64,000 nt of DNA from Scatophagus argus (taxonomy: Eukaryota; Chordata; Actinopteri; Scatophagidae), in contig NC_058506.1 of the NCBI RefSeq assembly GCF_020382885.2, forward strand, positions 3,162,001 through 3,226,000, given 5' to 3'. This document shows positions 1 to 64,000 of this stretch, piece by piece. The notes beneath the pieces are model-generated. The model was not told where the DNA came from and made no database searches. It saw only the letters and a list, made by a program, of their open reading frames with translations. Both the position numbers and the translations under genes were made by a program. Every line of letters begins with the position of its first letter. Positions within the stretch are counted from its first letter, which is position 1.

Positions 1-677
1 TTCTGAAAGTGTGGACTTAGATACTGGACTTGGCCATTTTGCGATTTCAATTAAGTGTGCAGGCATAGTATATTTTGTCTGTTATTGATGTTTCTGACAG
101 TATCCTGAATATTGCATAACTGTTGTCCCTGTTTGGGTTCAAACTGAAGTTGAGAATGCTGTTCCTTCTAAGGTGACAGTGGTTGGGCAGGGTGTCTCAG
201 CCAGGTAATGGAAACCACAGGAGCTGCTGTCTGTTGGCTGTCAGTCGTTTGTCTACCCCCTTTCTGTCCAGCTCACCTTCGGCCCCATGCGGCCTCTCAC
301 TGTCCACTTGCCTCTTCCTCTGCCCACTGTCTGAGGCACACGTGGAGAAATCGTAGGAAAAGGAAGTGTATAACGTTCAGAGGCAGGGTGACTTGAGGGG
401 GAGAAACAAGAGATGAGAATGGCTTAGAGATGTCAACTGGATTGTTTACCTCGGAGTCAAAGTGATTAGTGAAGAACATTAAACTCCCTATCTAACCCCG
501 AGGTCTCAAGGGGTGTCTTCTTAAATCTCACTGGATGTAGTTCATGTTTAACCTGAACTCACCCTTGGATGTAGTGGCATTTGATGATATTGATGTATAT
601 ACCATAAAACGATTGAGGATAGTGTCATATTATTTATATCGTGATAAATCAAATTGGTCTTTATTTGTGTTGTATAT

Positions 678-897
678 GGGGCGGTGCAGTGGTTAGCTGC
701 ACCACCTCATAGCAAGAGGGTTCCAGGCCCTTCTATGTGGAGTTTGCATGTTCTCCCTGTACTTGCGTGGGTTTTCTCTGGGTACTCCGGCTTCCTCCCA
801 CAATACCAAAAACATGCACATTAGGTTAATTGGTTACACTACATTGTCCCTAGGTGTGAGTGTGAGAGTGTGTGGTTATAGAGGATGGATGGATGGA
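678..897 (+). repeat. tRNA-like SINE copy 1 (internally deleted)
   Basis: The copy opens with GGCGGTGCAGTGGTTAG, an A-box-like motif. It continues with the family's 'tggagtttgcatgttctccc' segment and ends in GGATGGATGG. The central part present in the copies at 4511 and 51941 (the 'gattgactgg' and 'gggataggctccag' blocks) is missing, so this copy jumps from the TGTGTGGTT segment to the tail. This is a widespread teleost short interspersed element, named from recognition and not from a database hit. Confidence 0.75.
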
Positions 898-1224
898 AGT
901 GTTGTATATACATGTGAGGCTGTAGTTTGCAGTGCTGTTGAACTGGATTGCATGATATTAAGAGGTGTTCCTAATGTTTTGCCCAGGTTATTTACATAAA
1001 TGAGTACGTATGAGTACATATTAGAAACACGCTTCAGTATCATGCGGTCCAGGCCAAGAGCACCACTCTGACCTCAGTAATAAACATGCAGTTGAGTTAA
1101 TTGGAAAGTTTTGAGGAAAACAAAGGCTGTTACAAGCTTTGTGAAGAAAGAGAAGAGAGAACATGTAAGCTGTTGCACTGGATTGCATTAGATCATATCG
1201 GTGTACCAAAATAAAGTGGCCAGG

Positions 1225-1268
1225 GTGTGTGTGTGCTTGTGTTTGTGTGTGTGTGTGTGTATGTGTGG
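1225..1268. repeat. (TG)n microsatellite
   Basis: An interrupted TG dinucleotide run within AT-rich sequence. Confidence 0.9.
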
Positions 1269-4200
1269 AATGAAATAAATAAAACAGATAAAATTGAAGT
1301 TCAAAAAGAAAGAAAGAATAATCTCTTAATATAATCTAAAATAAAATATCTAAAATACGTCTTCTATTTGAGCCCATTGTGGTTGATGTTACAACTCAGT
1401 CATTAGAATTATTTTACTGTGGATTTTTATTTGAGTTTTGCATTAAAGTGCTGAAGTAGCTTAGTAATTTAATTTGCTAGATCAGCCAAAACAGAGATTT
1501 CTGCCTGGTTATATTATACCTATAAACAGTTTCTTTATGATTAGAACATTTATTATGTCACAATATGCTATACAGTATATCAGTACTGAAATATAACGTT
1601 GCATATTTAAGGGGATTATATCCGTATTGCTCATAGCTAGTGTCAAAAAATGACAATCAGTGTGCTTGCTTTATTAACAATGTTTCAGTCTTCAGTCTTC
1701 ATCAGACATTTTTTGTACATAGCTTTCAGGAAAATAGAAAATTCACAATTGAATTGTACATAAATAGGGCAGAGAAATGGAGCTGAACTGAGCTGACTGA
1801 AAGTAGATCACCATACTTGAGGAACTGAAAGCATGGCAGCGTGCCTGCCGTGCTGTAAACTAAACCTTGTGCTCAGCCAAGCTTGCACTGCTGCTGTCCA
1901 GATTGATGGTAATTTTGACCTAGTCGATACAAGGGACAATCAGAGACTGTGCTCCACATGGGTTGTCTTTCCCCTTTCTCCGTCTACATGGACTTCTCGA
2001 AAACCAATTAATTCTACGGGGTACTGATTGAACTGTGGTAGTTAATTTATAGACCGACTAACTTCACGTAGTGCAGATATATGGTAAAGCATTTTGTAAG
2101 ACTTTGAGAGCTGCTACTGTTGAAGTTTAACTTTGTTTGTAGGTAAGAAAATTCAAGGGCAAGACAAGTCAGGGTGCCTCCGTTACAAACTGCAATAAAC
2201 CAAATGCATCCACATCTAAATTGTTAGACATACTGTCAGTTTTTCCTGCTGTGAAGATGTCTGCGTAAGCCTCCTGGTCACTTGTGTGTAAAATATTTCT
2301 GTAATTTACGGCTTACTAAGTTCATAATAAATTCATAAAAATGCAGATTTTTATTGTACAATTAGCTATTAATGAACAGCTTTATTTCTATTTTTGAGAC
2401 ACTTGGTCCTCCACAGTTCCACCTTCTAAAATCACTGTAATGCATTTATCATCAATGCATCATCATTCATACTGTCAATCAGTTATCTCTTAAATACAAA
2501 ATCAGTTTAATAAACTTAAAGTTTAGTTAAAATTAAAGGAGAGCCCAGGCTAAATGTCCTGTCATTCAGTGCTTGGAGATTATAGAAGAGGTATAATAAT
2601 GTGAAATGACTAAACTGATGTGAATGTATCAGTGGAACCACTTGTAAGAAGTGGGGGTCAGGTTTCCTCATGCATCCTTTCCTGTAGCCAAATATTATGT
2701 GAGCACGCAGCTTTTTCCTTAAATGTGCTATCATTTCTCAATGAAGCTTTTTCCAACATTATTATAAAAATGTCCTTTGTCTGAATCACAAAAGCCATCA
2801 CTTTAACAGACAGATGAAGCCAGCAATGTTACGTGTAGTACCATGGATATACCATTATATGTAGTTTTGACTAACCAACCGGCATGGAGCAAGCCACTCT
2901 AAGGTATGAGGGGAACGGGGTGCCCGAGAACTGGCAGTATTGCATCAATGGCTGCTTCAGCTGATACCAAAGAAAATGAGACAGTTATGCTGATCAGTGA
3001 TCCTTGTTAATAATCCAAACCCTTTTTGTGTGTTTTATATTTTGACTAACAACAAAGTGAAGTCATAACTCAAAGGTTTCGGAAGTGGATCTAGAAAGGC
3101 TGATCTGATGTACACACTTTCCTCTTTAGTCTGTCTAAATGAAAGTGCATTCTTACATTCAGTCCTGTATCCAGTGACTAACATAACTTGTGTGTGTGTT
3201 TGACATGTTTTAAACTTGCTTAAACATTTGCAGAGATTATACTTGTGGAAAATTTCGTGTAGTAAAAACAGCTTAACTAGATAACTTGTTAACAAACCCT
3301 GGGCCAAAAGTTAGGGCTTTTGTTGGTAAAACTTCAAAATGTGGTGTGACTCATTTGTAAAGATGGATATTAATAACCTACAGCCTCTGGTGCAAATATA
3401 CATGAAAATCCTCTCAGGTTTGGAAAGCACCTTTTTGTTTTCTAAATGTAATTGACAAACGGCAATTCATTAAGTGACAGATATTCCTATTTCTTTTTTA
3501 GAGACAGGGATGTAGTAACATTTTGAAATTTCATACCAAAATCCCCCCAAATTGACAGACTTAAATGAGAAAACAGATCTGTCTTACATAATGTAATCTT
3601 AACACAATCCAGCATTAAGTATTAAAATTGGGAAAGGTTTAATGCACAAAACACATTTGTTTACAGTAAAACCTTCACATGATATCTTTCATGTCATATT
3701 AGTGGTTTGAACAGTCTGTCTGTCCGTCTGTGTGTGAGACTGTGCGGCTTGGTGGATTATCTTACACTCTGATTCATCGGGTTCGTTGACAGGTCCATAA
3801 CAGCAAGCCAAAGCCCAGTGTTGCTTATTAAAGAGATGGATCTCTTTCCTTTCTTTACTTTAACTGCAAGCAGAAAGACATTTAGTGACTATCTAAAACC
3901 TGATTTTTTTGGAGCTGCAATCCTTGAGACCAAAAGGAGAAAAGTTTTTGGATGAATTCCTTTGGCTCCAAATTCAGAATTGTCTCTTTTGCATTTCTCA
4001 AAATCTGACCATGCAAACCAAGGCCGTTACCATGGAGATAAGCAATTTTAGAACAACGTAGGATAGCAGCAGAAGAAGTATTTAACATGAAAACACGAAC
4101 CAACACAGATAAGGGCTTCACCTAATTAGCATTTAGCACCAAACATGCACTTCAGAATTTGGTGCACATCCTTTCTGTCCTAAAAATTAACAAACACTGT

Positions 4201-4510
4201 ACATTCAAAAATACACTATACACTAATGCCTTTTTTTAACGTCCTTAAAAATCTCTACTACACATGTTACATCAGTCTCGATGGACATAGAAGACAACAT
4301 ATTTTTTTTTAAACAAAACATAACATAATTGCAGACAGCTACAGTATTATCTCCTTTAACAATTGCGTTTTACCATGTACAATGACCATAAAGACTGTTC
4401 TAATCTATTCTAACATGGGGCTTCACTAGTTGATTTAGTGTCTAAGATAGAGTGCAAACACAGGCTCTTATTGGCTGTCTACAAAATTTATACATGGCAT
4501 ATTATTGGTT

Positions 4511-4870
4511 TGGGTGGCACAGTGGTGCAGTGGTTAGCACTGTCACCTCACAGCAAGAGGGTTCCAGGTTCGAATACCAGTCTCGGCCCTTCTGTGCAGA
4601 GTTTGCATGTTGTCCCTGTGCCTGCGTGGTACTCCAGCTTCCTCCCACAATCCCAAAAGCATTAAGTTAATTGGCTATTCTACATTGCCCCTAGGTGTGT
4701 TTTGTGTGTCAGCCCTGCGATTGACTGGCAACCAGTCCAGGGTGAACCCCGCTTCTCGCCCGTAGTCAGCTGGGATAGGCTCCAGCACCCCCTGCGACCC
4801 TGACGGATAAGCGATATAGACGATATAAACATCCATCCATCCATCCATATATAAACGGATAGATGGATGG
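4511..4870 (+). repeat. tRNA-like SINE copy 2 (near full length)
   Basis: It contains an A-box-like 'agtggtgcagtggttagcac' and a B-box-like GGTTCGAATACC, as in RNA polymerase III promoters of tRNA-derived SINEs. The conserved body includes 'tgactggcaaccagtccagg' and 'gctgggataggctccag'. The tail is an ATCC/GGAT-type tetranucleotide array. Open frames across it are by-products of the repeat. Confidence 0.8.
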
Positions 4871-5003
4871 ATGTTATTGGTTTACTTGTGCAGAGAGCTT
4901 ATATCATGGAAAGATGATCTTTCCATCAATTTGCATAGAAGTTAATGTTCAAGCTGTGGTCAGTGCAATTTCTTCCTGTCTGAGATGGCCTGGTGATTGA
5001 TAA

Positions 5004-5044
5004 AGTGTGTGTGTGCGTGTGTGCGTGTGTGCGCGTGTGCGTGT
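5004..5044. repeat. (GT/GC)n microsatellite
   Basis: An alternating purine-pyrimidine run of GTGTGCGTGTGTGCG type, with the composition associated with Z-DNA potential. No gene is attached to it. Confidence 0.85.
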
Positions 5045-6157
5045 ACTGGGAAATTGGACCAAATGCATCAAATGTCTTTGGATTTTTTTCTCTACAGTAC
5101 ATTACATTGTACATTTTTACAAATGTAATGAGAGCTGAAACCACAAAATGACTGCACTGCATTGTCAGATTGCATTTGTTTTCTGGGTGATTTTTACATT
5201 CATTATGAAAGTACACACTGCACAGCACTTGGTAGCTACGTGACAGTAATGGATGAACCACTGGTGAATAAGGTAACATGTACCACCCGCCCTTTGTTTT
5301 CCTTTTGTTTTAGTCTATTTGCTTGTTTGTTTTTAAGTTCATTTTCTGCCTTTTCTTTTTATGTTTTTGCATAAATCTGTCTTCTATGGTTAGTTTCACA
5401 GCCATATTAGGGAGAAAGGGATGTCGTCCAGAGGTTCACTGCCATTCAAGTGGGATTACCATCAGTTAACAGGACATCAGAAAAAAATATTGTAAGTTAC
5501 CAACTATCCTGACAGTTAAACATCTGAAAAAATGTATGTCAAGTTTAAGAAGAGTACATTTGATTGCTATTATTGATGCTTGAGTTATCAGTTTTTGCCT
5601 CACCTTCACACATGAATGCTCTGCTTGTCAAAAGGAACACGGCCTCGTCTTACAGTAGCCCACTCAGGGTACAGGCAGGAAATATAAACTGTTAAAGGTG
5701 CTAACTGTCTTTCTAGCTGACACTCCTACTAGTGTAAGGTAACCCCAGGCAATCACTTATCTGTGGTGCTGACAGATAGTGGCCATGTCAGAGGCAGCCA
5801 GGGGAGATGAACTGCCACCCAGTTCACCGTTTCTGTGTACTAATAGGACTCAGAGACCACATACCTGGTAGCCCACAGCCTTTCCCCATATGGAAGATTT
5901 TGTTATTTGTTGTTCACTAGCCTCAACTTTATCCATGTATGACTCTCAAACCTCTTGCACCCTTTGTTGAAGCAACAGTTGGACATTAAAGTGCCCAGTG
6001 TGCCAAATCAAAAAGGATTGACTTGAATCAGTGTCACTGCAGAGGAGAGCTCTGATCTGTTTAATGAGGGCAGTAATCAGGCTGTTTATCTCCTACTTTA
6101 CTCAGTCTCAACTCTGGAGAGGTGCTTGTAGGTGACATGAAAGGAAGAGATATCCTG

Positions 6158-6192
6158 CTATATTTAGGTGAATGCATTAATCAATAATGCAT
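6158..6192. promoter_or_regulatory. Candidate enhancer core: MEF2-like site plus homeodomain-type inverted repeat
   Basis: CTATATTTAG at 6158-6167 matches the MEF2 consensus YTAWWWWTAR at every position. It is followed at once by ATGCATTA (6172-6179), a 5-nt spacer and the exact reverse complement TAATGCAT (6185-6192). The half-sites resemble POU/homeodomain sites. The cluster lies about 3.3 kb before the first slc8a2 coding exon. Function is inferred from motif clustering only, and short motifs like these arise by chance in AT-rich DNA. Confidence 0.3.
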
Positions 6193-7374
6193 ACAGTTCT
6201 TCCAGCACTGACCCCTTGATTATCTAGCGCTCAAATGTTGCATTCTACAGATCATCTATGAAGAAAATGCACCATTTATCATACAGAACAAATCTGCATT
6301 GGGACTCTTGCAGATATATAATAGTAATAATAATAAAGGATGTTAGAAATGTCTCTTTCTTGTAGCCCAGGTGTGGGTTAACTTCACAAATATTGAAATG
6401 TTTGGTCAACATTTATGACTTTGTATAGGTGGTGTTTTGTGAAAGTTTTTATCTGTGTGTGTACTGCAGCTTTTCTGTTCAAGTGTTGACTGTCATGGTA
6501 AAAACAAAGCTGGTGCTCTCAATATAGACCAGCCATATTATACCATTTTAATGAAGCCACCATATAAGAACTGATTTGACAGGAAGGTGTACATTACTTT
6601 TTCTCGTCTCACATCACTCTGCATTATTGTCCAAATATGAATGTTGAGGAAGTTATTTTTGGTGAGCCTACCCACCTCAGCACCCGCCGGTGTAAGGTGG
6701 CCCTCTGTCTGAGGTCGTGGTAACCATAGCAGGCCTTGGAAAGTGAAATGCGATGCGACGGGCCCTCTGGGCTGTGTTTCTGAATCACAACTCCATAATG
6801 AGCTGGCAGAGCTCAAGCGGCATCAAAGATGCAGCACCCCAGTATCTGTTTCAACTCACGATGTACAATAGTGCAGTGTCACCTGTACAGGGGGAGTGAA
6901 CGTGGTGGGCTCAGGAGGCATACAGAGATACTGAAGACTTTCTACCACCCATGCATCCTCGCACCAAGCTCACACTGTCACACATGTGTCTGCTGCACTC
7001 ATCGTTGGTGCTTTGACATTGTTATGTCTTCCTTTAATCCAAAACACACATTAGAAGTGCTCTAAAATAACTGTAAAATGTTTCAAATGTAAGATAACTT
7101 TATACATTTAAGCATGAACACATACACACACTGTGTCTTGGCAGTGGTTAGAATTTGATTTGAAAGTGTTGTAGTTGAATTTTTGTTAGGGAATGATGTC
7201 GGTATGACCTGTATTTGTAAGCAGCAAGATGCTGTAGCTTCACCGCTCAGTAATGAGTCATAAGACCTGTAATGATCAATAAATAAGTTATATGTTTTCT
7301 CACACAAGGATTACTCATGCAGCTTACCAGTGATGGTTGTCAAAGATCACCTTGACAGATTAAGGTTATTGTCA

Positions 7375-7440
7375 AGTCAGTCAGTTTTATTTATATAGTA
7401 CAACATCAAAAATAACACTTCCTCAGTGCATTAGCAGTAA
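7375..7440. repeat. Fragment of a teleost interspersed repeat ('cagttttatttatatag' type)
   Basis: The segment 'cagttttatttatatagt' followed by a degenerate body resembles the longer copy at 62773. It is a short relic with no coding content. Confidence 0.45.
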
Positions 7441-9169
7441 TGATTTAGACAACAAAGAAAGTAGGGAATAAATAGCGATGATAATGTGTTTGAAATTGTG
7501 CCAGATTGCACTCGTCGAGTGCATTAGAAAATTCTCTGTTTTATCCTCAGACATCATGTCAGCGTTAGCTGACATAAAGAAAGTGTCCATCAGGACAGCC
7601 ACTGGTTCTCACGAGACACTGACTTTTCAGAAATCTATAAAATTCATTTTCAAGTAACTGAGATCTTGACACAGCACTGCAGTTAAAAAAAACAACTACA
7701 TGAAAAAACACTGCCAGAGCCATAAATTAGAGCTTAGTCATTCTTAGCACCAGAGCTCGGTGATTAGTGCCAGAGAATGATAACCACTGGATCTGCATGG
7801 CTTAACAACCTGGCTGTAGTTTCTCGGGGGTCATTTAGATATGCTGTTAAGATTACTCTGTCGGGTCAGTTTACTTCTAACAGGCCTTTGTGTTGGTGGG
7901 GATGGTAAAAAAACAAAATAGCCTGCATCCTGTCTAACTGTGCAGCACTCTTACAAATGACATCCACTGAACAGGGATGAATAGAAGAGAAACGATGGAG
8001 CAGGCTTTGGTTTTAGTTTTACTGGGTGAAGAGATAGTGGTATGAGAGTCAAAACTGCTTCTCAATGTCCTGGGCAAATGGGAGAAATTGTGGTAAAATA
8101 TTATTTGTGTTAAAACAAAAAACAATTCACAAATTTGGTATTTGACAATCCAAGAATGAGACTCAACAATCAGCTAGAATACCTTATTGTACATTAGCTG
8201 TAGTGGTGGCTCAAATGGCCAAAAACTGTACCCAAGTAGAACTGAAACTAGTCATCAAAATAACAATTTGAGTTAGAATATTAAGTTTTTACTGAAAAAA
8301 TTACTTGAGTCGTGAGTAATTAAAAACAAAGAAGAAGAGAAACACATCAGCACATTTCTGTCTTTTTCTACTAGTCTTTGATGTGAACTGTAACATTTCA
8401 GCCAAAGATGGTTTTTCTCAGAAATGTTACACTGTTTTTAAACTTTGATAATTCCAGTATACATTTCTCTATAGATGTCCCAGTTGTCATCACAGACAGC
8501 CACATGTCCGGGTCTCTCTGAACTCATGAAGACAATAAGATTAGACAGTCAGTAAATCTGTCATATTACTTTGTTGAAAAGGGCACATATGACTCACTTA
8601 GGCTAATCATTAGGAGATGATGCTGTGATGTTTCATCTTTGTCTAATAAACACTGGTATGATCATTTCCTTACTTCAAATTGAAAAAGACCACCTGTGTT
8701 TGAAATGTTACATCAGCCATGTCCACACGACATGAAAGTAGTCTGGCTCGTCTTCTTTCTCCTCGTCAGACTCCAGAGTGTGAACATTCTTCAGAAAACA
8801 GTCAGTGAGTTAAATACAGACCACTCTGCGCCCACACCATTAGCTTGAATGTTTACTTTACGACAGAAGTGGTTGGTTTTAAATGTACTTTCTGTGTTAT
8901 CAAACTGAATAGCATGAACGACAGACACACCTACTGCTGTCTGTCAGCTCAGTGTCCTTATGTTTTCCTGATATCCTACTAACTTCACAACCGGAAAACC
9001 GGACCCCACAGAGCTGTGCGCCATCATCTCGTCTGTATTAGCTGCTTTTATACTGCTTTGAACCTTACAGTGTCAGTAGTATAACAGGGTGCCAGTAGAC
9101 CTGGGACCAGTTGATAATTACTGAATGATGGAAAATCTATGTCATAATCCATGGTATTGGACAAATTTC

Positions 9170-9340
9170 AAGTTTGACCTAATGTTGTGAAATGAAAAGT
9201 CAGAGACAGAGATTATAAATCACCCTCTGGAGACTATGAATTTCTGTCAAAATGTGAAAATCATGCAATCCATCCATTAGTTGTTGAGGTATTTCAGTGT
9301 GGGCCAAACCAACTGACCGGCAGTCAGAGAGACCCCTGTA
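9170..9340. repeat. Teleost interspersed repeat relic upstream of slc8a2 coding exon 1
   Basis: The block with 'gaaatgaaaagtcagag', 'caccctctggagactatgaa' and 'caatccatccattagttgtt' followed by 'gaggtatttcagtgtgggcc' is recognisable as a common fish repeat. It ends about 180 bp before the start codon, just upstream of the exon's splice acceptor. The element class is uncertain; MITE-like is likely. Confidence 0.6.
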
Positions 9341-9519
9341 TAAAAGTGGACAATCGTTAGAGAGAAACAAGGTAAACTAACAGGTACTGTTAATCTTTCA
9401 CATCTCACTGTGTTTCTGTCTTAGAACAGTCTCCCTGTCTCCCTCTGTTCCTCCAGGTGAATCCTCTGACCCAGCACCTCCCCCAGTCAACCTCAGGCCC
9501 CTCCTGACTCAGGTTCATC

Positions 9520-12500
9520 ATGGGACCTCTCCCCGTTCACCTTTCCGTACTCGTCTTGCTCCTTCTCTCCCTCCTCCTCCTGGCCCAACCCTGTAGCTCC
9601 TTCAGGCCCCAGGTTGTGGAGCGAGCCTCTGGCCCCGAGCAGCCTCAGGCCTCTGGTAATGCAACGGGATCTGGCAAGCGAACGTGTTCGGGTACTGTGG
9701 TGTGTAAGCCCGGAATCGTGCTACCAGTGTGGTTGCCACTCAACCCTCCCTTGGGGGAGCAGGCAGGGAGGGCAGTCATCTACTTCATCTGTCTCATGTA
9801 CATGTTCTTGGGGGTGTCTATCATTGCAGACCGCTTCATGGCATCTATTGAAGTCATCACCTCTCAGGTATTATTCATACTTCATACTTATGTCCTATAT
9901 TGTAAAACTTTCACTTTATAATCTTTCAAGTTTTGAATGTAGTCACACTGGACTGCAGTAAGTGGAACTTGTATAATGACATCTTTGACATTTTCACAAA
10001 TTTCTGTCCTTGCAGGAGAAAGAGGTGACCATCACCAAACCCAATGGTGAAACTACAGTAACAACAGTGAGAGTCTGGAATGAAACTGTGTCCAACCTCA
10101 CACTCATGGCCCTGGGCTCCTCGGCGCCTGAGATCCTCCTTTCTGTTATTGAGGTACGCAAGGCATTTTACATCCTTTTAACATGTAACCTCCCAGGAAA
10201 ATTTTGAATGTGCTTTTAACACTTCTTTGAGGAAAGCCTGAAATTTTCCGACATTTTTCCTATTCCTTAAAAAATGTGCAAATAACCCTTGTGCAGGTTA
10301 AATTAAGAAATGAACTGATAAACAAATACATTTAAGACATAAATTAAATGAAAATTAGGGTAAACTGAGGGGACCACTTGATATTAATTGTAAGACATGA
10401 CAACTGCCACTTGTTTGTATAGAAAATCTACATTCTGACTATCACCTACTTCCGTTTTTCTTTTTTTATCTATATATTCAGGATATTTAATATTTGAAAG
10501 TCTTGTTACCTTAGAGAAGGTCTTTGATTTTGTTCTATGTGACAATTGTCTTTTTTGTCCCTTAAATGTTGACAGGTGTGTGGGCACAACTTTGATGCAG
10601 GGGAGCTGGGCCCAGGCACCATAGTGGGCAGCGCTGCCTTCAACATGTTAGTGATAATCGGTCTGTGTGTGTGGGTGATCCCAGATGGGGAATCTCGCAA
10701 AATCAAACACCTGCGAGTGTTTTTTGTTACGGCATTCTGGAGTATTTTTGCGTACATTTGGCTCTACATCATACTGGCTGTCATCTCACCTGGGATTGTA
10801 GAGGTATGTTTATGATGACTGTATATACATGTATTTCTAGTAGATCAAGTGTGTAAATCATGTAATGCTCACATTGTCTGTATTACCAGGTGTGGGAGGC
10901 TGCAGTGACGTTGCTTTATTTTCCGGTGTGTGTTATCTTGGCTTGGATCGCCGACCGTCGCCTACTCTTTTACAAATACATTCACAAGCGTTACCGTGCT
11001 GACAAGAGGCACGGCATTGTGGTGGAAATGGAAGGTGACCTCGCCCCCAAAGGCATTGACATGATCATGGATGGAAAGTTGTCAGATGTCAGTTCGTGCC
11101 CTGGAAACTCCTCCAGTGTGACAGTCTCTGTGCAGACAGGCAGTGAACTAGACCAGAACAAAGATGAGGTAAGACAAGTGGCTTCGGGAATAATGCTGTT
11201 GTAGACACACATCGCAAGATTGAAGATTGAATTGTGTGAAATCATAATCCTTCTTTTAATATCAGGTTTGGCATCTATTTTTTGTGACCCAAGTAGAACT
11301 AAATAAAAAAGTGATTGTTTTTTTCACTCAAGTTTGGTTAAGTTTTTTCTTAAACAGAAAAGAATACTTCTCAAGTATTTTTAAAAGTCAGGAAAGAAGA
11401 AAGCTGCTCACAGGGGAATGTTTTCTGCCCTGAAAAGGGTCATGTTTTTCTAACTTTGAAACTACTTAATGGGAATTGAAGGGGACTATTATGTTTCCTG
11501 AGGCCAGTAGGATTCACTCCCAGCAGGAGTCTGCATGGCATTAGTGCAGACAACAGGACCCATAACAGTGGGAAGTTGAGCAGCTGGAGGCTGAGCAGCA
11601 GGAGTTGAGAAAGATCCCTGCATTTGTCTGCAAATTGCACTTATAAAAAAGTTTGGTCCGAAGAAACACCAGTACTTTTGCCATTACAAAGTAAGATATG
11701 CCTTCTCATTCTGCTGTTGAATCCCACCAAACCCTTTGCATAAACTTACTGCATACCCACCTGTATAGTCACAATTTAAATCTTCTGTTTTAACTGCTAC
11801 TGCTGAACAAGCTCTGATGTAGTTTGTGTTTTCAAGACCATTTTTACAAAACACTTGACAACAGCTGGTTTCCTCTCTTGAATAGGTAGTCCGCATCCTG
11901 AAAGACCTGAAGGAGAAACACCCAGACAAGGACCTGGACCAGCTGATTGAGATGGCCAACTACTCTGCTCTGGTTCACCAGAAGAAGAGTCGTGCCTTCT
12001 ACCGTGTCCAGGCAACACGTATGATGATTGGTGCTGGGAACATATTAAAGAAACATGCTGCTGAGCACTCACGTCGCTCAGGCCAGGGGGGTGACATGGC
12101 CACATGCTCACACATTTGTTTTGAAAGTGCCCAGTATCAGTGCACAGAGAATTGTGGTTCTCTGAGTCTTGGAGTTATCCTTGAAGGGGGCACGGGCCAG
12201 AACACATTTTATGTGGACTACTGTTCCGAAAATGGCTCTGCCAATGCTGGAGCAGACTATGAATTCACTGAAGGAACCCTGGTCTTTAAGCCAGGAGAGA
12301 CCCGCAAAGAGATCAAGGTGAGCAAGGGGAAAGGGGTCTGTGTGAAAGGTAGTCATCATAGTTAAATCTGCAATGTGGAACTTTTTCTGCCCCTTCTGGC
12401 ACTGAGAGTATGGCATTACACAAACAATGTGGAAATGCTTATAACAATGCCATACATATTTGCTGTAGCCTGCGCTGTCACTGGTTGCTCCCCCCTTCAG

Positions 12501-15500
12501 CTCTGAAACGCATTGCTACAGGTGTGCGAGCGCAGGATAGTCATCATATACATTTTTACTACAGCTTCTTGAATGCAATGGAGATTTAAGATAAATGATT
12601 TGTTGAGGTCACATTTTTTCAGTGTAATAAAGTTCAGGGTTGTAATATTTCAGACCCTGTTTCCTGTTCACTGTCAACTGCCAAATAAGCCCAAAAATGC
12701 CTCATATATTAAGTGACATTGCAAAGCTAACTTAATACAAAGTTACGTGACTGAGGTGACCTGCTTAGAATTTTTAAATGTTGTTTTGTTGTGATCTGCA
12801 TTAAAAACATGATGCCCTCCTGCACCCATGACGTGTGATCATACAGTACTCTGCGTTCTCTAGGTGGGCATTTTAGATGATGACATCTTTGAGGAAGATG
12901 AGCATTTCTTTATGCGTCTTCACAACCTGAGGTTAGAAGAAGGTGGAAATGAAGACACAGGAAGTCCACCCAAAGGTAGACTAGTTGAACCGCTGGTTGC
13001 CACCATCACTATCTTGGACGATGACCATGCTGGGATCTTCACCTTTGGCCAGCAAGTTCTGCGAGTGAGTGAGAGCACTGGCACGTTGACAGTGACAGTG
13101 GTGAGGAACTCAGGCTCCAGGGGCACTGTTGCTGTGCCGTACCATACAGAGGACGGGACTGCTAAGGCTGGAGTGGACTACGAGGAGACCAGAGGGGAGC
13201 TGGAATTCACCAATGAACAGACCAGGTAAGGCACAGTCAGCACTCAGAGACAGTGGCTGGGAAGAAAGACTTAAGGAGCCACGGAGTCTAATGGATGTAT
13301 TTCCTTAGAACACACTTAGGACACTCATTACAGCAATTACTCTTTTCCAGGAAGGACACAGTGTCAGACACTGCAATGCTTATGATTGCATCTTCATACT
13401 TTTGACTGTGCTATGTAGTAAAAGGATTTTACATTATCAAGAACCCTCAAACAAGTAATAGGATAAGGCTTGGCAATATGATTCTGACAATTCCCATTAT
13501 CAACAAAGAGCAAAAAAAAAAAAGCCAAATAATATTTTAGCTCCTTTCTTCATACTTTCTGACTCCCCCCACTCCACCCTAAGCCCACTAGTTCTTATCC
13601 AATACATATATCTTTAAAAGTTTTCAAGGAAAAAAGTTTTCATACAACAGCTGATCACTGTATTTTTTTTTTTTTAGTCAACAGTACTAAATTTGCTTGG
13701 GACCTTTTTAAGCCCTGGATTTGGTTCATTAGGGAACATTTTTGGCAGATATACAAAGAATCACAATACTTTGATGATCTTCAAAACAGGCATTTTATAC
13801 ATTTTTTAAAGTCTGGCCAACTTTTTGAGAGTTAAATAATGGACGAACTGAAATATAGTCTCTAATAATTACCACAAACACATGAGACGTTGATCAAAAA
13901 GACTACTGTTCTCTTCTTTAAAGCAGCAGTATTAACACAGCAGCATCAGTGTTTTGACTTTGGCCCTTTAGTGCTTTTAGAAAAGGGGCACCTGTGCCTC
14001 ACTGAACGATTGCTATGGGTTATCAGTCACCCACTCCAGGTGGAGGAGGTCCTATTAGACAGAATTACCTGACGACTTGACACCCAAAGATAATCCTGTC
14101 CCTGATCAGGTGTGGGAACCTCCAGTCCCCCAATGTAAGCTGACAGATCATTTTCCCATTAAATTTTCAGCCTATATAAGCTGTGTTTTCACATGGACTA
14201 ATTGTACACTTAGGGAAAGACTCCATGTTACATAACATGGCACATCAACAGCTTGTGCACATTAAAGTATGACAGCATGTAGATTTCAGTTAATGGAACA
14301 GAGGTTGGTAGCCTTATTATTTAATTTCCTTTCTTCTGCTGAGAGCATACTTTTATGTGTACTCTCCTTCCTAGTTGCCAGGAAGTTGTAAAAGTTTTCC
14401 ACAAATTAATTATACAGACTGGTATTGTTGGGTATTGTTATGCAACAAGTCATTTAGTTCAGCTGTGTTTTTTTGGCACACTGACAAGCAAGAGTATATA
14501 CTGTGTTTGAGCCTGAATTATTTAAAGGTCCACTGTGATTAATTATTTAGGTCACTTCAATTTGTGATGTGATTTAAATTGTACAGCAAATGTGGAGATA
14601 TTCTATATTTATGCACCTTATTGATCATTGTATTTAACAGTACTTAATTCTTTGTTAAAGAAAAAAAACATGTTTTCATCTGTGTGTGTATGTGTGTGTG
14701 TGTTTGCTTGCATATCTTGCATATCAGTCAGGTCTTAAAGGTACATATTATAAATGTGGAGGAGTATGAGAAGCAGGAAAACTTCTTCATTGTGCTTGAG
14801 GACCCCAAATGGTTGAAGCGAGGACTCTCTGGTAAGTGTGTGTGTGTAAGCATTAATGTCTGGGTGACTATTATTTTCCTGATTATGGTATGAAGTACGA
14901 GATGACAGCGAAAGAAAAGTGATTCATTCATTGACGTAACATAAAATCGCACACTCCAAACAGATAGCGGCAATATCCAGGTATCAGTATCAAAACAAAA
15001 ATGACTGCAGTAACACAGGCGGCTGCATGTCTGGCACCTGCGTCAGAGCCAGTAACAGAAGATTACACTCTGCCATTCACTCTGTCTCTGTTTCACTGTA
15101 GCAAAGTCCCTACTGCCACTAATAAATTTAGTATCCTTTATTTGCATGTTACCTGTGCCCACAATGTGCCAAAAGGGTGCTGTGGAAACTGGATATGTGC
15201 TTCTTTATTTACATGAGCTTATAACATACAAAAATGTATTTCATTAGGAAATAGTGGGAAATGCTAACAGTGAGTGTGCACTGTGCCACTCTGCTGCATT
15301 ATACCTTGAGAACAGAGTTGTTATATTGTATTGAAACATTGTCTGTCTGTCTTCACAGCACTGCTGCTAAACCAGGGTAAGATAGTTTTGGGGGGATTTG
15401 TGGTGTTAAAGGTGCAACATGCAGCATTTATTTAAATACCTTATTACTATGACATATAAAATCTGCCTATGCTGTAAGTGTGAAAGTTGTAAGCCTTAGC

Positions 15501-18500
15501 CTCACACCATCAGCAGTACAATTTGTGTGTTTCTCAAAGGATTTTGCCACATTTCTTTTGTACTCCCTGACAGTATGCATGTGTTTGTTCTGAGAAGAGG
15601 AGTAAATGCATGGATTTATTCCGTAATTGCCATTGTTAAACACAAAGCTTCAGCTTCATTTATGCTATGTCTTGATTTTTGCTGTCATATAAATAAATTA
15701 GAATATTATTACTTTTATTTCCTGCTGTCTTTACTGTTTGTGGTCAGTGCAGGCAGGATCTGTCACTGCACAACCAGCTGCTTGCACTGTTTGGATGGGG
15801 CTAGGGTGCATCTGGTTATTGCTGGGATTTGGGCTAGTCCATAGGACCAGCATTGGGAGTGTGAACCAGACCTGTCAGTCCTATGGTTTGACTTACAGAT
15901 GAATAATGTTAAGGCTAAGTCTGTGATTGGGCTCTGAAAACAGAAAGCCACCAGTTTCAACAGGAAATACACTGAATTATGGAAACAAGATTCTTTAAAT
16001 ATCACACACAGTACCTTTAAAAATGTTAGACTTTGAAAGAGTGTACAGAGTATGGAATGTTTTTTTTATTTATTTATTTTAATGCTTGGTTGTGTGCCTA
16101 TCCTGTTTGCTGAGGTTTATGTGTCTTTTGCAAACAATACAATAAATTATCATCGTTATAATAAAAATGTCTGTGCTCCCTGACAGGCAACCCCACCCCT
16201 GAAGAAGAAGAAGCCCGGAGGATCTCTGAGATGGGTAAACCCATTCTAGGAGAGCACAGCAAGCTAGAAGTCATCATAGAAGAATCTTGTGAATTTAAGG
16301 TGTGTGAGTGGCTGTCATTACACCAGCAGTAAAGCAACCCTGTACTCAGTGACAAATAGATTCTTGAATGCAAGGGACGGGCAAGCATATTTCATGTAGT
16401 CTTAATTTATGACCTAAATATGAACGCTGCAAGGGTTGTTGCAGTGTTGCAGACAATGTGGGAAAGTATGTGTATATGTGACCTATTTCTGCCCTCTTAT
16501 GCATCAGACTCCCAACGGAGTACTAGACCAGGTACAGTTTCTGCCAGTTTCTCTCATCTCATTTTCTCATTAAAAACTCTGTGCTTTTATTATAACAAAT
16601 ACTATTGTATATTCACACCATCTTCATCTTTTCTCATGCATGATGTGCATCTTGATTTAGGATGCACTGTATCCCTGTGTGCCGTGTGTGACAAATCTGG
16701 GTCAGTCAATTCTAGATTGAATTCAAACTGTGCAGAACAGTGAAGCCTGCGTTTTTGCCAAGAACTACATTTTCTTCCTTCAGTACATACAGCACAATAT
16801 ATGAGTCTGCTTTGTTTACTCAGGAGAATTAAAGCTTTTATCTTTTGACCAGTCTCCAAAAGAGATTGTATAAATTTTATTATTTTATTTGACGTGGATG
16901 TGAACCCATCTGTTTTGCGTATACTAATATGAACTATAATTACTTTTGCGTCATTACTAATGTATTTAATCTGTTGTAACAGAACACAGTGGACAAACTC
17001 CTGAAGGACACAAATCTGGCCTCAGTGATTGGCACTCGCTCGTGGAGAGAGCAGTTTATTGAAGCAGTCACAGTCAGTGCAGGTCAGTGGCTATAATGTT
17101 TATTTTCTGAGTGCTTCTTATATTTATTATTTTTTAATCATATGTTTTGTGCAGCAGCTACAAAATTCTGTCTCATTTGTTTAAACCATACAAAGTTGTG
17201 TGAAAACATGAAGCTGTTTATGGAGGAGTTTTGTCTTGGTATTGACCATGTCCAAAAGGTTATGCTTGAAGACTTCCCGGCTGAAAGTTAGATGTGTAGA
17301 TCAATACAACTCTGATGTCTGCCCATTAAACATGGGACTACTACTATAGAAACCATAATGATTTTTTTCACATTAGTACAATAGATCCACTATTAAACAC
17401 ACTTTACATTCAAAAGAAATGGCAAAAGCTACCCAGGTATATTATTCTCCACCATCTCCACATGTCAGTCACTTCCTAGGTTGCCTGTAGGTATGAAGAC
17501 CACCCCATGCCAAAAAAGTTGCAAATATAACGCAATAACACTGTGGGGCTTAGAGTGAAAGTTAAAGAGGCACAAAGACAATTAGACAATTAGTTGATTA
17601 AAATTCAGGCATGCTCCTGATTAGCCCAGAATCTGATAGCATCATTTGTGGATGATGATCTGCCTTTTGATCACTGTGTTTTCTTTAAACAGGTGACGAA
17701 GACGAGGAGGAAGGACAGGAGCAGCGAACACCGAATTGCTTTGACTACTTCATGCACATATTGTGCATTTTTTGGAAGATTCTGTTTGCCTGTATCCCAC
17801 CCACTGAGTACTGGAATGGCTGGGCATGTTTCATGGTGTCAATCTCTGTCATTGGTTTCTTAACAGCCATAATTGGAGACCTCGCTTCCCATTTTGGCTG
17901 CACAGTTGGCCTTAGAGACACTGTCACTGCAGTGGTCTTTGTAGCACTGGGGACTTCACTTCCTGGTAAGTGATTTTACTAGTGAGTCTCAGTTTTCTTT
18001 TGCAATACAGAATATATTCCCATATGGGAGGTATACACAGCAATGGCAATTCAATTTATTCCTGAAGTCCAATCTGGGGTAACAAACACTGAAAGGTTAT
18101 TATGTGGAACTACTGAACCATTTATTTTCAAACTTCACTCTTTTTTCCAGATACTTTTGCCAGTAAAGTGGCTGCCACTCAGGACCAGTATGCTGATGCA
18201 TGTGTGGGAAATGTGACAGGAAGCAATGCGGTTAATGTGTTTTTGGGCATTGGAGTGGCCTGGACTGTGGCTGCTGTATACTGGGAAGTCAAAGGTAAGG
18301 TCTTCCGTGTGGACCCCGGCTCACTGGCCTTCTCCGTCACACTCTTCACCATTTTTGCATTCTTCTCAATGGGAGTGTTAATGCTGCGCCGCAGGCCGTC
18401 CATAGGTGGTGAACTGGGAGGTCAGCGGATCCCCAAAATCCTCACTTCACTGCTGTTCTTTGGACTCTGGTTCCTATACATCCTCTTCTCCAGCTTGGAG

Positions 18501-18527
18501 GCCTATTGCCATATACAGGGCTTCTGA
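9520..18527 (+). CDS. slc8a2: Plasma-membrane Na+/Ca2+ exchanger, NCX2-like (complete CDS, 12 coding exons)
   Basis: This electrogenic exchanger moves about 3 Na+ in for 1 Ca2+ out. Exons: 9520-9867, 10016-10153, 10576-10803, 10890-11168, 11886-12317, 12864-13225, 14728-14831, 15359-15376, 16187-16299, 16983-17082, 17693-17965, 18151-18527. Phases join without a break to give 923 aa (human NCX2 about 921). Residues 1-27 look like a signal peptide. The alpha-1 repeat has ALGSSAPEI (148-156) and the alpha-2 repeat has ALGTSLPDTFAS (from 792). The basic/aromatic XIP region starts at RRLLFYKY (about 261). Two Calx-beta calcium-binding domains lie at about 405-530 and 530-690, with acidic [13 protein letters not shown] and [10 protein letters not shown]. 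The protein ends [12 protein letters not shown]. The subtype is chosen from the central-loop sequence WLKRGLSALLLNQG, which matches NCX2, and from the 19q13-type neighbours. The fish paralogue slc8a4 is not formally excluded. Unlike the large mammalian exon 2, the N-terminal half is split by five introns. Confidence 0.93.
14728..14831 (+). other. slc8a2: slc8a2 coding exon 7 flanked by UG-rich intron sequence
   Basis: This 104-nt exon encodes the end of the second Calx-beta domain ([18 protein letters not shown]). It sits where mammalian NCX1 and NCX3 have mutually exclusive exons A and B. The acceptor must be the CAG at 14725-14727: the CAG three bases later would give an immediate stop in phase. 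TG-rich tracts precede it (14681-14703) and follow its donor (14832-14850). I found no second, alternative EEYEK-type exon in the adjoining introns. Confidence 0.8.
15359..15376 (+). other. slc8a2: slc8a2 18-nt coding microexon
   Basis: The segment CACTGCTGCTAAACCAGG lies between a TTCACAG acceptor and a GTAAGA donor. It completes an Ala codon and adds LLLNQ plus the first base of Gly, exactly the family sequence SALLLNQG. Both phases fit. It matches the small exon region after the alternative exons in other NCX genes. Confidence 0.85.
15404..16022. repeat. Possible MITE-like insertion between terminal 'TTAAAGGT' sequences
   Basis: The intron between the microexon and the next exon starts its repeat-like portion with TTAAAGGTGCAAC (about 15404). 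It ends with GTACCTTTAAAA (about 16020), an inverted match of the outer bases. The interior has no coding potential. The terminal match is short, so this is a weak call. Confidence 0.3.
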
Positions 18528-20755
18528 GAGAGCACAGCTGGGCAGAGCAGTGACTCCACAACATCAAACACTCATCACAAGGACATTAAGCTGTACAGTA
18601 CGGTTACAGTAACTACTGCTGAGATCATCGCTTGACAGTTGCTGCCATGGTTATAGACACACTCCAGACTCGTACATGCAAATCTGTTAGTCACATCCAC
18701 TGCCGGACAGCTCCAGTCAGTACAATTGACTGTGACAGCAATGAAGTGGACTCATATAACATGTACTGACTGTCTCTGATACATGGCCAGCATGTACTCT
18801 GTGAAGTCACAGATGCTAATGCTTGATGCCAGATTTCATTTTTTTTGTTCTTCTTTTTCCTCACACTTCAAAAGGCTGGCTCAGATTAGACTGCCTAATA
18901 TAGTATTTAAATCGGAAAATCAATGACAGCTGCTTTTACACAGATGAGCAATGTAACTGATGATATACACCAAGCTGCCCAGATACAGTAAGATAATGGT
19001 TGCAGAACACCAGTCTGTTTTGTGTTGTAGCAGGACACCTTTGAATGTATCATCTTATATCATGGCTACCACAGGCAAAAGTAGACGCTGTGTTAAAACT
19101 GTCATCCATTTTTAAAGTTAGTTTGTTGTCAGTAAGCATTAACCCATAATCGGGTCTGTTTGAACAGTTGAGGTTAATTGGTAACACAGGGCAAAGCAAA
19201 AGTACTGTTGCTATGGCTACAGTTACCTCTAGATTTTGTGCACAGATTTAGCTCAATAGTTAAACCGTTGACTGGAAGTGCTGTCTTGAGTGAGTTGTCT
19301 TCGTGTATAATTTTGAATGGAACCGCCACATAATTAGAAGCAAGTGTTTTGGCTGCAGTATAAATACTGAGCTCAGTTTGGTGACTAAACTGCAGTCTGG
19401 GAGATAAGATGTGGTTGTGTAATATCTCTCACTGACAATCATTGTGCATCTCTGTTGAGTTATGTGACGCAAGGCATTTATTGTAATGTAATGCACCTAT
19501 TGAGTTTGATCTCAGTATAAGTATTGAAAATAGGAATGATCACAAGTGCACTACTTATACCAATATTGAAATGTATAATTCACAACGAATTACACAGGGA
19601 ATGGATTTTGTAATAAGCTGAGGAATAGTATCTGCCATTGAGTGTTTCTGTTTGAAAGTGATGGTCCATTCACCCTTGAAGTCTTATCTGTTTATTTGTC
19701 AATGCTGCAATTTAATGTCTTTGTAATTTAATGTATTTGATCTGACATGAACAAAAACATATTGTAATTTATTGTAAATTGTCATACCGATAATTACATT
19801 GACATTTTAAATGAATGTGTCGCCACTGGATCCATCACCTGCACTTGTTCTGCTGTATCACTTTCTCATTAGTGCACAAGAAGAAGACAGATTATCTTAA
19901 GACATGCAATTGAAGACATTTGCTCTGGTTTGGGTCACACTCACTTTAATACATATTATGCCCTTAAATTCTGAATTTCATGTTAAAGACAAAAATGTTA
20001 TTTTAGGATTGTGCATCAACTTGTTTTTGTAGCATACAGGTCATTTTACACTAGAGGTGAAACATGGAGCGGAAGTTTTTTTTTCTCCTGACCATTTTCA
20101 AAGTTTTGGCATTTGTAATGGTCGTTTGGGAATACAAATAAACCACATGAACAAGAATGAATAAGCATCAGTAAAGCACAATTTCAGCACTATCTCAAAC
20201 CCTAAGTGGTTGTAAATTATATCATAGAGTTTTGTTAACAAGGAGTGAAAGTACTGCCGTTTAGGTTAATGTTTTATAGTCATGAGTGGCAGTTTGCTAA
20301 CAGATTAGCAAACAACTATTCAAAATGTTTAACCCATGGTGGTGTCCACCGCCTCTAGTGGAGGCCGCCTTTGTGGACGTAATACATTCTAAGTCAGAGA
20401 ACGTAAAGTGATCAACAATAAAGTGTGTAACGTGTGACGCTCTGTTGTTGCATTCATCACTCACAAAGGGAAATGAAGCATATGAGCAACTTGGACTCAT
20501 TAAGTCACAAGTCACAGAAATAACATTGGAGGAGTCGCATTACACATAGAAAATATAATTAATATAATATATATTAATTATATTATTTGAATATGTGTCA
20601 CTTGTGCAGAATAAAATACAATTTTAGGAATAACGGGAGTCTCCTGAAATATTCGGTCAAAACGACTTTACATGTTCCAACACCTTGATATGGAGAACGG
20701 AAATTGAGTTACTGCTCTAAGCTGTACAAACAGTGTCCGTTTTTCCGCACATACC
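18528..20755 (+). other. slc8a2 3'UTR and short spacer to hnrnpl
   Basis: No coding exon is seen. AATAAA hexamers at 20137-20142 and 20417-20422 are candidate polyadenylation signals for the exchanger transcript, implying a 3'UTR of about 1.6-1.9 kb. The hnrnpl start region follows within a few hundred bases, so the two same-strand genes are closely packed. An AT-rich inverted repeat lies in the spacer. Confidence 0.5.
20552..20584. repeat. Perfect 15-bp AT-only inverted repeat with 3-nt loop
   Basis: The arm AATATAATTAATATA and its exact reverse complement are separated by ATA, about 200 bp upstream of the hnrnpl start codon. It could be a cruciform-prone sequence or the scar of a small MITE. 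Being only A and T, it may also be chance. Confidence 0.6.
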
Positions 20756-20794
20756 ATGAATGCAGCAGTAGCCCGGCACAGGGGACAGGACAAC

Positions 20795-23700
20795 ATGGCT
20801 GCTGCTGCGGGCCGATATTACGGAGAAGGCGGCAGAGCAACGAAAAGACAGAAAACTGAGGACGGAGGGATGACAACGGTGAGCATTTCCTCATTTCCCG
20901 GGTTGTTGGTGTTTTATTAAGCTAAAAAATGCTACGTTTTGCTATTCTAAGAGAGGAGATGCTAAGTAGCTAACCGAAGCAAACCATTTGACGTCAACGC
21001 TAGCTTACTACACGTTCAACACTAAGCTAGCTAACAACGTTATAGCGCTCCTCCAATTTATCTAATATGAAATAGCCATTAAACAACACATCAGTGTTTC
21101 TTATTTATCGATAGAAATGTGTTTTAGGTAATAATAAATAATGCAAGCTAATACAAATAATTTATTGAGGCCAGCGTTCAGCGTTCTCATGAACATTAGG
21201 TAACGTTACTGCTGCTAATCTTCAATCTTCAACGCATCAACTGTTATTTCGCTCACTGTTTTGGGCTGTGTTTTTTTTTTAAACTAATCTCTAATTTACC
21301 GGTCTGCTGCTCCTCTTTATCAGCGGGTGGACGTATTTTGTGACTCTACAAGCATCATGTTTTGTGTTTTCAGGAAAGCTATGATGACCCTCATAAACCG
21401 CTCCCCTCACCGGTGGTGCACATCAGAGGCTTGGTGGACGGTATAATGGAGGCTGATCTGGTGGAGGCCCTGCAGGAGTTTGGGGCCATCAGGTAATAAG
21501 AGAGCAGCTTAGGCGCTGTATGTCTAACATGCTCTCAGTATTCGCTGCATTCTTCAGTGGGTTGATTCTCACTGGCAACATAGTCCTGATCCGCTGTCAT
21601 CCACCTGTTATGTTGTTATGACTTAACACAGGCGAGGCAAGCGAATACTGGACTGTAGCAGTGCTTTTTTTCTAAAGAGTCCAGAGAAGTCCGATATTCA
21701 CTTGCTTGTTAGCTTTGTGGTAGTTCTTAAATTCCTTTGGAAAAATAACCTTGGTATTTAGCCTGTTAGATGCTTATGTTGAAGCACGCTTTCTTCCCCG
21801 AGTGGGTTGATGTGAGAGAGTTAAAACAGAGTTATTTACTTAGAAACAAAGATCTTTGGAGATCCCACCACAGAGTTCAAGTCTGTTTCAGCCCAATGCC
21901 AAGTGGGATCACTTATATATATACCTTAAGATAACACCAACGCTCACCAGTAGTCAGATGCTGTAGCAACTACAACAAAATAATGATGATGACCACTGTT
22001 TACTGTATATTCATATTATTACTTATTATATACACATGTATATTGCTTATATTTTCCTTGCTTTGTTGCACTAATGCCTTGTTGCACAGCTGTTTTTGTT
22101 TTCTTGATTTGTAACTACTCTGTGTGCATTCAGGTTGCCCCCTGCAGACAAATAAAGTGTTTTGAATTGAATTGAATAGCATACATGTGGCTGTCGAGGC
22201 TTATCAGCTGCTTATTGTTTTATCTGGGGATAATTCTTGTTAACTCTTTCATATTTGTGGGAATCCCTTGTTTAGTGATAAGAAAGAAAATATGTAATGC
22301 TGGTTTTAAATTTAATGAAAAAAGTCAGTGTAATTGCAAGTTCAATCAAGTTGCCTATGATTTTTAACATTTTTGTGACTTGTGCTTTTATCAATAAAAC
22401 ATGGTACGGTAATCTATCTTTTGGATCCTATGATTTTCTTCTTAAATTCTTTATTTACAGTTATGTGGTTATGATGCCCAAGAAGCGCCAGGCCCTGGTG
22501 GAGTATGAGGACATGAATGGCTCCTGCAATGCTGTTACATATGCAGCAGAGAACCAGGTTTACATTGCAGGCCACCCTGCCTTCATCAATTACTCCACAA
22601 GCCAAAAGATCTCCCGGCCAGGAGACTCAGACGATACCCGGAGTGTCAACAATGTGCTGTTGCTCACGATCATAAACCCCATCTATCCTATCACCACGGT
22701 AATGTGATTATAAAAATTAACCTAGTGTGTAGTGATAATTTCTTTTAGTCATAATTTATGTAGCATAGCTTCAACGATTAGGCAATTAATCAATGTTAAA
22801 TGTTATTTTGATCACCACCTATTTTGATAATCAAACTCATTGAACTCATTTTTAGTTTTTTTTTTTTTTTTTAAAGTAGTAGTGCCAAAGTTCTTCTTTT
22901 CCAATGTAAATATTTTCTGTTTTCTTGTGTTCTCTGTGATGGTTAACTGAATCTGTGAGGATGTGATCTTTTGATTCAGGGGGGAAAAAAAAATCATTTT
23001 CTCACCTTTTATGGTCCAAACAACTGATTAATTATTCAAGAAAATGATCAACAAATTAATCAGTAATGAAAGTAATTGTTAGTCACACTCCTGTTATATA
23101 GTAGTGTGTTGAACTTAATGCATTACATATTCAGACAGAATCTTTCATTAGGTCACTATACATTAAGCCCTTTTTTATATATCACATATGAGAAATGATT
23201 GAAACTGACTTCATGAAGCATAAATGAGGTTAGCTTAAATGCTGAAATACTTCAGTTTGATTAAAAGTACTACTTCCAATGCATCCATCAGACAGTATCA
23301 CAGTATCCATTCTGCATTTCATTTGTTAGAACTAGTCAGTCAAACAAATGTTAAAGCATACAGTTAACAGCAGTTAACCTTCTTCTGCATGAGCAGAATG
23401 CAAATAATATGTATCGTTTCATTTATTTTTTCTCCAAAATATATACTTTTCAGCTAGTGTGAATTTCCTGTACTTTGTTGTGTTGGAATTATTCTTAAAG
23501 AAATGCCAAAAATCTAGCAGACATTTGGGGAACGGTAAGCAAAAGGCTGCAGCAGTTTTAACTGTTTCATAGTATTTTGTGTGTTACCATACACATTGAT
23601 TTATTTACTGTTGCTTCATGACTCCTGTCCAAATGGGTCGATTTTCTTTACAATACTAAAGCACATTTACACTAATCTATAACATGAAGCCTGCTGTATT

Positions 23701-26700
23701 GTTGAACATGTTTATATAACTCAGGTTATAGGTCTGTGGGTTCTGTTTAGCTTACAAGAAAATATCACGGGTTTGTCTATATTCTTAATTATTTGTCCCT
23801 TTTCTGATATCTGTTATACAGTACTGAATTCTACCATATTTAGTATATTCAAAAAAATATTTCAAGTTTATATCAGGTTTCATGTCTCAGTGTTTGCTCT
23901 TCCAAAAAGAATACATTTCTGTTTTCATTCTTTCAAGGGTCATTGTAAGTGATAATAATTGTGTGATACTATGATATTTTCTGACACAGTTATAATACAG
24001 TGAAAAAGATCTACTGTTGTAATCCTGCAGCAAAGCAGTATGTTTTTGCATGTTTGGTATTTTTCAAGGTGATGTGTGTGCTGTGACATCAAGTGTGCTT
24101 ATCTTATCAGGACTCTGAACATATCTGTGTGCATTTGTAGGATGTGCTCTACACCATTTGTAACAACTGTGGTCCCGTACAGAGGATTGTCATCTTCAGA
24201 AAGAATGGTGTTCAAGCCATGGTGGAATATCCTTTTCAATGACTGACTTATTTTTACTGGCCACGTTTTGTTACATTTGGGCACACTGCTGTTGTACACT
24301 ATGTTAATGTTTATTTTAATTTTATCTTCATGTATCAGACCTCACCTTAACTCGTTGCTGCCACATTTGATTCGGTCCAAAGTGCCCAGAGAGCCAAAGC
24401 TTCTCTGAATGGGGCAGACATCTATTCTGGCTGCTGCACACTAAAAATTGAATATGCTAAGGTAAGTGTAGGATGGTATCTTATCAACCTCAGTGCCTGT
24501 TGAATTAATGGGAAACGATTTTTGATTTATTTATTTTGTGATGCAATCCTTTTCACAGCCAGCACGCCTTAATGTCTTCAAGAATGACCAGGACACGTGG
24601 GACTATACAAACCCCAACCTTAGTGGCCAAGGTAACATGCAATCCCCAGTCCCTTCTTCCCCCTTTTTTCTTCCTCTTTTCCTCTCATGCCACTGTATGG
24701 GACGGTCAGGGTTCTCTGCCTCAGGGAGTATTGCCTTTGATCACAGATGAATGTTTGTTTTTTCACTTTTCACTGTGCTGCTCAACTCAGTGTTCAGAGG
24801 CAGTATTCCTGTGATGCCTTTACAGTCCTCATGCATTTTCTCACCACACAGCAGGCTCAAAGTAAGGGCATGAGGAGCAACCTCAAGGGCAGCCAACCTC
24901 GATGACAAGCTCATGCATGTGAAAAGCCCAACACACCCATCACAGTAGCATATGCAAGCGCACCATTCTTCACATAGGTTCACATCCCTATAGAGCATGT
25001 CACAGCTGCACAACCTCACATCCCTGCCTACTCGAATCCAGTTAACACTTAAGAGACTTATCACACTCGTTAGCGTTCTTTCAAACATAGTGGAGATTTT
25101 ATTATAGCGTAAATTAGACAAATCAGTATTCTGCACTAGCCGGCAGAGTTGAACTGTTGTGGTCACTAGGCAGACCTCTTTAAGGTCCCGTGAACAGACT
25201 CCTGTGGTGTTAAATATCTCCCAGTTTTTCATGTAGTGTCGGAGCGTAAACAGTAGAATGAACATGGTCTTTGGCACTGTGTTAATGGGCATTAAACATA
25301 TCACGATCAGCAGAGTCGGTAGTTTATGATGTTGGATGACTTCTCAGTCTGTGATAATATTGGATGGATGATTTTGCACATGAGTTATTTAAAAAAGTGA
25401 CATTTAACAGTAAAGAAAGCGGTGGGACTTTAGTATAATAATGGAGCAAATCTTTTGTTATGTTTTGCATGTCAGCATTGATGAAACAACAGATACTTGA
25501 CACAAGAACATTTTGCATTCTTGGGACCTTTCATTCAAATCATGTATTACAAACACATTTATAGTGTTATCTATATGGTTAAGTTTTCAAATGAATATTT
25601 GTAGCATCAACAAAGTCACATCGTTTTGAGACTCCCTGGTGACACAGCTTATATGGAGATAGGTTTTTAATGGTAGCGATTATGTCATTTGTTACTAGTT
25701 TATGTGTTCGGTTGATGTAATTTTAAAACAATACGTTTAAAAATTGCATGCCTGTAACCTGCCGGAAATAAACTTAATAGGCCACTTGGCACTTTGTGGT
25801 GACAGAGATTCTTCTCTTTAACTTCAGAAACCAAAATATATGTTAAAATACAGGATGTTGTGAGATGGAAGTAGACAAAGTGGTGAGATGGAAATAGAAC
25901 ATTTCCTAGATATGTTGCTGCAGTCTATAGTATTATATTTTTCCCTTATATTCTGTGTGGTCAGTGGTAGAATTTTGCTGTGATTTTAAACCTGATTAGA
26001 AACAACGACATTTTGTACAGAGGAAATGTTTTTCTTTTTTTTCTTTTTTTTTCTTTTTTTTTTTGCCAAACACTGTAAAATTATACAGTTCCTTTTCTTG
26101 TACACAACCCGGACCACAACATGTACATTTCAAGGTTCATACAGGTTTTTGACATCTTTGTTGATATACTAAAGTTTGTGCTGCCTTACCAACTAGAGGT
26201 ACTCCTTGTGTCCTCACTGTGCAAACTCATACAGGCTTACCTCAACCTCTAAGCAGACACAGCGGCCTCTACAGCTACAGTATAACAGCACCCACAGCCA
26301 CAACTAATGTAAATCTGCTATGTGGCATACATCGGACACAGTGGGGCCAAAAAATACTGGAACACAACCTCAACTCAGTACTTCCTTTATTCCAAGTCCA
26401 TCATCACCCTATCTCCACCACCTGACATGGGAGTCCATTTTTACTTTTGGTGGTGGGCCGTAGCCACCATTTCAGTTTGAGGGACAGAAATACTCCAAGG
26501 CCATGCGAACAGACACCTCGCATATCCACCACAGACTGATGTTGATAGATTGATAAGCATCTACCACCAGCTCTTTACCAGTACAGCACATCTCATCTGC
26601 AGAGCCCTGAGGAGTCACCACTTTTGACACGACACATTGATGGTGAGGGCGGGAGTCAGGTGTGTGGTTGTTGTGACCACGCCTCCTAGCCCTTTGGATG

Positions 26701-29700
26701 TGCCTGCCATAACACAACCACAGGGAGCAACAGAGGAGTTTTCAGACACACTCAGCCCGACCAGGGAACAGACGACACCACATACTGGGGCAGTAAACAA
26801 AAAAGAGGCCATTCTCTTTCTCAGATGCAAATACCGATCGTCTCTACCTGCCTGTGCTGAACAAAACATGACAACACAACGAGCTGAATATCCACGGCAA
26901 CACACAGCTGAACCGCCACGACAGCACATCGTCATGCAGTTACTGTCAAGCACTAGATGCCTTTTCACTTTGCAACTGGCCGACAGCTATTAAACCAAAT
27001 AAGCAAGCATCACCTGAGCGTCCATTTTTACATGAGAAGAAATATCCACAGGGGGGCCTATGAAGACACAAGCATCAAACACCTCTCAAGCATACAAGCA
27101 CAGATGCAAACAGATAAAACATTCTTTCCTAAAGCTTTCCACATTTATGGACTCTGGTGTTCTGTTTTTTTCCCTGTACCTTCCTCCCCATTTCCCTCCT
27201 TTTCTCTGTGCTGTTCTTGTATTGTTTCTGCGTTGTTTCATTTTCCCTTTTTTGCACTGGCCCATAGTGATGCCTTTAACGCCTCCCGTGTGATGCAGGT
27301 TTGGCTCAGTGTGTCTGTGGACAGACAGCCCACTCTCAAACGGTGCAAATGTCCTGCTTTGTGGTCAGAGCACGGTAAGCTGGAAATGAGCCTCTAATAG
27401 CAACTCTCAAAACAAAGTGGCTGCAAGTCAGAACCAAGCGTGGATATGTGGATGTACTTTTCTCTCTGGTGGTGGGGATGCAAGGAAGGAAAGAAGGAAG
27501 AAAAGACTGAAGAGGGAGAATGAGTTGAGGCTGGAGTCAAGAGGTTGGCGGGTAGCATCCTTGCTGAAGACTGCCCCCTACCTGCCCACTGTGTCCCATG
27601 CTTCATGTGTGGTGCTGTAAGTACTTGACAGAAATAAATGAATAATATGACTTGATGGTTACGAGTTTAAAGTTACTGTGACACAAAAGCAACATTACTG
27701 TCGAACCTTCATGTTAATACTACAATATCTACAATATCATCTAGACCAATAGTAACACCAATTCACCAGTGTAATTGACAAACTAGCTCTGAATTATGTT
27801 GGCAACTTTCTATTCATGAATTACAATATTCTAACAATTTGCTACATTATAGCCGTATGACTGATCTCGTGTTTGTTTACCAAGTACCTTTGTAACCAAG
27901 AGGATGGGTGGATGTGGGCTTTCAGTAGTTTACAATTCTTGATTGTAGATAAAATTTACTTCTGTTAAGGGAGTTTTGGCTTGTACTGACAGTTTAGATT
28001 GATCTTAAAACATTGTCAGTTAATATACAGGTGTGGATTTTTATTGCTCATTGTTTTCATTTGTTTTTTAAGTATTGTTCTAAAGTTGCTGTCACCTCTG
28101 GAGGTGGCACAGAGAAGGTTTTATTTGCTCCTTTAAGGGTATAATGGAAATGAGAGAGATTTTTTAAGGTTTTTATTTCTGTACACTATGTGTTGAACAA
28201 AAATATAAGAATTTGTTATATATTTGCACTGTACTTTATGTATATTGCAGGAATATGCAGAATTGGTTGTGGCGCTTGTAATTAAAGTCCCAGTTGGTGA
28301 CTTGTCCCAATGATTTCCACCTGTATTACCCATTGGTATGTGTCTTTAGTGGCACAGCTAATTAGCAATCTGCAATTCGAGGCATATTACAAGCAAGCAT
28401 CCATTGAATTATTAGTATTAACTTCATATCTCTTTCAGGGAAATTCAGTGCACTGTCAGTGGACTTTTATACACCATCTGGCAGTATTTATATAACACTG
28501 TACCAGCAGTGTCTGCGCGTGAAACATTTCGCAGATAAATATCTATGGAACTGTTGCATTTGAGATGGTAACTGTTCTGGGTAACAGATGTGAAATAGAT
28601 TTGATGTAATAAGTGTAAATGAAAATCTTTTTGACGGGCCACTGTAGAACTACAAGAGAACTGATGCAGTATGGTGTCATTGTGTACTTGACACTGTGTT
28701 ATATAGACTGAGATGTTTGGGAAAATGCATCATAAAACAACATTTAAGGGTACATTTCACTTGGCTCATACCCACTGATGCTTCTGGAACGTTGATGTCG
28801 AACAGTTCTGACTTTTCACAAACATCAAATTATCATATGATAGTCATGAGGAAGCAAGTCCTTACTGCCTACTGTTCTGATTCAAAACTCGCTTTGTTTT
28901 GATGAAAAATAATATACACCGTGTCCATAACCAAAGTTATATCTATTTATCGAAAAGTAAGATGAGAACAGTAAATGCTGTTTTCATAAACAATTCTTAA
29001 ACTTCATTGAAGGGCCCCTACTAAATAGGTGGCTGTTATGGACCATTATGAAGACTGTCAGTAATTACTTTTGTTGACTTTTTTAAGCTAGTCCACAATT
29101 CGTGTGTCATTTTTCCCTTCCACAATGTAATCCAGTCAGTACTGATGTCTATTCACTACTGATGTTACACACGTGTCTTATCTTGGTTTGTAATAACTGT
29201 ATAGTTCTCATAGTTTTCAATAAAACGTTCTTAACAGGTGCTGGCCGTAACACTGATTTATATTTTCTCACTGATCTTCTACTTGAATGTTTTTTTTTTC
29301 CTTGTAGTTGTCTAGGACGTAAAGAAATGTGTTTATACAGTGTTGCCAAATTTCTACTCTTTTTAATGTTAATTTGGATTTGACATGTGTATATGTGTAC
29401 CTGCACAGATGCTGATGGTGAAGGCAATTGGAACAATTCACAAGGTGTGTGCTTGTATTAGGATCGCTGTTAGTAGGAGCTATATTTCACAGTCATTGTT
29501 TAAAAAAAAAATCTCCATTATGTCTTGTATTGGATCAACAAAATAGAACCTGCAGAATTTGTTAACACGCTAAAGATGTCAGGCTGCTCTGTTGCATGTG
29601 AATCACAACCTTGTCCCTTAGCACATTGTAGCCCATATAAGGTACCTGTTTGTACTTTTAGCAGGATGTTTGATAGCCAGCTTTTATCTTACTATTTTAG

Positions 29701-31583
29701 ATCCCAATGCTAATCCCAACAAACGCCAGAGGCAGCCTGCCCTTCTTGGAGACCACCCACCTGATTATGGTAAATATTTTGTAAAGAAATTGGGCTTCCA
29801 TGTAAAAGAATGCATCCCACTCCAATAATGCATATGTACCTCATGTATTTGTTCTCTCCCTCTAATTAAGGTGGCCCTCAAGGAGGTTATCATGGCTACA
29901 ATGACGACAGTTATGGTCCGCCTCCTCCCCACCGCATGGGGCCAGGAATGGGTGGACGTGGTCGTGGTAGCCAGCGCTATGGTCCTGGATATGGACCACC
30001 ACCTCCTGAGTATGGTCCTCACGCTGACTCACCAGTTCTTATGGTGTATGGCCTTGAACCCTCAAAGATAAACGCTGACAAAGTCTTCAACATCTTCTGC
30101 CTCTATGGCAATGTAGAGCGGGTGAGTCAAACATGGGGAGCATTAGTAGTTAGACGCCTCCTTTACCTTTGAAAAAAATCAAATTCAATGAATTCATTTG
30201 ACAGTGAAGTGGAAATGCTTAAAAAATTTCACTGTTCATGGAAGTCTATCAACAAATGTTTGGTGTAGAACAGCAGTTGGTAAGTTAGTTGACTGACAGA
30301 AAAATGTCTAATGACTTTTCTAGTTTTTTCACTATTTTGTACCATTTCATTGACTAAATTATTAGTTAGTCAAAAAACTAACTGACAGATGTGTGTGAAT
30401 CATCTGGATGTTTTCTTCCCTTCAGGTTAAATTTATGAAGAGTAAGCCTGGAGCAGCAATGGTAGAGATGGGAGACTGTTACTCTGTGGACAGAGCCATC
30501 ACTCACCTCAACAACAACTTCCTTTTTGGACAGAAACTCAATGTTTGGTAAGAGCAGCTGTCCAGTCCGTCACTAAACGTGGCATCATGACGTGGCATAG
30601 ACTGTGAAACAAATGGTAAGAGTGCAGAGCTGGATATACTGATGTAACACCGCGGACCCTCTTTCCATGGCAGTGTGTCCAAGCAGCAGGCTATTGTGCC
30701 AGGGCAGTGCTACCAGCTAGAGGACAACACCAGCAGCTTCAAAGATTTCCATGGATCCCGCAACAACCGCTTCACCTCGCCAGAGCAGGCGGCCAAGAAC
30801 AGAATCCAGCACCCCAGCAACGTCTTGCACTTCTTTAACGCACAGCCTGACATCTCTGCAGAGATCTTCAACCAAGTAAGAAAAGCCACAAGGATTCTAT
30901 TTGAAGCATACGGTAGATTTCTCTGTCCGTAGCCTGAGGTGTTCACTGAAACTGGTCTTATCCTCCAGGTCTGCGAAGAACTTGGAATTAAGAGTCCCAC
31001 AAGTGTAAAACTTTTCACCGGAAAGAGTGAGTAATAAAGAGTTACATCCAAGGTAGTGCACACTGATTTTCCCAGTGGGTTCACTTGAGTTAAGATTGCA
31101 TCACATACTTTCCAGCGGGTTTTGAACATTGCTGTGTTGCTTGTTAAGTGATCTCTACATGTATATTAATGAATCATCTTAAAACCTGTACAGATCTGTC
31201 TACTTCACAGCACTAAAACACAATTGAATATTATCTATTATGGTAATCTGATCAGTTATCTTGTGCCTCCCAAAAGGCGAGCGAAGTTCATCAGGTCTTT
31301 TGGAGTGGGAATCCATCAATGATGCCATGGAAGCCCTAGCTATGATGAACCATTACCAGATGAAAAACCCCAGTAAGTTCTCATCTGATTACATTAACAT
31401 ACCAACATGGTTCTTCAAAGTTGGCCATGAATTTTTATGAGTCACTTTTTTTTTAAGCCTTCACAATGCCTTTACCTTTATCTTAATGTGTTTTTGTTTG
31501 TTTTGTTTTTTTTCTTTCTTACAGGTGGGCCTTACCCTTACACACTGAAACTGTGTTTCTCGACCACACACCATGCCAATTAA
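20795..31583 (+). CDS. hnrnpl: Heterogeneous nuclear ribonucleoprotein L (complete CDS, 13 coding exons)
   Basis: This nuclear RNA-binding protein controls splicing through CA-repeat and CA-rich elements. Exons: 20795-20878, 21374-21492, 22461-22698, 24141-24226, 24365-24461, 24559-24631, 29701-29769, 29871-30121, 30426-30547, 30674-30875, 30969-31026, 31277-31372, 31525-31583. They give 517 aa (human 589, which has a longer Gly-rich N-terminus). RRM1 is at about 40-114 (SPVVHIRGLVDG, MPKKRQALVEYED), RRM2 at about 131-212 (RIVIFRKNGVQAMVEFDSVQ), then a Pro/Gly/Arg linker with NPNKRQRQ. RRM3 is at about 308-385 (PVLMVYGLEPSKIN, FMKSKPGAAMVEM) and RRM4 at about 425-512 (NVLHFFNA, SSSGLLEWES). 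The start at 20795 (MAAAAGRYYGEGGRATKR) matches the human MAAAGG...RYYG context. An in-frame ATG at 20756 would add 13 residues. The sequence is closer to HNRNPL than to HNRNPLL. The intron after exon 4 is AT-AC, and intron 6 is about 5 kb. Confidence 0.96.
21777..21945 (-). mobile_element. Partial LTR related to the complete retrovirus at 44011-51510, antisense in hnrnpl intron 2
   Basis: Read on the minus strand, this stretch ends exactly in the LTR terminus (GCTTCAACA, + strand TGTTGAAGC at 21777). It carries the segments around CTCTCACATCAACC, AGATCTTTG and GATCCCAC...TTGGC of the complete LTR. It lacks the duplicated ACTCTGTTTTAA segment of the complete copy and diverges at scattered positions. 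Only R/U5 and part of U3 remain. It is an older, truncated insertion or solo-LTR remnant of a sister subfamily. Confidence 0.8.
22000..22176 (+). repeat. Probable LINE/retroposon 3' end with (TTGAA)n tail
   Basis: The block ends 'aaataaagtgttttgaattg' followed by further TTGAA units, the kind of A/T-rich end and short tandem tail left by fish non-LTR retroposons. It sits just downstream of the LTR fragment in hnrnpl intron 2. No coding remnant is visible. Confidence 0.4.
22755..23090. repeat. Degenerate teleost MITE relic(s) ('CGATTA...AATTAATC' type)
   Basis: Segments such as 'gattaggcaattaatcaatg', 'tcacctttta', 'caaacaactgattaatta' and 'aattaatcagtaatgaaagt' belong to a very common fish non-autonomous element with GATTAAT-rich ends. 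It is intronic in hnrnpl and interrupted by a T/A-rich stretch. Confidence 0.45.
24227..24364 (+). other. hnrnpl: U12-type (AT-AC) intron of hnrnpl, 138 nt
   Basis: The exon ends ...ATG GTG GA and the intron opens ATATCCTTTT, the exact U12 5' splice-site consensus. It closes ...CTGCCAC just before ATTTGATTCGG. A branch-site match ACCTTAACT (24344-24352) puts the branch A about 14-15 nt from the AC, the spacing expected for the minor spliceosome. Only this AT-AC excision restores the conserved RRM2 reading VEFDSVQSAQR. No GT-AG pair here keeps the frame. Confidence 0.92.
24880..25030 (+). promoter_or_regulatory. hnrnpl: CA-rich cluster 1 in hnrnpl intron 6 (candidate hnRNP L binding)
   Basis: The sense strand is dense in CACA/ACAC and CAUC-type motifs, for example 'cccaacacacccatcacag', 'ggttcacatccc' and 'gctgcacaacctcacatccc'. 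hnRNP L family proteins bind CA-rich RNA. This lies about 250 nt after the exon 6 donor. The regulatory role is inferred. Confidence 0.4.
26219..27120 (+). promoter_or_regulatory. hnrnpl: CA-rich cluster 2 in hnrnpl intron 6 (candidate autoregulatory element)
   Basis: About 900 nt of sense sequence is strongly enriched in ACA/CACA motifs: AACACAACC (26361), AACACAACCACAG (26711), ACAACACAAC (26871), CAACACACAGC (26899) and GCACATC near 26924. Base composition differs sharply from the AT-rich intron around it, and stops are scarce in several frames, which explains the spurious open frames. It lies directly upstream of a long pyrimidine tract and candidate exon. Human HNRNPL is reported to regulate itself through CA-rich elements around a poison exon in intron 6. 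Confidence 0.55.
27268..27374 (+). other. hnrnpl: Candidate poison exon in hnrnpl intron 6
   Basis: A roughly 100-nt pyrimidine-rich tract (27163-27262) leads to the acceptor GCCCATAG. A strong donor, CACG|GTAAGC, follows 107 nt later. Joined in phase to exon 6, which ends with one codon base, the exon reads eight sense codons and then TGA (V-M-P-L-T-P-P-V-stop). Its length is not a multiple of three. Inclusion would truncate the protein after RRM2 and should trigger nonsense-mediated decay. Exon numbering (after exon 6), the CA-rich upstream cluster and the in-frame stop all parallel the autoregulatory exon 6A described for human HNRNPL. No transcript evidence is available here. Confidence 0.6.
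30180..30395. repeat. Degenerate MITE relic in hnrnpl intron 8
   Basis: The stretch contains 'gttagttgactgacagaaaa', 'tgtctaatgacttttctag' and 'attgactaaattattagtta', resembling the GATTAAT-type fish MITE also seen at 22755 and 63590. It is weakly preserved. Confidence 0.3.
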
Positions 31584-33474
31584 ATACTCCTCCCCCCCAA
31601 ACTATTTGTAACATTCTGTGTATTTGCATAGAGTATAATAATGTCACGCCCCATTAAAACATTCATTCAGTATTGACAAAATCTAGGATTCATGTGGTTT
31701 AGAACATGTTACTTAAACTATTATTTTGTATGATAAATTTTGCCATGCTTTTCAGTCAGTTGTTTATTTTGTATGTTCACAACACTAAATTTTAATTACC
31801 CCCACTACCCTGAAATAACATTTTGATGTGGACTCTTTTTTTTTTTTTTTTTTTTTTTAATCAAGTGAATAGAAATAAAAATGTGAATATTGATATAACC
31901 AAGGTTCACATCTTCTGAGATGGTTTGTTTTGTATTCTTCATTTCTTCACTCTTTGTAGGGAATCATCCATGTCCTTTCATGGAGAAATAAAACTGCATT
32001 TACTGGCAAGATCTTCCACAGAGAAGCAGCTGTTGTTTTCAGAATGGAAAAGTGAAACTGACTTCTCTGCATGTGCTGAAGTGGTTGGGGTGCTTTCCAT
32101 CGTTATGAATATTAAAGGATGGTAGAGATGAGGGTGATGGTTATATGTTTATACATTATGTTACTATCAACATTTCCGTGTCACATGTCACTTCTTGTTG
32201 TAAACAATACTGTGAATATCATTTTGACTGAAATTAATCAAAAAGTCCTCCATATACCTATATTAGAGAGCCTTGCTTAGATCGAGAAAAGCCAAGTTAA
32301 GTACAGTTTGAAGTAATTACATGTACTCAGACCTACATTACATGATTTTCAGTATCACAGTTTGTATTCATGTTCAAGTTACAAATACATTAAAGACATT
32401 TCTTTCAACAAAATAATAACTGAGCTTTTTGCTTAGCAGTCATAATTCTTTACTAATAAGATTGTGGATTATTGGCAGCCCACCCAAAGTACATGACTGG
32501 AGATGAAGAATTTATTTTTACCTACTGATGCTTAGTGTTGACACTACTGCTCGGATAATTTTTGGCTGCATGCATACATCAATCAGCCACAACATTAAAA
32601 CCACTGATAGTAGTAAGTAAAATTAGCAATGCAATGTGTCTGCATTGACTAGGTGGGTCTTGTGCATCAAAGAACATCCACATGATGGCCCTAAGTTTGC
32701 CCGCAGAACATTGCATGAACATAGGATTAGTTTTATTCACGTCTGTGAGTGGTTTTAACACATCCAACTGCACTTACTTCTGGACAACAACAAACAACTA
32801 TCTAATGTCCATGAATACGAGTTACAACCCGTCCTCCTCAAAATAACCACCGCATCATTGTCTGCATCATTTTCTTAGCTGAAGCTTCAAAACCAGATCT
32901 GACGATTATCAGGGTCGCTGGTAGAGAATCACAACCTTATTGAAACCATGTGCAGGTAGCTATTTGCAACAGAACACTTATTTTCCATGTTCCTTAAACG
33001 ACTATTTGAACTAAAGTTTACGACGGCCATGGGAAAAGGAAAATATTTCTGCACAGGTAATGATGGTTTTGAAGTTGAGCTGATTCCTACCTATTCCTAC
33101 TAATTCCCTTCCCTGGTGGTTTGCACACTTTTACACACGGTTACAGTATATGAGTAACAGAAAAAGACAACGGCGTAAGAATAAAACTACAACTCCCAGA
33201 GTGCCCTCAGCCTCAGTCGCGTAGGTGTTTCCGGTGTCTTATGACATTTTACTTCCTTCCACACGGACCGACACGAACAAATCGAGAAAGAAGACGTTGC
33301 TAACTTTCAAATGCCATCGTCAGTTGTCGCGTTTCGAGCTTAGTTTTCGTTTCATTTCCATCGTAAAATGCACGGTGTGTGGCGAGAGGTGTCTGAGAAC
33401 TGAAGAATTGTTGAAAACGTAGACCGTAACGTGTAGGCCTCTGAAGAAAGTTTGGTCGAGGGCCTGTAAACAAC
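31584..33474 (+). other. hnrnpl 3'UTR and irf2bp1 5' flank/5'UTR
   Basis: No coding exon is visible. AATAAA at about 31987 is a likely hnrnpl polyadenylation signal, and a T-rich homopolymer tract lies at about 31838-31858. The last few hundred bases before 33475 become more GC- and CpG-rich, as expected for the irf2bp1 promoter and 5'UTR. A repeat relic at 32578 is listed separately. Confidence 0.5.
32578..32772. repeat. MITE-like relic with 'CAGCCACAACATTAAAACCACTGA' left end
   Basis: The left end is a widely distributed teleost repeat end. The right end, GTGAGTGGTTTTAA, is its approximate inverted counterpart, giving a degenerate terminal inverted repeat around about 190 bp without coding potential. 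Confidence 0.5.
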
Positions 33475-35241
33475 ATGTCCTCCGCCTCGCAGTCTTCCTC
33501 CAGACGGCAATGGTGCTACCTCTGCGATCTGCCCAAGATGCCCTGGGCAATGCTGTGGGAATTCAGCGAGGCTGTGTGCCGGGGATGTGTAAACTACGAC
33601 GGGGCAGACAGAATAGAGCTCCTCATTGAAACTGCCAGGCAGCTGAAGAGCACGCATGGAGTTTTAGACGGCAGATCCCCCGGTCCACAGCAGGGAAAAC
33701 CCAGCTCGGCTGGGCCCATTGAAGCAGGGCGGCAGCATGGAGAGCGTACAGATAGGGGGAGGGGTGAGTATGGGGTGTCTTCTCGCCTCCCCAATGGCCT
33801 GCATAGAGCTGAAGATGTGGCCTTGTCAGAGGGCAGCAGGCAGAGCCCAAACACTCGTCGGGCTGTAATTGGAGCAGTTCCTAGTCTTCATGGAACCATA
33901 TCTCATGCCTTGATAGCTCAGGGGTTAGTAGCAGGCCCTCATGGGCTTTTAGCCCCATTATCAGGCTCTAGGGCAGGGGCAACACCTATTGCTGTCTCAG
34001 CTGGCCCCATAATGAGTGATGCTGGCAGAAGACAGGCTCTGTCTCTGGGTATGGGAGCTAGCACCTCTGCTCTGGTGGGTATAGATCCTGCAGCATGGAG
34101 GAACAATGAAGTGATGGCAGAACTGAATGAGGTGGCTCGCAGCAGGGTTGAAGGCTGGCCAAACCGTCCCAAAGCAGTCCGGGAAGTACTTGTAGCTCTC
34201 AGTAGCTGTGTCCCCTTCAATGTACGCTTTAGGAAAGACCACAGCCTGATGGGTCGTGTGCTGGCCTTTGATGCCAGCACAACTCCAGAGTTTGAGCTGA
34301 AGGTGTTCGTGGAGTATCCTGCTGGCTCCGGAATGATCTTCTCAGGTGTTCCAGACCTGGTCAGGCAGATGTTCCGTGACTCAGCCAAAGATGCAGGTAA
34401 AGCGGTGAACTCTGGTCTACGCTATGTGGAATATGAGAAGCGGCAAGGCACAGGAGACTGGCGTGCGCTGTCTGAGCTGTTGAATGATGGTGTCCGTATG
34501 TTTAAAGAACCCCCAATCCCAGAAGTTCTGCCACAGCCAGATGCAGGGTTGCCTATGGCAGCCGCTGGACGCCCTGTGCCAGCAAAGAGCACAGCTCGGC
34601 GCCGCAAGGCATCCCCAGGCTCTGAGAATGGAGAAAGCGAAGGGAGGCCTGATCACCAAGCAAGAGAAACCTGGTCCAGAGGTGCTTACTCAGGCATGGA
34701 ACCTCTTCCTGGCATGGCTGCCTCTCAGGAGGGCCCACCTCGTTTACACAGCCAGCCCTCACCTATTTCAGCACTCATGGGAGTTGCAGACAGCCTGAGC
34801 TCCAGCCAGATGGCCAGAGATAGTCCCAGCATGTCCACAGCCCACTCCTCAGCCGGGCGCCCCACCAGCAGCAGCCCCTCCACTGCCTCCACCTCAGTCT
34901 CCCAGGCAGCCTTGGGTCAGGTGGGTCCAAGCAGCAACACCAGTGCTGGGGAGTCTACAAGCAGCGCTCAGGGCACTCTGCTCTGCTGTACCCTCTGTCG
35001 AGAGCGCTTGGAGGACACTCATTTTGTCCAGTGTCCCTCTGTTCCACACCACAAGTTTTGCTTCCCGTGTACCCGAGGATTCATCCGCAGCCAAGGTCAA
35101 GGAGGGGAGGTGTACTGCCCCAGTGGAGAGCGCTGTCCTCTGGCTGGATCCAATGTGCCTTGGGCCTTCATGCAGGGAGAAATCTCGACCATCCTGGCCG
35201 GTGACGGAGATGTGACAGTAAAGAAGGAGAACGACCCTTGA
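33475..35241 (+). CDS. irf2bp1: Interferon regulatory factor 2-binding protein 1 (complete, single coding exon)
   Basis: This nuclear transcriptional co-repressor binds IRF2 and is proposed to act as an E3 ligase. It has 588 aa (human IRF2BP1 584). Residues 9-58 form the N-terminal zinc finger (RRQWCYLCDLPKMPWAMLWEF, then CRGCVNYDGADRIELL). A conserved middle block reads RPKAVREVLVALSSCVPFNVRF and GRVLAFDAS, followed by a basic ARRRKASPGSE nuclear-localisation-like motif. A Ser/Thr/Pro-rich linker leads to a C-terminal RING (about 504-560: CCTLCRERL, HFVQCPSVPHHKFCFPC, YCPSGERCPL). The end AFMQGEISTILAGD...KKENDP is diagnostic. IRF2BP1 is preferred over IRF2BP2 or IRF2BPL by length, RSPGP and SRLPNGL motifs, absence of the IRF2BPL polyglutamine tract, and 19q13-type neighbours. 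The start codon is the first ATG before the zinc finger. Confidence 0.95.
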   Translation: MSSASQSSSRRQWCYLCDLPKMPWAMLWEFSEAVCRGCVNYDGADRIELLIETARQLKSTHGVLDGRSPGPQQGKPSSAGPIEAGRQHGERTDRGRGEYGVSSRLPNGLHRAEDVALSEGSRQSPNTRRAVIGAVPSLHGTISHALIAQGLVAGPHGLLAPLSGSRAGATPIAVSAGPIMSDAGRRQALSLGMGASTSALVGIDPAAWRNNEVMAELNEVARSRVEGWPNRPKAVREVLVALSSCVPFNVRFRKDHSLMGRVLAFDASTTPEFELKVFVEYPAGSGMIFSGVPDLVRQMFRDSAKDAGKAVNSGLRYVEYEKRQGTGDWRALSELLNDGVRMFKEPPIPEVLPQPDAGLPMAAAGRPVPAKSTARRRKASPGSENGESEGRPDHQARETWSRGAYSGMEPLPGMAASQEGPPRLHSQPSPISALMGVADSLSSSQMARDSPSMSTAHSSAGRPTSSSPSTASTSVSQAALGQVGPSSNTSAGESTSSAQGTLLCCTLCRERLEDTHFVQCPSVPHHKFCFPCTRGFIRSQGQGGEVYCPSGERCPLAGSNVPWAFMQGEISTILAGDGDVTVKKENDP

Positions 35242-35266
35242 CATCTCCATCCTGTTGTGGTGAATG

Positions 35267-37158
35267 GTAAGACGGCAGCTGTCTTGTCTGTCTCGTTAGG
35301 GATGGTTAAGATGTCATTTTCTAAAATCAGCTTTCAAAACTTCATAACTGACAATTAAAACAGTTTGAACGAATCAAATCAAGAATATGATCTAAAGTCC
35401 CCAGTGAGACAGGATTCAGAAAATTAGAATTGCAAATGAGGACTGCAATCAATTTTAACAGGAAATATAATTAACAGTGACATTTTTTTTTGAGCTGCAA
35501 CTGCTTGACTTGAAATTACATTGTACAACTGAGCGTGGCTGATTTGTAAAACACATCTTTAGTTTTCAGACCATCTTTTATTCCTCACATCAGCCAGTTT
35601 CTTTTCTTCAGACAGTATGACATCTGCCAGTATCACAAAGTCTGCCACAATACGATTTTGATTAATTTCAGGGGCCTTAGAATGATTAGAGTCAGTATTA
35701 GATGTTGTAAATAATTTTTCCAGTGCAATTTCAAAATAAAGGTGTATGTCAAAACATGATGTTATTTATCGATGTTTTAGCATCAGTGTTATTGGATTGT
35801 TGATCGCTGAACCAGTATATCCATCCAGATCAGTCGATCCTTAAACCTCTAATGCTGTCACGGTTAAACTCGAATCCGCATCAGTAACGTAAGCGATTCC
35901 ATCTTTCAAATAATACAACATAATATACAGACAAAATTGTCTTGAATGTTATTGGTAAGCATGTGGTCAGACTCTATGAGGAGGATTTCTTTATACAGTT
36001 GCTAACAGTGAAAAAAAGATGACAGTAGAGAATGAATGCCATAGAACTTTCTTTGACAAGCAGTTATACGAACACAAACAGCAACAAATGTAAGTTTTCT
36101 GATGGGCTTGAAGTTGCATGCTGTACATGCATACATATATGCTGAAGAAAAGTCAGATTGTTTACAGGTGTATGGGACACTGCTGGGAAGTAACACGCTC
36201 CCATTTCAGCAATTAAATTATGTGGTAACAGATTGGTACTCACCAATAACTGAACCTGAATCAGCTCTACCGGCCACTAGAACCACTTATAGAGAGTAGT
36301 GGACTGTAATATGTGACCGTGCTAATGGAGTATTTAAAATCTAAACACAGTGCAAATAGTGATTTTACTATGGATAATGTAAAATACAAGATAAATACAA
36401 AAACAAGGTTGTGCTTAAGGCTAACAAAGCCAGTAAGCGAGTGAATGTTAGGTCATTATCATAATATCAGTAGAGCAGACTTAGCAGTGCAAAAATGATT
36501 TAATCTCTTTATATTTGTGTGCTGCAAACATGTCCGTGTTAACTTCAGCTTGTCGTCTGTTCACACTGAAACTCGCATGTAAGAAATACTTTGGTCACGT
36601 TGTGTGTCAAAGCACACGGTACAGTGGGAAACTGCAGTGATGCCACATGCAGACTTATTTCTGCTCTGCAGCCTGGTAATCTGCATAAACACATTACACT
36701 TTGTTTTGACTTTGTGTGACTCAGAATCCATTGTTGTTGCACATAAAAGTAGACACAAACTAAATGTGTAGTCTGTCCTGGTGTCAACAGAGTTTGATGC
36801 TGATTTAGAACAGCAGTGCTTGCTGAAGTGTGACAGTGCTAGATAGTTGTCAAGGTGCAGAAAAATTACAACTAGTGTCTTGAAATGTAAAAAATATTCA
36901 TCTGACCTTTGTAAGTGAAATCCAAGACTATAATAGATACCCTGTTGACCATTTTCTCCTCATTCCTAAATGGAAAAGATCCTTTTTATATTTAAATGTG
37001 ACAACTTGTATGGTTGTTCTTGCATTTTGAGAAATGACTATTTGCACAAGGACTACTTTAATGAATATCTGACGGAAATGTGCTTGAAAAGTGCGTTGTG
37101 GACTGTTAAGCACGCTATCCAAATCCTTACCTGTGTTTTCCTTTTTTTTTTTCCACAG
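35267..37158 (+). other. irf2bp1: Probable irf2bp1 3'UTR intron
   Basis: A strong donor (GAATG|GTAAGA) lies 25 nt after the stop codon. The next good acceptor is a T-rich tract ending TTCCACAG at 37158. The sequence between is AT-rich, without domains. A junction this close to the stop is below the roughly 50-nt threshold for nonsense-mediated decay. The call rests on splice motifs only. Confidence 0.45.
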
Positions 37159-38033
37159 TGGATCAAACACTTTCAAAGCACTTCCCTATTATCTCGAGCA
37201 GAGGTCCACTTTGGCTGCAGTTCATCACGTGCCTCTGAGAACAGAGCAACCCTGAACCCCAGGAAAACGGCTACACAAACACCGTTAACTGAAGACACAA
37301 CAGAACTCACTTTGGAGAAGAGGGATGTGTGCACCTGTCAGGGCTGAGCTCACCTGTCAAGGCTGGGCTGCTACGTCACAACCGAATGTTGAGTCCTGAC
37401 CAAATCCCTCTCCCTCTCTCTCCTTTGTCCTGAGGCCTCTCATCAGGCCTTGTTTTCAAAACCCAGGATAGAAAAGCACATGCTTGTTTTAAGAATGACA
37501 ATCTATTTTGTCTTTCATTTGTGTTTTTGTTCTATACATGCATACTGTTCTACACAGATGGATGGCAGATACTGATAAAAACATTTGTCATGCAATTCTT
37601 CGAAAAACACATGAATGTTCAAAATGTGGCTAAACCATTGGGCCCTTAAAGCCAAGGATTGAAAAAAAATGTAATCCCACAATATGTCTCTTACGTAATC
37701 TCCTTATATTGTATGTCAAAAATGTGAATTTACTTTCAATATGGCTATGTAATTTCTATTTTTGATACAATACAAATTTATATGTATTTGTTTATAGTGA
37801 TAAGAAGACCAAAGATGGCTTCATGCTCAATGTAATTTTATTGTATTGTAGCTGTGTATGCTGTATTCACTGATAACCTTGGCATCAGTCACTAATTTGT
37901 TCATCTATCACAGAAGTAAGCTTGTTTTGTCTATTTACTTTTTGAAATATATGTATGGTAAGATAATTAGCACCACAATCTTCAATGGTTAACCCACATA
38001 CTCGTGATCTTAACAGGTCAATTCTACAATAAA
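37159..38033 (+). other. irf2bp1: Probable irf2bp1 3'UTR exon
   Basis: The stretch begins after the TTCCACAG acceptor and is GC-richer than the preceding intron. It has no conserved coding content and ends near AATAAA at 38028-38033. It abuts the convergently transcribed MICU2-like gene, whose stop codon is at 38471. Confidence 0.4.
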
Positions 38034-38470
38034 TTACAAAATAGTTATTAGTTATATCTGCTTTATTCTGTGAACCTCAAATATGTTCAAACATTGTTCA
38101 AACACTGACATTTTTAGAAAACTATTTGATAAATGTTTTAACAAAAACAAGGAAAAACCCACACCAGATATTGTATAATCCCTTGAAAATGCATCAGTAC
38201 ACACTGAATTAGTATATATCCCTCGAACCACAGTTAGCTGGTTTTGTAAACACACTGCTAGTGAGTAATTAAGTGTGCAAAATAAAAAAGAAATTGTAAA
38301 CACCATAACCAAAGTTCACACAATACATTACTCATCTGTAAACACATTTATACATAAGATAGTGGTGTAAATCCGTGGTTTCTTTACATGTGGTTACATT
38401 TAAAATCTTGCTCACACAACTTATTTGATTAGATGATACCATGCTGAGTGGTGTGAGTGATCATGGTGGT

Positions 38471-41400
38471 TCAGATGGGGCACCCGGTGTCGCCCAACGC
38501 CTCCTGAGCTGCCTTCAGTGTCTCTCTCTTCACACATTTCCAGTAGCCAGAGAAGCCGTTTTGTTGCTGCACCTGAGGACAGGACCATGTTCATATCGTG
38601 AAATTCAAACTGCACCTTGACATTCATCTTATTAATTATATATCTAATCTATAGACTAGCCAATAGCTTGCCATATCAAAATGGAAAAAAAACAAAAAAT
38701 ACACCAAGCACAAATGGCGCAATTTCATTAGTAGTTGATTTTAGGGCTGCAGCTATCAATTGTCAAAAATTGTGAAAAACCACCAGAGCCCAAAGTGGCA
38801 TCTATAACATGTTCATTAGTGAGCATTAGAGGTGCTGGTAGGCTGATATTCTGTCCTTTGGACTAAGCAGGCTAACTGTCTCCTTGGCTCTATGCTGAGC
38901 TATGCTAACCAGCTGTAGCTTTATATTTCCTATATAGACAGAGAGTGGTGTTAATCTTGTCATCAAGTGAACTTGTTTCCTAAAATGTCAAACTATTCCT
39001 TTAAGAGCTATTAAAGAAGGTCAAGATGGACAGATTCACCTTCAGACCTCGCAGCACTCTGTCTTTCATCACACCGATGAATTCCTTATGGCTCAGACAG
39101 CTGTCTCCGTCCATGTCAAACAGTTTAAATACCGTGTCCAGCACGTTCTCAGACAGATCATGGCCTGTAGCAATCCTCACAGCTCGCTTGAACTGGGCTG
39201 CAATGAGAAAATAAAATAAAAATAAAATAATTTACTGCATATAGTGTCTAGAGAGAGCTATCCAGGTTCTCGTCAGCAGATGTGTTACCCATTCCAACAG
39301 GGCGGTTGGCTCCAGTGACCAGTTTCATTGAAAAGGCAAAGTCCTCCAGATTGTTGGTGAAGAGGCAGAAGGCTTTGAACTCATCAAAAGTGATACTCTG
39401 CAAGACAACCTCTGTCAGTTTACTTTGATTCTACACTGAATGATGCCTTCATATCATTTTTGTTTTTTAACCTGGCCAGCAGGGATCCTCTTCCTCATGT
39501 TTTCCCAGTAGGATTCATTGTCTTCTTCATTGGTGTAGTGAAGAAGCCACTCTGCGAAGTCTTCTCTTCGCATGGTGTCCATACCTTTGGAGAACTGTAG
39601 GAACTCCATCTCCTGGACCTCAGCCTGCAGGTCCTCCATGAACCTGAGGAACATAAGTGGTTTACTGGAAATCTGATGCTTCGAGACCCGAGAGTCCTGC
39701 TGAGGTTTGTGAGGAAAAATCACTGCCTAACAAATAAATCTTAAAATAAATCCATTTATACAATGAAGTCCAGAATTTGTGAGTCAAATAAAAAGGGAAA
39801 ATCAAGTGTAGAAGGGATAATAAGTGAATGCTTGGGCTCAATTTTCTGAATTTTGGACTCGTAACTTCTCACATAGACAAAATGAAAACATTTATCAAAT
39901 TAGTGAATACATTACACAATATTATTCATATTCATGCCTGCAGAAAATTTTGTTTTTTGTAAGCAGCACCGAGGGATTACAATCCAGTGGAATCCTGCTG
40001 TCTGATGATGAAATCATCTAAATCATTATTACTGAATATTTATCAGTGTTGCATTTTAAAATACTCATCAAATGTTGTCAAACAGGGACTGTAACATGTG
40101 CTGATAGGAGGTGTCTGAGCATGCTCAGTTCACTTTGTACGTGAGGGCTGAACATTTACAACCAAAGGTAAACGCTTAACATAGAAAGTCTGTTGATTTC
40201 ATTACCAGGTTGTAAAACATCTGACCTCTGCCCTACTATGTGGCTGTAATACTATTCTATGCAAAAGTGTACAGTAAGTTGAGAACACAATTTTGGAAAT
40301 GACACATTAATTGAGCTTAAAGAGCTTGTTTGTTTAACAGTGCTTTTCCTGGTTTTAGTTTGATTATGTTGTTTTCATAATTGAAAATAAAATGTGATTT
40401 ATTGCCCAGCCCACAGAGCTGACTTGAAAGGAACTACATATATTTTTCAGCATTACATCCAGAATGTAGTCTGATACTGATCCCTGTGATGTAGTGTAAC
40501 ACTGACAGCAGGAGGTTGAGCGTCACCTCAGAGTGCATTTCCTCACCTGCGGAACTCCTGGTACTGCAGCTTGTTTGATCCATTCTTCCCAAAGAAATAG
40601 GCCTGCAGAGATGTGTTCACACTTTCCCCTTCTTCCACTGGTTTCTGTAAATATTCAGGCAACATTCACTGGTGTTAAACTGAACAGGCTGACATTACAA
40701 TGTAATAGTGAAAAGGGACAAAATCGTGTTAAGCTGTCCGTTTAAGGGCATGTGAATACTCACCTCTGTGCTGTCTTTAGGAACTTTGTTTTTATTTTTT
40801 CCAATGATGTTCTTCAACTTCAGAAGGAAAAAAAAAAAGAAAAATACAAAGAAAGTTAATATATCACCAGAGAAATTAAAAATCACTTAATGTAGATTAT
40901 TTTGAATGTCATGTCATGTACTCTCATGAAAAAAAAAGGACAAAAAGAGGTCAAACCTGAGATATGACCTTTGACTTAGTCACACACAACAGTGAATGAA
41001 GCACATGAGAACCCATGCACATCTACTCTTTAACTGAATGCTTTATGCTTGTGCACCAAGTCACAACATGAAAATAAAACACAAGGTGCATGCGTGCCAG
41101 CGTGCACATCTACCAGGCCTGATCTAGACTAAGCACACACAGGTCTTCTATCATTACCACAGAGGACAAATCTGGTGACTTTACATGAATGGACTACACT
41201 GAGGGGCCACCTCAGGCTGCAGAGATGCAAGATGACAAAAAGACACCAGTCGCTAGCAGTGCAGCTCTCCCTCACCTTCACATGGTGCCGGGGTCCATAC
41301 TTACAACTGGGGTAGCGTCAGCGCTTGGCGCAGCATTAAAAGTGGCAATATTTTGACATTTAAAATGCACATAAAGACATCCGATCAAACAGAATCACAG

Positions 41401-43761
41401 CTCTCTCCGTACAATGTGTCCTCCTATGATTTCATATGAAACGATCTGTTCTACTCAGCATTACAAAATCATTACAGAAATCCTGCCAACAAAGAATCCT
41501 GACACTTACCTTGAGGAATTCCTTTCTGTCCACATGCTCATTGCCGTCAACATCAAGCATTTTGAAAGCTATGTGAAATCCTGTACGTGGCTCTGCAACA
41601 GCAATGCACTGTCAGTTATCTGAACTCTATCGGAATATCACAGAAAATCTCACATAAATCAGTTAAACTGGTTAGTCGGGCAAAAGTAGCTCTTTCTCAA
41701 CACAGCCTCGGAAGGAGTTTTGAGAAACAAATCAGGTCAACAGCTGCTGATGAATTGTTTTGGTTCCATTAAAATGTGCAGGAATGCAAAGCTCAGACAG
41801 AATCAACAACCAAGGAAAAAATACAAGTACCCAAGTCACAAAATCTCAGGCAAATCCATTCATCACAATATTACTGAAAGAGGGGGAAGACTTTTTTGAG
41901 GCCCAGTGGATCAGGAGAGGTTTGGGAATCTACTTACTGGTCAGGATAGTCAGCAGGAACAGATACTCTGTGTAGGATATTAAACCTGCAGCACACAAAA
42001 AAATTAGGAAAGAAGGATCCATCCCAGATTTGGTCACTCAAAAAATTGACATTCTGATGTTGAGTGTGAACTCTGTCATCACAGCTGAACTGAAACACAG
42101 TCCCAGAGTGAAGGATCTGTGTGTTAACTCAGACTGAAGACTCACCATTGTCTCCTAAGGTTCTGAACAGGTCATTACCAGGCCGAACTTTTGCGGCAGA
42201 CGTCAACATGTTCTTGAATTCCTGCAAAGAAGTCAAGAAGAAACAGAAAAAAAAAACCTGATGATGTGATAGCTAGATAGATGGATACATTATTGATCCT
42301 GAGGGAAATCCAGCAGTTTAAAACTAACTTAACAAATTGTGATGATGATGAAAATATACCTTTGTTGTTAAAACTCTCTTCTGCAGCTTTCCTACATGAC
42401 AGGAAATAGAAGAAGAGAAGAAGAGAAAGCAAAAAGTTGCATAAGTGCCCTCTTGGATGCCTCTATGACAGGTAAAGCATGATAAAGTGCCCTCTAGGGT
42501 GGCCTTCCAGTGAAGAAAATGGGATTCCATGCCCCCCATGTGTCTCTCAATGCTTAAATAGTTAATTTTTTCCCATTTGATTTTATTACACAGTTGCAGG
42601 AGTTTTAACATCTGAGTCACAATAATAAAAGAAATTACGTAAACTAGGATTTGCAACTGTTCCAATATAAATGCATCACAACTGTCTGCATGTGAATCTT
42701 TTTCATGCATCTTGGTTTTACAAATCAAAGTTTTTATTCACTGCAGTTTACTGAAAATGATGTGTAACATAGCTGCATTAAATTTTAACTGTTTTTTTTT
42801 TCTTTCATCTGCTAAGGGTTCTTATGTTGCGTATACAGAGCACACAAGGACCTGTTCCTCCATATCAGGTTCTGACTTTATGTCATGGCCCAGGCCTTGA
42901 GCTACACATTTAACACAATCCTTATCGCTAACCAGGAGTTTTCTCCTCAGTTCTTCCACAATTTTAATGAGATGTCTCATCATGTATTCAAAACATGATG
43001 ACTGCAAAGACTATGACATACACATGATTCACATGATTTTCGTGCTTATCAAAGCAGTTAGATGGAGACTTTAAACTGACTGGATGTCAGATGAGAGCAT
43101 CTTACGGTCTACGTTCTCCAGCATCACAGAGTACAGGAAGTCTCTGGGGGTCATGTAGGGCTCCTGTTCGTACACCACTGAGGCGAACTGGATGAAACGA
43201 ATCCTTCTGGCAGACAGCTGGGGAGCTGCGGCCTCCTGGAACATCACAGGTGACAGAAATACTACCATAACCTATTGAGCCACGTGAATACTCATCGTCA
43301 GCCTGACAGAAAATCAGAATTTCATTCTACGTGGTGCAGCACTGAATAACGCTGGGGGGCGTTAGTTATTGATACGAACTAGTATTTCCGTCCTTTCTGT
43401 AAATATTACTGAAGTGTGCCACTATTGCTTGTGCTTGGCAACTAATGACTTTATAATGAAACAGACAGACACGTGAAAGGTGCAATGAACACTTTTGTCT
43501 GACTGTTTGGGGTAAGTTTCGATGACAGAAACTGATAACGCTAAGGTGTGTACTCACTTTTTGTTCCTCAGCAAGAACAGCGAAGGGCAGAGTCCTGTTG
43601 TTTGCATAATACTGATAGTAACAGATGACTCCAGTTCCGATTACACAGCCAAAAACACCAGGGCCGGCTGCACGGCGCACTACTAAACTTTTCAGAGACT
43701 GACGACTCCTCAAAACATTCCTCAAGACAGCCGCAACCCTTCCCCAGCTGGCCATTTTCAT
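38471..43761 (-). CDS. MICU2-like mitochondrial calcium-uptake regulator (complete CDS, 12 exons)
   Basis: This EF-hand protein belongs to the family that gates the mitochondrial Ca2+ uniporter from the intermembrane space. Exons in transcript order: 43761-43558, 43235-43106, 42391-42360, 42221-42146, 41985-41938, 41592-41510, 40817-40764, 40644-40547, 39643-39472, 39397-39289, 39197-39040, 38572-38471. All phases close, giving 421 aa (human MICU2 434). The N-terminus is Arg-rich without acidic residues (a targeting presequence), followed by a hydrophobic stretch. Then come YMTPRDFLYSVM, GLISYTEYLFLLTILT, EF-hand 1 DVDGNEHVDRKE with all liganding positions kept, the MEFLQFSKGMDTMRREDFAEWLL helix block, and EF-hand 2 DMDGDSCLSHKE. 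The C-terminal GYWKCVKRE keeps the Cys that in human MICU2 pairs with MICU1. It is closer to MICU2 than to MICU3. The first two Met codons (MKM) are both possible starts. Whether it is the true orthologue or an extra paralogue cannot be settled here. Confidence 0.92.
38738..39004. repeat. Teleost MITE-type repeat(s) in the MICU2-like last intron
   Basis: It starts with 'agggctgcagctatcaattg' and continues with 'ggctctatgctgagctatgc', 'taaccagctgtagctttata' and the characteristic end 'aaatgtcaaactattccttt'. These are among the commonest short repeats in percomorph fish. Two elements seem joined near 38805. Confidence 0.65.
42268..42315. repeat. Retroposon 3'-end relic ('ttattgatcctgagggaaat')
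   Basis: A TAGATAGATGGATA tetranucleotide tail adjoins 'cattattgatcctgagggaa', a motif found at the ends of many fish non-LTR retroposon copies. It is a short intronic fragment. Confidence 0.4.
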
Positions 43762-44010
43762 GAAGCTAGCTCGCTAGCTAGGTAAACTCCAAGGCTTCCG
43801 TAGCTGCGTACTGGGCAGAGCCACGCCCCTAGAGACAAGATGAGGTACAGGTCACGTGACGTTCTCAGTTCGTGTCGTGAAGGGATCTGTGACTCATACG
43901 TAAAAAATAAAGAAATTCAGCAGGCTCCTGCAACACACTGCATATCAGCCAGGAAGGACCTGCTGTCTCACCAGAGAATGGACAACATTGTTGTCCCAGC
44001 ACGTCGGTCA

Positions 44011-44480
44011 TGTGGATTAAAAAATGTTTAACATGCCTTATTTTGTTTTATGCTATATGTTTTATGCTATATCATTAATGGTATAATTAATAATGTTATA
44101 ATCATGTAGAACTAGTTGTTTGTCTCAGTACTGCACACTCTGAGGGAGACAGAGGTATCATGCATAGTAGGAGAAGGACACCATATCTCAAGTCACTCTG
44201 ACCGATGGGCGAAGACACTGATACACCACCCCTCCCCTCTCGCTTGAGTGTAAAGGTGTTGAGACTAGCAACCGGTGTTATCTTAAAGTATATATAATGA
44301 TGTACTTCCTTGAGTGCTTTAGATCCCACTTGGCGTTTGGCTGAAGCAGACTTGTGTTCTGAGGTGGGATCTCCAAAGATCTTTGTTTCTAAAATAAATA
44401 ACTCTGTTTTAAGGCTATTCAACGACTCTGTTTTAACTCTCTCACATCAACCTACTCGGGGAAGCAAGTGGGCTTCAACA
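44011..44480 (+). repeat. 5' LTR of the endogenous retrovirus
   Basis: It is 470 bp, TGTGGATT...TTCAACA. A TATA-like GTATATATAATG at about 44288 and AATAAA at 44393-44398 delimit a plausible U3/R/U5 layout. It has an internal direct repeat of the ACTCTGTTTTAA unit near its 3' end. Confidence 0.95.
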
Positions 44481-44483
44481 ATT

Positions 44484-44501
44484 TGGGGGCTCGTCCGGGA
44501 T
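44484..44501 (+). other. Primer-binding site, tRNA-Pro type
   Basis: TGGGGGCTCGTCCGGGAT lies three bases after the 5' LTR end. It matches the proline-tRNA primer site typical of gammaretroviruses at all 18 positions. Confidence 0.95.
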
Positions 44502-45402
44502 GTGAGGAGTTTTTTGATCTGACCTAAAACCAAACTGCACACCGAGGACACAGCGCTGTGGTCGACCTAAAACAAAGGTAAAGCAGAAACCTGTTGTAAC
44601 GAATTCTGCATATTGAATACTCTCAAATAAGAAGGCAATCTGTGTCTGCAAGTGTGAAGTTTCCAAATTCAGAGTCTGTTGAAAATTCAGAGGATAAAAA
44701 AATAAAAAAAAATAAAGTGTGAATGAGTGAAAAACAAAGTAAGGAACTGGAACAAAAAAAAAGAAAAGAAAAAAGAGGTTAAAAGATCAATTGTAGATCT
44801 TGTCCTTGGTCGTGGCGGACCCCACCGTCCTCTGACGAGGGGACGGAGCCAAGGAGGCAGCTGGGTTAGAGTCCCGGGGAGGTGAGGACCCCCGAATTCT
44901 GAGTTAGAAGAGCGGTGTCTCTTCAAATATTGGGTTAGAGTCCCTAGGAGCGGCGTCTCCTTAAAAGCTGAAAGGATAAAAGTTCCAGAGTTGGTGAGTA
45001 TTGAATAAATGTGATATTGTGTGTATGTGTGACATGTCTGGGTAATTGGGGATAAAATAGATAAATAATAGAATTCAGCGGTGTCTTAAGTGCAGAGCAT
45101 TATGACAGTGTCGTGACAAAACTGTTCAAAACAGACAGCGGAAACCTCACGGTGTCAACGAAAGCTGGCTGAGCCGCGGAAACCTCACGGTGCCAACGGA
45201 AGTGGCCGGTTTTTGTCACAAGGGTCAGTTGCTCGGGTGAACTCCATACAAACTGACTGGCTGTTTTGCTCTGCTCACTGAATAAGACTTGTGGCTCGGG
45301 TGGACCCCATACACACCGGCTGACTGCTGAATTTAGATTTTCATAAACTATTGGTTAATTAATTACTTAATTAATTAATAGATTGGTATAACATTTTTAA
45401 GG

Positions 45403-47135
45403 ATGGAGGGTGAGTTTAATAAGGAGTTACATGACGGAGGTTGTGGACCTGAGGGTCGGTGGAAACCTCTGTCAGCACAACTAGAAAATATAATACTGGC
45501 AGGGACAGGGGTTACTGAAGAGAAAGAAAAGGAGAAGAAAATGGAGGGGGTAAAAAAGAAGGTAGAAAGATTAATAAAGGAGACAGGGAAAGAGTTAAAG
45601 GACAGAGTGTTATGTTATGGGAAAAGGTAGCAGAGTCGAAGGCTAAAAAATAGAAGCCAGGAGGCAGGAAGAAGCAGCAAGTTTATTGAAAAAAAAAAGG
45701 AAAATGGAGGAAGGAAGGGAAAGCATATGAGGAGGAGAGGAGAGAATGGTCCGAGTTGGCGGTCTGGTGGCAGGGTGCCGATCATCAAAGAGAAGAAAGA
45801 AGAGCGGAAAAGCGAGAAGAAGGAGGCCAACACACCGGTCCGACCCCCACCCTACACTCCTCCACTGCATCATGTGAGTCCCCTCAGGAAAGGTACCCAA
45901 CAGAGAAAATAGAGAAAGGACAACTTTTCGTAAGTATACCATACCCAACACCCACCGCCTCTGCAGCCAAATGAGTGTTAGATAAAGCCTCAGTCTCAAC
46001 GCAGTCACTAGAACAGACAGATAACGAATCAGCAGTGTCAGAATATCGCGCACTGCCAAGACAAGGCCATCGATAGAATAGTACACACCATACACACACT
46101 CCTACCAGGCGAGGATGAAGCTCCCATGAGCAGCATAAACACCCTATGACCTTGAAATAATACACACACACTACACTACGATAAATTTCCCCTTAATCAC
46201 CACCAGCTAGGGAGTCAAATACAAATCATTTGGACTAGGTGATGTGCAAGCAATAGTTGATAAAATGCCCCAGTGGCAGAAGGCAGAGGATTGTAGTTAA
46301 ACAACTTAGATAGTCTTACTGCAGGACAGACTCTGGCGCTTGGAGACTTTAGAGCGGTGGCAGCTGGATGCATGACGGGAGCAGACCTGAGGGAGATTTA
46401 GGAGGAGGCTAATACGAGACGCACTACTGATAACACACCATTTACTAGGGTAAGCACTGACATAGGCAAAGCAATGAGAGAGAAGTATCCATTGCCCAAC
46501 GTTGCAATGGTTCCAAAATTACACTGGGCGCCTGAGCAGCACCCATGCGAGTTCCTAGATAAATGTAAGGACACGTGGCTCAAACACACAGGTGTCCACC
46601 CAGGGCCAAAAGGGGTACAAAGGGAATGGTACAGACAGGCGGTGTTAGAGGGTGTTCCAGAGGAAGTTAGAGAAAAAAACATTTAGTGTATCACCTCACT
46701 TGAGCATAAGACGAACAGCAAAAGGAGCGGGACACTATTAAAGAGCTTCAGGGTCAATTACTGAAGCTACAACTGAACGAGGCCTGACAAAGAAGGTAAA
46801 TGACAAAAAGAGAATAGAAAAAAGTGAAGCTGTGAAGGTAATGGTCACTGCTGAGAATAATGATACTCCTGATTTGTTTCCTGTTCCCTCTTGAATAGAA
46901 AAAAAGCTGCCCGAGATACCCACCATACGGCAGAGGAGGAGGCTCCGGGGGCTGGCCACAGTGGGGAGGAGAATGGACGAGAGGACGTGGGGGAAGGGGC
47001 GGACCGCCAAAGGGACAGCCGGGAGGAAACGTGTGCTACTACTGCAACCAACCAAGACACTGGGTGAAAGACTGTTCCAGTATACCGCAAAGGGCCGATG
47101 TTGAGGCGATCCACCACGCCCAGGCCTGACGCAGG
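45403..47135 (+). pseudogene. Broken gag region of the endogenous retrovirus
   Basis: A 75-codon open frame starts at 45403 and ends at a stop. Lys/Glu-rich matrix-like and capsid-like fragments then appear in different frames, for example WAPEQHPCEFLDKCKDTW near 46530. A single nucleocapsid zinc knuckle of CX2CX4HX4C form (CYYCNQPRHWVKDC) lies at about 47034-47075. Multiple stops and frameshifts separate these pieces. Confidence 0.8.
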
Positions 47136-48770
47136 CACTCAATCACCAAGCAGCACCTACAGTATCCAGTATCCCATGGTGAACTGGGATGACTGGGAGG
47201 AGTGGGGAACACACCACAGAGAGACCACGACAGCAGACCCAGTGCTGTCTATAAAGTCAATCTATTGGGGAGAGATCTCCTCATCAAACTGGGGGCGTCC
47301 ACACTGTGTAGCCTGGACAGACTCATAGTGACATTGCCAGCTGAGAACCACAGGGCAATACCTCCTCCAGTCTGTGGAAGAGCAGTATGCGGACATCTAC
47401 TGGGCTCTGTTGCAACCTGAAACGCCTGAGCACAACGGCATCCTCTCGGCCTACCTGCAGTGGAAACCCTGGCTCTCACTGCTCGAGCCCTACATCTCTC
47501 CTCCTGACCCAGCCCACGTGACCCTCTTCTATGACAGACTGCAAACTGAGTGGTATCAAGACGGGTTCCAAGAACAGCTACAAGGTAAAAGTTGGCGAAT
47601 ACACTCCACCAACATATATGTGGCTCCAGAGGGAGCTGCAGCAGCGGTCACACGCGCAGCAGATCAACTAGATTGTCAGAAGAGGCGGTTCCTCACGTCT
47701 CACTAGCATTACATCCTAAACATCAGGCAAAAGAACTGGGAGGTGTGGTTAAACACACTCTGGCTCAGACTGATTGGACACTCACACAAATCCCTCATCT
47801 TCACTACTAAGCTAAGACATATCACATTGATTGACATGCGACATGGCTAACCCTCACACTCCGCATGGAACACCCCTATCCTGCCAGTAGAAAAGAAAGG
47901 GACAGGTAAATACAGAATGGCACAAGACCTCAGAGCCATTAATAACATCATTTCTACTACTACGGTGCCCGTGCCTGATCCATATGTGGCTCTGACTAAT
48001 CTGGATTCATCTCATTCATGGTTTACATGCATTGATCTGGCTAATGCATTCTTTTGTCTCCCATTAGCAGAAGAGTGCTGTGACATTTTTTTCATTTACC
48101 TACAAGGGTCGACAGCTGGGGTACACCAGGCTACCACAAGGGTTCACACTGTCACCATGGCTGTTCAAACAGGTCCTCATATAGGCTTTAAGTGACTGCA
48201 TTCTGCCAGACAACACCACACTCATTCAGTATGTAGATGGTCTCTTCCTGGCGGCACCCACAGCTACTGTCTGTCTTACAGCAACCAGCTCTGTCCTGCA
48301 ACACTTAGCCAGAAAAGGGTTTAAGGTAAGTAAAGCCAAATTACAGATATCTAGGAAACAGGTTTTATTCCTAGGCACAGCGATCTTCCAGAAAGGAGCA
48401 GGGATGGCTCCAAAAATTGGCTACTGCCACTGAATTGGCCTTACCAGACTACACGTTGCCATTCTACCTTGATGTTTCTGAAACAGAAGCAGTTGTTAAT
48501 GGCATTCTGTTCCAGAAAAAAGGGGGAGAAAAAACAGTGCTAATGTACATAACTGCAATAAACAAATCCATCAAACACGAGGCAGAAATGAGGGAACAAT
48601 GCAGCAGATCATGCAGCAAAGATGGCGGTTGGGTATCAGGTTAAACGAGAACTAATGTGTTCAGAAGAAGAGATGGAACTGAACCAGAACTAATTGACAT
48701 TATAAGATTGCAAAAGGGGGTCTCACCACAGGAGAAAACGCTCTGGAAAGCCAGAGGAGCTGCGGAGGTG
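47136..48770 (+). pseudogene. Broken protease/reverse transcriptase/RNase H region
   Basis: A LLGRDLLIKLG motif near 47262 marks the end of a protease, but the space upstream is too short for a full domain and I see no active-site D[ST]GA. Reverse-transcriptase pieces follow: GKYRMAQDLRAINN (about 47905), CIDLANAFFCLPL (about 48030) and a catalytic-loop motif reading YVDG at 48230-48241. An RNase H-like fragment (LPFYLDVSETEAVVNGI) starts near 48447. The pieces lie in several frames with intervening stops. Confidence 0.8.
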
Positions 48771-48779
48771 GGAGGACTG

Positions 48780-49893
48780 TGGAGGAGTCCGGATGGACGT
48801 CTTATTCTACCCCAGGCATGAGAAAAACAGCGCTAGAGGAGGCGCATGGAGTAGGACACGTGGGAGCAGCACAGATGCTGAGAAACCTGGAGAACTAGTG
48901 GTATCCTCACTTGAAAGATATGGTAAAACACTGGGTAAGAACATGTGAACTTTGCACCAAGTACAATGCCAGACCGACCATCAAAACTCGAACCGGGTAA
49001 GTATCCTCTCGAAGTATGACCAGGGAAAGAAATTATCATAGATTACACAGATATGATAACCGCAGTAAGAGGGTACAGATATGTTGATGTGTGTGGATGT
49101 GTATACAGAGTGGCCGGAGGCGTTGCCAACAAAAAGGGAGGATAACAAGTCAGTGATTAAGTTTCTGATTAATCACTACATTCCTCAACATGGGTTCCCA
49201 GAGAAAATTCGATCAGACAATGGGACTCACTTCAAAAATCAAGACCTCCAGCAGGTGGAGGCAATGCTAGGGCTGAAACATTCATTTGGCACTGTTTACC
49301 ACCCGCAATCACAGGGCAAGGTTGAAAGGATGAATCAAACAGTTAAGCACAAATTGGCAAAAATATGTGCACAGACTAACCTGACCTGGCTAGATGCTCT
49401 ACCCCTGGTGCTCATGTCCATTCGAAGCTCCATTAACCAGAGCACAGGGTTCTCTCCTCATGAGCTACAAACAGGGAGAGCTTTTCCAGGTCCCATGACA
49501 AAATTGATTGGGATTGGTGAAGACAAACAAAACCTGACCACAAGAGCATATTTTAAAGAACTGCAGTCTTTCGGTTCAGCTTTTGCCAAACAGGTCACGG
49601 ACCGACATGAGGGGGCGCACGAGGCTTCGTCACCAGAGGTGAATTGGGTCCTGTTGCGGGTAATCAAAAGCAAGTGGTCGGAACCAAGGTGGACTGGACC
49701 GTTTCAGGTGGTGAAGAGAACTTCGCATGCAGTCCGACTGAAGGGTAAAGGAGACACCTGGTACCACTGGAGCCAGTGTGCAGCAGCGGAGGAACCGCAG
49801 CGGTCCCTCTTCGAGGTCCACCAGGACCTCCAGGCAGCAAACACTGACCCAACTGGGTTGGCCGTGAGTCACACACACAAAGGGGCAGAATAA
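48780..49893 (+). pseudogene. Integrase region, largely open
   Basis: The N-terminal HHCC zinc-binding region is split by a stop (AHGVGHVGAAQML, then TCELCTKYN). From 49081 an uninterrupted 270-codon frame holds most of the catalytic core, including [26 protein letters not shown] and QGKVERMNQ with the acidic triad. The C-terminal GPFQVV and WYHWSQC elements typical of gammaretroviral integrases follow. It ends at a stop at 49891-49893. Confidence 0.85.
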
Positions 49894-50489
49894 TCCCCGT
49901 GTGCTGACTAGGTGACAGGGCAGTCTACCCCTGGCACTGAAGAACAGAAGAGAAGACGTCACGGGAGGAGGTGAAATAGCGCTCCTCTCCTGCATGTGGC
50001 GTGCCAAGCCACCAACCTCCAAAACAGACACCTCGGAAACCTATGAATATAATAATCAGGGAACAAAACAAATTGACCGAGCAGGTGGTATCACTCATAC
50101 AGAGAACAGAGTTGATTAAAATCTTCTCATTCAGGTATATTACCAACACTTGTGGGTGGCAGATAAACTTTCCAATTGGGCTTTTCTATATTACATATAC
50201 GTTGGACGAAATCCGAAGGTGAAAGGGTATGATTTGAGAATTTAAGAAGTTTAGATAGCACGTAAAGATGTCCGACTGTCAGTTATCTTTCTTCATTGTT
50301 TGTTGGTTTATTGTATGTGTGGCTTTCGCTCTTGCTCTAATAAAACTCTCGCTGTGCGGTCATACCAGACTATAAAGGGGATAAGTTGTGCAGCCTCGTG
50401 GCTGCTAGACATGAGTCATTATTCATTTAATGTTGTATCTTTGCTATTTTAATTGTGAACTGTTGCATAATCAACTTCAAACCATTGAC

Positions 50490-51012
50490 AGGGTAAAGAA
50501 AAGAGAAGTGATGTATGGTAATGCTAAATGGCTAGCAGGACTCAGCCTGCTGGCCGTGCTGATTGGAACTTTAATATTACTCTTGTGTGAATCCACTGAC
50601 AACACCACATTTGCTTTAGAGCCACAAACCCACACCTACCCTTGACATCTCATCCAATGACATTGTAGCTATTGATTATACCACACTAAAACCCCTAGAC
50701 ATAATACAAATCTCCACAGGATACAAAGATAGTAACCTCTGGAGGAGTGGATGACAAAGATGTTTGGTCAGTGGTTTAATTTTGTCACTTATGGTCTCTA
50801 TTGCTACTTTTGTGGGAATTTTGGTTACTTGAGGATGTTGTTGTGTACCCTGTATTCGAGCTCTCACTGTTAGATTCATCACAGCCACAGTAGAGAAGGG
50901 TAGCGCCCCTGTTCCAAGGCACATGATGCCGTTGTTGCAAAAGATGGACTCTGATGGGGAGGACGAACAGGATAGGGTCATCAGAGAGTTTGAATTTGAC
51001 ATTCGTAAGTGA
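50490..51012 (+). pseudogene. env remnant, internally deleted
   Basis: An open frame with a hydrophobic signal-like segment (WLAGLSLLAVLIGTLILLL) starts near 50509. About 100 bp later the sequence already resembles the membrane-spanning end and Cys-rich cytoplasmic tail of a transmembrane subunit (CCCVPCIR, about 50837). The surface subunit and most of the ectodomain are absent. A stop lies between membrane segment and tail. Confidence 0.65.
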
Positions 51013-51023
51013 TCTCTTAATAG

Positions 51024-51040
51024 AGATCAAAAGGGGGAAT
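51024..51040 (+). other. Polypurine tract
   Basis: The purine-rich stretch AGATCAAAAGGGGGAAT directly precedes the 3' LTR, the expected plus-strand primer position. Confidence 0.9.
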
Positions 51041-51510
51041 TGTGGATTAAAAAATGTTTAACATGCCTTATTTTGTTTTATGCTATATGTTTTATGCTAT
51101 ATCATTAATGGTATAATTAATAATGTTATAATCATGTAGAACTAGTTGTTTGTCTCAGTACTGCACACTCTGAGGGAGACAGAGGTATCATGCATAGTAG
51201 GAGAAGGACACCATATCTCAAGTCACTCTGACCGATGGGCGAAGACACTGATACACCACCCCTCCCCTCTCGCTTGAGTGTAAAGGTGTTGAGACTAGCA
51301 ACCGGTGTTATCTTAAAGTATATATAATGATGTACTTCCTTGAGTGCTTTAGATCCCACTTGGCGTTTGGCTGAAGCAGACTTGTGTTCTGAGGTGGGAT
51401 CTCCAAAGATCTTTGTTTCTAAAATAAATAACTCTGTTTTAAGGCTATTCAACGACTCTGTTTTAACTCTCTCACATCAACCTACTCGGGGAAGCAAGTG
51501 GGCTTCAACA
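51041..51510 (+). repeat. 3' LTR of the endogenous retrovirus
   Basis: It is 470 bp and aligned base by base by eye with the 5' LTR; I found no mismatch. It is followed by the target-site copy GTCA. Confidence 0.95.
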
Positions 51511-51892
51511 GTCATGAAGCACAGGCGGGAGAGGAGGAGGGTCGAGGTCCAAAGTGATTAGTCAACAGTATCATTTACATTTAATGCTGGAAGAGGGACT
51601 TTTCTCGTTTCTGTTAGACTGCATTAAAACAATGTAAGGAAATTCACTGAAGGAATGAAACTGTTAGAATACTTATCTTTTTCTAAGTTACAGAGGTCAG
51701 AAAATATTTTAATTAAACTGACTTTTAATATTAGATAGGCAGTTAGAATGTAGCCCATAATTTGTGCTGAACATTTCTCTGCACAGTGACAGTTTATCTT
51801 GTAATCTGCTTTGGAAAGAATTCACTGCCATGCGTGATTACTTTCATATTGAGTGTGTAGTGGATATTTTCAGACTCCTTGAGCATAAGTTT

Positions 51893-51893
<1 letters not shown>

Positions 51894-51924
<31 letters not shown>
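51894..51924. repeat. 31-nt poly(C) homopolymer
   Basis: There is an uninterrupted run of 31 C residues, 17 bp before SINE copy 3. Homopolymers of this length are unstable and hard to sequence, so the true length is uncertain. Confidence 0.95.
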
Positions 51925-51926
<2 letters not shown>

Positions 51927-51940
51927 ATGGTTGAGTTGAG

Positions 51941-52300
51941 GGGAGGCACGGTGGTGCAGTGGTCAGCACTGTCGCCTCATAGCAAGAGGGTTCCAGGTTT
52001 GAATCCCGGTCTGGGCCCTTCTATGTGGAGTTTGCATGTTCTCCCTGTGCCTGCGTGGGTTTTCTCCGGGTACTCCGGCTTCCTCCCACAATACCAAAAA
52101 CATGCACATTAGGTTAACTGGCTACTCTACATTGCCCCTAGGTGTGAGTGTGAGAGTGTGTGGTTGTCTGTCTTTGTGTGTTGGCCCTGCGATTGACTGG
52201 CGACCAGTCCAGGGTGAACCCCGCCTCTCGCCCGTAGTCAGCTGGGATAGGCTCCAGCTCCCCTGTGACGGAAAAGCGGTATAGAGAATGGATGGATGGG
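51941..52300 (+). repeat. tRNA-like SINE copy 3 (full length)
   Basis: This is the best-preserved copy: GGCACGGTGGTGCAGTGG (A-box-like), GGTTTGAATCCC (B-box-like), 'gattgactggcgaccagtcc', 'agctgggataggctccag' and a GGATGGATGG tail. It is a useful reference for the two older copies. Confidence 0.85.
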
Positions 52301-55300
52301 TTGGGTTGAATTGTAGGCCTAACTTCCAAAGCTTACACATATTTACAGGAACCTGGTGGAGGACAGTGTGAAAGAATTATGATTTTGCTGTAGTGACAGA
52401 GAACAACTCCACACAGTGTAAATTCTACTTGAAATCCGGGCCCATATTCATCTGTCACAGAGCAGAGAGATGCAAATTTTGTCTCATTTCTGAAACAGGT
52501 TAAAGCATTTTATCACACGACTAGAGCTGTAGCACTGCTCTATACAGCATAGTTGAAAATGCCAGGACACAGTGTTATGACATAAACATTTCTCTCGGTC
52601 AAAAACTGTGTTGCAGTGTTTGAGATATGCTACAATTGCGATCAGTCTGATAATAAAAGCACAACAATTCACCTGAAGTATATTAAGCTTCCTCTCAGAC
52701 TGCAGCGTTATAAAGTGCCTGTCATTGACCATGGTGCAAACCTACAGAGGAGGAAAAAAACACAATGGCAAAATCAAGGGATGAACAGATTTTATCAGAC
52801 AATACCATATTTCATATTTCCACAGACAGATATTGGCAGATGTTATTCAGTTCAATAAACAAATCATAATTAAAATTCACATTCTTAAAACATACATCAA
52901 GTTGTGCAGAATTTGTGCAATACTGTATACATGTATGTTTTTTTGTTTTTTTATAGAATAGACCCTGCATCACCACTACTGTCTTACACTGTGCATGGGG
53001 CTGTACTTTAGTGCAAAACAAAAGTTGGATGAACCTTTATTTTTACTCACATGAATTATTCACATGTCCACTCACATTTTATTTCAAAGTGCATGTACGG
53101 AGCTCAGATGAGATTCAGAATGTTCATTGGTTGCTATAAGAAAGCCATAAATACAGCGTAAAAATGTATTTGTTGGATCTGTTACTTCACGTACAGAAGC
53201 AAACGCACGGATCTGAAACATGTAGATACCCCTTTTACATGGACACAGTTTGGAAAATACCAGCCCTTCAGTTGATTTCCACCAATGATTCAGTCATGCA
53301 GTTGTGTCTGTATGAAGGGTAGTCCAGCACTAACTCCAGGGGGCGCTTAATACAGACATGAAGGACACACACACAGACTCTGGCGTTCATAAAAAAACAT
53401 ATTTTCATCATTTTAATGAGTGTATCAGTTGAGTGTGGTTACACATCAGTGTCATTCCTACATACGTTACTGTATGTCCATAGCGTATCTTAAGTTTGGC
53501 CTCCAAAGTGTGTTCCATGAAGTTGGAAGATCCAGTGCTTTAGCTTAGAGTATATGGAACTGATCATGTACAGTCAGTGCTAATCAGCGCTGCTGCTACC
53601 TCATGATGTCAGCTGGAGTCTTCAACTTCAAGTTCAAGGAGTGACAGAGCTGCAGTAAAAGCTGATTGTTAGTCTCAAATATTGTACAACTGAAAAGTGA
53701 ACCACTCAGTTTGTGTCTGAAATCAGTGCGAGGAACAAACTGTCTCCATTAAATGTGTGTGTGTGAAAGAGAGACCAACATGTGTCAATTCCATCTCAGG
53801 TTTGCATTGGGAAGTTTGGAGGTTTATTTAATGTCATAGCAGCAAGTTGTAATGTAAAGTAACAAAAGCACACACTTGTAAGACCATCAGTGAAGGAAAC
53901 AAAGTTTGCACAATAGGTTAGGCTGCCTATTTAATTTGAACTTTTACTGTTATAACATAGTTGACGAAAAAAAAAAATCCCCTGTGTGTTTCATGAGAGT
54001 AATGGGAAGCAAACATTTAAAACGCATATGGTTATGCAGGCTAAATATCTGCCATGGGCAATGAATCAAAACAGTTACAGCCACATGAAAATACTATAGC
54101 TCATATTTCAATGGTACAAATGTGTATTGCAATAACAGGCTCACTGTCAGATGAGTGTCAAGTCAAATGAAACGTCATTCGTGTTTCAACAACCGATCGT
54201 TTTCTCTGCTGAAGCTTGTTGCAGCAAATTGCGTGACATGGCACTTGTGTAAAAACAAACAGTGAGTGACAAATGAAAATGACATTCTCAACATAGCTTA
54301 TCTATTCTCGTTCAACTAATCTGAAAGCTGCAATGATGACAGATACAGCAAACTGTCACTACAACCCTCAAGTCAGTGAAACCAAACACTGATGCATTTG
54401 AGATATACTTTTGGTGTTTGTGTAGAAAGGAAGACTGTTCAGTAGTCTTGTTTAAAAACATATTTGAGGTGCAGTTTGATTGGATGAAATATGGAGAAAT
54501 ACTGTATGTACATTTGAATCAAGTCTGTGTTTTACTCCACACTGCTCGTGCTTCCTCCTTTGTCTCCTGTCTGCTATTTTGACATATTGTACATATGTCA
54601 AAATGGCTACATTTTACTGACATTAATAAACTTCAACTGTACTTACATATGTAAAAATAATTGACATACACAACAAACAAACAATAAGTGGACTAATGCA
54701 TGTGATTTCATCTCTGTGATCACAGCATACTGTACTGACACCAGTAATGAGACAATCCAGAGCAGCACATAATGAGCGGCCCAGGCTCATTTTCTTCTTG
54801 TCAGTAATATATAAATTTAGCACATCTCTCACAGACACACTGACTACTCAATCATCTATTATCACAATTCTTATTGGGGCTGCGGGGCAACTCCGGAATC
54901 TGATATGAATAAATATAGGCATATAAAAATACAACAAGCATACCTAGAGTATGTCCTGCTGCTCTTCCCTGGTAAAAGGTGTTTCGTACAACTAGATACT
55001 GGTGTACGTATATATAAACTATGATATTTAATAGTGACTCCTAATTTGCATATTTTTCATTTAAATGTGTAATAACCATTGATATATTTGAGTGATGATT
55101 GTTTTTTTTATTTGTGGATTAATACAAATGTTTTAATTTTACCCATTTCAGTTCAGAGTATTGTTTTATTAGAGCACAGGATTTATTGGTATACATACAA
55201 AGATAGGTATATACAATTCATGACTTGAATCATGACAGTTTTACATTTAACTTGCTTTTGATGGAGAGATTCTATTCAGTTTGAACTTGAAATGAGAGAC

Positions 55301-56376
55301 ACAGGGTACAGAGAGGTTAACTCTCAGTGAACTGCTTCGGGGTTTTTACAATTTTGGGCACCACAAGTTCGGTGGTGATTGAACATTTCACAGCTGAAAT
55401 CAGTACATTCAGTGGAAAATAAATTGCAATAATACAGTACAAACAGCAAAGGGGCCATTTGGCTTCTTAAGTCATGTTACAGATCAAAGAGTAGTCACTT
55501 CTCTGGTTTAGCCCCCCCACCCCCATGTAAATAAATAAAAAATAAAAATACACTTCTTTCACCTCATGCTTACTGTGGATAGAAGACAACCCTCCTCAAA
55601 CTTACCTCTGGATTTTCAGAAGGGTACCATCATATCAAAGTCCATCCTGCACACACTCACATTAAATTATTGCAATTCCAATACAGCCCAAATTATTTCA
55701 AGAACATAAAAATAAAGGCAAGTTTACCAGGTGCACTAATAGACTATTTCATGCAATGTTCTGATTTTTGTCACGTATACAAAGGCATTGTGTCACATAG
55801 GCTTAGTATCGCTCTGAGCATTGCCACTTTGGGCACACCTTGGGTTAATGGATTAGAATTTGATGGAAAGTTCTTTTCTTGACATGGATCATTGCAGACA
55901 AATAATAACAACAATAATCATAATCCAAACTAAAAAGAAACTGTAGAAAAGTGTATCCATTGACACCAATGAAGTCAGGTGGGCAACACCAGCATTCCAT
56001 TATATTAAGATGATTCAAAGCTAGCCATGTGATGGGATTAAATGTCATTATGATTAGTATACAGATGTGTCTAAGGTGCACAACTGCCTGGAGTAAGCTT
56101 ATGTGGATGTGACAAATCATTTGTAATTATTTCTCCTTTCCTTTTTCTGTTTTCTCTCTTCAACAAAGAGAAGAAATAAAAAAGTATATTGCTTCAAAAA
56201 ACTTGTTTTCTCTTTTAATATTGTGAAACATTTCATTCACCACTTCTTGGGTTTGTCTAGCTAGACAGAGCATTACATTATCAGTCAAAAATACATACAG
56301 AAAGATGCTGTGAATCCAAGAGATTAAACAATCGATGATGGGATGTGACAGTGGCTAATTCCTGGGACCACTTGGA

Positions 56377-56424
<48 letters not shown>

Positions 56425-56684
56425 GCCTGTCTGGGCCAACCTCCTATCTACCAGCAAGGTGGCACAATGCAAGCACTGATGTATTGCCCGGGTGAAGGGG
56501 AGGGGCTGAGAGATTAGTCTGTCACAGTAACATTAGTCAGTCCAAGGACCGTGGCCTCAGTGTGCTCCAGCTCTGTGACTGAGGATCTGCAAACCTAGCT
56601 GCACATGCTCTCCATCCATCCCTCCCACCCACAACCTCCTACTCCTTTAGTCAGTGAGTGATGTTAAAACACAAAAGGGGCTCC
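52301..56684 (-). other. Probable sptbn4 3'UTR and intergenic sequence
   Basis: No coding exon with family similarity is visible on either strand. The part nearest 56684 is presumably the 3'UTR of the minus-strand spectrin gene, but I could not fix its end. Minus-strand AATAAA signals (TTTATT on +) occur at several places, for example near 53034. The rest is AT-rich without clear elements except the tetranucleotide repeat below. Confidence 0.4.
56379..56432. repeat. (GTCT)n tetranucleotide microsatellite
   Basis: About a dozen GTCT units form the run, with one GCCT interruption near the end. It is probably in the sptbn4 3'UTR, where it would be transcribed as (AGAC)n. Confidence 0.9.
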
Positions 56685-59600
56685 TCATTTGCTCTTTCCA
56701 GACGTACTGGAGCCCCCCGCCCCGCCCTCCATTTTGTCGGCAATTTCTGACGTGTCTAACTTCTCAGAGCCTTCCCCTTTCTCTGACCTCTCCTGCTCGG
56801 ACCTCTCTGACCTGGCGTCTGCGTCCCCCTCTGACTTCTCCTTCCTTTCCGAGTGGTCGGGGTCCATGGACGAGGTGCCTGGCTTGTCCCACTTGGCCAT
56901 GGCCTCATGCTCAGCTATACAGGTGGTGATATTTGAGGTCCAAGCCTTCAGGTCCTCCTACAGAGAACAGATATAGGCATAGGGATAAAAGGAATCTCAG
57001 GTAACATCTTTCTCTTTGGTAACTTTCTCATGTTGTATTTTAGACCATTTCAAGTAAAAGTACCTCAAAATTTATTTGTAAAACATTTTGATTTACTTAG
57101 GAACATTCCACCGCTAGCCAGGACATGACCTAGTCTGACAGATTAACTGCATGATACATTTCAAGTCCAACTCAAATCACATTAAGTTATCCCTTTCTGT
57201 AGTTAAGTGTTGTTGTTTAAATGTATTTCTAAGAATTTTTATTATTAAAAGGATGAGAAAAGGTGTTGATGTGAACTGACAGCAGCTGGCTGGTTGTTAG
57301 AGTGCTGGTGAGACAAAGTACACATGCTTGCTCTACAGCCTACACGTCATGGGCAGACAGCTTGTTGTTAGTATAGAAGAGTAAAAAACACACCAGCACC
57401 TAACTGGACAGAAGTGTCATGTGCAGTTTATTTACATGCTGTCTAATGTGTTGTAGCTGAGCAGCTATTGATCCAGGCTGCAAACTCATTTTTGCATCAC
57501 ACTTTTCCCTGGATGTTTGTTTGGTCATTTGTTCAGTAAGCTAAGGTGCAGGACAAGATGTGTTCATGTTTGTTAAGAAAAAGAGACTTTAGCAGGAACG
57601 TTAACGCTGTTGTTCAGAGTCACTGGCTCTTAGTATTACAAATCTGCCGTCTAGCTCAGTATGCTTATCACAGAATGCTGATGTTACTGCTTTAGATTTT
57701 ATTGGCTGTACCACACCATCAACTCAACTAATGCTAAACTAGAGGGCACCATCATGAGACCAAAAAAATATGCAACAGAAATGTCTGCATTTACATTCTG
57801 ACAGTATACTATATATTTTGCTCACATCTTATGTTATTGTACTAATCCAAGAGAGGAATATGTGGAATATGTTCAAAATCCATTCATTTTTTCAGCATGA
57901 ATTTTTGTGTTTGGTTACTATTCTATACTATACTACACGGTTGGTGACATCCTATAACTTTCATTGTCAACAAACTTCATGAATAGACCAAAACCAACAA
58001 TCTATTAATCTGTCTCTCAGTACTCGTCTGTGGCTCTCGGCCCCAAGCCCATTGGTACTTACTGAAAAAGCTCATCTTTAAAGGTCCAGTGTATAGGATT
58101 CAGGAGGACTTGGGGGCAGAGATGGAATATACCCTAATATTAATTGCATTTTCATTAGTGTGTAATCACCTGAAACTAAGAAAAGTTGTGTTTTCTTTGA
58201 AACTTTTAGAGAGTGGGTCCTCTTATAATATAGCCATGTAGGAGGTCACCACAATTATCATTTAAAATTATTGAATACATGTGTATGTTGCTAACCTAAT
58301 TTATAGTTACTGGACCTGAAGCTAGAAGCTCTAAAGTAAAGAACAGTGGATTATGTCCTGATGCCTGCCTCATAAACATGACTTAAATATAAATGTTCTT
58401 ACCTCATCTTTTGCATGGAATGCAAAGTTGTTTCCATCATTCATTCTGTTTCAGAGAAAATAAACAGGGATTGTCAGTTTCTAATGCACTGCAATGTCTT
58501 TTATAACCACATGTCTAATAAATAAAATTAAAATTACGCTTGTTTAATATTCTGTGTTATGACATTTCTCTCTTAAATCTGGAGAAATAGGCTGCAACTT
58601 CTGATTTTAAATGTAAACAATTGACAATCCCTTTGACTATCCCTCAGCAAAGTCACAATTTAAAAACACAAAAAGCAGCTCTTACTGAAGAATGAATACG
58701 TTTTTCTTCTTTTTGTATCCCATTGAAGGATCAAATGAGCAGTTACTAAGGTCAACAGGAGGCTCTTCATTGTACGTTGTGTTGTGGTTTCTTGCGTCTT
58801 TGTAGAAAGTCAGCTTTCCTTCTTTCAGCACACAGTATACGTTCACCCAGGACTTGCTGTAAAATCAAAATGACACATTGAATGTAATAACATTATATAC
58901 ATTTTTGGCTAAAATTTAGGCCAGCTGGATGTAACTTTTTCTCAGATCATTATTATCACTTATGATTTTGCTGGTTAAAATGACAACTGATAGCTCACGG
59001 ATGCGTGCTAATCTGCCAACGATTATCATATTGGATTAGCATAAACTAGCCCCACGGGTTAGTTGAAAACACTGTCTCTAGGTGGTTTTTAAATGTTTCC
59101 AGCTGACTTGCTTAAACAATCATTTGTAGAAAGACTCTTAAATATGCACTTGATGGCCACATACATAATATTTTGCTAAAGCTACATGTTATTGAAAAGA
59201 CATCCTTACTGTATCCATGTAGAGGACATGGAAATAAGGAAAAGCATTGCTCTTGTATTACAGGTCAGCTAGTTATTCCTCAAATTACAAGTATGACAAA
59301 GACAAGTGTAAGCTCAGACTGTTATTCATTTGTACATAACCTAACTTGGATGCTTATCTTAGTGGTCAATTATAAGCTTTGTCTGTTGCTTGCTTTATCA
59401 GTAGAGTTTTACCTGTTTGGGCTTCTCTGTTGTGCCTCAAGGTCAGAGGTGGTGGCCTTTTTGCGGTAGAGGAAGCCTTCATTGTGGGCAGTGTGTGAAG
59501 GTGGCTGAGGTGTTGTTGGGGCACCGGTAGCTGGGGCTGAGCGAGAACGGCGTGTCTCCTCAGGCTCTTTTGGACGGGGCCTCCTCCTTGGTTTGGGACG

Positions 59601-62484
59601 GTCTCGGGCACGAGGTCGCCCGTCAAAACGAGTCACGGGTGCTGAGAGGCTGCTAGGAGGCCGGTAAGGCTCTCCTCGTGCCTGAGAAAGCAGAGGACAA
59701 AAGAATGTGAACCAAGGCACAAAAAAGTGAACATATGCAACATCAGTGTGATGTACTGTATCCAAGCAAACTCACATGTGCCGCTTCTCTCTCCTGAACT
59801 TGTTCTACAATTTCTGCCATGGTAGATCTCTTCTCCCTGCAATGACAAATGACATGACTCACCCAAACAGTAAACATAATCATTATGTGACCCTAAACAC
59901 CTAAACATAATTAGGATCACACTGGAAACTGCTGAGTAGACAAATTGTAAAGCCAAATGTTATGATCATTTGAATTTCACCATCATCAACACAAGTCATT
60001 CACATACCCTGAGCGTTTGTCAGATCCCTCCTTAACAGAGCCCTCCAGGTCACTTGAGTCCTGCCTCTGCAGCCTCTGCTTGCTGCTGCCCTCTTGTTCA
60101 CTGGACGACTGCCTCTCCAGGCGTCTCCGGTACCGCTCCTGACGCACAATCAGTGGCAGCTCATTAAGCCTGGCCTGGATCTCCTGTTCGCTGGAGGTCT
60201 GTCTACCCAGCTTATATTCTCTCTCTCTTCTCAGATGGTCCATCTGAGGATCAGAGCGACTGCCACGAGGATCCCTCTGGAGACGACCATGGAGGAGCTC
60301 CAGCCCTGACTCTGGCCCCATCATGTCTGCCATTGGGATTTCACCAAATTGTTCCCGCTGCACTCTACTGGCTTCTAGGAGGGGGTTTACAGCCTTGTGG
60401 ATGTGGTTAATCCTGGGCTGCATGAAGTCAGCTTTCAGGTGCTGCCATGCATATGCCATTTTAGGGTCCATGATGCCACCACTCTGTGCCAGGTAACCAG
60501 AACTACCCAAACTTCCACTACTGTAATGATTTTGTGCCAGGTAGCCTGAGCTACCCATCCCCCCACTGCTTTGATAATTCTGCACTTGGTATCCAGAACT
60601 CACCATGTTAGGCTGCTGTGCCAAATACCCAGAACTCCCCATATTGGGCTGTTGTGCCAAGTATCCTGTACTCCCTAAATTAGGCTGCTGTCCCAGGTAT
60701 CCAGAACTTCCCATATTTTGTGACTGGGACAAATATCCAGAACTGCCCATATTCTGCTGAGGCAGAAAACCAGGGCTTCCTATAACTCCACAGCTTGGCT
60801 GCTGAGCTAGGTTACCTGAACTTCCTAACCTGCCACTGCCTAGATGGTTTTGCATGCCACTAATACACCCAGAAGTCAGTCCAAAGTACCCAGAGTTCTC
60901 AGCACTGCCAGCAGTTTGATGGTTTATCACAATGTAATTAGAAGTGTCTGCTCCACCACTGTGGGAGGTCAGTGCTGAGAAACTGGAGTCATTTCCACCT
61001 CCGGCCGCCGGGTGGTTCATACCAAGGTACGAGGAGCCCACGAACTTTCCACTGCACTGTTGTTCCAGTCCAGGGTAGCCTGATCCATTTGTAACCGGGC
61101 TGTAGCTAGCTAGGGTTGAGGGCAATCTCTGGGTTGGAGGGATGGCACCCAGATCCAGACTGGTCTGTAAGGGTTTGGGTTCTATATGTGCCTGTACCGT
61201 CTGCCTCAAGAAAGATGAGGTAGCACTGGTTGAGGGAACACTGGGAGTCAGACAAGATAATGGGAACATCCTTCGGCTGGAGAGTGGGGTCGTCTTTTTC
61301 TCCTCCTCTTTTTTCTTCTCAGCCTAAAGAGAGAGTTAAATAATTAAGTGACAACACTACACAAACCCAATTAAAACCAGAAATTAAAAGCTGAATGGTC
61401 CAATAAAATGGACGTACATGAAAAGCACATTGGGAGCAGTGAGTGAGGGTACATGACATGCACTGAAAGTCATGAAACAGATTTAAGCCCATAACGATGC
61501 AAACTGATGGTATGCACCTAGCCATCACAAGGTCACATTTTGTTCCTGTAGTGCCATTAAACTGTGACTCCACCAAACTGATTAAACATTTATCTACAGT
61601 CAAGCTTACTGCGGAAAGCTGGCGGAGAGAGCTGAAGCGTTCTTTCCAGGTTACAGCAGCCTTGCGGAAGGCCTCATGGCGAAGGATGAGCTGCTCAACC
61701 TCGTCTGTTTGGGCCTGGGCCTCTCCTCCTTCTGGCTGCTTGGAGGTGATCAGTGGCTCCTTGGCCTTCAGCCAGGATTCTGCCTTTGCCGTCTCCTGGG
61801 CAAACTGGAACCTTTCCTGCTCTGGAGGTGACAGCAGACCAACAGTATAGTAACCATTATGTCACACTCTAAAACACACTACAGTAGAAATTGGCTGTTT
61901 AAATGCTTGTGTGTACATTATTGAATCATAGTTCAGATGTGTGTTATCATGAACAATAAAATTCATACATTATTCATGAACAGAGTACAAAGTGGAATAA
62001 CCATTAGCAGTCTGAGCCTGTTTGACATTCAACATAGCATTGTGTTACAAACTGCTTCTGCTCTGATATATTTGTCTAATGAGTTACTCACTGCGCTGTA
62101 ACTTTTCCTGGTGTTTATCCCATTTTTCACCAAGATCCTTCTGCTTAGCAAGAAGGCTGTCCAACTTCTCTTGTATCTGTGGTGACAGACAGATTGCAGT
62201 CACAACCACAACAACAAACTGCTGCATCTTAATCAATACACTTTGTTTTGGTCTTATGCATTCTTTTGAGGCACATGTGGTAGTCATTTCTATGGGTCTT
62301 TTCTATGGGTTCTATGGGTTGTCAGGTTGTTTTTGTCAACCTGACCTCCTCCGATGCAGGGTTTCCTGCAGCTATCAGGATCTTGCCAAGATCTGCACAC
62401 TGCTGTATGGTCTTGCTGCGGCCATCTATTTTGATTTTCAACTCCTGGTGTTGTTTCATCATCCCCTCCAGAGCTGTCAAGTCC
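56685..62484 (-). CDS. sptbn4: Spectrin beta chain, beta-IV type, C-terminal part (5' end outside window)
   Basis: This membrane-skeleton protein links ankyrin-G and actin at axon initial segments and nodes of Ranvier. Nine exons in transcript order: 62484-62346, 62176-62092, 61821-61610, 61323-60008, 59836-59776, 59681-59413, 58856-58686, 58445-58403, 56957-56685. They join in phase to about 855 residues. Three exons hold the last spectrin repeats (IQEKLDSLLAKQKDLGEKWDKH, ESWLKAKEP). The 1,316-nt exon and the next two form the beta-IV-specific region, with three ERQES-like motifs (GRQTSSEQE, ERQSSSEQE, QRQDSSDLE). These motifs are the main reason for choosing SPTBN4. A PH domain follows (EGFLYRKKA, SWVNVYCVLKEGKLTFYKD, KKKKNVFILQMNDGNNFAFHAKDEEDLKAW). 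The tail is Ser/Glu/Lys-rich and ends SSTSGKSK. The first exon base completes a codon from an exon beyond position 64000. Confidence 0.93.
58078..58370. repeat. Teleost 'AAAGGTCCAGTGTATAGGATT' MITE-like repeat
   Basis: The opening 'aaaggtccagtgtataggat', the central 'gtgtaatcacctgaaactaa' and 'gtgggtcctcttataatata' are hallmark segments of a very common fish repeat. It is inserted in a spectrin intron. Confidence 0.7.
60478..60830 (-). repeat. sptbn4: In-frame tandem repeat 'MGSSGYLAQQPN' in sptbn4
   Basis: Nine to ten imperfect 11-16-residue units sit inside the large sptbn4 exon. They include GSSGNLAQQPS, GSPGFLPQQNM, GSSGYLSQSQNM, GSSGYLGQQPNL, GSTGYLAQQPNM, GSSGYLAQQPNM and GSSGYLAQNHY. 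Each has a Gly-Ser-Ser-Gly-Tyr-Leu core and a Gln/Asn spacer. The open frame is kept throughout, so selection for the protein is likely. The region upstream to residue SYLGMNHP has more divergent units. Confidence 0.9.
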
Positions 62485-62772
62485 CTGAGAAGAAATAGAC
62501 CAGATTCAGTTGGTTTAAGCGAAAAATATAACTACAGTTTGTGTGAAGCTGTTGTGAAGCTGTTGCTTCACAAGCACAACACTTAGCAGACTGCAATACA
62601 GTTTTAATGCTAAAACAATCAGTCGATCAATTATCAATTAGAATTTCTAGTTACTGGCATAGCTGTAGGGATGGCAATTCCAACACTTCGGTTGAAACTA
62701 CCGGCTGCATTGCCATGACATTTGTTAAATGTATCTATATTGCTCAGAATTTAAATAATAACAATTTTGGTT

Positions 62773-62850
62773 ATCTCAATTCAATTCAATTCAGTTTTAT
62801 TTAAAGTGCAAATTCCTAACAGAGTTATCTCAAGACACTTTACAGGTGTG
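62773..62850. repeat. Teleost retroposon fragment with (TTCAA)n end
   Basis: Repeated CAATT/TTCAA units run into 'cagttttatttaaagtgcaa' and 'gagttatctcaagacacttt', a ubiquitous fish repeat in reverse orientation. The fragment at 7375 is the same family. Confidence 0.6.
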
Positions 62851-63589
62851 TAAACAACACATTAAAAAAAGAAGAAGAAGAGAAACAGAGAGAAACAGGT
62901 CCCAGGGCATCTCCTGGCTTTTCCTTGAGTACCAGCACTGGAACCACCTTACAGCATCCTAACACAAATAGACTATGTAGTACTTCCATGGACAACCTTC
63001 TAATATAGTTTGCCATCAACAAATTATTATATTTACTTCACCATGACCTCTTAAAGATCAAACACACATTTCTTTCCAGTGAGAATTACAGCTTCTTGGT
63101 GCAAGATAAATTAGGAGAACATTATTTTTGTTATATTTGGTATATGGTATATATACATATGTATAACAGAGCCATGGACAGGAAATGGAGGGAGATAGAT
63201 GGGGATGGCATGCAACAAAGGATGTTTTTGAATTGGGGATGTTATGGTTACATGATGTGTCTTACAGCTGAAATACATGGAGCATGGACATGTCGGAATA
63301 CATCTGCCACAGCATGCCTGCAGCAGAAAGTGTCCATTATAATCAATACACGCTGCTCCACTGAAAAGCTGCTAATGTCTATTTTTATGTGGCTGTTCTT
63401 TTTTTCCACTATATATGGTGGTTTTTACCTGTTGGTAGGCTAACCCTCCAACTCTCCAGTTAATAATCAGACTTAATAACCAGTGCTTGGACAAGGAAAT
63501 CTTGGCCCACGTATCCAGATCTCTTGGCCAATGTTTCGGCTATCATGAAATGATAGCTGATGGGGTCAGAGACTGAATTTACTAAGACA

Positions 63590-63722
63590 TTAGACTACAA
63601 CTGCCAACTGGAACAATACAATTTCATTTTTGTTTGAAAAATGATTGAAATGATTAGCCAAAAATGTTAGCTTTTTCTGTTGATCAACTAATCAATTAAT
63701 CAACCAAATATTTCAGCTCTAA
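63590..63722. repeat. Degenerate GATTAAT-type MITE relic
   Basis: The block contains 'gattgaaatgattagccaaa', 'gttgatcaactaatcaatta' and an end in 'atatttcagctctaaa'. It is the same broad family as the relics at 22755 and 30180. Confidence 0.4.
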
Positions 63723-64000
63723 ATGGGAAAAATCATTAGTTACAGCTCCATATAGGACATGTACATATGTTTTACCCTCTTTATCAACAACTGCTTAAAG
63801 ATTGCACAATAGAACTGACTCAGTAAAATGACAAATAATGGAAGTGATTACTGAGTAAGATTTAGTCCTCAATTATAATATGAAAAACTGAACAACAGAT
63901 GTCATTTAAAATTAGGTCAAGGTGGCGCAGCAGTCTAATTTAACATTACACAGTAATGAAGTTCTGTCTAAAGGGACTGGACAAGACCACAGAGATTTTG

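Follow-up and report, generated by a model that had tools for sequence, protein, structure and literature searches.

A probable counterpart of the human HNRNPL exon 6A poison exon in intron 6 of Scatophagus argus hnrnpl

Exon 6A of human HNRNPL was reportedly the subject of work by Rossbach and co-workers in 2009, and a CA-rich cluster extends over about 800 nt ahead of this exon. The self-limiting circuit of the human gene has been borne out by later papers. In these, a conserved poison exon lies in HNRNPL intron 6, hnRNP L promotes its inclusion, and exon 6a is among the exons reactive to the knock-down of decay factors (PMC8652244, PMC7764535 and PMC6547761 between them). Later papers also place the human exon at GRCh37 chr19:39332253-39332322, a span of 70 nt (PMC6547761), class it among cassette or alternative exons (PMC7764535, PMC6885243), state that it holds an in-frame stop (PMC6885243) and term it highly conserved (PMC8652244). 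In PMC11914300, hnRNPL figures mostly as a loading control. The HNRNPLL gene carries a poison exon cross-regulated by hnRNP L (Rossbach et al. 2009, via PMC7764535 and PMC8652244), and the poison exons of SR-protein genes and of SNRPB are examples of autoregulatory splicing coupled to decay (PMC7764535).

Among the titles and opening lines of abstracts listed, a scope that holds few subscription papers, none presents itself as an account of this exon in fish, and none combines hnrnpl, teleost and poison exon. Given this limited scope and the term "highly conserved" in PMC8652244, the fish copy may be known to genome-alignment browsers. Here we present a 76-nt segment in intron 6 of a fish hnrnpl gene which is likely to be the orthologue of the human HNRNPL exon 6A feedback switch, i.e., a cassette poison exon whose presumed dependence on hnRNP L and whose presumed coupling to decay are modelled on the human gene.

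The hnrnpl gene and its sixth intron

The window, i.e., the whole stretch of DNA analysed, comprises 64 kb of contig 14 (positions 3162001-3226000), and the genome searched amounts to 570,666,677 bases in 48 contigs. The window contains an hnrnpl gene on the + strand, on which the parts of this gene described below also lie, and named fish proteins stand among its closest listed matches (e.g., Pleuronectes platessa, 96% across the aligned region). By tblastn with the protein P0027 and others, and by translation, exon 6 was placed at 24559-24631, ending ...NPNLSGQ in phase 1; the host intron 6 (24632-29700; 5,069 nt) is skipped in the protein P0136 (NLSGQDPNANPNKRQRQ), and the next constitutive exon, exon 7, occupies 29701-29769. 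The end of exon 6 at 24631, its phase and the location of the candidate in intron 6, before 29701, are as a first-pass annotation had given them. A second hnrnpl gene (the paralogue hnrnpl2), whose linker exon is 77% identical to that of the window gene, is present on contig 5 (C5), and its intron 6 of 3,306 nt lies within a 10 kb stretch (L005). Contigs 10 and 2 (C10, C2) each carry a more distant, hnrnpll-like gene. Within 24600-29800, no Rfam family matched at gathering scores.

Three signals named by the first-pass annotation are present in intron 6. The long pyrimidine tract that precedes the exon (27163-27262) contains 82 pyrimidines in 100 nt, a value reached by 0.025% of the 100-nt windows in the 64 kb; an AG follows at 27266-27267; and the strong donor GTAAGC at 27375 has a matrix score of 8.98, ranking third of the 336 GTs in the intron. 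Under loose criteria, the 64 kb contain 10 similar acceptor/donor pairs on the + strand and 19 on the opposite strand, with nine distinct donors on each, and the combination of pyrimidine tract, AG, donor and TGA is by itself not beyond chance expectation. As such combinations are not rare, the case for the exon was made by comparison.

Several other observations concern the same gene and its surroundings. At the 5' end of intron 6, ~370 nt (24632-25000) resemble the intron-read-through parts of the proteins P0177, P0180, P0183, P0184 and P0187 and include a possible donor, AAA/GTAAGG, at 24862; this segment may provide an alternative donor or hold a further regulatory element, or the resemblance may simply reflect close relatives as the source of the proteins, for which reason the segment was set aside. 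Intron 4 (24227-24364) resembles a minor-spliceosome AT-AC intron (ATATCCTTTT ... CCTTAAC ... AC), and joining across it yields protein as in P0027; in the hnrnpll-like gene on C2, ATATCCT ... CCTTAAC ... AC is found at the matching position. Elsewhere in the window, one 598-aa frame with IRF-2BP1/2 domains spans 33445-35241, a reading frame encoding a retroelement-type integrase core domain, probably a mobile-element remnant, is found at 49069-49893, and one with a sodium/calcium exchanger domain at 18117-18527.

The acceptor block and the start of the exon

When intron 6 of the window gene was compared, with the intron ends trimmed, with that of the C5 paralogue by blastn, two matches exceeded the best score (31.9 bits) obtained in 200 dinucleotide shuffles, one of 54.5 bits at 29394-29451, which covers a 36-nt cassette exon (see below), and one of 44.6 bits at 27277-27305; the next-best match between the two introns scored 25.6 bits. 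The 44.6-bit block is identical to L005 7445-7473 at 27 of 29 nucleotides. Its sequence (TAACGCCTYCCRTGTGATGCAGGTTTGGC) comprises a plausible branch point, a short and weak pyrimidine stretch, the acceptor TGATGCAG with its AG at 27297-27298, and the seven bases beyond, which open with GTTTGG and would be the first of the exon. Beyond these seven bases likeness fades quickly: an alignment of both fish exons has p 0.02 over the whole exon and p 0.37, not beyond chance, once the first 7 nt are removed. No copy of the block was found at the hnrnpll-like loci (best 20/37, in 10 kb of C2 and 30 kb of C10), including the C10 intron 6 of about 8.1 kb (L009-L007), and none in the viral contigs scanned. 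In the C2 gene, intron 6 measures 164 nt (L008 7941-8104) and is hence too short for a poison exon together with a CA cluster.

The join of exon 6 to this acceptor is found in a protein. In P0027 (27 member sequences from 10 contigs; source tag lgn, taken as assembled public reads; apparently of fish origin), five exons that lie apart in the window, with introns between them, are joined; the protein then goes on with GLAQCVCGLTAHSDMVQMSCFVVR, which matches 27298-27369 at 87.5% over 24 residues, and after exon 6 it continues as GLAQCVCGLTAHSDMVQMSCFVVRR and a stop. In the aligned exons it is nearer to the window gene than to the C5 gene. The junction of exon 6 with exon 6A, therefore, appears to occur in the RNA of a relative, and its use in S. 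argus would be expected by analogy. A search of the region with the truncated fish protein returned P0027 alone (one of two candidates), and scans of viral and prokaryotic contigs for relatives of P0027 gave no match.

Two of the three protein searches gave the best 120 of 270 and the best 120 of 150 matches, and among the matches listed (187 proteins fetched) the motif of the exon 6 end is present in 125, six of which have a 6A-type end by pattern: P0027, P0031, P0032, P0037, P0044 and P0073. In the last five, exon 6 is immediately followed by G[SP]QC[ML]F; P0031, P0032 and P0037, which contain TPSFRTV, begin this extension with GSQCMFDGTPSFRTVL or GPQCMFDGTPSFRTVL, and the two bird proteins P0044 and P0073 show variants of that reading. 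The fish-type exon 6A is seen only in P0027 among the proteins listed. A recognisable likeness between the fish and the amniote exon peptides was considered and rejected by a shuffle test, no alignment being significant in six comparisons (p 0.11-0.54).

Because the peptides failed this test, its place was taken by a DNA test with 23 nt of human sequence, namely the primer for detecting exon inclusion printed in PMC6885243 (the exon is called exon 7 in that paper), which translates to TPSFRTV in one frame. In a first test on the window exon, with no limit on position, p was 0.016 by 2,000 shuffles and 0.013 against 383 intron windows, the exon itself included. The 23-mer aligns with score 9 at offset 27 in the window exon and at offset 23 in the C5 exon, compared with an offset of 23 derived from the peptide for the human exon. 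With 5,000 shuffles each, the score alone has a p of about 0.02 (0.0196 in the window, 0.0178 in C5), and the score combined with an offset within 6 nt has p 0.004 in the window and 0.0046 in C5, a limit which was set after the first alignments had been seen. Among AG-started pseudo-exons, 4 of 293 in the window and 3 of 210 in the C5 intron reach score 9, and all of them overlap the two exons. The exon sequence thus appears homologous to that of the human exon, as judged from 23 nt and a post hoc limit on the offset.

These comparisons bear on where the exon begins. The first-pass annotation had drawn an exon of 107 nt (27268-27374), entered at the outer AG and closed by TGA after eight codons. 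Such a start has some attractions: the AG at 27266-27267 comes right after the long pyrimidine tract and is picked up by a simple acceptor rule which misses the inner site, weak by composition (23 pyrimidines in 40 nt), so that composition alone would favour the outer AG; the eight codons and the TGA do read as described, and in C5, too, AGs occur between the T-rich tract and the conserved block. We nevertheless regard it as quite improbable, since the conserved block begins downstream of the outer AG and contains the inner one, P0027 uses the inner AG, and the offset of the human piece agrees with the inner start. For the first two of these reasons the acceptor was placed at 27297-27298 and exon 6A at 27299-27374 (76 nt), with the donor at 27375. 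The stretch 27268-27298 is then most likely intron, in which the TGA (27291-27293) would fall inside the 3' splice site and the outer AG may see minor use. The poison exon is, in short, very likely real and had been drawn 31 nt too long.

Reading frame, stops and exit from the exon

Joined to exon 6, the 76-nt exon 6A reads GLAQCVCGQTAHSQTVQMSCFVVRA and has no in-frame stop of its own, the stop following outside it. By translation, each of three exit routes leads to a premature stop within four codons after the exon: splicing to exon 7 gives ...VVRARSQC and the TAA at 29711-29713, splicing to the 36-nt cassette gives ...RARC and a stop, and retention of the downstream intron gives ...RAR and a stop. 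The stop in exon 7 lies 56 nt before the end of that exon and is followed by more coding exons, a position that fits the usual rule for nonsense-mediated decay; by this geometry, messages including exon 6A would be expected to be degraded. The in-frame cassette exon itself (29409-29444; DADGEGNWNNSQ), placed by the intron comparison and by translation, lies downstream of exon 6A and before exon 7. Its C5 copy is a 33-nt version (L005 8452-8484); a close variant of the cassette is included in the protein P0003, and the cassette is absent from P0136 (Merluccius).

The exit from exon 6A may also be read in another way, in which exon 6 is joined to 6A and the downstream intron stays, so that the product is a detained-intron or alternative-end transcript and no cassette. 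P0027 ends RR and a stop, which fits reading into the donor (CGgtaa) and is compatible with an unspliced downstream intron, and P0037 (...KRPMVRAMQN) can likewise be interpreted as running past the donor. Yet the donor at 27375 is strong, partly spliced RNA can occur in assembled contigs, and PMC7764535 and PMC6885243 describe a cassette or alternative exon in human. We consider this alternative unlikely, and the cassette is the reading followed hereafter.

In the C5 paralogue the exon holds its own stop after GLAICG; with a frameshift in the window gene and an internal stop in C5, the poison effect of inclusion would arise differently in each gene. The C5 donor at the homologous place, CCA/GTGGGC, is weak (3.1) and would give an exon of 67 nt if used; use of a stronger donor (6.04) located 230 nt downstream would make the exon 297 nt long. 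The weak C5 donor, together with the rapid divergence of the exon body, could suggest a relic, i.e., an exon once used and now rarely spliced, with no regulatory role in this fish. That reading is very doubtful, since the branch-point and acceptor block has stayed 27/29 identical between the duplicates, no other intron match apart from that of the 36-nt cassette rises above the shuffled maximum, and P0027 points to use of the exon in a relative.

The CA-rich cluster and comparison with known feedback switches

As the first-pass annotation had reported, a CA-rich cluster lies directly upstream of the exon (26180-27135; defined by ACA and CAC counts, its outer edges judged by eye), and it includes the richest + strand windows of the 64 kb. 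With 400-nt windows the + strand maximum is found at 26711-27110 (48 ACA + CAC; mean 17.9, sd 7.0), the three best windows of the – strand, elsewhere in the 64 kb, having 55, 51 and 47; with 700-nt windows the + strand maximum is 75 (26227-26926) and the – strand maximum 79. In L005 the richest + strand window (6833-7232; 54) stands directly before the exon, and a richer one (65) occurs in the neighbouring stretch L006, outside the C5 intron 6. Over the 700 nt ending 140 nt before the conserved block, the counts on the + and – strands are 69 vs 17 in the window and 79 vs 11 in C5. The clusters of the two genes gave no blastn match above background, so that what has been kept is composition and not sequence. 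An extended CA-rich cluster precedes the exon in both paralogues, where it is proposed to act as a splicing enhancer to which hnRNP L would bind, raising inclusion.

The mechanism that we propose is borrowed from the human work and from the anatomy of the locus. When hnRNP L protein is plentiful, it would bind the cluster at ~26180-27135 and aid the spliceosome at the weak 3' splice site, with a putative branch point near 27279 and the AG at 27297-27298. Inclusion of exon 6A would shift the frame and bring a stop a few codons on, in exon 7, within the 36-nt cassette or, where the following intron is retained, at the donor; nonsense-mediated decay would then clear the message, and hnRNP L would limit its own level by negative feedback. 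Because the C5 paralogue keeps the same layout, the two hnrnpl copies probably limit each other as well.

The suggestion that the element is the fish counterpart of the poison exon in HNRNPL intron 6 gains from P0027, from the 3' splice site kept in the paralogue, from the co-linear human match and from the CA cluster in both paralogues. More tentatively, and with somewhat less than even confidence, the locus may be viewed as an ancient three-part module, made of a near-frozen block from branch point to acceptor, an enhancer defined by CA composition and a drifting exon body that breaks the frame or carries a stop, with all three parts kept in both duplicates, with hnrnpl and hnrnpl2 forming a mutual dosage circuit, and with hnrnpll copies that have no such block.

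If the orthology is right, the self-limiting circuit of hnRNP L predates the split between ray-finned fish and tetrapods, and the constrained parts of such a switch would appear to be the acceptor block and the CA bias and not the exon body. Primers, knock-outs or splice-blocking oligonucleotides built on the 107-nt exon would partly target intron, and fish with two copies would allow a test for one feedback loop common to duplicated splicing regulators.

The closest described system is human HNRNPL exon 6A, with which the window exon shares the gene, the intron, the phase after exon 6 and truncation upon inclusion, as well as the preceding CA-rich cluster and the co-linear 23-nt match. The differences lie in the length, 76 nt in the window and 67 nt in C5 if the weak donor is used, compared with 70 nt by the human coordinates (PMC6547761); in the stop, which in the window gene follows a frameshift and falls outside the exon, whereas in HNRNPL it is described as in frame and inside (PMC6885243); and in the exon body, largely diverged between the fish exons and the human one. 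The poison exon of HNRNPLL has the same logic as the fish hnrnpl exon in a paralogous gene, and those of the SR-protein genes and SNRPB show similar autoregulation in genes unrelated to hnrnpl.
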